From Jiella endophytica (GTDB lineage Bacteria; Pseudomonadota; Alphaproteobacteria; Rhizobiales; Rhizobiaceae): a stretch of DNA of 64,000 bases. Below, piece by piece: positions 1-64,000 of the stretch (position 1 is its first letter; every line of letters begins with the position of its first letter). The stretch covers positions 558,001-622,000 of the forward strand of contig NZ_SOZD01000002.1 in assembly GCF_004519335.1 (NCBI RefSeq), written 5' to 3'. The notes beneath the pieces are model-generated. The model made no database searches, had not been told where the DNA came from, and was given only the letters and a program-made list of their open reading frames with translations. The translations under genes and the position numbers were made by a program.

Positions 1-427
1 GCTCGCGGGTCAGCGTCAGCCGCTCCTTCTTGGTGAAGGCCTGGGCCTCGCCGCCGGCGAGCATCTCGTCGAGCTTGCGCAGGCGCTGGATCGACGCCGA
101 GATGGTCTTCCAGTTGGTCAGCATGCCGCCGAGCCAGCGGGAGTTGACGTAGTACTGGGCCGAACGCTGCGCCGCATCCGCGATGAGGTCAGACGCCTGG
201 CGCTTGGTGCCGACGAAGAGCACGCGGCCGCCGCGGGCGACGGTGTCGGAGACGGCGAGCAAAGCGCGATGCAGCAGCGGCACCGTCTGGGCGAGATCGA
301 GGATGTGGATGTTGTTGCGCGCGCCGAAGATGTAGGGCGACATCTTCGGGTTCCAGCGGTGAGTCTGGTGACCGAAGTGGACACCAGCCTCGAGGAGCTG
401 GCGCATGGAATAGTCTGGCAGAGCCAT
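1..427 (-). CDS. rpsB: 30S ribosomal protein S2 (3' end outside window)
   Basis: Ribosomal protein S2 of the small subunit. The 142 residues visible begin [15 protein letters not shown] and carry the strongly conserved S2 signatures [23 protein letters not shown] and WLGGMLTNW. The gene runs off the left edge, so the C-terminal half is missing only because the window ends. The ATG at 427 is the conserved S2 start. In bacteria rpsB is normally followed by tsf (EF-Ts); that would lie outside the window. A leader of roughly 125 nt separates it from a promoter candidate at 560-588. Confidence 0.97.
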
Positions 428-559
428 GGTGTGATCGTCCTTTGACCGGTTATGCCTCCACGGAAAGAAGCGGCCGGAGAGCCGCCACCGGTGGGTGAGA
501 CCTGACCGGAACGAGGTTCCGATCGATCCAACCCGGTTTCCGTGTGTGGAATGGGGCGC

Positions 560-588
560 GCCTTACAGCAATCCGGCCGACTTGGCAA
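560..588 (-). promoter_or_regulatory. candidate sigma70-type promoter for rpsB
   Basis: On the minus strand a TTGCCA box (583-588) is followed after 17 nt by TAAGGC (560-565); an overlapping TGTAAG (562-567) is an alternative -10 at shorter spacing. It lies about 130 nt upstream of rpsB in the gap between eipB and rpsB. A long leader is common for rpsB, which is autoregulated in other bacteria, but no specific S2-binding structure was identified here. Confidence 0.4.
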
Positions 589-679
589 CTCGGACGGGAC
601 GGAAGAGCGATGGTCGGCGCGCTTCGCGATAGATGCGGGCGACGTTCACAGCTTTCAAGATGGAGCCGTCGTGCGGCCT

Positions 680-1831
680 TCAATCGGCCGGACAGCGCGG
701 CGCTTCCTCGAATTCCAGGCTGGCGAGCCGCGCCTTCAGCGAATAGCCATCGAATTTCAGGATCTGATTGCCGGTCACGCCGTTCTCGAAAAGCGTGTAG
801 GTCGTCTCGAACACAGGCAGGCCGTTCTCGTCGCTGTCGGAGTTGTAGAAGGCCTCGGTGATCCGCCAGGCCTTCAGGCCGGCAAGACGTTCGGCGATAG
901 CCGCGGGGTCGCTGGCCCCCGGGTCAGGGCTCGGCGCAGCGGCGGGATCGCCCGGTTCCGGGCCGGCATCGGAGGCGTCCGGCGAAGCCGCGCCGTCCGG
1001 CGATGAGTCAAGCTGACCGTCCATCGCGGCGGCCGGTCCCTCGCGTCCGGTCTCCGCATCGCCGTCGGGCGTCGTCGCCTCGCCGTCCTGCGGGGCTGCG
1101 GATCCGTCCTCCGGCATGGCGTCATCGCCGTTCCCGATCGGCGCATCCGGCGCCGCCTTCTCCTTTGGCTCTTCAGTCGTCCCGTAGCCGGCGATTTCGT
1201 TGGATAGTTCCGCCGCTTCCAGGGGCGTTACGATCACCGTGCTGGTGGTGTTCTTCTCGGGGTCGGAATCACCTTGGAAGACCGGGGATTCGATGATCGG
1301 CACGCCGGCCTTCGCCGCCTCGATGATCTGCTTCGTATGGTGAAGCGGGAAGACCGACTGGGGCAACGTGACGTCGCGCGCCTCCGGCTCCTCATAGGCG
1401 ACGACGGTCTTCTTGCCGTCGGTCGTCGCCTTGCCGCTGGTGGTCGAGTCCGGCAGGGAGTCGACGAAGCTCTCGGCGTTGAAGTCGAGATGCCTGCCGT
1501 CGCGGCTTTCGGTGAGGCGGATCTGCTGGTCGGTGACGACGATGTCCTGCTCCTTCAGGAACCGCGCGACGAAACGATAGTCGATGCCGTAGCTCTGGCA
1601 GCCACCCGGCTGCTCCATCGCGACGGCGATCCGCCCGTCGACGCCCAGCAGGTTGTCGCTCGAATCCACGAGGCCGACATCGTAGGAGGCCCGGTGCGGG
1701 GCCAGCGTCACCGCCTCCGCCGCCGCGGCGGGTCCGATCGGATCGCACAGGCTCAGGGCCGCACCGAGGCTCAGAGCGGAAATTCCGGCTGCGAAGGCTG
1801 ATCGCGTCATCAAGTTCGATCTTTCACTCAC
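680..1831 (-). CDS. eipB: EipB family cell-envelope integrity protein (DUF1849)
   Basis: Periplasmic beta-spiral protein of the EipB/DUF1849 family, which in Brucella supports envelope integrity. The 383-residue product has a signal peptide (residues 1 to about 38, ending in an Ala-rich AAAAEA stretch), then the family opening LAPHRASYDVGL and FVARFLKEQDI. Two cysteines match the conserved disulfide pair of the family: Cys78 in GGCQSYG and Cys380 near the C-terminus (APRCPAD). Between about residues 215 and 310 there is an acidic Pro/Ala/Asp/Gly-rich insert that looks disordered and makes this homologue longer than usual. The GTG at 1831 and an ATG at 1810 are both possible starts. Transcribed divergently from the RidA gene. 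Confidence 0.85.
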   Translation of the reverse strand: MSERSNLMTRSAFAAGISALSLGAALSLCDPIGPAAAAEAVTLAPHRASYDVGLVDSSDNLLGVDGRIAVAMEQPGGCQSYGIDYRFVARFLKEQDIVVTDQQIRLTESRDGRHLDFNAESFVDSLPDSTTSGKATTDGKKTVVAYEEPEARDVTLPQSVFPLHHTKQIIEAAKAGVPIIESPVFQGDSDPEKNTTSTVIVTPLEAAELSNEIAGYGTTEEPKEKAAPDAPIGNGDDAMPEDGSAAPQDGEATTPDGDAETGREGPAAAMDGQLDSSPDGAASPDASDAGPEPGDPAAAPSPDPGASDPAAIAERLAGLKAWRITEAFYNSDSDENGLPVFETTYTLFENGVTGNQILKFDGYSLKARLASLEFEEAPRCPAD

Positions 1832-1941
1832 ACTGAGGATCGGCTACCGAACGCTTCAAGCGCACCGCACCCATCGCCGCGGTCCTCCGCCACCCCGCGG
1901 GACCCTTGGTCCTATTCGCGTCAGAAGAGGAAGACAACATC

Positions 1942-2409
1942 ATGGCCGATACGATCGAAAGCCGTCTCGAGGCAGCCGGCGTGACCCTCCCCGAGGCCGC
2001 GGCCCCCGCCGCCAACTACGTGCCGACCGTCACCTACGGCGCGATCCTGCAGACCTCCGGCCAACTGCCGATGGACCAGGGTGCCCTCGCGGTGATCGGC
2101 AAGCTCGGCGCCGAGGTCGATGTCGCGACCGGCCAGAAGGCCGCAAAGCTCTGTGCCGTCAACGTTCTCGCCCAGGCAAAAAGCGCCCTCGGCGGCGATC
2201 TGTCGAAGATCGGCCGGCTTTTGAAGCTGACGGTCTTCGTTGCCAGCGACCCGTCCTTCACCGAGCAGCACAAGGTCGCCAACGGCGCCTCCGACTTCAT
2301 GGTCGAGATCCTTGGCGAAAAGGGCCGCCACGCCCGGTCCGCGGTCGGCGTTCCGGCGCTGCCGATGAATGCCGCGGTCGAAGTCGAAGCCACCTTCGAG
2401 ATCGCCTGA
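1942..2409 (+). CDS. RidA family (YjgF/YER057c/UK114) protein
   Basis: A 155-residue member of the RidA superfamily; canonical RidA proteins hydrolyse reactive enamine/imine intermediates from PLP enzymes. Visible family features are QTSGQLPMDQG near the N-terminus and RSAVGVPALPMNAAVEVE near the C-terminus, where the Arg that binds the substrate carboxylate sits. It is longer than archetypal RidA (about 130 aa) and belongs to the long YjgF_1-like branch, so its substrate is not assured. The ATG at 1942 is preceded by a GAGGAAG ribosome-binding site; upstream in-frame codons are not needed. It is followed within 7 nt by the phosphodiesterase gene, suggesting co-transcription. Confidence 0.9.
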   Translation: MADTIESRLEAAGVTLPEAAAPAANYVPTVTYGAILQTSGQLPMDQGALAVIGKLGAEVDVATGQKAAKLCAVNVLAQAKSALGGDLSKIGRLLKLTVFVASDPSFTEQHKVANGASDFMVEILGEKGRHARSAVGVPALPMNAAVEVEATFEIA

Positions 2410-2416
2410 CGTGACC

Positions 2417-3148
2417 ATGCAGTATGACGGGCCGTTCCGCTGGCTGGTGGAGCGGCCGATCGCCCATCGCGGCCTTCACGACGGCAATCGCGCCATCCCT
2501 GAAAATTCGATTTCGGCAGCGCTCGCGGCGATCGTCGCGGGCTATGCCATCGAGTGCGACGTGCAGATGTCCGCCGACGGCACGCCGCATGTCTTCCACG
2601 ACGCCACCTTGAACCGGATGACCGGCCGCCACGCCGCGATCGGCTCGCTCTCCGACAGGGCGCTCGCCGAACTCACCCTCGGCCGCACCACGGCGACGAT
2701 CCCGACGCTCGAGCGCTTCCTCTCGGTCGTCAACGGCCAGGTGCCGCTGGTCGTCGAGCTGAAGGGTGCCGAAAAGAGCCGCGACCCCGACTATTTTGCA
2801 AGGGTCAAGCCGCTGATCGACGCCTATGGCGGCCATCTGGCGCTGATGTCCTTCGAGGACTGGCTGATCGACCAGATGCTCGCCGACCGGCCGAAGGATC
2901 GACCGATCGGCCTGACGGCGGATGGAAAGCGCGCCGGCGTCCTCGCCATCCATCGCGAGATCTTTACCCGCGGCTGCGACTTCGTCTCCTACGACGTTCA
3001 CGATCTGCCCAATGCCTTCGTCGACTGGGTCCGCGCCGAGCGAGGCGCGCCGGCGATCTCCTGGACGGTGCGCAACGAAGCAGAGCACCGGGTCGGTACG
3101 CTCCACGCCGACCAGATCACCTTCGAGGATTTCGCGCCGCAGCAATGA
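2417..3148 (+). CDS. glycerophosphodiester phosphodiesterase family protein
   Basis: Cytosolic GDPD-type TIM barrel (243 aa) that would hydrolyse glycerophosphodiesters to glycerol 3-phosphate and an alcohol. Family residues are in place: the HRG motif at His17-Arg18, PEN at 28-30, the metal-binding Glu46 and Asp48 in IECDVQ, the second catalytic His61 in FHD, and VELKG further on. No signal peptide is present. Starts at GTG 2411 or ATG 2417 are both possible; neither has a strong ribosome-binding site, which fits translational coupling to the preceding RidA gene. Next gene starts 39 nt downstream on the same strand. Confidence 0.9.
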   Translation: MQYDGPFRWLVERPIAHRGLHDGNRAIPENSISAALAAIVAGYAIECDVQMSADGTPHVFHDATLNRMTGRHAAIGSLSDRALAELTLGRTTATIPTLERFLSVVNGQVPLVVELKGAEKSRDPDYFARVKPLIDAYGGHLALMSFEDWLIDQMLADRPKDRPIGLTADGKRAGVLAIHREIFTRGCDFVSYDVHDLPNAFVDWVRAERGAPAISWTVRNEAEHRVGTLHADQITFEDFAPQQ

Positions 3149-3187
3149 TGTCTTGCGCCGCGTCGCGAAAGCCTTACCTCTCACCCC

Positions 3188-4411
3188 ATGAGGCAGCAGC
3201 AGGGCGCCGGCGAAGCGGCGATCACCATCAGGGTGGCCGACAGGATCGCCGCGGTCGACGCGGCGCTCTGGGACAGGCTTGCCGAAAGGCGGGCCCGCGG
3301 GTCCGGCAGCCAGACCGGCACGGCGACGGATGCCGGCGTGCCGGGCAATCCGTTCCTCAGTCACGCCTTCTTGAAGTCGCTGGAAGATTCCGGCTGTGTC
3401 GGCGAGCGTGCCGGCTGGTTGCCCCAGCATCTCGTCCTCGAGGACCCTGCCGGCGAAATCGTCGGCGTCGCCCCAGCCTATCTGAAATCCCATAGCCAGG
3501 GCGAATACGTCTTCGATCACGGCTGGGCCGATGCCTTCGAGCGGGCCGGCGGCGACTATTATCCCAAGCTGCAGATGTCGGTGCCGTTTACCCCGGCGAC
3601 CGGCCCGCGGCTGCTCGTCGGCGCGGGTGAAGAGGCAGATGCGCGGCGCGTGGCACTTGCCGCCGGAGCGCGGGCCTATCTGTCGCAGACCGGCATTTCC
3701 TCGGTCCATGCGACGTTTCTCGAGGAGGCCGATCTCGAAGCGCTTTCCGGCGCCGATTGGCTCCATCGCATCGACCAGCAGTTCCACTTCTTCAATCGCG
3801 GCTATGACAGCTACGACGCTTTCCTCGAGACGCTCGCCTCGCGGAAGCGAAAGGCGCTGAAGAAGGAGCGCCGCGAGGCGCTGGCGAACGACATCGCCAT
3901 CGAGTGGCTGACCGGCCCCGACCTCACCGAGGCCGCCTGGGACGCCTTCTTCTCCTTCTACATGGACACCGGCAGCCGCAAATGGGGCCGCCCCTATCTC
4001 AACCGCCGCTTCTTCTCGCTGGTCGGTGAGCGGATGGCCGACCGCATCCTCCTCGTCATGGCAAAGCGCGCCGGGCGCTACATCGCCGGGGCGCTGAACT
4101 TCATCGGCACGGACACCCTCTTCGGTCGCAACTGGGGCTGCATCGAGGACCACCCGTTCCTGCATTTCGAGGTCTGCTACCATCAGGCGATCGACTTCGC
4201 GATCGAGAACAGGCTCGCCGTCGTCGAGGCGGGCGCACAGGGCCAGCACAAGCTCGCGAGAGGCTATGAGCCGGTGATCACCCATTCCGCCCACTACATC
4301 GCCCATCCTGGCCTTCGCCGCGCCATTCGCGACTATCTCGAAGCCGAGCGCGACGAGGTGGAGCGGGTCGGCGAGGTGCTCGGCGAGCACACGCCGTTCA
4401 AGCGGGGGTGA
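3188..4411 (+). CDS. GNAT / FemAB-like N-acyltransferase (peptidogalycan biosynthesis family, DUF482)
   Basis: A 407-residue protein matching the FemAB-like DUF482 family (acyltransferase fold, substrates unproven). Recognisable family stretches are NPFLSHAFLKSLEDSG, the YVFDHGWADAFERAG block, YYPKLQMSVPFTP, the FHFFNRGYDSYDAFL block, RKRKALKKERR and the HKLARGYEP motif near the C-terminus. No membrane segments. It follows the phosphodiesterase on the same strand and is followed by the HIT gene. Family members are often found in such RidA/GDPD neighbourhoods of Hyphomicrobiales, but the true acceptor is unknown. Confidence 0.85.
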   Translation: MRQQQGAGEAAITIRVADRIAAVDAALWDRLAERRARGSGSQTGTATDAGVPGNPFLSHAFLKSLEDSGCVGERAGWLPQHLVLEDPAGEIVGVAPAYLKSHSQGEYVFDHGWADAFERAGGDYYPKLQMSVPFTPATGPRLLVGAGEEADARRVALAAGARAYLSQTGISSVHATFLEEADLEALSGADWLHRIDQQFHFFNRGYDSYDAFLETLASRKRKALKKERREALANDIAIEWLTGPDLTEAAWDAFFSFYMDTGSRKWGRPYLNRRFFSLVGERMADRILLVMAKRAGRYIAGALNFIGTDTLFGRNWGCIEDHPFLHFEVCYHQAIDFAIENRLAVVEAGAQGQHKLARGYEPVITHSAHYIAHPGLRRAIRDYLEAERDEVERVGEVLGEHTPFKRG

Positions 4412-4499
4412 CGTCCGCGGTCCCGGGCTTTCTCATGGACATGCGAGGCTCCTCGCCTACCATCCAGCTCGACGAATCATAGCCCCGGGAGCCCCGCCC

Positions 4500-4940
4500 A
4501 TGAACACCTCGATGCCGTCCTATGACGACAGCAACATCTTTGCGAAGATCCTGAAAGGCGAGATCCCGAGCGAGACGCTTTTCGAGGACGACGTCGCGAT
4601 CGCGATCATGGACGTGATGCCGCAGTCGAAGGGCCATTGCCTGGTGATCCCCAAGGCGCCGTCGCGCAACATCCTCGATGCGTTCGACGAGACGCTGCAG
4701 GCGGTGATGCCGCTGGTGGCCCGGCTTGCCCGGGCGGCGAAGGCGGCATTCTCGGCCGACGGCGTGCGGGTCGCCCAGTTCAACGAGGAGCCGGCCGGCC
4801 AGACCGTTTTCCACCTGCATTTCCACGTCATCCCGATCTATGAGGGCGTCGAATTGAAGCGCCATGCCTTCGGCGATGTGCCGATGGACACCATCAAGGA
4901 GCACGCGGAAGCGATCCGGGCGGAGTTGGCGAAAGGGTAG
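4500..4940 (+). CDS. HIT family protein
   Basis: A 146-residue histidine-triad hydrolase of the Hint branch, acting on nucleotide monophosphate derivatives. The active-site motif HLHFHVIP carries the triad histidines near residues 103-107; the N-terminal NIFAKILKGEIPSE and the GHCLVIPK segment are typical. The ATG at 4500 has GGGAG upstream; ATG 4512 is an alternative. Cytosolic; physiological substrate not predictable from sequence. Confidence 0.93.
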   Translation: MNTSMPSYDDSNIFAKILKGEIPSETLFEDDVAIAIMDVMPQSKGHCLVIPKAPSRNILDAFDETLQAVMPLVARLARAAKAAFSADGVRVAQFNEEPAGQTVFHLHFHVIPIYEGVELKRHAFGDVPMDTIKEHAEAIRAELAKG

Positions 4941-5242
4941 GTCCTTCATGCGGCCGCCGCCGCGGCCTGCCGGCGGCGCCGCCTTCCTCACAATGCCTTT
5001 GCGACGCGCATGGGTGGGCGGCCGTTGTGCCGCGACGTTTGCTGCGAGGGTTTTCCCAATCCTCATCTGGAGTGCAAGCGCACCTGAGCCTCGGTGAGCG
5101 AGCAGATGTACGAACGTCGTTTCCCACCGCAACGCCTGCCGCGAGCGTATCCCGATCCATCATCCTCAGGTGCGAGCCCAGCGAGCCTCGAGGGGCAAGG
5201 GATTGGCGGCACGGCGCGAGAGCCTCGCGTCGCTCGCGCTCT
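4941..5242. repeat. gene-free gap with degenerate inverted repeat
   Basis: About 300 nt with no credible reading frame. It holds a perfect 10-bp inverted repeat, CGCACCTGAG at 5079-5088 and CTCAGGTGCG at 5165-5174, and around both arms the GTGCGAGC...AGCGAGCCTCGAG type text that recurs between genes in many Hyphomicrobiales chromosomes. This looks like a decayed dispersed intergenic element lying between the HIT gene and the convergent azlD. Confidence 0.4.
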
Positions 5243-5605
5243 TCACGCCAACGCCACCAGAAGCGCCCAACCGCCGATCACCAGTTCGGCGGCGAGGATG
5301 CCGAGGAGAATCCGCCGGCGCGACAGCTGAAAGGCGGCAAAGCCCGCAGCCAGCGAGATAACACGGATTGCGGTCGGGATTTCGGCAAGGGCGCCCGAGG
5401 GAAAGAACACCAGCTGCGCGATGACTGCCGCAACGAGCGAGGTCGCGATGGTGCGGGCGAGCGATGCGGCTTCGCTGGTCTCGTCGATGCGGTTCGCCGA
5501 GACGACGCCGAGATAGCGCCACATGTCGGTGGGCAGCCAGCCGCCGAGAAGGATGAAGACATAGGGCCACCAGGGAACGGCGTTGGAATAGACCCAGTCG
5601 GACAT
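5243..5605 (-). CDS. AzlD family membrane protein
   Basis: Small integral membrane subunit (120 aa) of an AzlCD-type exporter, which in Bacillus exports branched-chain amino-acid analogues. Four hydrophobic segments are visible (about 10-25, 50-70, 78-95 and 100-118). It starts with ATG at 5605 overlapping the stop of azlC by one base (TGATG), so the pair is translationally coupled. Substrate here is unproven. Confidence 0.88.
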   Translation of the reverse strand: MSDWVYSNAVPWWPYVFILLGGWLPTDMWRYLGVVSANRIDETSEAASLARTIATSLVAAVIAQLVFFPSGALAEIPTAIRVISLAAGFAAFQLSRRRILLGILAAELVIGGWALLVALA

Positions 5606-6342
5606 CAGCCCCTCTCCCGCCGGCCGTCGATCAGCTTGCCGCCGAAATAGGCGACCAGCCCGCCACCGATGCCAGCGACGAGCAACTCATATCCCGGCGA
5701 CAGCCAGTGCGCGGCAGGCAACGCCGCCATGCCGCAGAACAGCGCCAGCTTGCCGGAAACGTCGCGGGCCGAGCCATAGAGCGAGGTGAAGAAATAGACC
5801 GGCGTCAGGAAGGCGAGAGCCCCGGTCGCCAGCGCCGGCAGCTGACCCATCAGATTGAACACGATCGCGACGAGGATGGTGTTGACCGTCGTCAGCGTTG
5901 CCGCGAAGCCGCCGAAGAACGCCGTGCGCTTGTCCCGCGGCACCTGGTCGAAACGCTCCATGGCGAAGACCCAGGCGGTGATCGCGACGAAATGCGACAG
6001 GAAGAGAAGCGTCGAGGTCCGGGTCTTCGGCCCGCGCATCTCTGGCATCAGGGCGACGACCATCGGCGTCATCCGCAGCGACGACAACCCGACGGCGAAG
6101 GCTGCGGCCGGCAGCGATGTGCCGGCGGTGATCGCGCCGACCAGGATGATCTTCGCCGGCAGCGCCCAGACCACCGCGGTCATGAAGGCCGCCTCTTCCC
6201 AGGAGATGCCGGCCTCGCGGCAGAGCCCGGCAAAGCCGAAGAAGGCGGTGGTGAGGATCAGCGCCGGCGGGCTGAAGATCCCCTTCATGCCAAGGAGGAT
6301 CCAGCCGGCGGTGGTGCGTTCGGGCGGTTCGGAGAGGGTCAT
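5605..6342 (-). CDS. AzlC family ABC-type/branched-chain amino-acid export permease
   Basis: Large subunit of the AzlCD pair, 245 aa with the family's LLGMKGIFSPPALIL opening, SLRMTPMVVALMPEMRG and several membrane spans. ATG 6342 gives MTLSEPPERT; the longer frame to 6423 would run back through a strong terminator hairpin and is rejected. Cotranscribed with azlD by a one-base overlap. AzlCD proteins work together in the inner membrane. Confidence 0.9.
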   Translation of the reverse strand: MTLSEPPERTTAGWILLGMKGIFSPPALILTTAFFGFAGLCREAGISWEEAAFMTAVVWALPAKIILVGAITAGTSLPAAAFAVGLSSLRMTPMVVALMPEMRGPKTRTSTLLFLSHFVAITAWVFAMERFDQVPRDKRTAFFGGFAATLTTVNTILVAIVFNLMGQLPALATGALAFLTPVYFFTSLYGSARDVSGKLALFCGMAALPAAHWLSPGYELLVAGIGGGLVAYFGGKLIDGRRERG

Positions 6343-6379
6343 GAGCCGGAGCGGCTTTGAAGGGCGGGCTGAAAGACGA

Positions 6380-6416
6380 AACGGCCCGGCCGGCGATGGT
6401 CGCCGGCCGGGCCGTT
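6380..6416 (-). terminator. rho-independent terminator of clpSA
   Basis: Perfect 17-bp stem (6380-6396 with 6400-6416) closed by a 3-nt TGG loop. On the minus strand the stem is followed by TTTCGTCTTTC. It lies 50 nt after the clpA stop codon and just upstream of azlC, so it insulates azlCD from clpSA transcription. Confidence 0.85.
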
Positions 6417-6465
6417 CATTCATAGGGATCGACGGCGGGCGCCGTCAATCGGAGCGGCGACGCGC

Positions 6466-8955
<2,490 letters not shown>

Positions 8956-8963
8956 GCTTCACC

Positions 8964-9323
8964 TCAATTCTTTTCCATCACGCATTGCAGCGGATGCTGG
9001 TGCTGGCGGGCGAAATCCATGACTTGGGTTACCTTGGTCTCGGCCACTTCGAAGGTGTAGATGCCGCATTCGCCGACGCCGTGATTGTGCACGTGCAGCA
9101 TGATCCTCGTTGCGGCTTCGTGGTCCTTCTGGAAGAAGCGTTCGAGAACGTGGATGACGAACTCCATCGGAGTGTAATCGTCGTTCAGAAGCAGGACTCT
9201 GTAAAGGCTGGGCCGTTTGGTTTTCGGCTTGGTCCGGGTGATGACCGAGGTGCCGCGGTCGGTGCCGCCGTCCTTGTCGTCGCCCTGGAGCCTGACCGGT
9301 TTCGCGCCCAGCCTCTGGTTCAT
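8964..9323 (-). CDS. clpS: ATP-dependent Clp protease adaptor ClpS
   Basis: N-end-rule adaptor that delivers substrates with bulky N-terminal residues to ClpA. Core motifs are [16 protein letters not shown] (with the NDDYT substrate-binding pocket), the H in VLERFF..H and [16 protein letters not shown]. The start at 9323 (MNQRLG) is chosen because GGAAG stands 6-10 nt upstream; a longer form from ATG 9380 is possible but lacks a ribosome-binding site. Forms an operon with clpA. Confidence 0.93.
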
Positions 9324-9453
9324 CCCCGCTTCCGTCCGTTCAGCCAGCATCGCCATGGGTCGTATGTATGCACGTGTCATGAGAATTTAAGGAGCCCCCG
9401 CGACGCACCCCTCGCGGTGCCTGCGCTCGCCCGGGCAAGGAGAAACTCTAACG

Positions 9454-9479
9454 CAAAAAGGCCCGGCTGGAACCGGGCC
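9454..9479 (-). terminator. rho-independent terminator of the phasin gene
   Basis: Stem GGCCCGG (9460-9466) / CCGGGCC (9473-9479) with a 6-nt loop, followed on the minus strand by TTTTT (9455-9459). It lies between the phasin stop at 9544 and clpS, and marks the end of the phasin transcript. Confidence 0.85.
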
Positions 9480-9543
9480 CTTCGATCAATTTCGTCATTC
9501 ACCCACGCGCCGCCCGTCGGACGGAGCCGCGGCGAGCCGACTT

Positions 9544-9993
9544 TCAGTTGGCCGCCTGGGCGGTCTTCTTCTCGGCGGTCTTCACCGCGTCCTTGGCGGT
9601 CGCGGTGGCTTCGCCGGCGGCCTGGCTCATCTGGGCGGCGGACTTGTCGGCAAGCTTTGTCATCGTGCCGGAGGCGGCCGTCGCGGTCTGCTCGAACGGC
9701 TTGTAGGTCTCCTTGGCGATGTCGGCGTAGATGTCGCCCATCTTGGTCATCTGCGCGACCCAGGTCTCGTAAGAGGACTTGGCATATTCGCTCTGCAGCT
9801 CGATGGTCTTGTCGAGCGTCTTCGCCTGGAAGAGCTTCTCCATCATCGCCGTCTGATTCTCGTAGGACCGCTTGGTGAAGTCGGCCGTCTCGGCAGTGAT
9901 CTGCTGGAAGCCCTTGGTCATCGCGGCGAAGGATTTCAGCGCGTTGTCCATCGCTTCCTTGGTGAACTTGCCGGCGTCTTCGTACATGTTCAT
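9544..9993 (-). CDS. phasin family protein
   Basis: Granule-associated protein expected to coat polyhydroxyalkanoate inclusions. The 149-residue product is mostly amphipathic helix without cysteine: an N-terminal AMDNALKSFAAMTKGFQQI helix region, FTKRSYENQTAMMEKLF, the phasin-2 core YAKSSYETWVAQMTKMG, and an Ala/Thr/Lys-rich C-terminal tail. ATG 9993 is preceded by GGAAAGGACG and preferred over ATG 10017. Monocistronic, with its own promoter at 10099-10127 and terminator at 9454-9479. No phaC, phaR or phaZ lies in the window. Confidence 0.9.
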   Translation of the reverse strand: MNMYEDAGKFTKEAMDNALKSFAAMTKGFQQITAETADFTKRSYENQTAMMEKLFQAKTLDKTIELQSEYAKSSYETWVAQMTKMGDIYADIAKETYKPFEQTATAASGTMTKLADKSAAQMSQAAGEATATAKDAVKTAEKKTAQAAN

Positions 9994-10098
9994 GATTGTC
10001 GTCCTTTCCTGTTCCATACGGTCTTAGCGGAGGACGGAGGATGTTGTTTTCGGCGGCGTGACGTCGCCCCGCTTGATGCCGCTTTCCTGCTGCAACTC

Positions 10099-10148
10099 AA
10101 CATATTGCAACGCACAATCCCTTTCAAGGGGTTTTGCTGCACTGCACC
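10099..10148 (-). promoter_or_regulatory. phasin promoter with TGC-rich operator-like sites
   Basis: On the minus strand TTGAAA (10122-10127) and TATGTT (10099-10104) are separated by exactly 17 nt. Just upstream is TTGCTGCACTGCACC (10134-10148), and CTGCTGCAAC lies on the other side at 10088-10097. TGC-rich sites of this style are bound by the PHA-responsive repressor PhaR in alphaproteobacteria, so PhaR control is a reasonable inference. The remainder of the 9994-10315 gap shows no other gene. Confidence 0.5.
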
Positions 10149-10381
10149 AAAATTCTCCTGCTGTGACCTTTCGTCACCCGCGTCCGTTTGCGCCGCCGGC
10201 GGTAAAAATGCGAGCAAGGTGAACGCAATGCGAATGATATAAACCGATTGGTAAGCGAAGCCGGCCTACGCTCTCGTCATCAAAAGGGCCCAACCAGGGG
10301 TTAGCCCTCCGCTTCATGGCCGAACGAATGCGGAGGGCCCGAAACCTCGCCGTGCCAGCAACACGATCGAAGAGTTTTTGC

Positions 10382-11902
10382 GTGCCACTCGAACCGACGC
10401 ATCTGAAAAAAGTCGCCCGGAATTTCGCGAAGCTGGCCGTCGCCGCCGTCGTCGGCACCGGGCTGGCGCTGTCGGCAGTTTCGGCGGCTTCGGCCGCCAA
10501 TCCGAAATATGCCGGCTTCGTCATCGACGCCAACAACGGCAAGGTCCTTTATCAGGACCGTGCCGACGAATATCGCTTTCCGGCCTCGCTCACCAAGATG
10601 ATGACGCTCTACCTCACCTTCGAGGCGCTGAAGAGCGGCAAGCTCCACAAGGACGACAAGATGCCGGTGTCGGCCTATGCCGCCGCCCGGCCGCCCTCGA
10701 AGCTCGGCCTTCGCCCCGGCACGACGCTGACCGTGGACGAGGCGATCAGCTCGCTCGTCACCCGCTCGGCCAATGATGCCGCCGTGGTGCTCGCCGAATA
10801 CCAGGCCGGCTCCGAGGCCGCCTTCGCCCGCCGGATGACGGACAAGGCCCATCGTCTCGGCATGAGCCGTACCGAATTTCGCAACGCCAACGGCCTGCCG
10901 AATTCCGACCAGCACACCACCGCCCGCGACATGGCGACGCTCGGCATCGCGCTGCGCGAGCATTTCCCGCAATATTACGACTACTTCTCGATCCGTTCGT
11001 ATAATTTCCGCGGCCACCGGATCGGCAATCACAACCGGGTGCTGAACCGCTACAAGGGCGTCGACGGCATCAAGACCGGCTACATCAACGCCTCCGGCTT
11101 CAACCTCGTCACCTCGGTGAAGACCGACGGCAAGAGCGTCGTCGCGGTGGTCTTCGGCGGCACCTCCGGGCGCTCGCGCGACGACCACATGGTCGACCTC
11201 CTGAAGCGCTACATGCCGAGCGCCAGCCGCCGCGACACCGGCCCGCTGATCGCCGCGCAGCCCAATCCCAACGTCCAGATCGCCTCGGCCGAGGTGGAGC
11301 TGCCGAAGCGTGGGCCGATCCCCGACTTCCGGCCGGGAGAGGGCGGCATCTCGATCAACGACCGGATCGCCATGGCCTATGGCAGCGATTCCGGCGATGC
11401 GATCGCGGCGCGCATGCCGACGCCGACGGCGCGTCCGCTGATGGGCCGCGATGCGATTCGCGCCGCCCTGGTCGAGGAGCGTCCCGCCGTCTCCAGCGCC
11501 GCTGCGGCGATCCTGCCGCTCGCCCGTCCGGCTGCCGATCGCGGCACGCCCCGTCCGGCCGCCTCGCTGATGCGCGAGGCCAGCATCGACGGCTCGGCCA
11601 CCGGTTCGATCGATCGCGACACCGCCGCCGAGGTCGTCCAGGCGCCGACGCCGAGGTCGCCCTGGGTGGTGCAGATCGCCGCGACCGAAACGGTCTCCCA
11701 GGCGATGACCATGCTGAAGAAGGCCAAGGGTGCCGCCGGCTCGCAGCTGGCCGAGGCAGAGCCCTTCACCGAAAGCGTCGCCACCGGCGGCAGCACGCTC
11801 TACCGGGCCCGGTTCGCCGGTTTCGGCAGCAAGGACGAGGCGTGGAAAGCCTGCGCCGCGCTGAAGCGCAGCTCCTACAACTGCTACGCCGTCGCCAACT
11901 GA
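10382..11902 (+). CDS. D-alanyl-D-alanine carboxypeptidase (peptidase S11) with SPOR-like C-terminal domain
   Basis: Periplasmic penicillin-binding protein trimming stem peptides of peptidoglycan. The three S11 motifs are intact: SLTK with nucleophile Ser69 and Lys72, SAN at 129-131, and KTG at 231-233. A signal peptide ends in SAASA near residue 36. After the catalytic domain comes a Pro/Ala/Arg-rich linker (about 290-420) and a C-terminal SPOR-like domain starting PWVVQIAATET, which would bind denuded septal glycan. GTG 10382 is preferred because GAAGAG lies 8 nt upstream and the 22 codons from ATG 10316 have atypical third positions. Confidence 0.9.
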   Translation: MPLEPTHLKKVARNFAKLAVAAVVGTGLALSAVSAASAANPKYAGFVIDANNGKVLYQDRADEYRFPASLTKMMTLYLTFEALKSGKLHKDDKMPVSAYAAARPPSKLGLRPGTTLTVDEAISSLVTRSANDAAVVLAEYQAGSEAAFARRMTDKAHRLGMSRTEFRNANGLPNSDQHTTARDMATLGIALREHFPQYYDYFSIRSYNFRGHRIGNHNRVLNRYKGVDGIKTGYINASGFNLVTSVKTDGKSVVAVVFGGTSGRSRDDHMVDLLKRYMPSASRRDTGPLIAAQPNPNVQIASAEVELPKRGPIPDFRPGEGGISINDRIAMAYGSDSGDAIAARMPTPTARPLMGRDAIRAALVEERPAVSSAAAAILPLARPAADRGTPRPAASLMREASIDGSATGSIDRDTAAEVVQAPTPRSPWVVQIAATETVSQAMTMLKKAKGAAGSQLAEAEPFTESVATGGSTLYRARFAGFGSKDEAWKACAALKRSSYNCYAVAN

Positions 11903-11950
11903 TGACGGCGCCGCCGGTCGGCGGATGATGCAAGACCTTTGATGAATGGC

Positions 11951-11969
11951 GCGGGGCATGACGCCCCGC
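11951..11969 (+). terminator. hairpin after the carboxypeptidase gene
   Basis: Stem GCGGGGC (11951-11957) / GCCCCGC (11963-11969) with a 5-nt loop, 48 nt after the stop codon. No T-run follows, so termination is probable rather than certain. The rest of the 11903-12219 gap shows no credible gene. Confidence 0.5.
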
Positions 11970-12219
11970 CTGGAGCAGCGCGCATGTCGGCAGGGATGAC
12001 CTGCCGGCTGAACAAGCGGACTCCGTCGACCGGTCGCACGGCATGACGCCGCAAATCCGGAAAATGCGCGATCTTCACCGGCCGCCGGAACGGCGGACGC
12101 CCATGGGGGTGGGCTCAATCGGTAAAGAGGCGTTTGGGTGGCCGATTGCGCCCGACTGTTCCGGCGGCGGTACCGTCACTTGACGGCCGCCACCCTGTAT
12201 CGAGTTCCGAGGGGAAGTC

Positions 12220-12489
12220 ATGTCGATCGAGAACCAGCATCTCAACGCTGCGACCCGCAACGGCCAGTGGCCGGAGGCGATCCCAGCCGGCGTCCATCCC
12301 CTGCAGCAGGCGGCCCTGCGCCTCGGCGAGGCCCGCGACGGCCGTTCGCGGATGAAGGCCAAGGAGCTGGTCGGCCTGCTCCTGTCCTACGGCGCCCGGG
12401 CCTGGCGCGCCTCCCAGCCGGTGAGCCATACGCGGCTGCGCACCGTCGCGCCCAATGGCCGGGTCGCCGTGCGCATGCGGTTCAACTGA
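12220..12489 (+). CDS. hypothetical protein, 89 aa
   Basis: Not recognised. The frame starts with ATG 12220 after a good GAGGGGAAG ribosome-binding site, has the G/C-rich third positions of its neighbours, and encodes a soluble, arginine-rich protein (MKAKELVGLLLSYG is its most helix-like part; the end VAVRMRFN is basic). It is convergent with the DUF1489 gene, and both share a hairpin that overlaps the stop codons. Confidence 0.65.
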   Translation: MSIENQHLNAATRNGQWPEAIPAGVHPLQQAALRLGEARDGRSRMKAKELVGLLLSYGARAWRASQPVSHTRLRTVAPNGRVAVRMRFN

Positions 12490-12526
12490 GGACGGCCTGC
12501 CCGATCCGGGCCAGGGCCGGGCTCAG
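12486..12526. terminator. bidirectional hairpin between convergent genes
   Basis: CTGAG (12486-12490) pairs with CTCAG (12522-12526), and the inside continues as GGCC and GCCCG paired with CGGGC and GGCC around a short loop. The hairpin includes the stop codons of both converging genes, a compact shared terminator. Confidence 0.55.
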
Positions 12527-12948
12527 ATGACGCCGAGTTCCTGAAGGGCGATCGAGAGTTCCGGCGGCAGACCGTCGCCGGCCTCGCCGAAGGCGCCGAG
12601 ATCGGCCGGCGCGTCTTCCTGCTTGAGGTAGCGCCAGCCCTGGAACGGCCGTTTCGGCTGCTGCCGGGTGAGAACGAGTTGCCGATCGAGCATGATGCGG
12701 CAGCGGCCGATGCCGCCCTCGTCGGTAAACGGCTCGATCCCGGTGATTGCCTGGCGGGCCTGGACGCTGCCGCGAATCACCCAGTAGAGCGAACCGCCGC
12801 GCATCAACTCGTCGACGCGCTTCGGCACCATGCGGGTGACGTGCCAGTAGTCCGTCGCGCCGGACATCGCCAGGCGATGGTCGATATGCGCGGCGAGATC
12901 CGGCGCGCTCTCGGCACCGACGCAGAGCTTGAGCAGATGAAGAGCCAT
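12523..12948 (-). CDS. DUF1489 family protein
   Basis: A 141-residue member of the alphaproteobacterial DUF1489 family, function unknown. The start MALHLLKLCVGAES is diagnostic, followed by WHVTRMVPKRVDELM, GSLYWVIRG, an ARQAITGIEPF segment and RPFQGWRYL. ATG 12948 is used; longer frames upstream are not conserved-looking. Soluble, no signal peptide. Confidence 0.88.
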   Translation of the reverse strand: MALHLLKLCVGAESAPDLAAHIDHRLAMSGATDYWHVTRMVPKRVDELMRGGSLYWVIRGSVQARQAITGIEPFTDEGGIGRCRIMLDRQLVLTRQQPKRPFQGWRYLKQEDAPADLGAFGEAGDGLPPELSIALQELGVI

Positions 12949-13178
12949 CGCGGAACTCTGGCGAAGTCCGTCGCTGGAGCCAAGGGGCGATCGCCACGAT
13001 GCCCCGATGATCCCCATCAACGATCGCGGCGCTGCCCGCGGGACGATCGTCCGCGGGCAACAGCCGACGAGAAGACGGCCCACCGCGAAGAGCACGCCGC
13101 TACCATTCGATCGTCAATGAGAAGAAATCGCCCGGGGCAGTGCCGCGGGTCTTTGGTCTTTCCCGTGCCCTCGCCAGG

Positions 13179-13304
13179 TCAGTTCGCGGCGATCGCGACC
13201 TTGTCGGCGTTGGTGCAGAGGAAACCGAGCATCATGCAGGCTGTGAAGATCGCAACCGTCCACACGGTCACGCCCCAGCACGACTTTCGTACGCTGTCAT
13301 CCAT
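13179..13304 (-). CDS. small single-span membrane protein, 41 aa
   Basis: Short frame from ATG 13304 reading MDDSVRKSCWGV, then a hydrophobic stretch VWTVAIFTACMMLGFL (about residues 14-29) and a polar end TNADKVAIAAN. The lysine/arginine before and acidic residues after the span suggest a type of small inner-membrane protein. An AGGA lies about 13 nt upstream, a weak ribosome-binding site. Three cysteines (9, 23, 30) are notable for its size. Not recognised as a known family. Confidence 0.45.
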   Translation of the reverse strand: MDDSVRKSCWGVTVWTVAIFTACMMLGFLCTNADKVAIAAN

Positions 13305-13660
13305 GATCAGAAGATGTCCTGAACCCCGAAATTCCGCCCCCGCGTCCACTCCCCCGGACCACGAGAACGCGCGTTAATTATCGCTTAACACGGACCGCTA
13401 CAAGCGGGTGCCGCATTAATTTTCCAAAGGTGTCGCATGGCTGCCTTGCATCGAGCTTAACCGTCTCGAAGCCAACGCCGTCCAGCCTCCCTCCCCTGCT
13501 GCCAACGCCCGCAGACCGCCGTCGTGCCCGCGCGTCTCGCCGCCGGGCGAAGGATGCGGACCGGCCGGATTTCCACGGCAGCCGCTTCGATGCCACACTG
13601 CCCGAGACCCCGATCCGCCTCGACGCAGAAAGGGCCGAAGCCGCAACCGGACGATCAGTC
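13305..13660. other. intergenic region upstream of DUF599 gene
   Basis: About 350 nt without a supported gene. It holds relatively AT-rich stretches (for example GCGTTAATTATCGCTTAAC near 13371-13389) that probably include the promoter of the DUF599 gene, but no -35/-10 pair stands out. Confidence 0.4.
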
Positions 13661-14344
13661 ATGACCCTTGCCGCCGCAGACATCATCGCCGTCATCGTCT
13701 TCGTCTCGGCCTGGGTCGTCTACAATTTCTTCGTCGAACGCCATGCGCGCGGCGGGACCGGCCTTTCCGGCGCCATGAACCTGCAGCGCGCCGCCTGGAT
13801 GCGGACCATGCTCAGCCGCGACTTCCGGATGATCGACACGGCGATTCTCGCCGGGCTGCAGCAGGGAACGGCCTTCTTCGCCTCCGGCTGCATCTTTGCC
13901 ATCGGCGGCTGCTTCGCCCTTCTCGGCGCGGCCGAGCGGATCTCGGCGATCGCCGCCGACCTGCCGCTGTCGGGCGGGCTCGACAAGCCGCTGGTCGAAC
14001 TGAAGCTGCTCGGGCTGGTGGTGATCTTCTCCTACGCCTTCTTCAAGTTCGGCTGGGCCTACCGGCTGTTCAACTATTGCTCGATCGTCATCGGCGCCGT
14101 CCCGATGCCGAAGGAGGCGGCGAAGGATCCAGCAGGTGCCGAGCAGGCCATCGAGCGGGCGATCGGGCTCAACCAGATCGCCGGCCACCACTTCAATGCC
14201 GGTCTGCGGGCGGTGTTCTTCTCCCTCGCCTATCTCGGCTGGCTGCTCGGGCCCCTCGTCCTGATCGCCTCGACCGCCCTCGTCGTCGCCATTCTCCTGA
14301 ACCGGCAGTTCCGCTCTCCGGCCCAGCAGATCGTCTCGAACTGA
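13661..14344 (+). CDS. DUF599 family membrane protein
   Basis: Inner-membrane protein of 227 aa, function unknown. Hydrophobic segments are at about 7-25, 68-90, 115-135 and 185-215. Family motifs present include WVVYNFFVERHARG, MNLQRAAWMRTML, RDFRMIDTAILAGLQQG and the C-terminal HHFNAGLRAVFFSLAY. ATG 13661 matches the usual family start; the longer frame from 13430 adds a non-conserved basic stretch. Confidence 0.87.
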   Translation: MTLAAADIIAVIVFVSAWVVYNFFVERHARGGTGLSGAMNLQRAAWMRTMLSRDFRMIDTAILAGLQQGTAFFASGCIFAIGGCFALLGAAERISAIAADLPLSGGLDKPLVELKLLGLVVIFSYAFFKFGWAYRLFNYCSIVIGAVPMPKEAAKDPAGAEQAIERAIGLNQIAGHHFNAGLRAVFFSLAYLGWLLGPLVLIASTALVVAILLNRQFRSPAQQIVSN

Positions 14345-14355
14345 CGGGACTGGAC

Positions 14356-15156
14356 CTATGGAGCCGGAAACAGCGCGTCGGTGCGGCCCTGCAGCCGGTA
14401 GGCGAGAAGGCCGAGATATTCCCGGATCGCAAAATGCACCTTCTCGACATTGCGGATGCTCGCCGAGGAGGGCTGCCAGACCGTCGCGCCGCCGGGCGTG
14501 CGGTAATCGACGGGATAGGGCAGCACGGAAAAGCCGGCCTTGCGGAAGCAGCCGACCGCCCTCGGCAAGTGAAAGGCCGACGTGACGAGCAGCCATGTCT
14601 CGCCCGGTCTGGGATCGGCGAGTTCCTTCGAATAGACGGCGTTCTCGAAGGTGTCGCGGGCCCGCGCGTCGAGGATCAGCCGGTCGCGTGGCAGGCCAGC
14701 GCCGACGAAGAACGCCTCGGCCGATTCGGTTTCCGGCACGTCCTCGGCGAAAATCGACGCATCGCCGCCGGAGAAGATCACCTTCGCCTGCGGATAGCGC
14801 CGCGCGAGGAGCAGCGCCTCGGTCGCGCGGTCAGCCGCCTCGTTGAACTCCGCGCCGCCGCGTGTGCGGGCGATACGCGTGTCGAAGGCGCCGCCGAGAA
14901 CGACGATGCCGGCGACATTCTCAGGCAGTTCCGTCCGCGGAAAGCGATTTTCCAGCGACGCCATCATCAACAGGCCGAGGGGGCTGAGGCTGACGACGGC
15001 AAGCGCGACGATGGCAAGCGCGACGAGGCCCGCGCCGAGCCGCCGCCAGGCGAGCCATCTGAGAGCGAGGCCGAGCAGTATGAGGAGGAGAATGGCGACG
15101 AGGGGCTGGACCAGGAGCCAGCCGATCTTGGCGACGTAGAAGAACAGGAAATTCAC
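14356..15156 (-). CDS. YdcF family protein (DUF218, ElyC/SanA-like)
   Basis: A 266-residue envelope protein with two N-terminal membrane helices (about 5-30 and 42-68) and a DUF218 domain: VAGIVVLGGAF, KVIFSGGDAS, the ESAEAFFVGAGLP segment, DTFENAVYSKEL and WLLVTSAFHLPRAVGCF. ElyC relatives act in envelope polysaccharide or undecaprenyl metabolism; the exact role is unknown. GTG 15156 is the apparent start. Same strand as the MscS gene 115 nt upstream. Confidence 0.88.
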   Translation of the reverse strand: MNFLFFYVAKIGWLLVQPLVAILLLILLGLALRWLAWRRLGAGLVALAIVALAVVSLSPLGLLMMASLENRFPRTELPENVAGIVVLGGAFDTRIARTRGGAEFNEAADRATEALLLARRYPQAKVIFSGGDASIFAEDVPETESAEAFFVGAGLPRDRLILDARARDTFENAVYSKELADPRPGETWLLVTSAFHLPRAVGCFRKAGFSVLPYPVDYRTPGGATVWQPSSASIRNVEKVHFAIREYLGLLAYRLQGRTDALFPAP

Positions 15157-15271
15157 TCCGGATAGACAGACGCCGCGCCGGCGCGGGTTGAGCGAGCATA
15201 GCTTTCCGGCCGCTCGGCCACGAGAGGCACAGGGACATGCCGCCCTTGCCGGCCGATCCGCCTCGCCGCTG

Positions 15272-16693
15272 TCAGTTCGTCTTTGCAGGAGACTTCATCG
15301 GCGCCGGTCCTTCGACGGCAGGCTCGGCCGCCTGGCGGCGCGCCTTTCTCGTCTCGACGCTTTCGGTGCCACCGCCCGGTGCCGTCTCGGCCGCCGGCTC
15401 GGCCAGCGTCACTGGCGTCTTCATCAGGATCTCACGATGCGGGAACGGAATGCCGATGCCGTTCGCCTTGAAGGCATCCCACAGCGCCAGGAACACCTCA
15501 CCCTTGACGTTGGTGAGGCCCGCCGGCGGGTCCTTGATCCAGAAGCGGACGACGAAGTCGAGCGAGGAATCGCCGAAGCCGGTCAGCCAGCAGACCACCG
15601 GCTTGTCGGAAACCACCCTTCCGACCGAGGTGGTGGCCTCCTTCGCGATGCGGATCACCTCGTGGGGGTTGGAATCGTAGGAGACGCCGAAGGTGACGTC
15701 GATTCTGACGAGGTCGTTGGAGAACGACCAGTTGATCACCTGGTTGGTGATGAAGTCCTCGTTGGGGATCAGATATTCCCGGCCGTCGCGGGTGATAACC
15801 GAGACGAATCGCGCCCGCAGCTCGCGGATCCAGCCGAAGGTCTCGCCGAGCGAGATCGTGTCGCCCGGCTTGATCGAGCGGTCTGTGAGAATGATGATCC
15901 CCGAGATGAAGTTCGAGACAACCTTCTGCAGGCCGAAGCCGAGGCCGACGCCGAGCGCACCGGACAACACCGTCAGCGCCGTGAGGTCGACGCCGACCGC
16001 GGCGAGCCCGACGACGCAGGCGACGAAGACCAGCCCGACCTTGAGGAGCTTGCCGATCAGTACGCGCAGCGCCGGCGTCAGCTCCTCGCTGCGCTTGATC
16101 CGCGTGTCGAGAAAATTGCCGGCGATCGAGGCGAGCCAGAGGGTGAGGACGAGAACGACGACGGCCTTGATGACGAGCAGCGCCGAAATCCGCGAGCTGC
16201 CGATGTCGATGGCGGTGGCGTCGAGGGCCTTCGAGACGGGCGCCGTGAGATCGAGGATCGACAGGGCCGCGACGATCCAGGCGCAGGCGGCGATGATCCG
16301 CGCCGCGAGCTTGTTGCGGACGATCCGCGAGGCGACCGAGATCACCAGATAGGCGAGCGCCAGGTTGAAGACGACGGAGATGATCGAGGAACGCGGCCCG
16401 CCGGCGGCGCTGTCGAAGAGGGTGAGCAGCCAGAGGCAGAACACGAAATAGACGAGCTTCATCCGCCGGCGGATCGCGACGATGATGCGCAAGAGGCTGG
16501 GCGCCGCGCGGATCCTGCGGGCCTGGGCCTCGATGGCGCCGCGGGTCAGGCGGTCGAGGACGATGGCGAGGAGGGCCGCGACGGCGATCGCCGCAACCTG
16601 CGCCAGCGACGAGGGCTGATAGAAGAAGGCGAGCGCCGAGGCCGCCCAATCGGAGGCTTCGCCGCCGATCCGCCGCAGCGTCGCCTCGTCCAT
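15272..16693 (-). CDS. MscS family mechanosensitive ion channel
   Basis: A 473-residue channel with several N-terminal membrane helices (about 15-35, 65-85, 95-120, 130-150, 170-195), then the pore helix region TVLSGALGVGLGFGLQKVVSNFISGI and the MscS beta-domain GDTISLGETFGWIRELRARFVSV with the IPNEDFI motif. A Pro/Ala/Glu-rich cytoplasmic tail follows. ATG 16693 overlaps the stop codon of the aldo/keto reductase by one base (TGATG), showing translational coupling. Expected to release solutes on hypo-osmotic shock. Confidence 0.92.
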   Translation of the reverse strand: MDEATLRRIGGEASDWAASALAFFYQPSSLAQVAAIAVAALLAIVLDRLTRGAIEAQARRIRAAPSLLRIIVAIRRRMKLVYFVFCLWLLTLFDSAAGGPRSSIISVVFNLALAYLVISVASRIVRNKLAARIIAACAWIVAALSILDLTAPVSKALDATAIDIGSSRISALLVIKAVVVLVLTLWLASIAGNFLDTRIKRSEELTPALRVLIGKLLKVGLVFVACVVGLAAVGVDLTALTVLSGALGVGLGFGLQKVVSNFISGIIILTDRSIKPGDTISLGETFGWIRELRARFVSVITRDGREYLIPNEDFITNQVINWSFSNDLVRIDVTFGVSYDSNPHEVIRIAKEATTSVGRVVSDKPVVCWLTGFGDSSLDFVVRFWIKDPPAGLTNVKGEVFLALWDAFKANGIGIPFPHREILMKTPVTLAEPAAETAPGGGTESVETRKARRQAAEPAVEGPAPMKSPAKTN

Positions 16694-17523
16694 CAGGCGC
16701 GATCCCAGTTCGGTGCGAAGGAGGGGTCGACGAGCCGCTCGTTGCGGCGGGTGAGAGCGGAGATCGCCGCCTGTTCGTCCTTGGACAGCTCGAAGTCGAA
16801 GATCGCCAGATTCTCCTTCAGACGTTCCGGCTTCGACGTGCGGGGGATCGCCCCGACGCCGTCCTGCTCGATCTCCCATCGAAGGACGATCTGCGCCGGC
16901 GACTTGCCGTGACGCTCGGCGGCACTGCGGATCACCGGGTGGTTCAGCACCTCGCCGCCGCGGCCGATCGGCGAATAGGCGACGAGACCCATCTCATGGC
17001 GCCGGCAGGCCGAAAGCACCTCCGCCTGTGACAGGAAGGGATGATATTCGACCTGATTGCAGACCAGCGGGTGTGAGGCCATCGCCGAGGCCTCGTCGAG
17101 GAGCGTAGAGGTGAAATTGGCGACGCCGACATGTCTCGTCAGGCCGTCGTCGACGGTCAGGCGGAGGGCGTCGATCGATTCCTCGAGGGCGATGTCGGGA
17201 TTGGGCCAGTGGATCAGGATGAGATCGACTGGGCCGATGCCAATCCTCTCCACCGACTGGCGCGCGGCGGCCGCAAGGTCCGCCTCGGCGAGGTCCGTCC
17301 ACCAGACCTTGGTGGTGACGAAAAGCTCGTCCCTGGCGATGCCGCTCTTGCGGATGCCTTCGCCGACTTCGGTCTCGTTGCCGTACATCCGGGCAGTATC
17401 GATATGGCGATAGCCGGCGTCGATGGCCCGCGCCACCATGTCGACGCAGGCGCCGCCCTCCAGCGTGTAGGTGCCGAGACCGATGGCCGGAATGCGCGCC
17501 GTGCCGGCTTCGATGAATTTCAT
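16693..17523 (-). CDS. aldo/keto reductase
   Basis: NADPH-dependent carbonyl reductase of the AKR superfamily, 276 aa. The catalytic tetrad is visible: Asp in RHIDTARMYGNE (Asp and Tyr), Lys in VTTKVWW and His in LILIHWPNP. The cofactor end carries IPRTSKPERLKENL. The start MKFIEAGTARIPAIGLGTY at ATG 17523 has GGAGAG upstream; longer versions are not supported. Coupled to the downstream MscS gene. The physiological aldehyde or ketone is unknown. Confidence 0.93.
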   Translation of the reverse strand: MKFIEAGTARIPAIGLGTYTLEGGACVDMVARAIDAGYRHIDTARMYGNETEVGEGIRKSGIARDELFVTTKVWWTDLAEADLAAAARQSVERIGIGPVDLILIHWPNPDIALEESIDALRLTVDDGLTRHVGVANFTSTLLDEASAMASHPLVCNQVEYHPFLSQAEVLSACRRHEMGLVAYSPIGRGGEVLNHPVIRSAAERHGKSPAQIVLRWEIEQDGVGAIPRTSKPERLKENLAIFDFELSKDEQAAISALTRRNERLVDPSFAPNWDRA

Positions 17524-17729
17524 GGGTCTGTCTCTCCTGTCCTCGCCGGAGGCCTTTCCGACGCAGCGTGACAAGGAGAAATAGGCACGCGCCGATGCGT
17601 TCCATCGGGACGGCGCGGCGAAGGTCGCCGCAGGTCCGCTTCGCGGCCCTCACTCGATCGGCAACGCAGCGTCGCTTTCTTCGGGCGGCGGGACGCTGTA
17701 GAGGCTCGCGCACCTTGAAGGGAGTTCGC

Positions 17730-18689
17730 GTGTCCGAAAGCGTCAACCCGACGGCCCGGGGCCGGGTCGCCATCATCGACATCGCGCGGGCGCTCGCCAT
17801 CGTCGCGATGGCGATCTACCACTTCACCTGGGATCTGGAACATTTCTCCTATGTCGAGGAGGGGCTGACGGGCCATGGCGGCTGGCGGATCTTCGCCCGC
17901 TGCATCGCCTCGAGCTTCCTGTTCCTCGTCGGCTTCTCGCTGGTGCTCGCCCATGGCAGGGAGATCCGCTGGCGAAAATTCCTGGTCCGGCTCGGCCAGA
18001 TCTGCGCCGGCGCCCTGGCGGTGACCGTCGCGACCCTCTTTGCGACGCCGAACAGCTTCGTCTTCTTCGGCATCCTCCACCATATCGCCCTCGCCAGCCT
18101 GCTCGGGCTCGCCTTCCTGCGTCTGCCGGCTCTGCTCACGGCCGCTTGCGGCATCGTCGTCGTCGCCGCACCGAGCTTCGTCACGCTGCCCGGCTTCGAC
18201 AGCCGCTGGCTCGCCTGGATCGGCTGGTTCAGCGACAAGATGCCGCTGTCCAACGACCTCGTGCCGATCTTTCCCTTCTTCGGTGCCGTGCTGATCGGGA
18301 TTGCCGCAGGCCGCATCGCCGTCGATCGCGGTTTGATCGCAATAATGCGCGGCTGGAACGACAGGCTGGCGCGGCTGCGGCCGCTGGAATTCGCCGGCCG
18401 GCACGCGCTGATCATCTATCTCCTGCACCAGCCGCTGCTCTACGGCCTCGTCGCCTCCTTCGCGCTCATCGCGCCGCCGGACCGCGATGCGATCTTCGCC
18501 GGCGACTGCAACAAGGCCTGCCTCGCGAGCCAGGACGCCGCCTTCTGCGCGAAATACTGCGGCTGCGCGGAAAAGCGGCTGAAGGAGGACGGCCTGTTCG
18601 ACGCGCTGATGAAGAACGACGCAGGGGAGGGCGAGATGACCCGCATCCGGCAGATCACCACGGCCTGCAGCTTCGAGGCGGGGCAGTAA
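17730..18689 (+). CDS. DUF1624 / heparan-alpha-glucosaminide N-acetyltransferase-like membrane protein
   Basis: Multispanning acyltransferase-3-like membrane protein of 319 aa. It opens with RVAIIDIARALAIVAMAIYHFTWD, the conserved RxxxxDxxRGxAI..M...H-type start of the family, and has about eight hydrophobic spans, closing with HALIIYLLHQPLLYG. Beyond the last span is a hydrophilic Cys-rich tail (about 255-319) with CNKAC, CAKYCGC and a last Cys near the end. GTG 17730 follows GGGAG; ORF extension upstream to 17568 is Arg-rich and rejected. Divergent from the aldo/keto reductase. Confidence 0.85.
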   Translation: MSESVNPTARGRVAIIDIARALAIVAMAIYHFTWDLEHFSYVEEGLTGHGGWRIFARCIASSFLFLVGFSLVLAHGREIRWRKFLVRLGQICAGALAVTVATLFATPNSFVFFGILHHIALASLLGLAFLRLPALLTAACGIVVVAAPSFVTLPGFDSRWLAWIGWFSDKMPLSNDLVPIFPFFGAVLIGIAAGRIAVDRGLIAIMRGWNDRLARLRPLEFAGRHALIIYLLHQPLLYGLVASFALIAPPDRDAIFAGDCNKACLASQDAAFCAKYCGCAEKRLKEDGLFDALMKNDAGEGEMTRIRQITTACSFEAGQ

Positions 18690-18722
18690 CGCCCCGCAAG
18701 GGGCCGGCGGTCGCCGCTGCCG

Positions 18723-19124
18723 TCAGCCGGAGCGCGAGGTCTGGCCGACGCCGAGTTCGGCCATGCGGGTGAGGCAGGCCTCTTCGGCGGCGTCGAGCTC
18801 GCCCAGCATGTCCTCGATGTCGCGCCGCTTCTGTTCGAGCTCGGCGCGCCGCTCGGCGACCCTGCGCAGGATCGCCCTCAGCTGTCCCGCCTCGCCGGGA
18901 GGCTCGCGATACATCTGGACGATCTCGCGGATCTCCGAGATCGCGAAGCCGAGCCGCTTGCCGCGCAGGATGTTCCTCAGCAGCTGGCGGTCGGAGGGAC
19001 GGAACAGCCGCGTGCGGCCGCGCCGGATCGGATGGATGAGGCCTTCGTCCTCGTAGAAACGGATGGTCCTCGTCGAGATGCCGAATTCGCGCGTCAGCTC
19101 GGTGATGGTGTAGTGTTCCCGCAT
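18723..19124 (-). CDS. MerR family transcriptional regulator, LiuR-like
   Basis: A 133-residue MerR regulator with winged HTH REHYTITELTREFGISTRTI, RFYEDEGLIHP and a coiled-coil from about residue 75. It has no cysteine metal-binding loop of MerR/CueR type (a single Cys near the end), and closely resembles LiuR-class proteins that control branched-chain acyl-CoA catabolism. ATG 19124 is preceded by GGGGA; ATG 19160 is an alternative. No liu genes are in the window, so its targets lie elsewhere. Confidence 0.85.
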   Translation of the reverse strand: MREHYTITELTREFGISTRTIRFYEDEGLIHPIRRGRTRLFRPSDRQLLRNILRGKRLGFAISEIREIVQMYREPPGEAGQLRAILRRVAERRAELEQKRRDIEDMLGELDAAEEACLTRMAELGVGQTSRSG

Positions 19125-19170
19125 GGTTCCCCGGCTGCAGTCGTGCCCAACTGCATGCATGGCTCACGCC

Positions 19171-19185
19171 TTACGTAAAAGTCAA
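19171..19185 (-). promoter_or_regulatory. candidate MerR/LiuR-type operator upstream of the MerR gene
   Basis: The minus strand reads TTGACTTTTACGTAA at 19171-19185, about 47 nt upstream of the MerR start. LiuR boxes described in proteobacteria have the form TTTACGT followed by a TCAA half or its complement, so this could be an autoregulatory site; it also supplies a TTGACT -35-like hexamer. The rest of the 19125-19237 gap is unremarkable. Confidence 0.4.
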
Positions 19186-19237
19186 TTCGCTGGAGCAATA
19201 TGAGGCATGCGGTTGCAGCGTGGTGAACAAGGCGCCA

Positions 19238-20644
19238 TCAGATCGAAAACCACCATGACGCCAGGCCGAGAAAGGCGAAGAAGCCGACAACGTCGGTGAC
19301 CGTGGTGACGAAGGTGCCGGAGGCGATCGCCGGGTCGGCGCCGAAATGGTCGAGCACCAGCGGAATCAGGATGCCCGCCAGCGCCGCCGCCAGCATGTTG
19401 AAGATCATCGCGATGGCGATCACCTCGCCGAGCGAGACGCTGGAGAACCATACGGCGGCGACGATGCCGATGACGATGGCAAACAGCGCCCCGTTCAAGA
19501 GCCCGATCATCACCTCCCTGCGGACGATCCGGCCGGCATTGTAGATGTCGAGATCGCGGGAGGCGAGCGCCCGCACGGTCACCGTCATCGTCTGGGTGCC
19601 GGCATTGCCGCCCATCGACGCAACGATCGGCATCAGCACCGCCAGTGCCACCATCTGCTGGATCGAGGCATCGAACAGGCCGATCACCAGCGAGGCGAGG
19701 ATCGCCGTCGCGAGATTGACCAGCAGCCAGAGGAAGCGCGAGCGCGCCGCCGTGACGACGGTATCCGAGATCTCCTCGTCGCCGACGCCGCCCATCCGGC
19801 GGATGTCCTCTTCGGCCTCCTGCTGGACGATGTCGATGACGTCGTCGATGGTCAGAACGCCGACCAGCCGCTCGGTCTCGTCGACCACCGCCGCCGAGAG
19901 AAGGTCGTACTGCTCGATGATCTGCGCCGCTTCTTCCTGGTCGGTCTCGGCCGGGATGGCGTGGCGCGTCTCGTGCATGATCTCTTCGATCTTGGCAGGA
20001 CGGCGGGTGCGCAGGATGCGGTCGAGATCGACCGCACCGAGCAGCTTGAAGGTCGGATCGACGACGAAGATCTGGGCGAAGGATTCCGGCAGGTCCTCCT
20101 CGTCGCGCATGTAGTCGATGGTCTGGCCGACGGTCCAATAGGGCGGCACGGCGACGAATTCCGTCTGCATGCGCCGGCCGGCCGATTCCTCGGGATATTC
20201 CAGCGAGCGGCGCAGCCGCAGCCTCTCGCGGAACGGCAGCTTGGCGAGGATCTCCTTGCGGTCCTCCTCCTCCATGTCTTCGAGGATGTAGACGGCATCG
20301 TCGGAATCGAGCTCGCGCAGCGCTTCGGCCACCTGCTCGTTCGGCATGGCGTCGACGATCGACAGGCGGATCGCCTCGTCGACCTCGGTCAGCGCGGTGT
20401 AGTCGAACTCCTCGCCCATGAGCCGGACGAGGGCCTGGCGCTCGTCATGGCCGAGATTGCGCAGGACGTCGCCGAGCTCGGATTCGTGCAGCGGGCCGAT
20501 CGTCTCGCGCAGGAAGGCGGCATCCTCGGCGGCGATCGCTTCCTTGACGCGGTCGAGAAAGTCTTCGGCGAGATAGCCGTCCTCGTCATAGATGCCGACC
20601 CTCGGTTCGGGAGGCGCGTCCAAGACATGCTGCGTGTCAGCCAT
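19238..20644 (-). CDS. mgtE: magnesium transporter MgtE
   Basis: Homodimeric Mg2+ channel of 468 aa. Domains in order: N-terminal superhelical N domain (about 30-140, rich in Glu/Asp with LGDVLRNLGHDERQALV), two CBS domains (about 145-270, with ESFAQIFVVD and LVGVLTIDDVIDIVQ), and a five-helix membrane domain (about 300-468) containing the pore motif PIVASMGGNAGTQTMT. ATG 20644 has GGGAGGG upstream. The much longer open frame upstream is an antisense shadow. Mg2+ gating by the N/CBS domains is established for the family. Confidence 0.96.
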   Translation of the reverse strand: MADTQHVLDAPPEPRVGIYDEDGYLAEDFLDRVKEAIAAEDAAFLRETIGPLHESELGDVLRNLGHDERQALVRLMGEEFDYTALTEVDEAIRLSIVDAMPNEQVAEALRELDSDDAVYILEDMEEEDRKEILAKLPFRERLRLRRSLEYPEESAGRRMQTEFVAVPPYWTVGQTIDYMRDEEDLPESFAQIFVVDPTFKLLGAVDLDRILRTRRPAKIEEIMHETRHAIPAETDQEEAAQIIEQYDLLSAAVVDETERLVGVLTIDDVIDIVQQEAEEDIRRMGGVGDEEISDTVVTAARSRFLWLLVNLATAILASLVIGLFDASIQQMVALAVLMPIVASMGGNAGTQTMTVTVRALASRDLDIYNAGRIVRREVMIGLLNGALFAIVIGIVAAVWFSSVSLGEVIAIAMIFNMLAAALAGILIPLVLDHFGADPAIASGTFVTTVTDVVGFFAFLGLASWWFSI

Positions 20645-20736
20645 GGTGCCCTCCCTTCGAAAGCTGGAATCGGATCCGCGCCTGGCGCGGCATCCCGCGT
20701 CTAACGCAAGCGCAGGCAAACAAAAATGGGTCGGGC

Positions 20737-20769
20737 GGCGAATTCGCCAGCGCCGGGGCGAAGCTTCGC
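20737..20769. promoter_or_regulatory. two adjacent perfect palindromes upstream of mgtE
   Basis: GGCGAATTCGCC (20737-20748) and GCGAAGCTTCGC (20758-20769) are perfect 12-bp palindromes 9 nt apart in the 288-nt divergent gap between mgtE and the DUF1800 gene. They could be protein-binding sites or leader hairpins. No known Mg2+ riboswitch architecture was recognised. Confidence 0.35.
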
Positions 20770-20932
20770 ATTCAATGTTACAAAAGGTAAAAGGCCGGCG
20801 CCCCGAAGCCCCTCGCCTTCCTTCAGTCGCAATGGCCGCAAATAAGCATTTCTGACGATCGCGCCCGATGGCGGGATCGCGAGCGGGCGACGGCGATCGC
20901 CCGGCCATCGGCCGCGACCGAGACCCTGCGCC

Positions 20933-22342
20933 ATGATCAACCGTTCCGCCGCCTTCGCAGCATCGCGCTTCGGGCTTGGCCTGCGCCCGCAGGACGCCGC
21001 GTCTTTTGCCGGCGATCCCGCCGGAGCGCTCCTCGAAGAGGCGGTCCGCCAGTCGAAGCGCCCGCTCGATGGCGACGGCCTTCGCCCGACGCCCGAAATC
21101 CTGCTCACGTTCAAGACCTACCAGGTTCGCCAGAAGCAGCTCGAAACCGCCATGCAGACCCGGGCTACGGCCGATGGCGCGTCGATGGCGATGGACGAGG
21201 CCGGGAAGAACTCCGCCATGATGGCGGAGGCCAAGCCGCAGATCGTGGCCTATGAGGCGGAGCTCGCCGCCAAGGTCGCCCGCCAGCTCGCCGCGCCGAT
21301 CGGCGTCTGCGAACGGCTGGTCGATTTCTGGTCGAACCACTTCGCCGTCGAGGTCACCAAGTCCTTCATCACCCGCGCCGATGTCGGCGCCTATGAGCGC
21401 GAGGCGATCCGCCCGCATGTCCTCGGCCGCTTCGAGGACATGTTGCTCGCCGTCGCCCGCCACCCGGCGATGCTCGCCTATCTCGACAACTGGCAGTCGG
21501 TGGGCGTCAACAGCCTTGCCGCAAAACGGCAGCAGGGGCGCGGGCTGAACGAGAATTTCGGCCGCGAGCTGATGGAGCTGCATACGCTCGGGGTCGACGG
21601 CGGCTACCGGCAGGCGGATGTCAGGGCGCTTGCCAATGCGCTTTCCGGCTGGAGCTTCGGGATGAATCTCGATCGGCGGAACGAGGTGGGGCGCTTCGTC
21701 TTCAGGCCGGGCATGCACGAACCCGGCCCGATCACCATTCTCGGCAAGACCTACCGGCAGAAGGGCGAAAGACAGGGCGCCGCGATCATCGCCGATCTCG
21801 CCCGCCATCCGGCGACGGCTCGCCACCTGTCCCGCAAGCTTGTCCAGTCCTTCGTCGCCGACGATCCCCCCGAGGCTCTGGTCGCCCGGCTCGCGGACGT
21901 CTTCACAAAGTCCGACGGAAATCTCCTCGAAGTCACCAGGGCGCTTCTCACGGCGCCCGCGAGCTGGGAAGCGCCGCGCAACAAGCTGCGCAGCCCGCAG
22001 GAATTCGTCGTCGCCTCCGCCCGCGCTCTCGATGTCAGGCTGCAGCCGAAGGAGGCGCGGCGAGGCCTGACGACCCTCGGCCACATGTACTGGCAGCCGG
22101 TCTCGCCGGCCGGCTATCCCGGCGATTCCCGCAACTGGCTGGCGGCCGATGCGATGACCAACCGGCTCGATCTTGCCGAATACATCGCCGCGCGCGCCAG
22201 GCCCGTCGATCCGCAGGCGCTGGCGAAGACAGTCCTCGGCGACCTTCTTTCGGCCCCGACGCTGGAGGCGATCAGGCGCGCCGAGAGCCCGCGCCAGGCC
22301 TATGCCCTGATGCTGATGAGCCCGGAATTTCAGCGGAGATAG
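20933..22342 (+). CDS. DUF1800 domain-containing protein
   Basis: A 469-residue DUF1800 protein. Conserved text includes ASRFGLGLRP at the N-terminus, LVDFWSNHFAVEV, the ENFGRELMELHTLGV motif, VRALANALSGWSF and PADWEAP-like ASWEAPRNKLRSP. Members are encoded next to DUF1501 proteins and are suspected to be exported or envelope-associated, but function is unknown. Its stop is one base before the GTG that begins the downstream DUF1501 frame, so the two are one operon. Confidence 0.88.
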   Translation: MINRSAAFAASRFGLGLRPQDAASFAGDPAGALLEEAVRQSKRPLDGDGLRPTPEILLTFKTYQVRQKQLETAMQTRATADGASMAMDEAGKNSAMMAEAKPQIVAYEAELAAKVARQLAAPIGVCERLVDFWSNHFAVEVTKSFITRADVGAYEREAIRPHVLGRFEDMLLAVARHPAMLAYLDNWQSVGVNSLAAKRQQGRGLNENFGRELMELHTLGVDGGYRQADVRALANALSGWSFGMNLDRRNEVGRFVFRPGMHEPGPITILGKTYRQKGERQGAAIIADLARHPATARHLSRKLVQSFVADDPPEALVARLADVFTKSDGNLLEVTRALLTAPASWEAPRNKLRSPQEFVVASARALDVRLQPKEARRGLTTLGHMYWQPVSPAGYPGDSRNWLAADAMTNRLDLAEYIAARARPVDPQALAKTVLGDLLSAPTLEAIRRAESPRQAYALMLMSPEFQRR

Positions 22343-22346
22343 CGTG

Positions 22347-23558
22347 ATGGAAAGCTGCAACTACACCGCTCTCACACGGCGCAAGCTGCTCATCGGCGCG
22401 GGGACCGTCGCCGCCTGGTCGATGATGCCGAAGGCGGGGTTTGCCGGCACCCGAGATCCGCGCTTCGTCGTCGTCCTGTTGCGCGGCGCGCTGGACGGCC
22501 TCGCCGCCGTCGCGCCGGTCGGCGATCCGAACTACCGCCCGCTGCGCGGCGCCCTGGCGCTCGGCGAGGGCGGCAAGGACGTCCTGCCTCTGGCCGGCAG
22601 CTTCTTTGCCCTCAACGACGCCATGCCGAAGCTGCACGGACGCTTTGCCAAGGGCGAGGCGCTGGTCGTCCATGCCGCGGCGACGCCCTATCGCAGCCGC
22701 TCGCATTTCGACGGCCAGAACGTCCTCGAAAGCGGCCTCGAAGGCCCGTCGGGCACCCAGGACGGCTGGCTGAACCGGGTCGCCGTGGCTCTGCCCGCCG
22801 GCGAGCGGGTCGGGACGCAGCCGGGCCTTGCCATCGGCCCGACGATCCCGCTCATCCTCGCCGGCCCTGCGGGGACCCTCACCTGGTCGCCGCAGACCTT
22901 CCAGCCGGCCGTCGAGGACACCGCGCTGCGGCTCGCCTCGCTCTATGGCGAGAGCGACCAGGAACTCGCCAAGCTTCTGACCGAGGGTCTCGAGACCGAC
23001 CGGATGATGGCGAATTCCGCCTTCGACATCGAGAAGGGGCCGGCCAGAGCCTTCCGCATCCTCGCCAACGGCGCCGCCAAGCTGCTCGCCGAGGAGGACG
23101 GCCCGCGCCTTGCGGCGATCAGCTACGAGGGCTGGGACACCCATGTCCAGGAGGGCGCCGACAACGGCCGCCTCGCCAAGAACCTTTCCGCCCTCGACCT
23201 TGCCCTCGACGATCTCGCCGAAACCCTCGGCCCGGCCTGGAAGGACACGGTGGTGGCGGTGGTCACCGAATTCGGCCGCACCGCCTGGGGCAATGGCGGC
23301 GGCGGCACCGACCACGGCACGGCGACGACGGCCTTCCTGGTGGGCGGCCCGGTGAAGGGCGGGCGGGTGATCGCCGACTGGCCGGGACTGCGCGAGGCCG
23401 ACCTCTTCGAAGGCCGCGACCTGAAGCCGACGACGGATCTTCGCGCTGTGCTGAAGGGCGTTTTGAAGGACCATCTCGGCCTGTCAGACCGCACCCTTGC
23501 CACCGACATCTTCCCCGGCAGCCTCGGCGTCAGACCGATGGCCGGCCTCGTCGCCTGA
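22347..23558 (+). CDS. DUF1501 domain-containing (sulfatase-like fold) Tat-exported protein
   Basis: A 403-residue DUF1501 protein. The N-terminus LTRRKLLIGAGTVAAW is a twin-arginine signal, so export of a folded, probably cofactor- or metal-binding protein is expected. Family blocks include RFVVVLLRGALDGLAAVAP, YRSRSHFDGQN, YEGWDTHVQEG and FGRTAWGNGGGGTDHG, which resemble the metal-site loops of alkaline-phosphatase-fold hydrolases. GTG 22344 or ATG 22347 both fit. Operon partner of the DUF1800 gene. Confidence 0.9.
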   Translation: MESCNYTALTRRKLLIGAGTVAAWSMMPKAGFAGTRDPRFVVVLLRGALDGLAAVAPVGDPNYRPLRGALALGEGGKDVLPLAGSFFALNDAMPKLHGRFAKGEALVVHAAATPYRSRSHFDGQNVLESGLEGPSGTQDGWLNRVAVALPAGERVGTQPGLAIGPTIPLILAGPAGTLTWSPQTFQPAVEDTALRLASLYGESDQELAKLLTEGLETDRMMANSAFDIEKGPARAFRILANGAAKLLAEEDGPRLAAISYEGWDTHVQEGADNGRLAKNLSALDLALDDLAETLGPAWKDTVVAVVTEFGRTAWGNGGGGTDHGTATTAFLVGGPVKGGRVIADWPGLREADLFEGRDLKPTTDLRAVLKGVLKDHLGLSDRTLATDIFPGSLGVRPMAGLVA

Positions 23559-23689
23559 CTGTCGAAACCCTGAAGAGACCTTTCAAAACGAAGTTCTTTC
23601 CACCCAAACGCGGCTGCGATATTGATGATTTCGTGGCAGGCATGCCGCTCACCGGCCGGGGCCGGGCGGGCCGAGAGGGGTGGGTGAAA

Positions 23690-23899
23690 ATGAGCGACAC
23701 GTCGAAGGGTCTCGAAGGGGCGATCGATTCGATCGGCGACCGCGTCAGCGAGATCTGCGAGTTCCTGCACGAGCTGGAAAGCGGCGAGCCTGTCGACCCC
23801 GAGGCGCTCGCCGAAGCCCAGCACGATTGCCGAAACGTCACCCAGTCGATGACCTCGCTGAAGCGGGTGGTCAATCGCATGGAGACCGCCAAGCGCTGA
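23690..23899 (+). CDS. hypothetical protein, 69 aa
   Basis: Small acidic helical protein from ATG 23690 (GAGAGGGG upstream): SDTSKGLEGAIDSIGDR, CEFLHELESGEPVDPE and a basic end. Third positions are G/C-rich like its neighbours. No family recognised; likely a conserved small protein of unknown role. The longer frame from 23633 is Gly/Arg-rich and unlikely. Confidence 0.6.
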   Translation: MSDTSKGLEGAIDSIGDRVSEICEFLHELESGEPVDPEALAEAQHDCRNVTQSMTSLKRVVNRMETAKR

Positions 23900-23965
23900 C
23901 GCGCTTCCAAGGCTCGGGTCTGTGGCGGCCCTGGTGGGTGCAATTCCGACCATCCCCTGCCGGCG

Positions 23966-24008
23966 AACGGCAAAAGCGCCTGGCCCCCAGGCCGGATCTT
24001 TTGCCGTT
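23966..24008. terminator. inverted repeat upstream of pncB
   Basis: Outer arms AACGGCAAAAG (23966-23976) and CTTTTGCCGTT (23998-24008) pair perfectly over 11 bp and enclose an inner CCTGG/CCAGG hairpin. It lies 67 nt after the small upstream gene and 103 nt before pncB. The T-run on one side suits a terminator of the upstream gene; an attenuator role for pncB is also possible. Confidence 0.5.
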
Positions 24009-24110
24009 GCTTGACGCGGCCCCATCTCCCCTTCCATGAACGGATTTCGGCAGCCGGGCCGTTCATCCGGCGGGCTGCCACGCGTCGCATCGATCGAGCG
24101 GGATAAACCG

Positions 24111-25424
24111 ATGAACGGAATGGTCGCCACGGACATCGCCACGAGGGTCTGGAACCACACCTTCAAGCTCGACCCGATCGTCCGCAGCCTGCTCGACACG
24201 GACTTCTACAAGCTTTTGATGCTGCAGATGGTCCGCGGGCTGCACCCGGACGTCTCGGTGACCTTCTCGCTGATCAACCGGTCGAAAGGCGTGCGCCTCG
24301 CCGACATCGTCGACGAGGCCGAATTGCGCGAGCAGCTCGACCATGCCCGCTCGCTGACCTTCTCCAAGCGCGAGATGATCTGGCTTGCCGGCAACAGCTT
24401 CTACGGCACCAAGCAGATCTTCCGGCCGGACTTCCTCGAATGGCTCGCCGGCTTCCAGCTGCCGGAATACGAGCTGAGGCGCGTCGACGGTCAGTTCGAG
24501 CTCGATTTTCACGGCCCCTGGACCCACACGATGATGTGGGAGATCCCGGCGCTGGCGATCATCAACGAGCTGCGCTCGCGGGCCGTGCTCAAGCAGTTCA
24601 AGCGCTTCGAGCTCGATGTCCTTTACGCGAGGGCGAAGGCGAAGATGTGGGAGAAGGTCGAGCGGCTGCAGGCCCTGCCCAATCTCAAGCTCACCGATTT
24701 CGGCACGCGGCGGCGGCATTCCTTCCTCTGGCAGCGCTGGTGCGTCGAGGCACTGAAGGAGGGCCTCGGCGACCGCTTCATCGGCTCGTCCAACGTCCTC
24801 CTCGCCATGGAGACCGATCTCGAGGCGATCGGCACCAACGCCCACGAGCTGCCGATGGTCCTCGCGGCGCTCGCCGACAGCGACGAGGAACTGCGGGGCG
24901 CACCTTACCGGGTGCTCGAACAGTGGCAGAGCTATTATGGCGGCAACCTGCTGATCGTCCTGCCCGACACCTTCGGCACCGGCTCCTTCCTCGCCAACGC
25001 CCCTGCCTGGCTCGCCGGCTGGACCGGCTTCAGGCCGGATTCCGCCCCGGCGATCCAAGGCGGCGAGGAGATCATCGCCTGGTGGCGGATGATGGGCGAA
25101 AATCCCCGCGAGAAGCTGCTGGTCTTCTCCGACGGGATGGACGCCGACACCATCGAGAAGACCTATCGCCATTTCGACGGCCGGGTGCGGATGAGCTTTG
25201 GCTGGGGCACCAACCTCACCAACGACTTCCGCGGCGTCTCGCCGGAGCCGATGGGCGGGCTCGACCCAATCTCGCTGGTCTGCAAGGTGGCGAAGGTCAA
25301 CGGCCGCCCGGCGGTCAAGCTCTCCGACAATCCCGCCAAGGCGACCGGTGAGCCCGAAGCGGTGGAACGCTACAAGCGGATTTTCGGCGAAACGCCCTAC
25401 GAGGCCCGCGCCCTCGCCGTCTGA
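24111..25424 (+). CDS. pncB: nicotinate phosphoribosyltransferase
   Basis: First enzyme of the Preiss-Handler pathway: nicotinate plus PRPP (with ATP) to nicotinate mononucleotide. The 437-residue protein has the family start [14 protein letters not shown], the [15 protein letters not shown] block, FGTRRRHSF with the conserved active-site His, the [10 protein letters not shown] segment, DTFGTGSFL, and [13 protein letters not shown] 24111 is preceded by GGGATAA; ATG 24036 would add a poorly conserved leader. Stand-alone gene for NAD salvage. Confidence 0.96.
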
Positions 25425-25603
25425 CCGGCGGCGACGGCACCCGGCCTGTCCGGAGCGCGTCGGGTTGGGATCGCGGCCTGTCCGCCCGTCTACCCGGGCC
25501 CGGAAAGCCCCTCGCCGGCGGCATATGCAGACAATCCGTCGGCAGAAACCAGCCGACGCTTAACCGTCTCGCGCATCGCGCCATCACCCAGCGCATAATC
25601 TAC

Positions 25604-25632
25604 TTGTCTATCATAACCCTGATTACTATAAT
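25604..25632 (+). promoter_or_regulatory. promoter of the marR-emrAB operon (leaderless)
   Basis: TTGTCT (25604-25609) and a perfect TATAAT (25627-25632) are separated by 17 nt, the best sigma70-type promoter in the window. TATAAT ends only 6 nt before the marR ATG at 25639, so transcription should start at or within a base or two of the start codon and give a leaderless mRNA. The AT-rich text here, with dyad-like ATAATC...GATTA elements, is a natural place for MarR autorepression. Confidence 0.7.
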
Positions 25633-25638
25633 CGCGGA

Positions 25639-26151
25639 ATGAAGGACGATCCCCACCCCATTTCCAGCCTCGGCTTCCTCCTCGCCGATGCGTCGCGGCT
25701 GATGCGCCGGCGCTTCGACCAGAAGAGCCGCGACATCGAGATGACCTCGGCGCAGATGCGCATCATCGCGAGGCTCTGCCGCAACGAAGGGACCAGCCAG
25801 GCAGCGCTGGCCGCCCTCGTCGAGGTCGAACCGATGACCCTGTGCCGGCACATCGACCGCATGGAGAGCGCCGGCCTGGTGGTGCGCGAGCAGGACCCCC
25901 ACGACCGCCGCGCCCGCATGCTGTTCACCACGGCGAAGGCTCGCCAGCTGATCGAGCCGTTGCGGCAACGCGCCGACGCAATCTTCGAGGAAGCCCAGGC
26001 AGGACTGTCGCCGGAGGCCCGGCGTCAGCTGCTGGAATCCCTCGCCCACATCGTCAGGAATCTCTCCGAATCCGAAGCGAGCGATCCGGAATCCGCGGCA
26101 GAGGCGACGAGCCCCCGCAGCAGGCATGAGACCGAGGAGGCATCCGCATGA
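25639..26151 (+). CDS. MarR family transcriptional regulator
   Basis: A 170-residue MarR regulator with winged HTH: EMTSAQMRIIARLCRNEG, TSQAALAALVEVEPMTLCRHIDRMESAGL and the wing REQDPHDRRARMLF. The C-terminal Glu/Ser-rich tail is extended. It heads an operon with emrA and emrB by a 4-nt ATGA overlap, so it most likely represses the pump and is relieved by a pump substrate. There is no ribosome-binding site, consistent with the leaderless promoter. Confidence 0.9.
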   Translation: MKDDPHPISSLGFLLADASRLMRRRFDQKSRDIEMTSAQMRIIARLCRNEGTSQAALAALVEVEPMTLCRHIDRMESAGLVVREQDPHDRRARMLFTTAKARQLIEPLRQRADAIFEEAQAGLSPEARRQLLESLAHIVRNLSESEASDPESAAEATSPRSRHETEEASA

Positions 26152-27470
26152 ACGCCCAGGCCAGGAAGCAGGATTTGGCCGAGGCGCAGCCGATCTCCCG
26201 CAAGAAGTCCCCTTCCGTCCCCAAGCCCGGCGAAGGCGAGCCGACGCCAGCCAACGACAGCGCCGTCACGGCGGAGCCTCAGCCGTTGCGCAAGCGGCGG
26301 CGTCCGCTCCGCAAGCTCTTGATGATCGCAGTGCCGCTGCTGCTCGTCATCGGCGGCGGCTACTTCTGGGTGACCGGCGGGCGCTTCGTCGAGACCGACG
26401 ACGCCTATGTCCACCAGGACCGCGTCACCGTAATGCCGCAGGTCTCCGGCCAGATCGCCAAGGTCGATGTCGCCGAAAACCAGACGGTCGATGCCGGGGC
26501 GGTGCTCTTCATCATCGACGACAGCTCCTATCGCGCCGCCGTCGAGCAGGCGAAGGCCAATCTCGAAAGCGCCCGGCTGACGGTGGAAAAGCTCAAGGCC
26601 GCCTATCAGCAGGCCGTCGTCGACGCCGCCACGAACAAGGATTCGGTCGCAACCGCCAAGGCGACCTTCGACCGCCAGCAGGCGCTGGTGAAACACGGCT
26701 TTGCCTCCCAGAGCACCTACGACGACGCGCAGCTCGCTCTGCAGAAGGCGCGCGGCGACGAAGCCAGCGCCGAACAGGCGGTGCTTTCGGCAAAAGCCGC
26801 ACTCGCAGGCGATCCGGAGATCGCCACCGACGACCATCCGACGGTGCTGCAGGCGCTCGCCGCCCTGCACTCCGCCCAGCTCGACCTCGACCACACGGTG
26901 GTTCGCGCCAGCGAGCCGGGCGTCGTCAGCCAGACGACGCTGCTGCAGGTCGGCCAGTATGTCACGCCGTCGACGTCGGTGATGGCGATCGTCGAAGCCG
27001 GCGAGAGCTGGGTCGATGCGAACTACAAGGAAACCGATCTCACCCACATGCTGCCCGGCCAGCCGGTCACCGTCAGCTTCGACGCCTATCCGGACGTCTC
27101 GATCGACGGCACCGTCGGCTCGATCGGCGCAGGCACCGGCTCGGAATTCGCCCTTCTGCCGGCGCAGAACGCCACCGGCAACTGGGTGAAGGTCGTCCAG
27201 CGCGTCCCCGTGCGCATCCACATCGACCGGCGGGACGACCTGCCGCCGCTGCGCGCCGGCATGAGCGCCGACGTCACCGTCGACACCGGCAAGGTCCGAG
27301 GCTTTCCCGATTTCCTCAGCCCGGTGACGGCGGCGCTCGGCCTCGACGACTGGATCCGCAGCGAAAATGCCGTCGCCGCGACCCCGGGCGCAGGCGCTTC
27401 GACGGTCTCGCACACGGCCGAGGCCGGCGTGGCAGAGGGAGGGGCCGCCGGCGCGACCCTTTCGCGGTGA
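26148..27470 (+). CDS. HlyD/EmrA family periplasmic adaptor subunit
   Basis: Membrane-fusion protein of a multidrug efflux system, 440 aa. It has an N-terminal cytoplasmic stretch, one membrane span (LLMIAVPLLLVIGGGYFWV, about 57-75), the family motif ETDDAYVHQDRVTVMPQVSG, lipoyl-like halves, a long helical hairpin (about 130-220) and the HMLPGQPVTVSFDAYP beta-barrel segment. It connects the EmrB-type pump to an outer-membrane channel, which is not encoded nearby. ATG overlaps the marR stop. Confidence 0.92.
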   Translation: MNAQARKQDLAEAQPISRKKSPSVPKPGEGEPTPANDSAVTAEPQPLRKRRRPLRKLLMIAVPLLLVIGGGYFWVTGGRFVETDDAYVHQDRVTVMPQVSGQIAKVDVAENQTVDAGAVLFIIDDSSYRAAVEQAKANLESARLTVEKLKAAYQQAVVDAATNKDSVATAKATFDRQQALVKHGFASQSTYDDAQLALQKARGDEASAEQAVLSAKAALAGDPEIATDDHPTVLQALAALHSAQLDLDHTVVRASEPGVVSQTTLLQVGQYVTPSTSVMAIVEAGESWVDANYKETDLTHMLPGQPVTVSFDAYPDVSIDGTVGSIGAGTGSEFALLPAQNATGNWVKVVQRVPVRIHIDRRDDLPPLRAGMSADVTVDTGKVRGFPDFLSPVTAALGLDDWIRSENAVAATPGAGASTVSHTAEAGVAEGGAAGATLSR

Positions 27471-29020
27471 GCGCGGCGACATCGGGCGGGGCGATCGACC
27501 CGGCCCGCGTCCCCAACAAGGGCCTAATCACCATCTCGATCATGCTCGCGACGATCATGCAGGTGCTCGACACGACGATCGCCAACGTCGCGCTGCCGAA
27601 CATGCAGGGCTCGCTGCAGGCCTCGCAGGACCAGATCAACTGGGTTCTGACCTCCTATATCGTGGCGGCGGCGATCATGACGCCGGTGACCGGCTGGCTC
27701 TCCGACAAGTTCGGCCTGAGGCAGGTGTTCATCGCCTCGGCCGCCGGCTTCGTCGCCACCTCGATGGCCTGCGGGCTTGCCACCAGCCTCGAGGAGATGA
27801 TCTTCTTCCGGCTGCTGCAGGGCCTTTGTGGCGCGGCGCTGGTGCCTCTGTCGCAGACCGTGCTCCTGACCATCAACACCAAGGAGCAGCACGGCAGCGC
27901 CATGGCGATCTGGGGCGCCGGCATCATGGTCGGCCCGATCATCGGCCCGACCCTCGGCGGCTGGCTGACCGAGACCTTCAACTGGCGCTACGTCTTCTTC
28001 GTCAACCTGCCGATCGGCGCCCTGGCGCTCGCCGGCATGATCTTCTTCCTGCCGAACACCCCGAAGCGCCAGCGCGGCTTCGACTTCTTCGGCTTCGCCA
28101 TGCTGTCGCTGTTCATCGGCGCGCTGCAGCTGTTTCTCGATCGCGGCGAGCAAGCGGACTGGTTCGCCTCGCCGGAGATCTGGATCGAGCTGGGGCTGGC
28201 GATCACCGGCCTGTGGGTGTTCGTCCTCCATGTCACCGGCCGCGAACATGCCTTCATCGACCCAAAGATCTTCACCGACCGCAATCTGGTGGTCGCGCTC
28301 GTCATGATCTTCGTCGTCGGTATGATCCTGCTTGCAGGCCTGGCGCTGCTACCGCCGATGCTGCAGAACATCCTTGGCTATCCGGTGGTGACCACCGGCA
28401 TCGTGCTCGCGCCGCGCGGCGTCGGGACGATGATCTCGATGCTGGTGGTCGGCCGCCTCGTCGGCAAGGTCGACACTCGCATCCTGATCTTCACCGGCCT
28501 CGTGCTGACGGCCATCTCGCTGTGGCAGATGTCGGGATTTTCGGTGACCATGAATGACATGCCGATCATCGTCTCCGGCGTCGTCCAAGGGCTCGGCCTG
28601 GGGCTCGTCTTCGTGCCGCTCTCGACGCTGGCCTTCGCAACGCTCGAGCCGCGCTTTCGGGCCGACGCCGCCTCGCTGTTCAGCCTGATGCGCAATATCG
28701 GCTCGTCGGTCGGCATCTCGATCGTCTCGGTCGAGCTCGCCCAGAACATGGTGATCTCGAAGGCCGGCCTCGTCTCCCACATCACCGCATTCAATCCCAA
28801 CTTCACCGGCGTCGCCAGCCGGATCCCCCTCGACCACACGACGATGATGGCCCTCCTCAACCAGCAGGCCTCGGCCCAGGCGGCGATGATCGCCTATGTC
28901 GACGACTTCAAGCTGATGATGATCATCACGCTTCTTGCGATTCCGCTTCTGGCGCTGATGAGCCCGCCGAAGAAGCAGGCGGCGAGCGGCGGCGACAGCC
29001 ATGCGGCGGTGATGGAGTGA
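27467..29020 (+). CDS. DHA2 family MFS efflux permease (EmrB-like)
   Basis: Proton-coupled drug exporter of about 517 aa and 14 membrane spans. Signature DHA2 segments are TIMQVLDTTIANVALPNMQG, the WVLTSYIVAAAIMTP motif, GWLSDKFGLRQ, and GPTLGGWLTETFNWRYVFFVNLPIG (motif C). GTG 27467 overlaps the emrA stop as GTGA, so translation is coupled. Third gene of the marR-emrA-emrB operon. Substrate range is not predictable. Confidence 0.93.
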   Translation: MSAATSGGAIDPARVPNKGLITISIMLATIMQVLDTTIANVALPNMQGSLQASQDQINWVLTSYIVAAAIMTPVTGWLSDKFGLRQVFIASAAGFVATSMACGLATSLEEMIFFRLLQGLCGAALVPLSQTVLLTINTKEQHGSAMAIWGAGIMVGPIIGPTLGGWLTETFNWRYVFFVNLPIGALALAGMIFFLPNTPKRQRGFDFFGFAMLSLFIGALQLFLDRGEQADWFASPEIWIELGLAITGLWVFVLHVTGREHAFIDPKIFTDRNLVVALVMIFVVGMILLAGLALLPPMLQNILGYPVVTTGIVLAPRGVGTMISMLVVGRLVGKVDTRILIFTGLVLTAISLWQMSGFSVTMNDMPIIVSGVVQGLGLGLVFVPLSTLAFATLEPRFRADAASLFSLMRNIGSSVGISIVSVELAQNMVISKAGLVSHITAFNPNFTGVASRIPLDHTTMMALLNQQASAQAAMIAYVDDFKLMMIITLLAIPLLALMSPPKKQAASGGDSHAAVME

Positions 29021-29239
29021 GACTGCGCGGCCGATGAACCAAGCGATTGGGGGATCGTTCGAGAGCAGGGAGAGCGGCCGGCTCCAAGAGAAAGATCCAG
29101 CCGACTTTGGCCGGGTTGAGCCTCGGCTGCAGGCCGGCGCGGCGCCCCTCGCCCGAACCATGCATCCCGCGCCGTGATTGGCTCAAACGCTCGACAGCAT
29201 GACCGACCGCCGCAGCCCGCAAGCGATCGGACCTCGCCG

Positions 29240-29398
29240 TCAGCGCGCGCGCATCATGAAGGGCGTGTCGATGCCGAGCGACTTCATGATCGAGTGCGGC
29301 GGACGACGCATGCCCTCGCCATTGGCGGTGGCCCGGCCGGTAAGCCGCGAGGTCACGACATGGTCCATGGCAAGGGCCGTGAGGCGCGAGCGGTGCAT
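29240..29398 (-). CDS. small basic protein, 52 aa
   Basis: Short minus-strand frame from ATG 29398 with GGAG 9 nt upstream. Nearly all third positions are G or C, unlike the surrounding AT-richer gap, which argues for coding. The product begins MHRSRLTALAMDHVV, is Arg/Met-rich and ends in FMMRAR. No family recognised. ATG codons further upstream extend into text with poor codon use. Confidence 0.4.
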   Translation of the reverse strand: MHRSRLTALAMDHVVTSRLTGRATANGEGMRRPPHSIMKSLGIDTPFMMRAR

Positions 29399-29710
29399 CT
29401 TCCAGAACTCCAGACGATTTTCTTCTTTTGATGCACCGCACATAAAGCGGAAATCCGCCGCGAAACAGCGCCAGATGATCAGGACAGCCATGCACTTTCC
29501 GCATGCCGTCATGCAGGTGTCATGCAAGCTTGAGCGCGGCGTGCAGTGTGGCTCATGCGCCCGCACAGGTGCCTGTTGCGACGGGCGCATTGCAAAGCCT
29601 CGTTCGGCCCGATCGATACCGGCTTCTTGCTGAGCCAGGGAGAACAGGACGGACCGGCTCGTCAGCCTGGCGCAGCACGGCGCGGGTCGATACTTTGCCT
29701 CGGCCAGCTT
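29399..29710. other. gap without a supported gene
   Basis: About 310 nt (and a further 219 nt at 29021-29239) between the efflux operon and a secreted hypothetical protein. Overlapping frames on both strands have mixed codon use. Part of it, around 29410-29560, is less GC-rich than average. No tRNA, hairpin terminator or repeat was found. Confidence 0.35.
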
Positions 29711-30064
29711 TTACCAGGCGCAGATCTTGGTGTTGGTCTCGGGGTTCGACCAGCAGGCCGGCTGGTCGCGCTCGCGCAGATAGACTCCTGGCATCGGCAC
29801 GCAGCGGCCAGTACCGAAATCACCGCATGCTCCGGCGAGACCTGGCTCGCGGATAACAAGCGAGAAGGTCGGCTTGCCGGGTGCGGATATCTCGAAGCTG
29901 CCGCTGCCGTCGGTGCCGCGGAAGTCGCACGGATAAGAGCCGTCGTCGGTGGTGAAGCAGCGCGCGGACTTCGCCGAGGCGGATCCGGCCCAAACGAAAA
30001 GCGTTGACAGGGCCACGGCGGCGATCCCGGCCGCCGCGGCGAATTTCATCCGATCGATGCGCAT
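29711..30064 (-). CDS. secreted hypothetical protein, 117 aa
   Basis: Small exported protein. A signal peptide with hydrophobic core FAAAAGIAAVALSTLFVW ends at ASA near residue 31. The mature part has five cysteines (in SARCFTT, SYPCDF, LAGACG, TGRCVPM and QPACWS, plus one near KICAW), suggesting disulfides in the periplasm. ATG 30064 has GAGGAT upstream. Family not recognised. Confidence 0.7.
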   Translation of the reverse strand: MRIDRMKFAAAAGIAAVALSTLFVWAGSASAKSARCFTTDDGSYPCDFRGTDGSGSFEISAPGKPTFSLVIREPGLAGACGDFGTGRCVPMPGVYLRERDQPACWSNPETNTKICAW

Positions 30065-30141
30065 CCGATCCTCCTCACCACCCCGGCGGGGAGCTTACCC
30101 CGTCGCTGCCGGCAAGTGGAGCGGAAAACGGCGCGCCGTGC

Positions 30142-31791
30142 CTAGCGCGTCAGGCGCTTGTAGGTCGGGCGCTTGGGATTGACCGATTCCGGGCCGAGCC
30201 GGCGGATCTTGTCCTGCTCGTAATCCTCGAAGTTGCCCTCGAACCACTCGACATGGCTGTCGCCTTCGAAGGCGAGGATATGCGTCGCCAACCGGTCGAG
30301 GAACATGCGGTCATGGCTGATCACCACGGCGCAGCCGGCATATTCCTCCAGCGCGTCCTCGAGCGCGGTCAGCGTCTCGGTGTCGAGATCGTTGGTCGGC
30401 TCGTCGAGCAGGATGACGTTGGCGCCGGACTTCAGCATCTTGGCGAGGTGCACGCGGTTGCGCTGGCCGCCGGAGAGCGTGCCGACCTTCTGCTGCTGGT
30501 TCGGGCCTTTGAAGTTGAAGTTGCCGACATAGGCTCGACTGTTCATCTCGTATTTGCCGAGCTTCATGATGTCGACGCCGCCGGAGATCTCCTCCCAGAC
30601 GTTGTGGTTCGGGTCGAGATCGTCGCGGCTCTGGTCGACATAGCCGAGATCGACCGTCTCGCCGACGGTGATCTCGCCGGAATCCGGCTTCTCCTGGCCG
30701 GTGATCATCTTGAACAGCGTCGACTTGCCGGCGCCGTTCGGCCCGATGATGCCGACGATGCCGCCGGCCGGCAGCTTGAAGGAGAGGTTCTCGATCAGCA
30801 CCCGGTCGCCGAAGCTCTTCGTCAGGTTTTCGACCTCGATCACCCGATTGCCGAGCCGCTCGCCGGTCGGGATGACGATCTTGCCATCGGCGGGCTTGCG
30901 GTTCTCGGCCGCCTCGACCAGCTCGTGATAAGCCTTGATGCGGGCCTTCGACTTGGTCTGGCGGGCCTTGGCGCCCTGGCTGATCCACTCGCGCTCGCGG
31001 TTGATCGCCCGCATGCGGGCGTCGTCCTCGCGGCCCTCCTGGGCCATGCGCTTGGCCTTCTTCTCCAGATAGATCGAGTAGTTGCCCTCATAGGGCACGC
31101 CATGGCCGCGATCGAGCTCGAGGATCCAGCCGGTGACGTTGTCGAGGAAGTAGCGGTCGTGGGTGACCATCAGCACCGAGCCCTCATACTCGCGCAGGTG
31201 CTTTTCGAGCCACAGGATGGTCTCGGCGTCGAGATGGTTGGTCGGCTCGTCGAGGAGCAGGATGTCGGGCTTCGACAGGAGCAGCTTGCAGAGCGCCACG
31301 CGGCGCTTCTCGCCGCCGGACAGCGGCTCGATGTCGGCATCGGCCGGCGGACAGCGCAGGGCGTCCATCGCCATCTCGACCTGGTTTTCCAGGTCCCAGA
31401 GATTCTGCGCGTCGATGATGTCCTGGAGCTTCGCCCCCTCCTCCGCGGTCTCGTCGGAGTAGTTCATCATCAGTTCGTTGTAGCGGTCGAGGATCGCCTG
31501 CTTGTCCGCGACGCCCTCCATGACGTTCTCGAACACCGTCTTGTTCGGATCGAGCTTCGGCTCCTGCGGCAGATAGCCGACGGTGGCGCCCTCGGCCGCC
31601 CAGGCCTCGCCGGTGAATTCGGTGTCCTCGCCGGCCATGATCTTCAGAAGCGTCGACTTGCCGGCGCCGTTCGGTCCGAGAATGCCGATCTTGGCGTCCG
31701 GGTAGAAGGAGAGGTGGATGTTGTCGAGAACCTTCTTGTTCCCATAGGCCTTCGAGAGGCCGGACATGTGATAGATGAACTGGCGAGCCAT
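30142..31791 (-). CDS. ettA: energy-dependent translational throttle protein EttA (ABC-F)
   Basis: Ribosome-associated ABC-F ATPase of 549 aa that gates entry of the ribosome into elongation according to ATP/ADP ratio. Two ABC cassettes are visible, each with GPNGAGKST, the LSGGEKRRVAL and LSGGQRNRVHLA signatures and LLLDEPTN Walker B. Between them is the P-site tRNA interaction region with the REREWISQGAKARQ motif. No membrane domain. ATG 31791 gives the canonical start MARQFIYHMSGLSK. Confidence 0.96.
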   Translation of the reverse strand: MARQFIYHMSGLSKAYGNKKVLDNIHLSFYPDAKIGILGPNGAGKSTLLKIMAGEDTEFTGEAWAAEGATVGYLPQEPKLDPNKTVFENVMEGVADKQAILDRYNELMMNYSDETAEEGAKLQDIIDAQNLWDLENQVEMAMDALRCPPADADIEPLSGGEKRRVALCKLLLSKPDILLLDEPTNHLDAETILWLEKHLREYEGSVLMVTHDRYFLDNVTGWILELDRGHGVPYEGNYSIYLEKKAKRMAQEGREDDARMRAINREREWISQGAKARQTKSKARIKAYHELVEAAENRKPADGKIVIPTGERLGNRVIEVENLTKSFGDRVLIENLSFKLPAGGIVGIIGPNGAGKSTLFKMITGQEKPDSGEITVGETVDLGYVDQSRDDLDPNHNVWEEISGGVDIMKLGKYEMNSRAYVGNFNFKGPNQQQKVGTLSGGQRNRVHLAKMLKSGANVILLDEPTNDLDTETLTALEDALEEYAGCAVVISHDRMFLDRLATHILAFEGDSHVEWFEGNFEDYEQDKIRRLGPESVNPKRPTYKRLTR

Positions 31792-32451
31792 GGCGCGCGG
31801 CGTCTCCATAGAATGGCGGATGTGAGAAGTTGTGCCGTGTCTAAGCCATTGCGCCTGTCGGGGCAACGGCGCGAGGCAGGGTTTCGGGCCGGGTGGGTTT
31901 CCATATGGGAAACTGCGATGCTGCTTTCGAGACGGCAGCCACACTTCCCCCGCCGGCAACGCGGAGCGGCAGGCGACAGCGCTTCCTTAACCACGACGGC
32001 ACCCGAAAACGGCGAAAAACCCTCCAATACCGCCGCAAATCCCGCCGAAATTAACCATGCAAGGGACCGGGAGGGACACGGGGCTTGCCGGACAGGCCCG
32101 GATTTTGGGGCCGAGCCGGGCGAAGGACCGCCGTTCACCGCCTGACACGCCGGATCCGGCGGAAGCGACACGACGGCTCGCTTCAGTCGCCTTATCTCCA
32201 TGAAACAAAATCGTTTTTTTGAATCGGCCGAGACCTTGTCGGCGGCCAGCCGGCGCCTCTGCGGGATCGCCGCCGGCGACGTGGTTGCCGATCGATGAAC
32301 GTCCACGCAGCAATTTTCCGGACGGCGTCCATCTCTCCGCAAGTATATCTCCGGGTCAAAACCTTCCAATTTGAATAGAATTGCGCTTCTGCATTTTCGG
32401 CTGAAGTAAAATCCGCCTGTCAATCTCCTCCCAACGACGGGGAGAATGACA
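31792..32451. other. 660-nt intergenic region
   Basis: Divergent gap between ettA and the transglutaminase-like gene. No reading frame has consistent codon use. It contains an AT-rich dyad near 32205-32222 (AAAACAAAAT...TTTTTTG) and an AT-rich stretch at 32368-32420 that probably holds the promoter of the downstream gene, with TTGAAT near 32373. No RNA gene recognised. Confidence 0.35.
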
Positions 32452-33057
32452 ATGAAGAACATCAAGAAGCATTTCGGACTGGCCCTGGCGGCGATCGGGC
32501 TGATCGCATCGGCCTCGATGGCCGAGGCCGCGGCTTCCTCGCCGATGCCGACGACGGGCTATACGTCGCAGCCGATCGGCCATTACGAATTCTGCAAGCG
32601 CTATCCCTCGACCTGCCAGGCCAACCCGACCAGCGCCGCGCTGAAGCTGACGCCGCAGGTGTGGAAGCGCATCGTCGCCGTCAACTCCGCCGTCAACAGC
32701 AATATCTTCCCGCGGACCGACGAAGAGATCTACGGCGTTCCGGAATACTGGGCCTATCCGACGACGCAGGGCGACTGCGAGGATTTCGCGCTTCTGAAGC
32801 AGTACATGCTGGAGCGCGAGGGCGTGCCGGCTTCGGCGCTGCTGGTCACCGTGGTCAAGCAGACCAATGGCGACGGCCACGCCGTTCTGACTCTTCGCAC
32901 CGACCAGGGTGACTTCGTCCTCGACAATCTCGACAACAAGATCCTCGCCTGGCAGGCGACCGACTACACCTATCTGAAGCGCCAGGCCGCCGACAATTCC
33001 GGCAAGTGGGTGGGCATCGTCGACGACCGCAACCTCCTGGTCGGCAGCGTCCGCTGA
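32452..33057 (+). CDS. bacterial transglutaminase-like cysteine peptidase (BTLCP, PF06035)
   Basis: Exported cysteine peptidase-fold protein, 201 aa. A signal peptide ends around AEAAASS (residue 26-30). The catalytic triad is in place: Cys109 in GDCEDFA, His143 in DGHAVL and Asp158 in LDNLDN. Family members in Rhizobium are secreted or periplasmic, some linked to LapD/LapG-like control of adhesins, but here no adhesin gene adjoins. ATG 32452 is chosen over ATG 32446 because the GGGGAG site at 32439-32444 is 7 nt from the former and only 1 nt from the latter. Confidence 0.9.
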   Translation: MKNIKKHFGLALAAIGLIASASMAEAAASSPMPTTGYTSQPIGHYEFCKRYPSTCQANPTSAALKLTPQVWKRIVAVNSAVNSNIFPRTDEEIYGVPEYWAYPTTQGDCEDFALLKQYMLEREGVPASALLVTVVKQTNGDGHAVLTLRTDQGDFVLDNLDNKILAWQATDYTYLKRQAADNSGKWVGIVDDRNLLVGSVR

Positions 33058-33141
33058 TCTGAAACGGCGCCGGCCAGGCCGGCGTCCTTCCACCGATGCA
33101 GATCCCGATCGCCCGGGGCGTCCCGTCCCGCTCCGGGCCTT

Positions 33142-33187
33142 CCGGGGGCTGGCCCGCCTCATGAGGTTGGCCGGTCCCCGGTTTTTT
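33142..33187 (+). terminator. strong rho-independent terminator
   Basis: A 13-bp stem (33142-33154 with 33169-33181, two G-U pairs) followed by TTTTTT at 33182-33187. It ends the transglutaminase-like gene. A smaller CGCCGGCC/GGCCGGCG hairpin precedes it near 33068-33084. Confidence 0.88.
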
Positions 33188-33299
33188 CGTGCCTCGAGCG
33201 CCGTGCCTCCATTCGGATACGCAAGCGACGCTCTGACTGACGGATCACCGCATCGCGCCTTTGGCAAATCGATGCCGATTCTCTGGCCGATTCTGCAGC

Positions 33300-33509
33300 C
33301 TATTCGAGGTCGATGTCGAGGATCGTCATGGTGAGGTGGTAGGACAGTTCGCCCTCGTCGGTGTCCTTGGCGATCAGCCCGACGAACTCGTCATTGATGT
33401 AGACCTCGGCAGAATCCGTCTTTCTGGGCAAACCGCGCACAGCCAGATCGACGCCCTTGAACGTGTTCTTCAGATAGGCTTCGAGTTTTCTGATTTCGGC
33501 AGGGCTCAC
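33300..33509 (-). CDS. DUF3126 family protein
   Basis: Small alphaproteobacterial protein (69 aa) of unknown function. Start SPAEIRKLEAYLKNTF at GTG 33509 with AGGAG upstream; also RKTDSAEVYINDEFVG and DEGELSYHLTMTILD, all typical of DUF3126. In many Hyphomicrobiales it is located next to cysE, as here (cysE lies 278 nt upstream on the same strand). Confidence 0.9.
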   Translation of the reverse strand: MSPAEIRKLEAYLKNTFKGVDLAVRGLPRKTDSAEVYINDEFVGLIAKDTDEGELSYHLTMTILDIDLE

Positions 33510-33787
33510 GGGTTTCTCCTGGCTGTTTCGGGTGTTCGTTAGCTAGAGCGCGTTCCGGAAAATGCGATGGATCGCTGCGCGAGCAGGGAGCAGAACCGAA
33601 GGCGGCCGATCTCGGCCGGAGAAACCGGCGAGGCATCGGTCGCGGACGCACTCAGGGGTTTGTGTGACCGTATTGTGCCGGCGCGGTAATGCTTCGAACG
33701 AGGGCACGCCGGGGCTATGGCGCCCGACGCTCCCCGGTCAGCCGCTGGTTCGATCGCCGGACGGCGTCGATGCGCGGGGTCAGCGTG

Positions 33788-34606
33788 TCACGCGCCGCGG
33801 TCGAGGCTCTGGTCCATCTCCCGGGCGGGCTGGTCGCAATGGGTCTCGCCGATGATCTTGGCGGGCACCCCGGCCACGGTGGTCTTCGGCGGCACCTCCT
33901 TCAGCACCACCGAACCGGCCGCGATCTTCGCGCAATTGCCGATCTTGATGTTGCCGAGGATCTTGGCGCCGGCGCCGATCAGGACGCCCGATCCGATCTT
34001 CGGGTGACGGTCGCCGAACTCCTTGCCGGTGCCGCCGAGGGTGACGCCCTGCAGGATCGAGACATTGTCGCCGATCACCGAGGTGAAGCCGACGATGATG
34101 CCGGTGGCGTGATCGAAGAAGATGCCGCGCCCCATCGCCGCATTGGGATGGATGTCGGTCTGGAACACCGCCGAGGACCGCGACTGCAGATAGAGCGCGA
34201 AGTTCTTGCGGCCGGTCTTCCAGAGCCAGTGGGCGAGACGGTGGGTCTGGATCGCGTGGAAGCCCTTGAAGTAGAGCAACGGCTCCAGATAGCGCTCGCA
34301 AGCCGGGTCACGGTCGTAGACCGCCTGGATGTCGATGCGCACCGTCTCGGCAAATTCCGGATCGGCGGCGATCATCTCGTGGAACGCCTGGGAAATCAGC
34401 ACGGCCGGGACGTCCGGATGGTCGAGCCGCTGGGAGATCCGGTGGACCAGCGCCGCCTCGAAGCTCGGCTGGTTGAGAATGGTGGCGTGGATGAAGCTGG
34501 CGAGAACCGGCTCGTCCGCTGCGGCCGTTTCGGCTTCGGCACGGATTTCGGCGAAGATCGGATCGACGGCCTGGATCCTGTCCTGGCTTCTGCTTGCAAC
34601 GCTCAT
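33788..34606 (-). CDS. cysE: serine O-acetyltransferase
   Basis: Converts L-serine and acetyl-CoA to O-acetylserine, the first step of cysteine synthesis. The 272-aa protein has an N-terminal helical domain and a left-handed beta-helix of hexapeptide repeats. Active-site motifs DIHPNAAMGRGIFFDHATG (catalytic His166) and the GGTGKEFGDRHPKIG loop are intact. Cytosolic hexamer in relatives. No cysK is adjacent, but metC lies 9 kb away. Confidence 0.96.
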   Translation of the reverse strand: MSVASRSQDRIQAVDPIFAEIRAEAETAAADEPVLASFIHATILNQPSFEAALVHRISQRLDHPDVPAVLISQAFHEMIAADPEFAETVRIDIQAVYDRDPACERYLEPLLYFKGFHAIQTHRLAHWLWKTGRKNFALYLQSRSSAVFQTDIHPNAAMGRGIFFDHATGIIVGFTSVIGDNVSILQGVTLGGTGKEFGDRHPKIGSGVLIGAGAKILGNIKIGNCAKIAAGSVVLKEVPPKTTVAGVPAKIIGETHCDQPAREMDQSLDRGA

Positions 34607-34795
34607 GGCGCTCTCCCGCGGCGTCGTTGTGTCGCCGGGTTGCCGGAGCGGCAGATCACCGGCGGATCGTTGCGGTGATACTTAAACCCTCCGGTCGCCG
34701 GCGTGAAGGGTCGGGCCCTTCAACTCTCGATGCCGCGCCCGTGCCGCGCCTGCGGGAACCACCGCGCCCGAGCCTGCCAGACGCGGCAAGAACGG

Positions 34796-35548
34796 TCAGC
34801 CCTTGAGGAATTCGAGGACTTTCTGCTTGAACCGCCGGTCGCCGACGGAGAGCATGTGGTCGCGGCCCTCGATCGCGAAGACCTCGGCATTCGGCAGCAT
34901 TGCCGCCAGCGGCTCCGGCGCGCCGGCGATGTCGTCCTCGGTGCCGACGCCGATCAGGACCGGCTGGGCGATCCGGCCGACTTCGGCCTCCGTCAGCTCG
35001 TCGCGCGAAGTCTCGATGCAGGCGGCGAGCGCCAGCCGGTCGCTCCTGGTGCGGTCGGCAAAGGCCCGGAACATCCGCCCCCGCGGATGGCTGACGTCCT
35101 CCAGCGACGGCGCCCGCAGGGCATCGGCGATCGGGTCCCAGTCGCCGACGCCCTCGACGAGGCCGATGCCGAGGCCGCCGATGATGAGCCGCTCGACACG
35201 CTCCGGCGCGGCGAGCGCTGCGAAGGCCGAGACCCGCGCTCCCATCGAATAGCCGAAGAAGACGGCCGAGCCGATCGCCAGGTGATCGAGCAGCGCGAAG
35301 CAGTCCGAGACCATTTTCTGCGGCGTATAGGCCTCCGGATCCTGCGGCTTGTCGCTGTCGCCATGGCCGCGATGATCAAAGGCGACGACCCGGAACCCCG
35401 CCCCTGTCAGCGTCTGCACCCAGCCCGGCTCGATCCAGTTGACCCGCATAGACGAGGCAAATCCGTGCACGAGCAGCACCGCCGGCACGCCCTTTTCGCC
35501 CTCGTCGATATAGGCAAGGGTCAGCCCGTCATGGGTAAAGGTCGGCAT
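34796..35548 (-). CDS. alpha/beta fold hydrolase
   Basis: Cytosolic serine hydrolase of 250 aa with LLVHGFASSM (oxyanion loop), FDHRGHGDSD, nucleophile Ser101 in GYSMGA, Asp near 205 in GTEDD and His near 231 in GRDHM. The C-terminus ends VLEFLKG. ATG 35548 has AGGAAA upstream. Divergent from the zinc-finger gene. Substrate unknown. Confidence 0.9.
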   Translation of the reverse strand: MPTFTHDGLTLAYIDEGEKGVPAVLLVHGFASSMRVNWIEPGWVQTLTGAGFRVVAFDHRGHGDSDKPQDPEAYTPQKMVSDCFALLDHLAIGSAVFFGYSMGARVSAFAALAAPERVERLIIGGLGIGLVEGVGDWDPIADALRAPSLEDVSHPRGRMFRAFADRTRSDRLALAACIETSRDELTEAEVGRIAQPVLIGVGTEDDIAGAPEPLAAMLPNAEVFAIEGRDHMLSVGDRRFKQKVLEFLKG

Positions 35549-35695
35549 GGTGGCGTTTTCCTGTCGATCGGTCGCAGATTGTCTGGCCTGAGTGGATAGC
35601 GCGCGACGCCGGCTCTGACACCCCTGTTCAATTGAAACACGGGACACTATGGTCCGGCCCAATCGAGGCAGACAGTTTCCCAAGGTTCTCACATC

Positions 35696-35938
35696 ATGGC
35701 CGGTCATCCGATCCCGCATTTTACGAACGACGCCGGACACCCCACCATTTCGGTCGGAGTCAAGGAGTTCATGTGCTGCGGCGCCAATCCGCCCCATGAC
35801 CATCCGCATGTGTTTCTCGACATGGGCGACGAGCCGGAGATCGTCTGCAGCTACTGCTCGACGCTCTATCGCTACGACGCTTCGCTGAGGGCGGGCGAAA
35901 CCCGGCCCGAAGGCTGCCTCTACGAAGCCGCCGCCTGA
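35696..35938 (+). CDS. zf-CHCC zinc-finger protein (NDUFS6-like)
   Basis: An 80-residue protein of the zf-CHCC family, homologous to the mitochondrial complex I subunit NDUFS6. The zinc ligands are visible: Cys in EFMCCGANPPHDHPHVFLDMG (Cys and His) and the pair in VCSYCSTLYRY. In alphaproteobacteria this protein associates with NADH dehydrogenase (complex I). It is far from any nuo gene here, and the only other complex I-related gene in the window is at 62277. Confidence 0.88.
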   Translation: MAGHPIPHFTNDAGHPTISVGVKEFMCCGANPPHDHPHVFLDMGDEPEIVCSYCSTLYRYDASLRAGETRPEGCLYEAAA

Positions 35939-35978
35939 CGAAGCCTTCGATGCCGCGGCGCCTTGCCGCCGGTCCGTC

Positions 35979-37178
35979 ATGACGCCAAAAGACAGCCCCC
36001 GCATCGCCATCGTCGGCGCCGGCATCGCCGGGCTGACCGCCGCGCTCTGCCTTGCGCGGCTCGGCCTTGGCACAACGATTTTCGAGCGGGCCGAGCGGCT
36101 GGAAGAAGTGGGCGCCGGGCTGCAGCTCTCGCCGAACGCCCTGTCGGTGATGGAGCGGCTTGGCCTCCTGCCGGCCCTGCGCAAGGTCGGCGTCGAGGCC
36201 GACCGCATCGAGCTCCTCAACTATCGCAGCGGCCGGCGGATCGCCGAAGTGCCGGTCCATTCCGCCGACGGCACGCCCTATCTTTCGATCCACCGCGCCG
36301 ACCTCCAAGCGGTGCTTGTCGATGCCGTGAAGGCCGAGCCGTCGATCGGCCTCAAACTCGGCGCCGAGCTCAAAGCCGTCTCGGCCGACGAAGGGGGCGT
36401 CGACCTCAGCTTCTCAAGCTGCGAGGCGCTCCGGGCGGAGCTGGTGGTCGCCGCCGACGGCGTCAACTCTACCATCGTGCGGCAATTCGGCCTGGAAGGC
36501 CCTGTTGCGACCGGCACCACCGCCTGGCGCTCCACCATCGAGACCGGCGGGGCGGGCCAGGGCGCCCCGCTCGGCCTCGCGGAAGAGAGGGCTTGCCGGG
36601 TGAGCGCCTGGCTCGGTCCGCGCCGCCACGCCGTCGCCTATCCGATCCGCGGCGGGCAGGCCGTCAATCTGGTGCTGATCGCGAGAAGCGACGACGCACC
36701 GGCCGCGGCGGACCGGCTGCCGGCGGAATTTTCCCGTTGGGACGAAGGCCTGACGGCGCTGATCGCCGCTGCGCCGCCGCCGACGCCCTGGCCGCTCTAC
36801 GCTGCCCCTGCCGCGCGCCCCTACACTGTCGGGAACGGCCGTGTTGTCCTGATCGGCGATGCCTGCCACGCCATGGCGCCCTACGCAGCGCAGGGCGCCG
36901 GCATGGCGATCGAGGACGCCGCTGTGCTCGCGGCGGTGATCGCCGGCACGGACGATCTGGAGGTGGCGGCGAGACGCTTCGAGGCCGAGCGCCGCCCGCG
37001 GATCGACAGGTTGCGGGGGCGGGTCGGCTTCCACCGCTTCGTGTACCACCTCCCCTTCCCGTTCTCGATTGGGCGCGACACGGTTCTCGCTTTGCGACCG
37101 CGCGACGCGCTGCGGGCCGAACTCGCCTGGCTCTACGACTGGCGCGCCCCGGACTTGACCGCCTCTCGCGGCGGCTGA
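35979..37178 (+). CDS. FAD-dependent monooxygenase (UbiH / salicylate hydroxylase-like)
   Basis: Class A flavoprotein hydroxylase of 399 aa. The FAD GxGxxG site is IAIVGAGIAGLTAAL, with FERAERLEEVGAGLQLSPNAL, the second nucleotide motif VVAADGVNS (DG motif) and the GDACHAMAPYAAQGAGMAIED motif that binds the FAD ribityl and pyrophosphate. It needs NAD(P)H and O2. Aromatic substrate is not predictable. 40 nt downstream of the zinc-finger gene, same strand. Confidence 0.92.
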   Translation: MTPKDSPRIAIVGAGIAGLTAALCLARLGLGTTIFERAERLEEVGAGLQLSPNALSVMERLGLLPALRKVGVEADRIELLNYRSGRRIAEVPVHSADGTPYLSIHRADLQAVLVDAVKAEPSIGLKLGAELKAVSADEGGVDLSFSSCEALRAELVVAADGVNSTIVRQFGLEGPVATGTTAWRSTIETGGAGQGAPLGLAEERACRVSAWLGPRRHAVAYPIRGGQAVNLVLIARSDDAPAAADRLPAEFSRWDEGLTALIAAAPPPTPWPLYAAPAARPYTVGNGRVVLIGDACHAMAPYAAQGAGMAIEDAAVLAAVIAGTDDLEVAARRFEAERRPRIDRLRGRVGFHRFVYHLPFPFSIGRDTVLALRPRDALRAELAWLYDWRAPDLTASRGG

Positions 37179-37269
37179 TCCTCCCAATCGTTGCTCCCTT
37201 GCGGAACACCTCGCCGTCCCTGGCCGTTCGAGGGGAACCTGAACCGCGCGGGAATCTGCGTGCGGTCCT

Positions 37270-37287
37270 GCCCGGCACTTGCCGGGC
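37270..37287 (+). terminator. hairpin after the monooxygenase
   Basis: GCCCGGC (37270-37276) / GCCGGGC (37281-37287) with an ACTT loop, 91 nt after the stop. No T-run, so it may only be an mRNA-end hairpin or part of the OmpA-like leader. Confidence 0.4.
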
Positions 37288-37347
37288 GGCCGACGCCGGG
37301 ACGCGGAACGGTTAGCGCAAGGGACGAAACGCGAAGGTCACTTCCAT

Positions 37348-39465
37348 ATGTCGAAAATCACTCGCGGCAGCCGGTTCATCGGCTTTGCCGCCCTCGCCGC
37401 ATCGACGGCCCTCACCGGGCCGATCGCCACGCCCGCTTACGCCGCGACGAATGCGCGCGTCATGTCCGCCGAATTCGTGCCGGCCGAGAGCACCGCTCCG
37501 GCCGGAGAGCCAGCGACAATCCTGTTGGCGCAGGCCGACGAGGCCCCGGCGGAGCTGAAGCGTCGCCGCAAGCAGGATCAGGAAGCCGGCGGCGAGCGCC
37601 AGCCGAAGGCCGAGAAGCGCGCGCCCAAGGCCGAGGCGCCTGAGCCGAAACAGCGGCGCCAGCAGGCAGCCGAACCGGCGCCGCAGCGTGAGCCGCAGGC
37701 TGCCGCGGAAAAGCCCGCCGCGCCGGAGCGCAAGCAGCAGGCGGCGCCCGAGCCGGCGGCAGCGGAGGCCGAGCCCCGCAAGGCTCGCGAGGAGCGCAAG
37801 AACCGCAAGCAGCCGGCAGCCGAGACGGCAGCCCAGCCCGACGAGGCGCCGCGGCAGAAGAAGGGCCGCGACAAGGCGGCAGAGCCTGACGCCAAGGCCG
37901 CGGCCTCGCAGGAAAAGCCGGCCAAGCAGCGCAAAAAACCGGCGGAAGCCGAAAATTCCGCGGCGAAACCCGAGGCAAGACCGGCCAACGAGCCGGTTCC
38001 GGAGGAAAAGCCCGGCAAGAGCGCGCCCGATGCGCCTGTCCCGGCTGCCGCGCCGTCGAAGGACGACGCCCGGCAGAAGCGCCGCGACCAGCAGGCAGGC
38101 GAGGATCGCCGGCCGTCCAAGGATGCCGCGGGTGACAGTGCGGGCGACCGCGGCCAGGCCGCCGAGGCTCCGGCAAAGCCGAAGCGCCAGGAGCCTTCGG
38201 GAGCCGACGCCAATGCCGGTGACGCCCGACAGCAAGATGGACAGAAGCCGCAGCGGGCGGACCAACGCGGCGAGCCCGGCAGACGGCCTGAGGGCAAGCC
38301 GGAGCCGGTGCCCGCTGCGACGCAGAACCAGAAGGTCGATCCCGGCCGGATCAATGCCAGCGACGCCCGCGTCCAGAAGCTTCAGGAACCGGTAAAGGTC
38401 ACGCCGATCACCGAGGAGAAGGGTGAGCGGATCGAGGGCCGCGATCGTGGAGACAGGCGCGGCGACAGGCGTGCCGACCGCGATCGCCGCGACAGTGGCG
38501 ACAGAGACCGTGACGGGCGCGACCGGCGGCCGGAGGACCGTTTCGACGGCAGGCTTCCGGACAACGTCAAGGTGGTCAAGCGCGACGATGACGGGCGGCA
38601 GATCCTGTCGATCATCGGCGCCGCCGCCGCCGGAGCCGTGGCAGGCGGTGCGGCCGCCTATTTCATCAAGGGCGACGATCACGACCGGCTGTCCCGCAAT
38701 GCTCAGGACACCTATTACGAGCGCCTGCCCCGCGGCCGCACCCGCCAGACGATCGTCCGCGAGAACGGCGTCCAGGTGGTGACCATCACCAACAGCTATG
38801 GCGACATCGTCCGCCGCTCGCGCATCATGCCGGACGGCCGCGAGGTCGTGCTGTTCTACGATCCCTATTCGGAGGACGATCGCCGGCCGACCTACGAGCT
38901 CGATCCCGGCCGCGACCTGCCACCGCTGCGGGTCGACATTCCGCGCGACGAATATGTCGTCGACGTCGACCGGCCCGACGAGGATCTCTACTACCGGACG
39001 CTCGTCGCCCCGCCGGTGGAGACCGTCAGCCGGATCTACTCGGTCGACGAGGTGGTGCGGTCCGAGCGCATCCGCGACAAGGTCCGGCGGATCGACCTCA
39101 ACACCATCAACTTCGACACCGGTTCGGCGGAGATCGGACGCGATCAGGCCGACACGCTGGAAGCCCTCGCCGATGCGATCAAGGAGGTGGTCGACAAGAA
39201 TCCGGCCGAGACCTTCCTGATCGAAGGTCACACCGACGCCGTCGGCAGCGAGATTTCCAATCTCGATCTCTCCGACCGGCGGGCCGAGTCGGTCGCCTCG
39301 GCGCTGACGCAGTATTTCGACGTGCCGCCGGAAAATCTGGTGACCCAGGGTTACGGCGAATCCGACCTGAAGGTCGACACCCAGTCGGCGAATGCCGAAA
39401 ACCGGCGGGTCACCGTGCGCCGCATCACCGCGCTGGTGAAGCCGGTGGAGACGTCGCAGAACTGA
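37348..39465 (+). CDS. OmpA family protein with long charged disordered spacer
   Basis: Envelope protein of 705 aa. ATG 37348 starts a signal peptide ending at TPAYAAT near residue 33. From about 60 to 400 lies a low-complexity Lys/Pro/Ala/Glu/Gln/Arg-rich spacer, then an Asp/Arg repeat region (GDRRGDRRADRDRR), a hydrophobic segment ILSIIGAAAAGAVAGGA (about 419-440), a conserved YYERLPRGRTRQTIVREN block, and a C-terminal OmpA-like domain (about 585-700) with INFDTGSAEIG, IEGHTDAVGSE and LSDRRAESVA that binds peptidoglycan. The spacer may bridge a thick periplasm. A terminator follows at 39514. Confidence 0.88.
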   Translation: MSKITRGSRFIGFAALAASTALTGPIATPAYAATNARVMSAEFVPAESTAPAGEPATILLAQADEAPAELKRRRKQDQEAGGERQPKAEKRAPKAEAPEPKQRRQQAAEPAPQREPQAAAEKPAAPERKQQAAPEPAAAEAEPRKAREERKNRKQPAAETAAQPDEAPRQKKGRDKAAEPDAKAAASQEKPAKQRKKPAEAENSAAKPEARPANEPVPEEKPGKSAPDAPVPAAAPSKDDARQKRRDQQAGEDRRPSKDAAGDSAGDRGQAAEAPAKPKRQEPSGADANAGDARQQDGQKPQRADQRGEPGRRPEGKPEPVPAATQNQKVDPGRINASDARVQKLQEPVKVTPITEEKGERIEGRDRGDRRGDRRADRDRRDSGDRDRDGRDRRPEDRFDGRLPDNVKVVKRDDDGRQILSIIGAAAAGAVAGGAAAYFIKGDDHDRLSRNAQDTYYERLPRGRTRQTIVRENGVQVVTITNSYGDIVRRSRIMPDGREVVLFYDPYSEDDRRPTYELDPGRDLPPLRVDIPRDEYVVDVDRPDEDLYYRTLVAPPVETVSRIYSVDEVVRSERIRDKVRRIDLNTINFDTGSAEIGRDQADTLEALADAIKEVVDKNPAETFLIEGHTDAVGSEISNLDLSDRRAESVASALTQYFDVPPENLVTQGYGESDLKVDTQSANAENRRVTVRRITALVKPVETSQN

Positions 39466-39513
39466 CCGATCCCGGGCTCGCGACGCGAGCCTGCGAGTAC
39501 AGGTGAAAAACCC

Positions 39514-39553
39514 GCCGGGCCGACGCTTCGAAGGAGGCGCCGGCCCGGCGCTT
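39514..39553 (+). terminator. rho-independent terminator of the OmpA-like gene
   Basis: Arms GCCGGGCCG(A)CGC (39514-39526) and GCG(C)CGGCCCGGC (39537-39549) with one mismatch, followed by GCTTTTG. It lies 48 nt after the stop codon of the OmpA-like gene. Confidence 0.8.
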
Positions 39554-39572
39554 TTGAGAAGGAGATTTCGCC

Positions 39573-40306
39573 ATGGCTTTGAAAGACCGGACGATCATCG
39601 TCACCGGTGCCGCATCCGGAATCGGCCGGGCCATTGCGCTCGAGATGCGAGAGGCGGCCATGTCGTCGCGATGGACAATGACGGCGAGGCGCTCGAAAAG
39701 CTCGGCGAAGCGGCGATTGTCGCCGATCGCCTCCTCACGCTGACCGGCGACGTCGCGAGCGAGGCGGACGTCGCCGCCTGCATCGACCGGGCGGTCGGCC
39801 GCTTCGGCGGCATCGACGGGATCGTCTGCAATGCCGGCATCATGAAGCGGCTGCCTGCGGCGGAGTTGTCCTACGAGGACTGGCGCCGCGTCCTCGACGT
39901 CAACCTCTCCCAGAGCTTCCTCTTCGCCAAGCATGGCGGCGCGGCCCTGCGCAGGAGCCGTGGGGCGATGCTGCTCGTCGCCTCGACGAGAGCCTTCATG
40001 TCGGAGCCCGACACCGAATCCTATTCGGCGACCAAGGGCGGGCTCTTCGCCCTCGCCCATTCGCTCGCCGTCAGCCTGTCGCCGGAGGTCCGGGTCAACG
40101 CGGTGGCGCCCGGCTGGATCAACGTCTCCGGCGAGGAACTGCGCGAGGTCGACCACGCCCAGCATCTGGTCGGCCGGGTCGGCGAGCCGGAGGATGTAGC
40201 GAGGGCCGCAGCCTTCCTTCTCGACGGCGAACAATCGGGCTTCATCACCGGCCAGACGCTGGTCGTCGACGGCGGCATGACCCGGAAGATGATCTACGCG
40301 CACTGA
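39573..40306 (+). pseudogene. SDR family oxidoreductase with single-base frameshift
   Basis: Short-chain dehydrogenase broken by a missing base. ATG 39573 (AAGGAG upstream) opens with ALKDRTIIVTGAASGIGRAIALE, the TGxxxGxG nucleotide motif, but reads to a stop at 39741-39743 after 56 codons. The rest of the enzyme is in another frame from about 39647: GGHVVAMDNDGEALE, CNAGIMKRLP, ... SYSATKGG with catalytic Tyr and Lys, and GGMTRKMIYAH at the end. Restoring one G at 39647-39648 joins the two parts into a normal 245-aa SDR. Either a real pseudogene, or a sequencing error at a G/C step. Confidence 0.8.
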
Positions 40307-40339
40307 CGCCGCAAGGCGTCTGCGCGCGTGCTGCGCAGA
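40305..40339 (+). terminator. tandem hairpins after the SDR gene
   Basis: GACGCC-GCAA-GGCGTC (40305-40320) sits on the SDR stop codon and is followed by TCTGCGC/GCGCAGA (40319-40339). They lie between convergent genes (SDR, and the AI-2E permease ending at 40345) and may terminate both, though there is no T-run. Confidence 0.5.
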
Positions 40340-40344
40340 CCGGC

Positions 40345-41523
40345 TCAATCGTCGTCATCGTCCGGCTGACGGGCCTGTTCGGCCGACAGAAAGTCGCCGA
40401 GTGCCGTCAGCGGCTCGACATAAGTGGCGAACACCTTGATGCAGACCATCAGCGGCACGGCGAGGAACATGCCGACCACACCCCAGATCCAGCCCCAGAA
40501 GGCCACCGCCAGGAAGATGGCAGCCGCATTCATTTCCAGTCGTCGTCCGACGATCATCGGCGTCAGGAACTGGCCTTCCACGGTGGTGCAGGCAAGGTAC
40601 AGCAACACCGGCACCGCGGCGCTGGTGAGGTGGCCGAACTCGGCAAGAGCGATCACGCCGACGAGAGCCATTCCCATGATCGAACCGATATAGGGGATGA
40701 AATTGAGCAGCGTCGCCAACGCCCCGAAGACGACCGGCGTCGGCATTCCCACCCACCAGAGGCAGGCACCGACGGCGATGCCGAGGCAGATGTTGATCAG
40801 CGTGATGGTGAAGAGATAGCGCGAGAGTTCCCGCTCGATGTCGTGGGCGATGTGCAGTGCGCGCTTCTTGTCGGACAGCGTCGGCATCGCCCGCACCAGC
40901 TTCTGATAGAACAGGTCGCCGGAGGCCAGAAGAAAGAACAGGAAGATCAGCGAGAAAGCGATCGAAGCGACGATCTGCGGCGCGGTCTGCGTGACGTTGT
41001 CGAGGAGACCCGGATTCTTGACGATCACCTCCTGCGGCTTCTGGTCCTGGGGCTTGTCGGACGGGCTTTCCGCAGCGGCCTGACGCACCTCCTGCTGGGC
41101 CGCCTGGAACCGGTCGAGCCGATCGCGAACCGCACGCATCTCGTGGTCGACCGCCGCCGCGTAACGCGGGGCGTTGTTGACGAGATTGGTGATCGGGTCG
41201 CTGAGCATGTAGAAGCCCAGCATCAGCGTCATCAAGGATCCGACGACCAGGACGAGCGCCGAAAGCGGCTCCCATATTTTCAGACGGCGCCGGAAGAACC
41301 GCACGATCGGGCTCATCACCAGCGCAAAGATGATCGCCAGGATCACCGGCAGGACGAAGCTCGCAGTCAGATAGAGCGCGCCGAAGAGCAGGATGAAGAA
41401 GATCCCGATCACGGCCCAGCGCGGACCGCTTTCGAAGTTCTGCGTATTGACGAGGCCGATGGTCGGGGAGATCGTCGTCGAGCGCTGGTCGCTCCGCCTG
41501 CTCGCTTCTTTTTCCGACGACAA
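40345..41523 (-). CDS. AI-2E family transporter (PerM/YdgG-type)
   Basis: Inner-membrane protein of about 392 aa with two N-terminal spans, a hydrophilic loop with coiled-coil (about 110-180, MRAVRDRLDRFQ) and C-terminal spans with YLFTITLINICLGIAVG, the NFIPYIGSI motif and VEGQFLTPMIVG, all standard for PF01594. Members include autoinducer-2 exporters and Na+/H+ antiporters. The start is TTG 41523, preceded by GGGGG; no ATG or GTG in frame is suitably placed. The acidic tail is DDDDD. Confidence 0.85.
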   Translation of the reverse strand: MSSEKEASRRSDQRSTTISPTIGLVNTQNFESGPRWAVIGIFFILLFGALYLTASFVLPVILAIIFALVMSPIVRFFRRRLKIWEPLSALVLVVGSLMTLMLGFYMLSDPITNLVNNAPRYAAAVDHEMRAVRDRLDRFQAAQQEVRQAAAESPSDKPQDQKPQEVIVKNPGLLDNVTQTAPQIVASIAFSLIFLFFLLASGDLFYQKLVRAMPTLSDKKRALHIAHDIERELSRYLFTITLINICLGIAVGACLWWVGMPTPVVFGALATLLNFIPYIGSIMGMALVGVIALAEFGHLTSAAVPVLLYLACTTVEGQFLTPMIVGRRLEMNAAAIFLAVAFWGWIWGVVGMFLAVPLMVCIKVFATYVEPLTALGDFLSAEQARQPDDDDD

Positions 41524-41781
41524 TTTTACCCCCAGCCCGGCTTCTCCGATCAACGGAAAATGATGGCGATCGTTCCACCAGATTGTCGCCACAATCGCCT
41601 GGAGCGCGTCCGGCTCATGGTCGCCGGGAGTGAAAGCGTTGCACGCCTGTCTATCTGGAAGCGGGAGAACGCACGCGACCTCCCATGACAGCAGGTCAGA
41701 TGGTCTTGGTGGAGCGAAGTTTGCGCGGTGATCAGCGAACCTCTCCCCAGCGAAAGACCGAGACAATGAACGGAATTTGTC

Positions 41782-42663
41782 ATGTTTGAAGATTTCGACA
41801 CACGCGTCATTCCCGGCGAGGGTGCTGAGATCTTCTGCCGCATCGGCGGTGAGGGTCCGCCGCTGCTCCTGCTTCACGGCTATCCCGAGACCGGCGCGAT
41901 GTGGGCGCCGATCGCTGGACGACTCGCCGAGCGGTTCTCCCTCGTCGTTCCGGATCTTCGCGGCTATGGCCGCTCGTCGGTGCCTAAGAACGACCCGGAC
42001 AATCGCGCCTATTCCAAGCGGCAGATGGGCCGCGACATGGCGGCGGTGATGACGTTGCTCGGCCATGAGCGCTTTGCCGTCGCCGGACACGACCGGGGCG
42101 CGCGGGTCGCCTATCGGATGGGCTTCGACATGCCGGAGCGTCTGACGAAGCTCGCGGTCCTCGACATCGTGCCGGTGGCGGAAGTGTGGGAGGCGATGGA
42201 CGCCGCGGAGGCGATGGCGATCTATCACTGGCCGTTCCTCGCGCAACCCCATCCGCTGCCAGAAACGCTGATCGGGGCGGATCCCGCCTATTATCTGCGG
42301 CACACCCTTGCCAGTTGGGCGGGCTCGCGGTCCCTCAACGCCTTTGCGCCGGAGGCTCTCGCCGAATATGCCGAGCATTTTTCCAAGCCCGAGCATGTGC
42401 ATGGCGCCTGCAACGACTACCGCGCCGGCGCGACGATCGACTGGCGGCTCGACCGCGAGGATCGGAAGGCGGGGCGGAAGATCGCGGTGCCGATGCTGGC
42501 GCTGTGGGGCGCCGGCGGCATTCCCGGCAAGGGCGAGAACCCGCTGGAGATCTGGCGCCGATGGGCCGACGAGGTGAGCGGCGGGCCGATCGAGGCGGGG
42601 CACTTCCTCGTCGAGGAAGCGCCGGACGCGACGCTGGCGGCGATGCTGGCGTTCTTCGGATAG
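41782..42663 (+). CDS. alpha/beta hydrolase, fluoroacetate/haloacetate dehalogenase-like
   Basis: A 293-residue hydrolase of the fluoroacetate dehalogenase (FAcD) group, which removes halide from haloacetates by an Asp nucleophile. The residues known in Rhodopseudomonas RPA1163 all occur with a constant offset of six: nucleophile Asp104, Arg105 and Arg108 (HDRGARVAYRM), Asp128, halide-pocket His149, Trp150 and Tyr213, and catalytic His274 (AGHFL). The N-terminus is MFEDFDTRVIPGE. No cofactor. Monocistronic. Sequence supports dehalogenase chemistry, yet epoxide or other ester hydrolases share this fold. Confidence 0.8.
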   Translation: MFEDFDTRVIPGEGAEIFCRIGGEGPPLLLLHGYPETGAMWAPIAGRLAERFSLVVPDLRGYGRSSVPKNDPDNRAYSKRQMGRDMAAVMTLLGHERFAVAGHDRGARVAYRMGFDMPERLTKLAVLDIVPVAEVWEAMDAAEAMAIYHWPFLAQPHPLPETLIGADPAYYLRHTLASWAGSRSLNAFAPEALAEYAEHFSKPEHVHGACNDYRAGATIDWRLDREDRKAGRKIAVPMLALWGAGGIPGKGENPLEIWRRWADEVSGGPIEAGHFLVEEAPDATLAAMLAFFG

Positions 42664-42722
42664 TCCGGCGTTGAGTTGAGGGGCCGGTCATTCTCGACCT
42701 GCGGGCCCGTCTGCCAGATGCC

Positions 42723-42753
42723 AAAAAGGGAGCACGAACGTGACGTGCTCCCT
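42723..42753 (-). terminator. rho-independent terminator of lolA
   Basis: AGGGAGCACG (42727-42736) / CGTGCTCCCT (42744-42753) with a 7-nt loop and, on the minus strand, a TTTTT run (42723-42727). It is placed between the convergent dehalogenase and lolA genes, 52 nt after the lolA stop. Confidence 0.85.
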
Positions 42754-42804
42754 CTTGATGATGCGACTTGCTTCCGCCCGGCGCCTGGCGCGCCGGCCGG
42801 TCCG

Positions 42805-43455
42805 TCAGCGACGGTTGCCGGTCTGGCCCTGCTCGATCGCCGTATAGGGGATCTTGAAAGCGGAATCCTGGATGTTGCCGCCTTCCTTGACGTTGTAGAT
42901 CATGACCGTGGTCTCCTTCCCCTGCTTGTCGCGGATGGTCCACTGTTTCAGATCGTAGCTCGTCGGATCGAACATCATGGTGATGCGCGAATTGCCGAAG
43001 ACCGAGCGATCGCCCATGACGATCGTCGTCAGGTCCGGATCTTCCTTGATGCTCTGGATGTTCGCCTGGGAGAGGTTGATGCGCCGGTCGAGCAGCAGCT
43101 TCATCGGCGTCTGCGAGAGCGGATAGGTGTCCCAGGTGTTGAGCTTCTTGTTGTTGATCGCGACGGTCGAGCCGTCGGCGATCACCCGCAGGGGGGCGTT
43201 GGCGTAGTCGAAACGGACCTTGCCGGGTCGCTCGATGTAGAACTTGCCTTCCGACTGCCGGCCGTTGGAATCGAACTGCACGAAGTCGCCGTGCATCGAG
43301 GGGATGGCGGCGAAGTGATCGGCGATCTTCTGCGCGGCGGCGCTCGCCTGCGCCTGTGCGGCCGGGACAGCGGCGGCAAGGCCGAGGGCTGCGACGGCGC
43401 CGGCGATCAGCGCGCGGCGCCCGGCAGTGCGGATGGAATGAAGGATCGTGGCCAT
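42805..43455 (-). CDS. outer-membrane lipoprotein carrier protein LolA family
   Basis: Periplasmic chaperone-type protein of 216 aa that shuttles lipoproteins from LolCDE to the outer membrane. A signal peptide ends at AQAQA near residue 36; then AQKIADHFAAIPSMHGDFVQFD, GRQSEGKFYIERPGKVRFDY and PLSQTPMKLLLD, which are LolA core segments. ATG 43455 has AGGAAG upstream. Stand-alone gene with its own terminator. Confidence 0.9.
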   Translation of the reverse strand: MATILHSIRTAGRRALIAGAVAALGLAAAVPAAQAQASAAAQKIADHFAAIPSMHGDFVQFDSNGRQSEGKFYIERPGKVRFDYANAPLRVIADGSTVAINNKKLNTWDTYPLSQTPMKLLLDRRINLSQANIQSIKEDPDLTTIVMGDRSVFGNSRITMMFDPTSYDLKQWTIRDKQGKETTVMIYNVKEGGNIQDSAFKIPYTAIEQGQTGNRR

Positions 43456-43739
43456 CTTGATGCGGCTTCCTCTCTTTTCGAAGTGCGCCCTTCGACGTCT
43501 CGCCGGTGGTCCGGCTTGTCGCTCTTTCGCCCGGTCGCTCCGGCCGTCGAGACGGGCCGGTCGGCGGGCTGCTCGCGGGAATGCTCCGCCAAGCTATGTC
43601 GTGAAGGTTTCCTCACGCTGCAATGGGGCCTAACCATGGCGCGACACCGCGTCGCCGCCCGGATGAGGCGGCTTTCGCGGTGTTTCGCAGAAGGCCTCTC
43701 CGGAAAGTGAGCCCGCAGGGCGAGCGTGGAGCGGCCCGG

Positions 43740-44924
43740 TCAGCCGCGGGCCGCGGACGCCGCGGCAAAACCGCCCTCGAGGTCGGCCTTGAGGTCCGGA
43801 ACGTCCTCGAGGCCCACCTGCAGGCGGATGAAGGTGCCGTTCCCCGGTCCCTTGCAGATCGTCCGGTCGCTGAGATCGACGGCGACGGCAAGGCTCTCGT
43901 GGCCGCCCCAGGAATAGCCGAGGCCGATCAGCCGCAGAGCGTCGAGAAAGGCCGCCGCCTGGTCGAAGCCGCCCGGCAGCAGGAAGGAGAACAGGCCGGA
44001 GGACCCGGAGAACTGCCGATCGTAGAGCTCGTGGTCGAAGAAGGAGAACAGCGCCGGATGGCGCACCTCCGCGACGTCGTCGCGGCTTTCGAGCCAGCCG
44101 GCGAGTTCCAGTGCCGAGGCCTGATGCCGCTCCAGCCTTACACCCATGGTCTTGAGGCCGCGCAGGACGAGATAGACGTCGTCCGGCGCGGCGTTGACGC
44201 CAATCTGCATCTGCGTGTCGCGCAGCCGCTTGATGGTCGCCTCATTCGCCGAGACCGAGCCCATCATCACGTCGGAATGGCCGCCGGGATATTTGGTGAG
44301 GGCGTGGATCGACAGGTCGACGCCATGCTCCAGCGGCCGGAAATAGAGCGGCGTCGCCCAGGTGTTGTCGAGCATGGTGACGGCGCCGCCGGCGTGGGCG
44401 GCGTCGCAGACGGCGCGCACGTCCATCACCTCGAAGGTGTTCGATCCCGGTGCCTCGAGAAACACCACCTTGGTGTTCGGCTTCATCAGCTCGGCGATGC
44501 CGGCACCGACATGCGGGTCGAAATATTCGATCTCGACGCCCATCCGCTTCAGCGTGCCGTTACAGAACGTCCGGGTCGGCGTGTAGACGGAATCAACCAC
44601 CAGGAGATGGTCGCCGGCGCCGAGAAAGGCGAGGAGCGGGATGGTGATCGCGGCAAGGCCCGAGGGCACGAGGATCGTGTCATGGGCGCCTTCTAGCTCG
44701 CTGAGCGCCTCCTCCAGAGCCTTTGTCGTCGGGGTGCCGCGTAGTCCATAAGTATAAGGCAGCGACTGGCGCTTCTTCATCGCTTCGGTGGATTCGAACA
44801 GCACTGTCGATGCATGAACCACCGGAGGATTGACGAATCCGTGCATGGATCGGGGATCGTAAGGACCATGGGCCAGAAGGGTATTCGGGCCGGATTGCCG
44901 GGTGTTTGTGCGATCGGTGGTCAA
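43740..44924 (-). CDS. metC: cystathionine beta-lyase (PLP Cys/Met metabolism enzyme)
   Basis: Converts cystathionine to homocysteine, pyruvate and ammonia. The 394-aa protein has SGLAAITIPLLAFL, the TMLDNTWATPLYF aspartate motif and Lys211 in HALTKYPGGHSD that binds PLP. C-terminal FSFLLPGGF and GYSWGGHESLAV are typical of the metC branch. It is divergently placed with aapJ, as described for the metC-aap locus of Rhizobium leguminosarum. Confidence 0.93.
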   Translation of the reverse strand: MTTDRTNTRQSGPNTLLAHGPYDPRSMHGFVNPPVVHASTVLFESTEAMKKRQSLPYTYGLRGTPTTKALEEALSELEGAHDTILVPSGLAAITIPLLAFLGAGDHLLVVDSVYTPTRTFCNGTLKRMGVEIEYFDPHVGAGIAELMKPNTKVVFLEAPGSNTFEVMDVRAVCDAAHAGGAVTMLDNTWATPLYFRPLEHGVDLSIHALTKYPGGHSDVMMGSVSANEATIKRLRDTQMQIGVNAAPDDVYLVLRGLKTMGVRLERHQASALELAGWLESRDDVAEVRHPALFSFFDHELYDRQFSGSSGLFSFLLPGGFDQAAAFLDALRLIGLGYSWGGHESLAVAVDLSDRTICKGPGNGTFIRLQVGLEDVPDLKADLEGGFAAASAARG

Positions 44925-45145
44925 TGGTTCGTCCTCATGACTATTTTGTCTGCAGCAACGACGGTTTCGCCCGGTAAATTTGCGGAAGAAAATACCGGCA
45001 GCTTGACCTGATTAATTTTTTGTCATGGAATTGCCGCGGTTGGTGAGGGTGCTCGAAGATTTTCAGCGGCGCCGCCGCCGCCGTGCCGCCATAGCAGCGG
45101 TGCGGCCAAAGGTACAACGATAACCCAGATGGGGAAGGCTTCCTG
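44925..45145. promoter_or_regulatory. metC-aapJ divergent intergenic region
   Basis: This 221-nt gap separates the two starts and is AT-richer than average around 44940-45020. A TTGACC at 45003-45008 and a strongly T-rich run TTTTTTG at 45016-45022 could be parts of the aapJ promoter, and GGAAGGCTTCC just before aapJ (45133-45143) is a palindrome that also provides the ribosome-binding site. No classic sigma54 -24/-12 pair was found. Confidence 0.35.
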
Positions 45146-46165
45146 ATGAATTCCAAGCTTCTGACCGCCGTGCTCGGTCTGACGATCGCAGGGCTCGGCG
45201 CCGGTGCGGCTTCTGCACAGACGCTCGGCACCGTGAAGGAGCGCGGCCAGCTTCGTTGCGGCGTCAACACCGGTCTTCCGGGCTTTGCGTCGCAGAACGA
45301 CAAGGGCGAGTGGCAGGGCCTCGACGTCGACTACTGCAAGGCGGTCGCGGCGGCCGTCTTCGGCGATCCGTCGAAGGTCCAGTATTCGCCGCTCTCGGCT
45401 GTCCAGCGCTTCCCGGCGCTGCAGAACAACGAGATCGACATGCTGGCCCGCAACACCACCTGGACGATGGATCGCGACACCACGCTCGGCCTCGCCTTCG
45501 CCGGCGTCAACTACTATGACGGCCAGGGCTTCATGGTGAAGAAGGACCTCGGCGTCAATTCGGCTCTGGAGCTTTCCGGCGCCACCGTCTGCGTCCAGTC
45601 CGGCACCACCACCGAGCTGAACCTTGCGGACTACTTCCGCACCAACAAGATGGACTACAACCCGGTGGTCATCGAGGCCCAGTCGGACGTCAACTCTGCC
45701 TATGACTCGGGCCGCTGCGACGTCCTGACGACGGACGCCTCCGGTCTCGCCGCCTCGCGCCTCGAGCTGAAGAACCCCGACGACAACGTCATCCTGCCGG
45801 AGATCATCTCCAAGGAGCCGCTCGGCCCGGCCGTCCGCCAGGGCGACGACCAGTGGTTCAACGTCGTCAAGTGGACGCACTACGCGCTGCTCGACGCCGA
45901 GGAGCTGGGCGTCACCAAGGACAATGTCGAGGAGATGAAGAGCTCCGACAATCCGGAGATCCGGCGCCTGCTCGGCCAGGACAAGGACTTCGGTGCCTCG
46001 ATCGGCCTCTCCAAGGACTGGGCCGTCAACATCATCAAGGCCGTCGGCAATTACGGCGAGATCTTCGAGCGCAACATCGGCGTCGATACGCCTCTGAAGA
46101 TCCAGCGCGGCCAGAATGCCCTGTGGACCAAGGGCGGCATCCAGTACGGCATGCCGATCCGCTGA
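45146..46165 (+). CDS. aapJ: general L-amino acid ABC transporter substrate-binding protein
   Basis: Periplasmic binding protein, 339 aa, of the Aap (general L-amino acid) permease. Signal peptide ends at GAASAQTL near residue 25; the mature start ERGQLRCGVNTGLPGFAS and GLDVDYCKAVAAAVFGD are characteristic of AapJ/BztA, as is YDGQGFMVKKDLG. Followed by a hairpin at 46181 and then aapQ, aapM and aapP, all on the plus strand. Confidence 0.95.
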   Translation: MNSKLLTAVLGLTIAGLGAGAASAQTLGTVKERGQLRCGVNTGLPGFASQNDKGEWQGLDVDYCKAVAAAVFGDPSKVQYSPLSAVQRFPALQNNEIDMLARNTTWTMDRDTTLGLAFAGVNYYDGQGFMVKKDLGVNSALELSGATVCVQSGTTTELNLADYFRTNKMDYNPVVIEAQSDVNSAYDSGRCDVLTTDASGLAASRLELKNPDDNVILPEIISKEPLGPAVRQGDDQWFNVVKWTHYALLDAEELGVTKDNVEEMKSSDNPEIRRLLGQDKDFGASIGLSKDWAVNIIKAVGNYGEIFERNIGVDTPLKIQRGQNALWTKGGIQYGMPIR

Positions 46166-46180
46166 TCTGACCTCATGTCC

Positions 46181-46204
46181 GGGCGCCCCCTTTGCGGGGC
46201 GCCC
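46181..46204 (+). terminator. intra-operon hairpin between aapJ and aapQ
   Basis: GGGCGCCCC (46181-46189) / GGGGCGCCC (46196-46204), 9 bp with a 6-nt loop and followed by GTTTC. It would partially terminate transcription or protect the aapJ mRNA 3' end so that the binding protein is made in excess over the membrane parts, a common design in binding-protein transporters. Confidence 0.7.
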
Positions 46205-46323
46205 GTTTCAATCGTGGCGAAGCCGTCAGACCAAGGTCGTTTGCGCAAGGGACGCGCCGCAGGGCGTGAACCCGAGGGGCCGCGCTTTTGCGGTTTTCCA
46301 GCGCTCTACAGGAGTTCGTCGCC

Positions 46324-47514
46324 ATGAGCGTCGAGACACAGGCGGCCCCGCGTGCCGTGCGCGGATCGTCGATCCTCACCAATCCCACGGTGCGCAGCAT
46401 CGTCATCCAGGCCGGGCTGATCATCGGCCTGGTGATCTTCGTCTGGTGGATCGTCACCAACACCGCGCGCAACCTCGCCGAGGCCAACATCGCCTCCGGC
46501 TTCGGTTTTCTTTGGTCGCGCGCCGGCTTCGACATCGCCATCACGCCGATCGCCTATTCGTCGAACGACACCTACGGCCATGCGATCGTCGTCGGCATCA
46601 TCAACACGCTGATCATCTCGGCGGCCGGCATCACGCTCGCCACCATTCTCGGCTTCGTCGTCGGCATCGGCCGGCTGTCGGGCAACTTCCTCATCCGCAT
46701 GCTGTCGACGGTCTATGTCGAGACCTTCCGCAACATCCCGCCGCTGCTGGTCATCCTGTTCTGGTATTTCGGCGTCCTGTCGGTGCTGAGCGGCCCGCGC
46801 GGGCTCGAAGAAAACGTCTTCGGCGTCTATCTGACCAATCGCGGCCTGCAGGTTCCGAGCCTGGTCTTCAGCCCGGTCGCCTGGGCGACCCTCATCGCCT
46901 TCGTCGTCGGCATCGTCGCGACCTTCGCGCTGTCGCGCCGCAACAAGGCGCATCAGCTGGCGACCGGCGAGCGCAAGCCGCTGCTGTGGCCGGCGCTGGG
47001 CCTGATCATCGGCCTGCCGATCGTCGTCTTCCTCGTCACCGGTCTTCCGGCGGAGCTCGAATTTCCGAAGGCCAACCGCTTCAATCTTGCCGGCGGCCTG
47101 CAGATCCGGCCGGAATTCATCGCGCTGTGGCTGGCGCTGTCGATCTATACCGGCGCCTTCATCGCCGAGATCGTCAGGGCGGGCATCATGTCGGTGTCGA
47201 AGGGGCAGAACGAGGCGGCCTCCGCGCTCGGTCTCACCCGCGGCCAGGCGCTGCGCCTCGTCGTCGTGCCACAGGCCTTCCGGGTGATCATTCCGCCGCT
47301 CACCAGCCAGTATCTGAACCTCACCAAGAACTCATCGCTCGGCCTTGCCGTCGGTTATCCGGAGCTCGTCGCCGTGGGCTCGACGGTGCTCAACCAGTCT
47401 GGTCAGTCGATCGAGGTCGTGTGCATCTGGATGCTGGTCTATCTGACGATCAGCCTGTCCGTGTCGATCTTCATGAATTGGTTCAATTCGAAGATGGCGC
47501 TGGTCGAGCGCTGA
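46324..47514 (+). CDS. aapQ: amino acid ABC transporter permease
   Basis: Inner-membrane permease of 396 aa with the HisM-type EAA loop region SALGLTRGQALRLVVVPQAFRVIIPP near the C-terminus and a first span around 23-45. The N-terminal part, including AEANIASGFGFLWSRAGFDI, is typical of AapQ/BztB, which are longer than HisM. ATG 46324 is 15 nt after CAGGAG. 12 nt ahead of aapM. Confidence 0.94.
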   Translation: MSVETQAAPRAVRGSSILTNPTVRSIVIQAGLIIGLVIFVWWIVTNTARNLAEANIASGFGFLWSRAGFDIAITPIAYSSNDTYGHAIVVGIINTLIISAAGITLATILGFVVGIGRLSGNFLIRMLSTVYVETFRNIPPLLVILFWYFGVLSVLSGPRGLEENVFGVYLTNRGLQVPSLVFSPVAWATLIAFVVGIVATFALSRRNKAHQLATGERKPLLWPALGLIIGLPIVVFLVTGLPAELEFPKANRFNLAGGLQIRPEFIALWLALSIYTGAFIAEIVRAGIMSVSKGQNEAASALGLTRGQALRLVVVPQAFRVIIPPLTSQYLNLTKNSSLGLAVGYPELVAVGSTVLNQSGQSIEVVCIWMLVYLTISLSVSIFMNWFNSKMALVER

Positions 47515-47526
47515 GGGGACCGATCG

Positions 47527-49026
47527 ATGGAAGAACAGGTTTTCCAATACGTTTCGAAGGAACAGAAGGCGGCGCTGCCGCCGCCCGAGAGCGAGGTCGG
47601 CGCCTTCGGCGTCGTGCGCCGCAATCTCTTCGCGACACCGCTCGATTCGGTCCTCTCGATCGCCGCCGGCATCGTCGTCGCCTGGGCCGTCTGGCACATC
47701 TTCCAGTGGGCCGTTGTCGATGCGGTGTTTACCGGCTCCGGCCGTGAAGCCTGCCTGGTCGAGGGCGGCGGCCATGGCGGCGCCTGCTGGGCCTTCATCG
47801 GCGCGAAGTTCGAGCAGTTCATCTTCGGCACCTATCCGATCGACCAGCGCTGGCGTGTCCTCATCCTGATGGCGGCGCTCGTCGTTCTCGTCGCCGGCCT
47901 CGCCATCCCGAAAGTGCCCTACAAGCGGCTCAACGCCGTTCTCCTGTTCGGCGTCTTCCCGGTGGTCACGCTGGTGCTCCTCACGGGCGGGCGCTTTTCC
48001 TTCTCCGGTGGCGGCATGGCGGTGCTGTTTCTGATCGCCGCCGGCGTCACCATCGCCGACGTCTCGTCGGAACCGCAGGTCGGCACCCACAGCATGCCGG
48101 TGAAGATTGCGATCGGCGCAGCCATCCTGTCACTGATCGCGCTCGTCGTCGCACGGCTGGTCGACGCTCGCACGGTTGTCTTCCTCGATTTCCGCTTTTC
48201 CTGGCCGTCGTTGATCTCCTTCCTCGCCTCGCTCGCCGCCCTCGGCGCCGTGCTCTATGCCGGCTTCATGGCCCGACGCGACGGCGGCAACGTCCTGCGG
48301 ATGTTCTTTCCGGCAGCGGCGGTGGTGCTGTTCCTCTTCCTGATGTCGACGAATTTCGGCCTCACCTATGTGCCGACGCATCTGTGGGGCGGGCTGATGC
48401 TCACCCTCGTGGTGGCGCTGTCCGGCATCGGCGCGTCGCTGCCGCTCGGCGTGCTTCTGGCGCTCGGGCGGCGGTCGCAGATGCCGGCGGTGAAGCTGCT
48501 GTCGGTGATCTTCATCGAGTTCTGGCGCGGCGTGCCGCTGATCACCGTCCTCTTCATGGCGAACTTCATGCTGCCGCTGTTCATGCCGGAAGGCGTGACC
48601 TTCAACCAGCTGCTGCGCGCCTGCGTCGGCGTGGCGCTGTTCTCGGCCGCCTATATGGCAGAGGTGATCCGCGGCGGCCTGCAGGCGATCCCCAAGGGCC
48701 AGTACGAGGGCGCCGACGCCATGGCGCTCACCTACTGGCAGAAGATGCGGATGATCATCCTGCCGCAGGCGCTGAAGCTGGTCATCCCCGGCATCGTCAA
48801 CACCTTCATCGGCCTCTTCAAGGATACGAGCCTGGTCTACATCATCGGCCTTGCCGACCTGCTCGGCACGGTCAGGCGCGGCTTCAACGATCCGGCCTGG
48901 ATCACCCCATCGACGCCGGCGACGGGCCTGATCTTCGCCGCGTTGCTCTATTGGGTCTTCTGCTTCTCGATGTCGCGCTACTCGATCTATACCGAGCGGC
49001 GTCTCGACACCGGTCACAAGAACTAA
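47527..49026 (+). CDS. aapM: amino acid ABC transporter permease
   Basis: Second membrane subunit, 499 aa, with several spans in the N-terminal part (about 40-60, 115-135, 145-165, 180-200, 225-245) and the conserved [27 protein letters not shown] loop near the C-terminus that contacts AapP. ATG 47527 follows GAGGGGA. Partner of AapQ in the heterodimeric pore. Confidence 0.95.
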
Positions 49027-49046
49027 AAAACCAAGGACCTCCTGAC

Positions 49047-49838
49047 ATGAGCCTCGACACCGAAGCCGCCCCGGCCAAAACGCCGAAGAAGATGGAGATT
49101 TCCGACGAGATCGCCGTCGAGATGATCGGCGTCAACAAGTGGTACGGCGAGTTCCACGTCTTGCGCGACATCAACCTCACCGTCCGTCGCGGCGAGCGGA
49201 TCGTCATCTGCGGTCCGTCCGGCTCCGGCAAGTCGACCACCATCCGCTGCATCAACCGGCTGGAGGATCACCAGAAGGGCACGATCGTCGTCGACGGCAT
49301 CGAATTGACCAACGATCTGAAGAAGATCGACGAGGTGCGCCGCGAGGTCGGCATGGTGTTCCAGCACTTCAATCTCTTCCCGCATCTGACGATCCTGGAA
49401 AACTGCACCCTTGCGCCGATCTGGGTCCGCAAGATGCCGAAGAAGCGAGCCGAAGAAATCGCCATGCACTATCTCAGCCGGGTGAAGATCCCCGAGCAGG
49501 CGAACAAATATCCCGGCCAGCTCTCCGGCGGCCAGCAGCAGCGCGTCGCCATCGCCCGCTCGCTCTGCATGAATCCGAAGGTCATGCTGTTCGACGAGCC
49601 GACCTCGGCCCTCGACCCGGAAATGATCAAGGAAGTGCTCGACGTGATGGTCGGGCTCGCCGAAGAGGGTATGACCATGCTCTGCGTCACCCACGAGATG
49701 GGCTTTGCCCGCCAGGTGGCGAACCGGGTGATCTTCATGGATGCCGGCCAGATCGTCGAGCAGAACGAGCCGCACGCCTTCTTCACCAACCCGCAGCATG
49801 AGCGCACCAAGCTGTTCCTGTCGCAGATCCTGCACTGA
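49047..49838 (+). CDS. aapP: amino acid ABC transporter ATP-binding protein
   Basis: Cytoplasmic ATPase of 263 aa driving the Aap system. Walker A is [10 protein letters not shown], signature [15 protein letters not shown], Walker [14 protein letters not shown] and switch His in [14 protein letters not shown] 49047 is preceded by AAGGA. Last gene of aapJQMP; terminator follows at 49943. Confidence 0.96.
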
Positions 49839-49942
49839 TATCGGCAGGCCGGGAGTAGCCCCCTGGCCACCCTGCCCGCAGTCAAGACCGGCGGCCGCAG
49901 GCAAGGCCTCGCCAGAGCAAGTCGCTGTTTTCGCAAGTCATC

Positions 49943-49966
49943 AGGGGGCCGTATGGCCCCCTTCTT
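49943..49966 (+). terminator. rho-independent terminator of aapJQMP
   Basis: AGGGGGCC (49943-49950) / GGCCCCCT (49955-49962), GTAT loop, followed by TCTT. About 105 nt after the aapP stop. The remaining gap to 50108 shows nothing else. Confidence 0.8.
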
Positions 49967-50108
49967 ATTGGCGGTGAAGCTTCGAATCGCCGGAAATATT
50001 GACGATCTGAAAACGATACTCGGTACGCCAAGGTCGATTTCAACTTCTATTGATTCCAGATTCCTGTACCATTCCCGCAGCGGCATCCGAATCGGGGAGG
50101 AGGGGGTC

Positions 50109-53100
50109 ATGTCGGGCAGGATCACGGGAGGGCTGCTGGCGCTCGCCATCGGCATTTCGGCTTCGAGCTCTGCGACGGCCGCCTGCAGCGCCCTTCAGGA
50201 TACGCCACAGGTGCCGACCGATCTCTCGCTCTGCCAGAAGCTCGAGCCGGTGGTGAAGCGGCCGGCGGCGCTGCCGCTGAACGAATATGAGGAAGCCCTC
50301 AACCAGTATTTCGGACATTTCTGTCACCGCGACGCCAAGGCCGGCTGGGTGCGCGACAAATATGTCCGCGACACCGGCCCCTATGTCGCCAATCTTGCGG
50401 GCGGCACCTGGAGCGGCAAGGACTTCGGCACCCATGCGCCGGTCGTCATCTGGTATTCGCCCGATTTCGTGAAGTGGCTGAAGGTCGCAAGGCCGGCAGA
50501 CGAGGCCGCCCGCCCCGCCGAGGAACCGCCGGTTCCCGACGGGGCGATGATCGTCAAGGAGATGTATCCGGCCCCCGCGGCGCTGTGCGCCAAGGAGGAT
50601 CCGCTGATGCTGAAGCCGACCAGCGGCGCCGCCTTCATGGTGCGCGACGCCGAGGCTTCGCATGACGGCTGGTACTGGGGCTGGTACGGCTGGAGCGACG
50701 ATCCGAAGGCCAATATCGACTGGCCGCCGCGGCCCTCCAACGGCCTTCCCTATCAGGGCTTCGGCCAGTACTGCCTCAACTGCCACGCCTCGGCGGTGAG
50801 CAACTCGACCTTTTCCAACCTCTCCAACATCGAGGGCGAGCCCGGCCGGCCGATCAGCTTCCTGTCGCAGGATTTCGCCCTCGATCTTGGCGCCGAGCCC
50901 CACCATCTGGCTCTGACCGAGCTGCCCCCGGCGGTCGACGATCCGAAGCCTTCGCCCGGCGAGCTCAATGCCGACGTCGCCAGGCTCTTCGACTACGTCT
51001 TCGCCTCGCTGCCGAAGCCGATCGACGCGCTCCAGATGCCGTCGGCGAGCTACGACACCGTCTGGGTGAAGGAGCATCGCGAAACCACCGCCAAGAGCCA
51101 ATATCTCACCTCGGACCAGTGCGTCGGCTGTCACGACGCCGGCAGCACCGGGTTGCAGTTCGACATGACCAGGCCGGCACCGGTCGATCAGGTGCACAAT
51201 CCCGACGGCACCAAGCTGATCAACATGTCGCCCTACGGCACCTGGCGGAACTCGCCAATGGGGCTTGCCGGCCGCGACCCGATCTTCTTTTCGCAGCTCG
51301 CCAGCGAGACCCAGAGCTTCCATCCGGACGTCTCGCCAGAGGTCCAGTCGATCTGCCTCGGCTGCCACGGCATCCAGGGTCAGCGGCAGTTCCAGCTCGA
51401 CGACCATCTGAAGACCGGTAGCTGCCCGGATTTCGAGCGCGCCATGGCCGATGCGGTGCCCTATCCGCCCGGCAATCCGTCGGCGAAACTCGCCGATTTC
51501 GGCGCGCTCGCCCGCGACGGCATTTCCTGCACCGCCTGCCATCACGCGATCTTCAAGGATGCCGACGTCGCCGAGGCGAATGGCAGCCCGGCCAATCGCT
51601 GTGTCCTCGATAGGCAGGACCAGCTCAATCCGAAAAATCTCGCCGAGGGCTTCGCCCGCACCTTCACCGGCAGCTATTTCGTCGGCCCGGCCGACCAGCT
51701 GAAGGGCCCGTTCGAGCACCCGAAGCAGGTGCCGATGAAGAACGCCCTCGGCATCACGCCCGGCCACGACGACAGCTTCCTGAAGTCCGACCTTTGCGGC
51801 AGCTGCCATACGGTGCATCTGCCGGTGCTCGATCGGGGCAAGCTCCTCGGCTACACCTTCGAGCAGACCACCTATCCCGAATGGGCGTTCAGCGACTATC
51901 GCACCGGCGTCACGGCGAATGGCGAACTGCCGCTCGGCGCCGGACCCAAGGCGGAAAGCTGCCAGGGCTGCCACATGAAGTCGAAGGACGACGCCGGCAA
52001 TCCGCTGGTCTCGAAGATCGCCAGCATCCAGGAGCACAGCAGTTTCCCCGAGGTGGAAAACGGCCTCGGTCCGGATGTCCTGGACCTCGAACGCCGGGCG
52101 AATTTCGCCCTCCACACGCTGGTCGGGCTCAATGTCTTCCTGATCGAGATGGCCGACCAGTTTCCGGATTTCCTCGGCATCGCCGTCCAGGATCCGATGC
52201 TGGTCTCGAAGGGCATCGACAACATCGTCACCACCCGGAACAAGATGCTCGAAAATGCCGAGGGCCTCTCCGCCTCGATCGCGGTGACCTCCTTGTCCGA
52301 AGACGCCGGGCATCTGAAGGCGAAGGTGCAGATCGCCTCGAAGGTGGGTCACAAGTTTCCCTCGGGCGTCGGCTTCCGCCGGGCCTTCGTCGAGTTCCGC
52401 GCCCTCGATGCAGAGGGGAAGGCGCTGTGGACCTCCGGCGGGACGAACGGAGCCGGGGTGATCGTCAACGGCAAGGGCGAGCCGCTCCCCGGCGAGCTCT
52501 GGTGGACACCCGACTGCTCGGCCCGGATCGCGCCGCTGGAGCGGCGCCACCAGCCGCACTACCAGACGATCAGCTCCGAGGACGAGGCGCAGATCTATCA
52601 GGAACTCGTCTCGACGCCGGCGCCTTCCGGCGCGCCCTCCTGCGGCCACGACGCGGCGCCTGCCGGCCAGCTGACGACGAGCTTTTTGTCGATCTGCAGC
52701 CATGTGAAGGACAATCGCATCCTGCCCTCGGGCTATCTGCCGTTCGAGCAGCGCGTCCGGATCGCCAATGCCCTCGGCTCGAAGGGCGAGGCGCTGGCCG
52801 AGGATACCGGTTCAGTCGGTGTCGGCGACGATCCCGACTATGTCACTGGCGGTGGCGACACGATCACCTACGACATCGAGACGGCGAAGCTGTCCGGGCC
52901 GGTCGCGAGCGTCGAGGCGACGCTCTACTACCAGGCGATCCCGCCCTTCTACCTGCAGGACCGCTTCTGCACCGCCAAGGGCACCGACCGCGACCGCCTC
53001 GCCTATCTGACCAGCAAGCTCGAACTTGCCGATACGCTGGCGGCCGACTGGAAGCTGAAGATGGTGTCGGCCGCCTGCTCCAAATCGCCGGCGGGGGGCG

Positions 53101-53168
53101 CTGGCAAGACTGGCGCAGACGCCGCGAAGGGCAGTGCCGTCAACGCCAGCGCCGTCTGCCCTCAGTGA
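50109..53168 (+). CDS. secreted multiheme c-type cytochrome with N-terminal P460-like domain
   Basis: Exported 1019-aa protein. A signal peptide ends near residue 25 (SATAA). Six heme c motifs CXXCH begin at Cys222 (CLNCH), 338 (CVGCH), 416 (CLGCH), 474 (CTACH), 563 (CGSCH) and 618 (CQGCH). Residues about 55-230 resemble the cytochrome P460/c'-beta family: DGAMIVKEMY, AFMVRDAEASHDGWYWGWYG and the closing CLNCH. The C-terminal half has the multiheme-cytochrome motif GHKFPSGVGFRR at 747 and a beta-rich tail. ATG 50109 follows GGAGG. Predicted periplasmic electron-transfer protein, possibly acting on nitrogen oxides or hydroxylamine, which is inference only. No maturation or partner genes adjoin. 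Confidence 0.8.
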   Translation: MSGRITGGLLALAIGISASSSATAACSALQDTPQVPTDLSLCQKLEPVVKRPAALPLNEYEEALNQYFGHFCHRDAKAGWVRDKYVRDTGPYVANLAGGTWSGKDFGTHAPVVIWYSPDFVKWLKVARPADEAARPAEEPPVPDGAMIVKEMYPAPAALCAKEDPLMLKPTSGAAFMVRDAEASHDGWYWGWYGWSDDPKANIDWPPRPSNGLPYQGFGQYCLNCHASAVSNSTFSNLSNIEGEPGRPISFLSQDFALDLGAEPHHLALTELPPAVDDPKPSPGELNADVARLFDYVFASLPKPIDALQMPSASYDTVWVKEHRETTAKSQYLTSDQCVGCHDAGSTGLQFDMTRPAPVDQVHNPDGTKLINMSPYGTWRNSPMGLAGRDPIFFSQLASETQSFHPDVSPEVQSICLGCHGIQGQRQFQLDDHLKTGSCPDFERAMADAVPYPPGNPSAKLADFGALARDGISCTACHHAIFKDADVAEANGSPANRCVLDRQDQLNPKNLAEGFARTFTGSYFVGPADQLKGPFEHPKQVPMKNALGITPGHDDSFLKSDLCGSCHTVHLPVLDRGKLLGYTFEQTTYPEWAFSDYRTGVTANGELPLGAGPKAESCQGCHMKSKDDAGNPLVSKIASIQEHSSFPEVENGLGPDVLDLERRANFALHTLVGLNVFLIEMADQFPDFLGIAVQDPMLVSKGIDNIVTTRNKMLENAEGLSASIAVTSLSEDAGHLKAKVQIASKVGHKFPSGVGFRRAFVEFRALDAEGKALWTSGGTNGAGVIVNGKGEPLPGELWWTPDCSARIAPLERRHQPHYQTISSEDEAQIYQELVSTPAPSGAPSCGHDAAPAGQLTTSFLSICSHVKDNRILPSGYLPFEQRVRIANALGSKGEALAEDTGSVGVGDDPDYVTGGGDTITYDIETAKLSGPVASVEATLYYQAIPPFYLQDRFCTAKGTDRDRLAYLTSKLELADTLAADWKLKMVSAACSKSPAGGAGKTGADAAKGSAVNASAVCPQ

Positions 53169-53589
53169 CGGATCCGGCCGGAACGGTCGCAGTTTGACAG
53201 CTGGCCGCGATAGGCGCTGACCGCTTAGACCGTAGCGCGGTGACCGGCTTCCATGGGGGTGGCGGCGACCGCCGGCAGCGTGGTCTCAACGCGGCCCAAC
53301 CGGCGGTGACAGTTCCGCGCCGAGCCAGTCCAGACAGTCCCAGAGCATGAAAGCCCCCTATGCTTTAGCGAGACGAGCACGAGCTTGCCCTGGATGCCGC
53401 GACGGGCGGGCCGTGCGCACCCTTCTAGAAATGCTGGCCAGCCTCCGCTGAGTTCCGATGGTCGTATAATTGCCGCCCCCGGGTCGCGTGCCCCGATATC
53501 CCATGTGAATGAAGCTCCGGCAGCCCTTGCCCGAAAGACCCCTTGCACCGTAAGCCGGACGCAGTGTCCCTCCTTGCGTCCCGGCTCCC
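53169..53589. other. 421-nt gap before xth
   Basis: No frame with matching codon use and no hairpin stands out. Overlapping open frames on either strand are Arg/Gly-rich shadows. Probably contains the promoter of xth. Confidence 0.35.
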
Positions 53590-54393
53590 ATGTCCTTTTC
53601 GCTCGCCACCTGGAACATCAATTCCGTCCGCCTCAGGATCGGCCTCGTCGAAGCGTTCCTGAAGGATCACCAGCCGGATGTCCTCTGCCTGCAGGAGACC
53701 AAGTGTCCGAACGACCAGTTTCCCGAAAAGGCGTTTCGGGCGCTCGGCTACGCGCATGTCGCGATCCATGGCCAGAAGGGCTATCACGGCGTCGCCACGG
53801 TCTCGAAGCTGCCCTTCGAGGACATCGTCCGGCAGGATTTCTGCGCCGTCGGCGACGCCCGGCACCTGTCGACGCGCATCGAGGCGGGCGGCCGGAAGAT
53901 CCGCATCCACAACCTCTATGTTCCCGCCGGCGGCGACGAGCCGGACCCATCGATCAATCCGAAATTCCGCCACAAGCTCGATTTCGTCGAGGAGCTCCGC
54001 CGCACCAATGCCGATGGCGAGCCGGGCGTCTCGGCGCTGCTTTGCGGCGACCTCAACATCGCGCCGCTCGAGACCGACGTCTGGTCGCACAAGCAGCTGT
54101 TGAAGATCGTCTCGCACACGCCGGTCGAGACCGAAGGGCTGATCACCGCCCAGAAGGACGGCAACTGGACCGACCTGATGCGGGTGCACTTCCCGCCGGA
54201 AGAGGTGCTGTTCACCTGGTGGAGCTACCGGGCGAAGGACTGGGCGGCCTCCAATCGCGGCCGCCGGCTCGATCATGTCTGGGGCTCGTCCGACATGGCG
54301 CCGGTGCTCGACAAGGTCGAGATCCTCTCGGAGGCGCGCGGCTGGGAAAAGCCGTCCGACCACGTGCCTGTGATCGCCCGCTTTTCGCTGTGA
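53590..54393 (+). CDS. xth: exodeoxyribonuclease III (AP endonuclease)
   Basis: Base-excision-repair enzyme that cuts at abasic sites and degrades 3' ends, 267 aa. It shows the DNase I-fold motifs: ATWNINSVRLR, LCLQETKC (catalytic Glu), LLCGDLNIAP, FTWWSYR, RLDHVWGS and the end SDHVPVIARF with catalytic Asp-His. ATG 53590. Cytosolic and Mg2+ dependent. A further xth is common in Hyphomicrobiales. Confidence 0.94.
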   Translation: MSFSLATWNINSVRLRIGLVEAFLKDHQPDVLCLQETKCPNDQFPEKAFRALGYAHVAIHGQKGYHGVATVSKLPFEDIVRQDFCAVGDARHLSTRIEAGGRKIRIHNLYVPAGGDEPDPSINPKFRHKLDFVEELRRTNADGEPGVSALLCGDLNIAPLETDVWSHKQLLKIVSHTPVETEGLITAQKDGNWTDLMRVHFPPEEVLFTWWSYRAKDWAASNRGRRLDHVWGSSDMAPVLDKVEILSEARGWEKPSDHVPVIARFSL

Positions 54394-54501
54394 TCGCTGT
54401 CACAGCCGTGAATTGCAGGAACCGCGCATCACTCCTACGATAGCGCGTCGCCGTCGGTGGCCTTCACGGCAGGCCGCGGCGACCCGAAGGAGGATCCCGA
54501 G

Positions 54502-55662
54502 ATGCGCGAGCAGAAGCGGCTGGTCGTCTGTTTCGACGGCACCTGGAACAATGCCGACACCAGCGGCGAGACCGCGACGAATGTCGAGCGCATCGCCAGG
54601 GCGGTGCGCGGCGACAGCGGCGACATTCCGCAGATCACCCTTTATCTGCGCGGCGTCGGCTCGACAGGCTACCGCCTGCAGCGGATCATCGACGGGGCGA
54701 CGGGCCTCGGCGTCGACGACAACATCCGCTCGGCCTATCAGTTTCTCGCCCAGAACTATCTGCCCGAGCGGGGTGACGGCGATGGCGGCACGATCCCGGC
54801 CGACGAGATCTTCCTCTTCGGCTTTTCCCGTGGCGCCTTCTCGGCCCGCTCGCTCGCCGGCTTCATTTCGACGTCCGGCCTGTTGAAGCGCCAGCAGCTC
54901 GACGATCTCGCCGACGCCTGGCGCTACTATCGCGAGCGAGGCGACGACAAGAACTCCAAAAGCTTCTGCGAAGCGAGCGGCAGCGACTGCCATCACGACC
55001 CCGAGATCAAGTTCGTCGGGGTATGGGATACGGTCGGTGCGCTCGGCATTCCGACCTCGACGATCGACCTGCCGCTGCTCGAGGAAGACTACGCCTTTCA
55101 CGACACGACGCCGTCGAGGATCGTCAGACATGCCTATCACGGGCTTGCCATCGACGAGCATCGCGACGAATTCGTGCCGACGCTGTGGACCGGCGAGGTG
55201 CCGGAAGGCGCGACGATCGAGCAGGTCTGGTTTGCCGGCGCCCATTCCGATGTCGGCGGCGGCTACACCAACCGCGAACTCGCCGACATTCCGCTGAACT
55301 GGATGGCCGAAAAGGCCAAGGCATGCGGCCTCGACCTCGACGACAGCCTGCTCCCCTCACCTGCCACGCTGAACGTATTGGCCGCGCAGCACGAGTCGCG
55401 GGTCTCATTCGGGCTGAAGGACCGCCTCACCCCGACCATCCGCACGATCAGAAGCCGGGATTTCGACACCAGCTGGCGCGAGCGCGCCTATCGCCCGGTC
55501 GACGAAAACGGCAATCCGCTCCGGCCGCTCAACGAAGCGGTGCACGAAAGCGCCAAGAGGCGGTTCGGCAAGACCGCCAGCCTCATCATCGGCGACGACA
55601 ATTCGACGTCCGAGGACACGATCTACGAACCGAAGAATCTCGGCGCGGCGCTCAGGGCCTGA
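54502..55662 (+). CDS. DUF2235 domain-containing alpha/beta hydrolase
   Basis: A 386-residue serine-hydrolase-fold protein. Start KRLVVCFDGTWNN is diagnostic; GFSRGAFSARSLAGF supplies a GxSxG nucleophile; later WDTVGALGIP, and the FAGAHSDVGGGY motif containing the catalytic His/Asp. The family includes Tle1-type phospholipase effectors of type VI secretion systems, but this one is alone, with no vgrG or immunity gene nearby, and has no signal peptide. ATG 54502 has AAGGAGG upstream. Confidence 0.88.
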   Translation: MREQKRLVVCFDGTWNNADTSGETATNVERIARAVRGDSGDIPQITLYLRGVGSTGYRLQRIIDGATGLGVDDNIRSAYQFLAQNYLPERGDGDGGTIPADEIFLFGFSRGAFSARSLAGFISTSGLLKRQQLDDLADAWRYYRERGDDKNSKSFCEASGSDCHHDPEIKFVGVWDTVGALGIPTSTIDLPLLEEDYAFHDTTPSRIVRHAYHGLAIDEHRDEFVPTLWTGEVPEGATIEQVWFAGAHSDVGGGYTNRELADIPLNWMAEKAKACGLDLDDSLLPSPATLNVLAAQHESRVSFGLKDRLTPTIRTIRSRDFDTSWRERAYRPVDENGNPLRPLNEAVHESAKRRFGKTASLIIGDDNSTSEDTIYEPKNLGAALRA

Positions 55663-55692
55663 TGGTTCTTCCCCGGCGCTAGTCCCTCGCGC

Positions 55693-56145
55693 TCAGCTGA
55701 AGCGGCCTTCGAGGCTTTCGATATCGGCGAGCATCGCCTCGAGCTCGTCGCGGATGCGCTGGTGCAGCGAGACGGCGAACTCCGGATACTCCTCCAGCAT
55801 CCGCCGGAACAGGCTGCGCGAAATGCGGATCAGCTCGCAGTCGGTCTCGGTCCTGGCGCTGGTCGGACGGGTGGTCTCGGTGATCAGGCAGAGCTCGCCG
55901 AGCAGCGCACCCGCCCCATGGCGCGACAGCACCTTGGCGTCCTCGCCGCGGCCACGGATCAGCGCAACTTCGCCCTTTGCCACCACGAAACCGGCATCGG
56001 CCCGGGCGTTCTCGCGAAACACGAACTCGCCGGCCCTCAGCGTCCGGTGCTCGGCGCCGAAGGCGAGAAGCCGGAGCTGATCGGTCTCAAGCTCGTCGAA
56101 GAGCCGGACCTGGCGGAGGATCGCGATGTCGCTCTCAAGGCTCAT
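55693..56145 (-). CDS. cyclic nucleotide-binding domain protein (no output domain)
   Basis: A 150-residue protein made of one CAP-type cNMP-binding beta-roll: LRAGEFVFRENARADAGFVV, the phosphate-binding-cassette-like LLGELCLITETTRPTSAR (Gly83-Glu84 present) and a C-terminal helix. There is no helix-turn-helix, so it is not a Crp-type DNA binder. The cassette has Thr95-Ser96 where Arg-Ser/Thr normally holds the nucleotide phosphate, so ligand binding may be altered. ATG 56145 is chosen over ATG 56214. Possible role as a small sensor or protein-interaction module; unknown. Confidence 0.8.
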   Translation of the reverse strand: MSLESDIAILRQVRLFDELETDQLRLLAFGAEHRTLRAGEFVFRENARADAGFVVAKGEVALIRGRGEDAKVLSRHGAGALLGELCLITETTRPTSARTETDCELIRISRSLFRRMLEEYPEFAVSLHQRIRDELEAMLADIESLEGRFS

Positions 56146-56377
56146 GGTTGCAGCGTACCGATCATCTTCCGCCCCGAGGCGCAAAGTCTTCTTGCAAAAG
56201 GGCGCCGTCATCACAGCCGCCCGTTAACCATCGAAATGGCCGCGAAGGCGCAATGACCGGCCGTGGCCGCAAGGCTACGGCGGGATTATCGTGAACGGGA
56301 TTGGTAGAGGAATGGTGAACAGGCAGGCAAGTGTCGACTGACGCCACGGCGAAAAGAACGCCGGCGCGGACCCCTGA

Positions 56378-56442
56378 AAATCACCTGGCGTGATTTCGGG
56401 CCGCACCGGCGCGGCGTCGGCGGTACCGGCCGGGCGGCCGGT
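56378..56442 (-). terminator. hairpins after the response-regulator gene
   Basis: ACCGGCC-GGGC-GGCCGGT (56425-56442) abuts the stop codon, and AAATCAC-loop-GTGATTT (56378-56396) follows and leads into TTTTC on the minus strand. Together they could end transcription of the response regulator. The rest of the 56146-56377 gap shows nothing. Confidence 0.5.
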
Positions 56443-57126
56443 TCACGGCATCAGCTTGTAGCCGCCGGATTCGGTGACGAGCAGCCGCGCATTCGACGGA
56501 TCCGGCTCGATCTTCTGGCGCAGGCGATAGACATGGGTTTCCAGCGTGTGGGTGGTGACGCCGGAATTGTAGCCCCACACTTCCTCGAGCAGCACGTCGC
56601 GGGTGATCACCTTGCGGTCGGCCCTGTAGAGATAGCGGATGATCGCCGTCTCCTTCTCGGTCAGGCGGATCTTGCTGCCCTTGTCGTCGACCAGCACCTT
56701 CTGGCTCGGCTTGAAGACATAGGGGCCGACCTGGAAGGTCGCATCCTCGCTCTGCTCGTGCTGGCGCAGCTGCGCCCTGATCCGGGCGAGCAGCACGGCG
56801 AAGCGGAACGGCTTGGTGACATAGTCGTTCGCCCCGGCTTCCAGCCCGAGGATGGTGTCGGAATCGGCATCCTGCGCCGTCAGGATGATGATCGGCGCCT
56901 TGAAGCCGCCCTTGCGCAGCACCTTGACCGCCTCGCGGCCGTCCATGTCCGGCAGGCCGACATCCATCACGACGAGGTCGATCAGCCCGCCTCTGGCGGC
57001 CGCGATGCCCTTTGCCGCCGTCGTCTCCTGCAGGACGTTGAATTCCTCGTGCAGGGACAGCTGCTCGGCCAGCGTCTCTCTCAGGTCATCGTCGTCGTCG
57101 ACGATCAAAATGCTTCTTGCGCTCAT
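56443..57126 (-). CDS. OmpR/PhoB-family response regulator
   Basis: Two-component response regulator of 227 aa. Receiver: acidic Asp10-Asp11, phospho-acceptor Asp55 in VMDVGLPDMDG, Thr83 and Lys105 in TKPFRFAVLL. Output: winged HTH with LTEKETAIIRYLYRA, DVLLEEVWGYNSGVTTHTLETHVYRLRQKIE. The product is close to the essential or envelope-stress CenR/OtpR-type regulators of Hyphomicrobiales, an identification I cannot settle by eye. No histidine kinase adjoins. Starts at 57126, 57150 and 57198 are possible; the first gives the usual domain length. Confidence 0.88.
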   Translation of the reverse strand: MSARSILIVDDDDDLRETLAEQLSLHEEFNVLQETTAAKGIAAARGGLIDLVVMDVGLPDMDGREAVKVLRKGGFKAPIIILTAQDADSDTILGLEAGANDYVTKPFRFAVLLARIRAQLRQHEQSEDATFQVGPYVFKPSQKVLVDDKGSKIRLTEKETAIIRYLYRADRKVITRDVLLEEVWGYNSGVTTHTLETHVYRLRQKIEPDPSNARLLVTESGGYKLMP

Positions 57127-57247
57127 CCCTGCCCGCAGTTCGTCTGTCATCAAGTTGCGGATCCGCCCGCCGGATCGGCGGTAGCCCGATTGTAACATAG
57201 GGATTTCACGGATAGGACAACACTGTTCAAGATACGCAAGAGAAATC

Positions 57248-57787
57248 GTGGCGTTTCACCGGACGATCGACCGCATCACGGTTCGCCGCAAGCCGGGCGA
57301 CGAACGCCGCGGCATTCTGGCCGCCGGGCCGCTGCGCATGCCCTGTGCGCTGGGGCGTTCCGGCACGACGATCTTCAAGCGCGAGGGCGACGGCGCGACG
57401 CCTGTCGCTTCCATGGCCCTCGTCGAACTCTGGCATCGGGGCGGCCGGCTGGATCGGCCGAAGAGCCGGCTGCCGACCCGCAGGGTGCGCCCCGGCGTCG
57501 ACGGCTGGTGCGACGCGCCGAAACACGCAGCCTATAACCGCCACGTCCGCTTGCCCTTTCCGGCGAGCGCCGAGAGCCTTGCCCGCGACGACCGGCTCTA
57601 TGACGTCGTCGTCGTCCTCGACTGGAACCTTGCCCGGCGGGCGCGCGGGCGCGGCAGCGCGATCTTCTTCCACATTGCCAAGGAATACTATCGGCCGACG
57701 GAAGGCTGCGTCGCGATTTCGCCGGCCGACATGCGCCGGCTGGCGCCGCATCTCTCTTCGCGCACCCGGCTGACCGTCATCCGCTGA
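57248..57787 (+). CDS. L,D-transpeptidase (YkuD) family protein
   Basis: A 179-residue YkuD-fold enzyme forming or editing 3-3 peptidoglycan cross-links. The active site is intact: His142 in FFHIAKEYY and nucleophile Cys154 in TEGCVAIS. Also SGTTIFKREGDGATPV and YNRHVRLPFP. There is no obvious signal peptide, unusual for an enzyme whose substrate is periplasmic. GTG 57248 is the apparent start. Divergent from the response regulator 121 nt upstream, so may be under its control. Confidence 0.87.
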   Translation: MAFHRTIDRITVRRKPGDERRGILAAGPLRMPCALGRSGTTIFKREGDGATPVASMALVELWHRGGRLDRPKSRLPTRRVRPGVDGWCDAPKHAAYNRHVRLPFPASAESLARDDRLYDVVVVLDWNLARRARGRGSAIFFHIAKEYYRPTEGCVAISPADMRRLAPHLSSRTRLTVIR

Positions 57788-57826
57788 TGTCTCGGCCGTG
57801 CAAGCAAGATTAGCGCCCCTCCCCGC

Positions 57827-57881
57827 CATGGTGGCAAGGCGTGTCGAGGCCGCTGTCGCCTTGGCACGCCTTGCCACCATG
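57827..57881. repeat. 17-bp perfect inverted repeat
   Basis: Arms at 57827-57843 and 57865-57881 are exact reverse complements (CATGGTGGCAAGGCGTG), separated by 21 nt. The stem could form a cruciform or strong RNA hairpin between the YkuD and membrane-protein genes. There is no T-run, and the length and perfection exceed ordinary terminators here. Confidence 0.75.
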
Positions 57882-57949
57882 TCGCCTTTGCATCATCGCC
57901 GGCGTGGGGCGACAATCGAGCCGTTCCTGCTGCCCACGGAGGAGGAGGC

Positions 57950-58537
57950 ATGGAAGCCAGCGACCCCTCGCCCGTCAGGCTGTATTATCGGCGTGGCGCG
58001 CTGCTTGGTCTGCCGCTGGCGTTGCTCTGCGGCACGGCAGTCTTCACGATCGCCTTCGCGACGCTCGTCATCTCGACCGCTCCAGCAGATGGGATGGCGC
58101 TGGCCCTCGGGCTGTCGGGCCTCTTCGTCTTCCTCCTCGCCATCGTTGCCGCCCTGACGCTGCCGCTCATCGGCCGCTTCTCCGGCCGGCGGCCGGCTGT
58201 CGCCATCGGTCCGGACGGCATTGAGACCTATGACATGGCCGAGCCGCTCGACTGGGGCGCAATCGAGCGTCTCACGACGCCGAGCATTGAGTCCTCCTCC
58301 GGCGGATATCGGACAGCCACTCTCTGCCTCGAAATCCATCCAAGCGTTCCCGTCCAAAAGGGGTGCCGGTGGCGCTGGTTGATCGACGGCCATGCCAATC
58401 CCCTGCGCGTCGCCATCCCGGCTCTTAAAGAACCCGACAAGCTCGGAGAGGCACTCACACGGTTCGCGCCGCCCATCCTTCTGCAGCGCTCCGAGATCGC
58501 CGTGCCGGGCTTTTCGTCCAAGACGTGCAACCGCTGA
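57950..58537 (+). CDS. membrane protein of unknown function (STM3941-like)
   Basis: A 195-residue protein with two membrane spans (about 17-40 and 48-75) and a hydrophilic C-terminal domain beginning RPAVAIGPDGIETYDM and DWGAIERLTTPS, which suggests a PH-like fold as in STM3941-type proteins. The tail ends in Cys-Asn-Arg. ATG 57950 has GGAGGAGG upstream. Function unknown. Confidence 0.7.
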   Translation: MEASDPSPVRLYYRRGALLGLPLALLCGTAVFTIAFATLVISTAPADGMALALGLSGLFVFLLAIVAALTLPLIGRFSGRRPAVAIGPDGIETYDMAEPLDWGAIERLTTPSIESSSGGYRTATLCLEIHPSVPVQKGCRWRWLIDGHANPLRVAIPALKEPDKLGEALTRFAPPILLQRSEIAVPGFSSKTCNR

Positions 58538-58610
58538 ACCATCGATGAGTTGGAATCATTCAATGGAATTTCCGGGCGCCGAGGCCCGGCCAGATTTGCG
58601 AGGGCACGCC

Positions 58611-60926
58611 ATGGATCGCTCCGAAAACACCGACAAGCCCACCATCGAGCCCTATGACGAGCCGACCGGCGGCTGGGGATCGGTGAAGTCGCTGGTCGAG
58701 AAGTCCTCCCAGGAAGGGTTGCTCGCCTCGACCGTCTGGGCGACGATGCAGCGCCAGAACAAGCCCGACGGCTATCAGTGCGTTTCCTGCTCCTGGGCGA
58801 AGCCGGCCGATCCGAAGCCGTTCGAATATTGCGAGAACGGCGCCAAGGCGACGATGTGGGAGATCACCCCGAAGCGCTGCGACCGGGACTTCTTCGCCAG
58901 GCACCGGGTGTCGGAGCTGCTGGAGTGGACCGACCACGATCTGGAGAAACAGGGGCGGCTGACGACCCCGATGAAATACGAGAGGAGCCTCGATCAGTAT
59001 GTGCCGATCAAGTGGGAGGATGCCTTCCGGGAAATCGGCGAGGAACTGAACCAGCTCGATCCGGCGTCGGTCGTCTTCTACGTCTCCGGCCGCGCGTCGC
59101 TCGAAGCCTCCCACATGTGGCAGCTCTTTGCCCGCATCTACGGCTCCAACAATCTGCCGGACTCCTCGAACATGTGTCACGAGTCGACTTCGGTCGGCCT
59201 GCCGGAATCGATCGGCTCGCCGGTCGGAACCGTGACGCTGGAGGATTTCGACGCCTGCGACATGATGTTCTTCTTCGGGCACAACACCGGCACCAACGCC
59301 CCGCGCCTGCTCCACTGGGTGCAGAAGGCGCGCAAGCGCGGCGCCCCGGTGATCACCTTCAACCCGCTGCACGAGCGCGGGCTGATGCGCTTCAAGAGCC
59401 CGCAGAATCCGCTCGAAATGATCTCCCCCGATGCCGGGACGAAGATGTCGAGCGACTACTACCAGCTGAAGGTCGGCGGCGACGTCGCCGCGATGACCGG
59501 CATCGCCAAGGCGATCTTCGCCCTCGACGACGCCGCGAAGGAGAGCGGCGGCAAGCGCGTCCTCGACACCCGCTTCATCGAGGAGCACTGCCATGGCTTC
59601 GATGAGTTCGAGGCCTTCGTGCGCGCCGCCGACTGGGAGCAGATCGCCCGATGCTCGGGCGTCCCGCGGGACGAACTCGAACATGTCGCCCGCACGTACT
59701 CCAAGGCAGAAAGGGTCATCGCCAATTACGGCATGGGGCTGACCCAGCACCGGCACGGCATCGAGAACGTCCAGATGCTGGTGAACCTCCTCCTGATGCG
59801 CGGCATGATGGGCAAGGAGGGCGCCGGCATCTCGCCGATCCGCGGCCATTCCAACGTCCAGGGCCAGCGCACCGTCGGCATCACCGAGAAGCTCAAGCTG
59901 ATCCCGGTCGACAAGTTCGAGGAGTTCTATGGATTCACCGTGCCGAAGGAGGACGGCCTCGACACGGTGAAGGCCTGCGAGGGCATGCTCGACGGGTCGG
60001 TCAAGGGTTTCGTCTGCCTCGGCGGCAATTTCGCGAGGGCCATCCCGGATACCGGCCGGATGGAGGAAGCCTGGCGGAAGATGCGGCTCAACGTCCAGAT
60101 CTCCACCAAGCTCAACCGCAACCATCTTCTGACCTGCGAGAAGACCTACATCCTGCCCTGCCTCGGCCGGCTGGAACGCGACACCCAGAACGGTGTCGAC
60201 CAGGTGGTGAGCGTCGAGGATTCGACCGCCTGCATCCATGCCTCCTACGGCAAGAGCGAGCCGGCCTCCCGGGAGCTCCTGTCGGAGCCGAAGATCGTCG
60301 CCGAGCTCGCCAAGGCGACGGTGCCCGGCAGGTCGACGGTTCCCTGGGACGAATGGATCGCCGACTACGGCTTGGTGCGCGACGCCATCGAGCGGGCCTA
60401 TCCGGTGGATTTCTGCGACTTCAACCAGCGCATGGGCACGCCTGGCGGCTTCCATCGCGACATCGGGGCCTGCCGCCGCGAGTGGCGGACCGAGACGAAG
60501 AAGGCGAACTTCCTCACCCCCGAAAGCTTCGATGTCGACCCGGACATCGACACCACCTCGCAGGACGTCCTGAAGCTGATCACCGTGCGGTCCAACGATC
60601 AGTTCAACACCACGGTCTACGGCTATGACGACCGGCTGCGCGGCGTCAAAGGCACCCGCATGGTGATCCTGATGAATGTCGAGGACATGCGCCGCCTCGG
60701 CCTGACCGACCAGGACCGGGTGGACATCGAGACCTATGCCGACGACGGGGTGACGCGGCGGGTCGAAGATTACCGGGTGCACGAGTGGCAGCTGCCGAAG
60801 GGCAACTGCGCCGGCTATTATCCGGAACTGAACGCCCTGATCCCGCTGTGGCACCATTCGCGCCGGGCGCATGTGCCGGCGGCAAAGTCGGTGCCGGTGC
60901 GGATCATCAAGCGCGCGGCAGGGTAG
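58611..60926 (+). CDS. FdhF/YdeP family molybdopterin oxidoreductase
   Basis: A 771-residue bis-MGD enzyme of the YdeP branch, distinct from true formate dehydrogenases. N-terminal Cys57-x2-Cys60, Cys74 and Cys90 are candidate Fe-S ligands with spacing unlike the canonical CxxCxxxC. Cys189 in SSNMCHEST is in the place of the Mo-coordinating residue. GHNTGTNAPRLLHWVQKARKRG and IRGHSNVQGQRTVG are pterin-binding text, and MopB C-terminal FNTTVYGYDDRLRG follows. ATG 58611 has GAGGG upstream; ATG 58563 is alternative. No signal peptide. No fdhD, electron-transfer subunit or cofactor gene adjoins. Substrate unknown; E. coli YdeP aids acid resistance. Confidence 0.9.
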   Translation: MDRSENTDKPTIEPYDEPTGGWGSVKSLVEKSSQEGLLASTVWATMQRQNKPDGYQCVSCSWAKPADPKPFEYCENGAKATMWEITPKRCDRDFFARHRVSELLEWTDHDLEKQGRLTTPMKYERSLDQYVPIKWEDAFREIGEELNQLDPASVVFYVSGRASLEASHMWQLFARIYGSNNLPDSSNMCHESTSVGLPESIGSPVGTVTLEDFDACDMMFFFGHNTGTNAPRLLHWVQKARKRGAPVITFNPLHERGLMRFKSPQNPLEMISPDAGTKMSSDYYQLKVGGDVAAMTGIAKAIFALDDAAKESGGKRVLDTRFIEEHCHGFDEFEAFVRAADWEQIARCSGVPRDELEHVARTYSKAERVIANYGMGLTQHRHGIENVQMLVNLLLMRGMMGKEGAGISPIRGHSNVQGQRTVGITEKLKLIPVDKFEEFYGFTVPKEDGLDTVKACEGMLDGSVKGFVCLGGNFARAIPDTGRMEEAWRKMRLNVQISTKLNRNHLLTCEKTYILPCLGRLERDTQNGVDQVVSVEDSTACIHASYGKSEPASRELLSEPKIVAELAKATVPGRSTVPWDEWIADYGLVRDAIERAYPVDFCDFNQRMGTPGGFHRDIGACRREWRTETKKANFLTPESFDVDPDIDTTSQDVLKLITVRSNDQFNTTVYGYDDRLRGVKGTRMVILMNVEDMRRLGLTDQDRVDIETYADDGVTRRVEDYRVHEWQLPKGNCAGYYPELNALIPLWHHSRRAHVPAAKSVPVRIIKRAAG

Positions 60927-60977
60927 GCTCTCGGTTTCGGCTGGCTGGAGACGCCCCGAACTCGGCAGGTCGTGACT

Positions 60978-61136
60978 TCCACCCCCCTCTGCCCTGCCGG
61001 GCATCTCCCCCGCATGGGGGGGAGATCGGCAGATTCGATGCTCACTCTTTTTCCGGAAAGTCAGCCTTGCTGAAAGGTCGCGCCCCCGAATGCAGGTCGA
61101 TCCCCCCTCGCGGAAGAGATGCCGGCAGGCAAAGGG
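60978..61136. repeat. pair of inverted Rhizobium-type intergenic palindromic elements
   Basis: One copy at about 60978-61030 (CCACCCCCCTCTGCCCTGCC, then the ATCTCCCCC / GGGGGGGAGAT hairpin) is repeated in reverse orientation at about 61084-61136. The sequence type, CCCCCCTCTGCCCTGCCGGG and ATCTCCCCC, is familiar from Rhizobium intergenic mosaic-like elements. The inner hairpin at 61003-61026 also is able to end the molybdoenzyme transcript. Confidence 0.65.
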
Positions 61137-61178
61137 GGGTACTTTGTCCCGAAGGTGGGGTGAGCGGCCCCGGCTTCC

Positions 61179-61448
61179 TCACCGTCGGCCGAGCTTCAGG
61201 AGCCGCGAGATGATGAAGACCGGCACGACGATCGCTGCGCCGAGAAGGAAATAGTAGACCGCGCGCTCGGCCGACCCGAACAGCTGGCGCCACGCCCATT
61301 CGACGCTGCGGACCACCCAGTCGATGATGTCGCGGGGGTTCCAGTCGAGCCAGGAGAGAATGAATCCGACGAGGATCGAAATCAGGATCAGCCGGACGGC
61401 GACGCCGATCGGCGAGCCTCCGAGGAAGCGATGGATGCGCTCGGACAT
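61179..61448 (-). CDS. DUF6460-like small membrane protein
   Basis: Protein of 89 aa with two membrane helices (about 15-35 and 65-85) and the start RIHRFLGGSPIGVAVRLILIS typical of a small alphaproteobacterial family (DUF6460). ATG 61448 is chosen; the longer frame to 61520 adds a basic non-conserved leader. Function unknown. Confidence 0.7.
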   Translation of the reverse strand: MSERIHRFLGGSPIGVAVRLILISILVGFILSWLDWNPRDIIDWVVRSVEWAWRQLFGSAERAVYYFLLGAAIVVPVFIISRLLKLGRR

Positions 61449-61730
61449 GGGCGGCGGTTTTCCTTCGGGTGAAACGTCGTCCTTCCTCCGGCAGGTAGGC
61501 GAGCGGTGGATGGACTGCAAGTTTCACCGGGCTCGACGTCCGGCCGCAACATGGGTGTCGCCCGGGCCGCCGACGCGGCCGCCCCGCTTCGGCGATCCCT
61601 CTCGGGGCGGGCATGGCCGCGATACGGCCTATTCTGAAGAAGTCTGGCTGCGGTTTCGATCGTCGCTTCGACCAGCAGGCCTCTCCGCGCCTTTGACACG
61701 CGGCAATCTGCGATCAATCGAAACCGGAAA

Positions 61731-61815
61731 TGGTGCCCAGGAAAGGACTCGAACCTTCACGCCTCGCGGCACACGGACCTGAACCGTGCGCGTCTACCAA
61801 TTCCGCCACCTGGGC
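61731..61815 (-). tRNA. tRNA-Leu (anticodon CAG)
   Basis: The 85-nt minus-strand gene starts GCCCAGGTGGCGGAATTGGT and ends in an encoded CCA. The acceptor stem GCCCAGG pairs with CCTGGGC, the anticodon stem CACGG/CCGTG encloses loop TTCAGGT with CAG, and a long variable arm (CGCGAGG-type) is present, as expected for class II tRNA-Leu. The TpsiC loop has GGTTCGAGTCC. A promoter precedes it. Confidence 0.97.
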
Positions 61816-61825
61816 TCGGGGCGGA

Positions 61826-61854
61826 CCATTAGAAGCTGCCCCCCGACGTGTCAA
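61826..61854 (-). promoter_or_regulatory. tRNA-Leu promoter
   Basis: On the minus strand TTGACA (61849-61854) and TAATGG (61826-61831) are 17 nt apart, placing the start of transcription a few bases before the mature 5' end at 61815. This is a near-perfect sigma70-type -35. Confidence 0.75.
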
Positions 61855-62276
61855 CGCGGTTTTTCACGTTCCACCATACGTTAAGCTCCGCGCCGCGGAT
61901 TGCCCTCCCCGCAGGTACAATCCCGTGTTCAGCACCAGCCCGGCATGAAAACCGAGCGCAGATCCCCGTCCCGCTCGTTACCGCGAATCTACGGCACGCC
62001 GCCTTGCTCCCTGTCAGACATTCCCCAAGCAATTCCCCCGGCACCGCCATGTATCGGGTTGGCACCTCGGGCCGCTGGGCCCGGCACCTCATTCCGCCGG
62101 CTGGGGTCGGCCGCGCATGCTCCCCGCGCGCGAATTCGCGCCTTCACCTCGCGGATCGAAAAGGCTATGAGCCGGTTGGATCAGGATAGGCCGTCGAAGA
62201 CGGCGCGTGGCGCCTGACGGATCGCCACCCATGCCGCGGGGCTTGGCCTCGCAGCGACAGCGAAGGAGCGCATCAG
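61855..62276. other. gap between tRNA promoter and NDUFA9-like gene
   Basis: About 420 nt. Reading frames in this stretch have poor codon structure. No hairpin terminator, repeat or RNA was recognised. The downstream gene has a good GAAGGAG site at 62259-62265. Confidence 0.35.
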
Positions 62277-63284
62277 ATGACGATCGGTTTGAACAAGACG
62301 GTTGTTCTGTTCGGCGGATCCGGCTTTCTCGGGCGCTATGTCGCGCGCGCGCTCGCCCGCCGCGGCCATCGCATCCGCGTTGCCTGCCGCCGCCCGGATC
62401 TCGCCTATCACCTGCAGATCGCTGGAAACATGGGCCAGATCCTGCCGATCCAGGCAAATCTGCGCTATCGCTGGTCGGTCGACCGGGCCGTGGAAGACGC
62501 CGACCATGTGGTCAATCTCGTCGGCATTCTGGCCGAGAGCGGCCGCCAGAGCTTCGACGCGGTCCAGAATTTCGGCGCAAAGGCCGTCGCCGAAGCGGCG
62601 CGGGGCGTCGGCGCCGGCATGACCCAGATCTCGGCAATCGGCGCCGATGCGAATTCCGAATCAGCCTATGCCCGCTCGAAGGCCGCCGGCGAGGCGGCGG
62701 TGCTCCAGACGATCCCCGAGGCGACGATCCTCAGGCCGTCGATCATCTTCGGCGCCGAGGACCAGTTCTTCAACCGGTTCGCCGACATGTCGCGATTCTC
62801 GCCGTTCCTGCCGCTGATCGGCGGCGGTACCACCCGCTATCAGCCGGTCTATGTCGGCGATGTCGCCGAGGCGGTGGCCGACACCGTCGAGGGCAAGGTG
62901 CCGGGCGGACGGATCTACGAGCTCGGCGGCCCCGAGATCCTGAGCTTCCGCGAGATGATGGAAGAGATGCTGCGCGTCGTCGGCCGCAAGCGCAGCTTCA
63001 TCAACATCCCCTATGGCGCCGCCTCGACGATGGCACGGCTGATGCGCTTCCTGCCGGGAGCGCCACTCACCGAGGATCAGGTGAAGCAGCTGTCGATCGA
63101 CAACGTCGTCTCCGAAGAGGCGAGGGCCGAGGGCCGCACGCTCGATGCCTTCGAGCGGATGCCGAGGACACTCGAGGCGATCCTGCCGAGCTACCTCGTC
63201 CGCTTCCGGCCGCAGGGCCAGTTCACCAAGCCGAAGCCCCAGGCCGGCGGCCTCGACGCCGAAAATCAGGACGGCATCGCCTAA
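62277..63284 (+). CDS. complex I NDUFA9 subunit family protein (NAD(P)-binding, SDR-atypical)
   Basis: A 335-residue atypical SDR related to the mitochondrial complex I subunit NDUFA9. The Rossmann glycine motif VVLFGGSGFLGRYVA lies at 9-23; then RVACRRPD, VVNLVGILAE, QISAIGADANSESAYARSKAAGE with the catalytic-like Tyr-x3-Lys, and TILRPSIIFGAEDQFF. Bacterial homologues bind NADPH and occur with or without complex I. It is followed 36 nt later by the His-rich protein, likely in the same transcript. Confidence 0.9.
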   Translation: MTIGLNKTVVLFGGSGFLGRYVARALARRGHRIRVACRRPDLAYHLQIAGNMGQILPIQANLRYRWSVDRAVEDADHVVNLVGILAESGRQSFDAVQNFGAKAVAEAARGVGAGMTQISAIGADANSESAYARSKAAGEAAVLQTIPEATILRPSIIFGAEDQFFNRFADMSRFSPFLPLIGGGTTRYQPVYVGDVAEAVADTVEGKVPGGRIYELGGPEILSFREMMEEMLRVVGRKRSFINIPYGAASTMARLMRFLPGAPLTEDQVKQLSIDNVVSEEARAEGRTLDAFERMPRTLEAILPSYLVRFRPQGQFTKPKPQAGGLDAENQDGIA

Positions 63285-63320
63285 GTCGAGGCGCAATCGG
63301 GCGAAACGGAAGGCGTGGCC

Positions 63321-63788
63321 ATGCATCGCGGCGAAACCGATCACTTCCACCCCTACGACGTCTCGGCGGGCAGCGCCCATGGCGGCCATAACCGTCCCAC
63401 CGCACAGTGGCAGGTGCCGCACAAGGGCGACCACGAGCCCGGCCACGATCACCCGCATGAGCACGAGGCCGATCTCGACCTCGTCGAACAGGCGTTCATC
63501 GAGGGCTTTCAGTCGGCCGCCGACCCGACGAGCTTTTTACGGCTGGCCGGCATTCCCTTCGAAGCGAAGCTGTCCGACGGCACGGAGCTGAAGCTCCTGC
63601 GTGTCTCCCAGGAGCGGCGCGTCGACATCGGCTCGCTGTCGCCGCATCTCGGCGGCCAGAGCTTCCGTTACGATCCGCTGCCGGCGCAGATGGTCTCGAA
63701 ACGCGACCACCTCCTCTTCGTCTATTTCGACGGCGAGAAGGCCCGGCAATATGGCTTCGAGGACGCCCGCGCCCTGGGCGGGCGGTGA
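63321..63788 (+). CDS. His-rich N-terminus hypothetical protein, 155 aa
   Basis: Not recognised as a named family. The first 50 residues are very rich in His, Asp and Glu (DHFHPYDV, AHGGHN, DHEPGHDHPHEHEADL), suitable for binding metal. The remainder has LVEQAFIEGFQSAADPTSFLRLAGIPF and a VSKRDHLLFVYFDGEKAR segment like a small alpha/beta domain. ATG 63321 is 6 nt after GTG 63315; GGAAGG stands upstream. Conserved next to the NDUFA9-like gene here; function unknown. Confidence 0.75.
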   Translation: MHRGETDHFHPYDVSAGSAHGGHNRPTAQWQVPHKGDHEPGHDHPHEHEADLDLVEQAFIEGFQSAADPTSFLRLAGIPFEAKLSDGTELKLLRVSQERRVDIGSLSPHLGGQSFRYDPLPAQMVSKRDHLLFVYFDGEKARQYGFEDARALGGR

Positions 63789-63835
63789 AAGACTGGGTCG
63801 CTTGAGCGCCAGCCAGCTTCGACTTATCGTTGCTG

Positions 63836-64000
63836 ATGAAGTTTGCTTGGAGCACGGAAAAGAATGTATCGCTGAAGGCTCGTTACGGCCTCGGATTCGA
63901 AGACGTATTGACCGCCCTCGACGATGGGCAGTTGCTCCAACGGCGTCAACATCCGAATAAAGTCCGTTACCCACATCAGAAGCAGCTCATCGTCGAGATC
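63836..64000 (+). CDS. BrnT-like ribonuclease toxin (truncated by the window edge)
   Basis: Frame from ATG 63836 runs off the right edge after 55 codons. The product MKFAWSTEKNVSLKARYG, then GFEDVLTALDDGQLL and HPNKVRYPHQKQ, closely follows the BrnT/DUF4258 toxin pattern (W..EKN..K...G.SFEDV, HPN..YP.Q). Its codon use is less G/C-ending than the neighbours and it has no good ribosome-binding site, which fits an acquired gene. Its antitoxin (BrnA) would follow outside the window. Confidence 0.7.
   Translation, partial: MKFAWSTEKNVSLKARYGLGFEDVLTALDDGQLLQRRQHPNKVRYPHQKQLIVEI

Follow-up and report, generated by a model that had tools for sequence, protein, structure and literature searches.

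The window, a stretch of 64,000 nt from the Jiella endophytica genome, contains on its forward strand an open reading frame (positions 50109-53168) that translates into a protein of 1019 aa. An alternative in-frame ATG at 49953 would extend the product to 1071 aa; a GGAGG-rich stretch precedes the ATG at 50109. The features of the gene are collected in Table 1. An apparent signal peptide, judged by eye, is present as proposed in the initial annotation, and the six CXXCH motifs described there (the first starting at residue 222, the others at 338, 416, 474, 563 and 618), together with a GHKFPSG motif starting at residue 747 and a beta-rich tail, are all confirmed. Sequences made by shuffling the same residues 1000 times contain a mean of 0.015 CXXCH motifs and a maximum of 2, vs the six observed. 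The full chain gives a predicted model with pLDDT 90.1 and pTM 0.90. None of the NCBIfam models reaches its own cut-off with the 1019-aa protein; the ExtKL model NF040886 scores 13.5 bits, which is below its cut-off of 250. A Pfam search found no signalling domain in the protein.

Table 1. Features of the 1019-aa protein gene; coordinates are positions in the window.
Feature	Coordinates	Strand	Basis or remark
Whole gene	50109..53168	+	Signal peptide, P460 domain, pentaheme module, beta-rich tail; 1019 aa
Apparent signal peptide, about residues 1-25	50109..50183	+	Judged by eye
P460-family domain, residues 45-250	50241..50858	+	PF16694 E 2.3e-8; A3 profile; hhalign
His109 codon	50433..50435	+	Invariant; spacing puts it at the P460 cap or one residue away (inferred)
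Lys150 codon	50556..50558	+	Opposite the cross-linking Lys78 in the alignment with M. capsulatus P460 (6hiu)
Ala175 codon	50631..50633	+	Column of Glu/Asp in active P460s
CXXCH 1, residues 222-226, heme of P460 domain	50772..50786	+	Motif; inside Pfam match
Pentaheme module and beta-rich tail, residues 320-1000	51066..53108	+	c552/PHC-type fold; GHKFPSG at 747-753
CXXCH 2, residues 338-342, pentaheme module	51120..51134	+	Motif
CXXCH 3, residues 416-420	51354..51368	+	Motif
CXXCH 4, residues 474-478	51528..51542	+	Motif
CXXCH 5, residues 563-567	51795..51809	+	Motif
CXXCH 6, residues 618-622	51960..51974	+	Motif

Residues 25-230 had initially been annotated as a P460 domain, with the expectation of a P460 profile match in this N-terminal part. 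The match was obtained with Pfam Cytochrome_P460 (PF16694; E 1.7e-8, 35.3 bits vs a cut-off of 27), but it covers residues 133-230, and the part of the annotated span before residue 133 is not matched. No other PF16694 match is found genome-wide in Jiella endophytica (5.25 Mb). A profile built from 31 N-terminal domains of the fused family (A3) was compared with PDB sequences. It detects M. capsulatus P460 at E 6.5e-7 (9hrk) and 8.8e-7 (6hiu), and more weakly 6hih and other c'-beta chains (E 0.07-0.11), although it should be noted that an unrelated immunoglobulin-receptor chain is also detected (E 5.8e-4). PF16694 matches 26 of the 31 A3 members at E<=0.01, and an hhalign comparison of the P460 domain with 11 stand-alone P460s gives a probability of 97.6 and E 3.8e-12.

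The match is weaker in structure comparison than in sequence. The predicted model of the isolated domain has pLDDT 85.0 and pTM 0.83, and P460 chains are matched weakly by Foldseek (E >=0.16, prob <=0.30, TMt <=0.37), with unrelated chains ranking above them. With the full chain, P460 chains are absent from the best 50 PDB matches. On the profile evidence, which we judge sufficient, the N-terminal domain is homologous to cytochrome P460. The first CXXCH was also considered as a possible part of the multiheme module, but it is assigned to the P460 domain because the Pfam match spans it and the PDB profile matches extend through it.

The full-chain model has a single PDB match at E<=0.001 in Foldseek, the pentaheme cytochrome c552 of Thermochromatium tepidum (5ze8; E 1.7e-10, prob 1.00, TMt 0.64, TMq 0.27, rmsd 7.1 over 643 alignment columns, 12% identity). 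A sequence profile of the module also finds 5ze8 (E 9.4e-9), mainly through the region of the GHKFPSG tail, while the heme stretches score little. The predicted fold of the five-heme part is that of T. tepidum c552, of the PHC family kind. Thus the separate multiheme module of the initial annotation is retained, but as a module of a kind already known. Outside the CXXCH motifs, the conserved His residues of the module are 669, 748 and 817, so that the sixth ligand may be Met, or absent, at some of its five hemes. An MtrC/MtrF-type outer-membrane cytochrome was considered and rejected, as PF22113 gives 26.3 bits, below its cut-off of 30.

The PHC family has been proposed to contain ExtKL, Gsu2801 and proteins of cable bacteria, and its resemblance to c552, a cytochrome with no clear assigned role, was remarked on in the same work (PMC11976967). 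There the PHC proteins are counted among potentially catalytic cytochromes, fusions of PHC with truncated hemoglobin in cable bacteria are proposed to be terminal oxidases, and c552 is described as related to archaeal nanowire subunits (PMC11976967, citing Baquero et al.).

Genomes were searched at several taxonomic levels. Within the class, relatives are present in 14 of 385 genomes at E<=1e-10. These are the own genome and 10 others with a six-CXXCH frame, one with a stop-interrupted copy (G338) and two with fragments only (G034 and G247). The gene is present in 8/10 genomes of the genus and in 4/121 of the family, which indicates a patchy distribution. When 299 genomes of the phylum were searched in six frames, the module profile matched at 9 places in 7 genomes, and 6 of these places lie in frames of 1033-1109 aa; PF16694 gave 41 matches in 30 genomes, of which 3 lie in such frames. 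The Pfam model thus recovers 3 of the 6 fused genes in this set. In 84,980 species genomes a scan found at least 588 pattern matches; at least 524 of these were confirmed as relatives, and the best 80 were retained. The nearest named relatives among these are four Jiella records with 81-84% identity. Six CXXCH motifs are found at 78 of the best 80 loci, and the two exceptions (L068 and L078) start at or near a contig end. Two related records were found in a plasmid collection, a fused one labelled "hypothetical protein" and a P460-less one labelled "cytochrome c family protein"; a phage collection yielded no match.

Alignment A2 combines the 1019-aa protein with 68 relatives, which come from 67 of the 80 loci (one locus, L077, contributes two genes). 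Thirteen loci were removed before the counts were made, ten by choice as close copies of others and three because a contig end truncates them; neither plasmid locus is part of this alignment. By record title the rows come from eight phyla, although metagenome bins are numerous among them and some of the labels look mistaken; the joining of P460 and pentaheme module recurs across several bacterial phyla. All six CXXCH motifs are present in 69/69 rows. The initial proposal of a P460-family domain and a separate multiheme module on one chain is borne out. In pairwise comparisons, identity in the P460 part is correlated with identity in the heme part (r 0.85) and in the tail (r 0.86), and ten pairwise dN/dS values from five genes of the Jiella group range from 0.13 to 0.27. 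Because of the invariant motifs, these correlations and the low dN/dS, the P460 domain and the module are regarded, at the sequence level, as one conserved unit. In a FastTree phylogeny of the module the 69 fused rows are separated from two P460-less rows by a branch with a value of 98, although long branches meet there.

Three distal features are described for cytochromes P460 in a 2025 review: a cross-link lysine (Lys70, Lys78 or Lys106 in the different proteins), a carboxylate, and a Phe or Arg cap (PMC11928373). The carboxylate is Glu96 or Asp102 in two active proteins (NeP460 and McP460); in the inactive NsP460, from Nitrosomonas sp. AL212, the position is Ala131, and activity appeared once a carboxylate was introduced (PMC11928373). 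The three c'-beta proteins tabulated in the available text of that paper are all without the cross-link lysine. The initial annotation asked whether a lysine is placed for the cross-link, and Lys150 is found opposite Lys78 of 6hiu. Its column has Lys in 68 of the 69 A2 rows, and only the second L077 gene departs from this. Among 18 stand-alone P460s aligned here as a control, the column has Lys in 10; the predicted cross-link lysine is therefore better conserved in the fused family than in the stand-alone proteins.

The carboxylate position differs. Asp102 of 6hiu aligns with Ala175, and a cross-check with NsP460 (6amg) and its A131E form (6e17) points to the same column. None of the 69 A2 rows has an acid there (Ala 43, Thr 17, Val 7, Ser 1, Leu 1). 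However, the lack of an acid in this column is not peculiar to the fusion, because only 2 of the 18 stand-alone P460s have one, with Gln in 9. As NsP460 is a P460 without the carboxylate and is inactive, its lack concerns the activity and not membership of the family. At the Arg44/Arg50 column, Arg is present in 13/18 stand-alone P460s vs none of the 69 fused rows, 60 of which have V.

His109 is conserved in 69/69 rows. The hhalign alignment pairs Pro118 with a Pro of the stand-alone P460s and begins downstream of His109, and the placement of this residue comes from spacing. His109 is 9 residues before Pro118, and the cap Phe76 of NsP460 is 10 residues before the equivalent Pro, which puts His109 at the cap or within one residue of it. 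Thus His109 probably lies above the heme iron in the distal pocket.

The genes around the locus are an amino-acid-type ABC transporter set upstream and an Exo_endo_phos-family gene downstream. An operon with the upstream transporter was considered and rejected, since a terminator-like hairpin intervenes at 49943-49962, although terminator-like sites in that stretch are barely above chance (4 found vs 2.4 expected). The binding protein and permease of this transporter form clusters at four Jiella loci only. Neighbouring genes were clustered for 82 loci (L021-L102), many with short flanks, and the clusters are mostly shadow frames. The recurring real neighbours that could be made out are a general ABC-transporter cluster at 19 loci, a dehydrogenase-like cluster, named by eye, at 12, and an EamA transporter at 7. 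No gene recurs beside the fusion at most of the 82 loci, and regulator or outer-membrane conduit genes are not among the recurring neighbours. We agree with the initial annotation that the surrounding genes give no clue, as neither the flanks nor the clustering shows a functional link. The lack of a constant neighbour would suit a self-contained enzyme. A model for copper nitrite reductase found no match in the Jiella endophytica genome.

From these features the protein is, on balance, probably a periplasmic, self-wired hexaheme redox enzyme that has its small-molecule site at the P460 heme. It would be exported to the periplasm, where its N-terminal P460 domain is expected, by homology, to carry one heme c on C222-x-x-C225-H226. 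Lys150 has the position for a heme cross-link as in cytochromes P460, and the bond itself would form there. In the distal pocket, as aligned, Ala175 would take the place of the proton-accepting carboxylate and the invariant His109 would probably sit above the iron. The pentaheme module, with its predicted c552-type fold, may connect the P460 heme with an external redox partner by electron transfer. As to direction, we favour, tentatively and with considerable doubt, an enzyme that draws electrons from the module to reduce or remove NO (or peroxide) over one that oxidises NH2OH. This direction would suit a wired heme that receives electrons, and it is a choice and not a result.

Oxidation of hydroxylamine by the P460 heme as in Nitrosomonas europaea P460, with the pentaheme module as electron acceptor, should also be considered. 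The P460 homology and the cross-link lysine agree with this role, and a built-in acceptor would fit an oxidase. However, the carboxylate of the active NeP460 and McP460 (PMC11928373) is missing in 69/69 family members, and by the rules known for P460s such oxidation is unlikely because of this. His109 or another residue could in principle stand in for the carboxylate, and we nevertheless consider the role quite improbable; hydroxylamine oxidation, one of the P460 activities named in the initial annotation, is not supported for the 1019-aa protein. A different role, that of a pure electron carrier, would make His109 the sixth iron ligand, with six hemes that only relay electrons, perhaps to extracellular acceptors as for the ECN/PHC relatives. 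The invariance of His109 (69/69) and the c552 fold, tied to archaeal nanowire subunits (PMC11976967, citing Baquero et al.), point in this direction, but a relay has no evident need for a cross-link lysine, conduit genes of the outer membrane do not recur nearby, and the MtrC/MtrF match is below its cut-off. This role is regarded as improbable.

The P460 domain could also bind or sense a gas, as an NO trap like cytochrome c'-beta, in which case the pentaheme part would merely set the redox state. Conservation of the lysine in 68/69 rows, vs its lack in the three c'-beta proteins (PMC11928373), argues against this, as does the lack of a signalling domain in the protein and of a recurring adjacent regulator in the clustering, and we hold this role, too, to be quite improbable. 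Identity with cytochrome c'-beta itself was rejected because of Lys150 at the cross-link position. The self-wired redox enzyme is the reading that we retain. A further step, which we consider possible though less than even in its chances, is that the family represents a new enzyme class found in several phyla. It would have a Lys-cross-linked P460 heme with a His cap and no carboxylate, hard-wired to a nanowire-related pentaheme conduit, and would carry out NO, peroxide or other chemistry for which neither stand-alone P460s nor hydroxylamine oxidoreductase (HAO) are known.

Both parts of the protein come from known families, and the novelty is their combination on one chain. A literature search, made mostly outside subscription journals, found no P460-pentaheme fusion. 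In the available text of PMC11928373 the words "fusion" and "domain" are absent, and "multiheme" is found in the reference list only. In at least one survey the presence of a PF16694 gene was taken as evidence of hydroxylamine-to-N2O conversion (PMC9938248). By this criterion some fused members, including the 1019-aa protein, would be miscounted, as they are without the residue that the known active enzymes need. In addition, the family is a natural experiment on what a cross-linked P460 heme does when the distal residue differs and an electron relay is built in. P460 would be the second ligand-binding heme domain joined to a PHC-type module, after truncated hemoglobin.

Among known systems, the cytochromes P460 (NeP460 2je3, McP460 6hiu, NsP460 6amg) share with the fused protein profile-level homology, the C-terminal CXXCH and the lysine at the cross-link position, and the inactive NsP460 has, like the fused protein, Ala at the carboxylate position. 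The solved P460s are short chains (144-219 aa or less) with one CXXCH, whereas the fused protein adds a pentaheme module. The fused family is without the carboxylate and without Arg at the Arg44/Arg50 column, and in place of the known Phe or Arg caps (PMC11928373) it would have an invariant His at or beside that position. With the PHC cytochromes (T. tepidum c552, Geobacter ExtKL and Gsu2801, cable-bacteria sPHC and lPHC) it shares the predicted fold, five CXXCH motifs and a beta-rich domain, the direct comparison being with 5ze8 alone; the available text of PMC11976967 on PHC does not mention P460.

Similar in design is lPHCtX of cable bacteria, which, compared by description only, likewise joins a PHC module to a ligand-binding heme domain (PMC11976967). 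It has a truncated hemoglobin in place of P460 and is stated to be confined to cable bacteria (PMC11976967). The P460-less relatives, a 555-aa cytochrome of Sulfurovum mangrovi (L022) and two adjacent genes (L113), have the five CXXCH motifs and the tail in common with the fused family, but are distant from the fused branch and on long branches. HAO is an octaheme enzyme. Like the fused protein, it combines a P460-type heme with further hemes in a single enzyme, but its cross-link is made by tyrosine and it is structurally unrelated to cytochrome P460 (PMC11928373).

Genome G516 carries a fused copy (L114) in addition to a pair of genes in which the P460 domain is absent (L113), a combination that helps in tracing the fusion. 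At L077, the divergent gene retains six CXXCH motifs and the invariant His109 of the P460 domain, and Lys150, at the cross-link position, is replaced by Ala. In the alignment of module sequences, one of the 32 gave a weak match to PF16694 (Cytochrome_P460; E 0.001) despite prior removal of the P460 domain.

Features at loci of the fusion gene and its relatives, and in the window
Locus	Position	Feature	Source
L113	1951-5915	two adjacent P460-less five-CXXCH genes	genome G516
L077	1575-4952	second, divergent gene	one Acidobacteria bin
L034, L038, L045, L048, L053, L056		EamA-family gene upstream of fusion gene	
L028		EamA-family gene downstream of fusion gene	
L021	15587-23211	gene set near fusion gene	Paracoccus seriniphilus plasmid
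Window	54457-55659	PF09994 gene	Jiella endophytica

In the module tree, the copies from records titled Mycobacterium sp. KBS0706 (L036) and Mesoflavibacter sp. ih5 (L071) group among alphaproteobacterial ones, and these titles may be wrong.

Among 82 loci, many with short flanks and 80 of them the best 80 of at least 524 confirmed relatives, 7 have an EamA-family transporter gene adjoining the fusion gene, with both genes in the same orientation. Six of the seven fall within one part of the tree, and Pfam confirmed the family assignment for four. The plasmid set comprises genes for a Na+-translocating NADH-quinone reductase, together with an FAD:protein FMN transferase gene and a cytochrome c3 family gene. 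The window gene at 54457-55659 strongly matches the Tle1-like phospholipase catalytic domain family.
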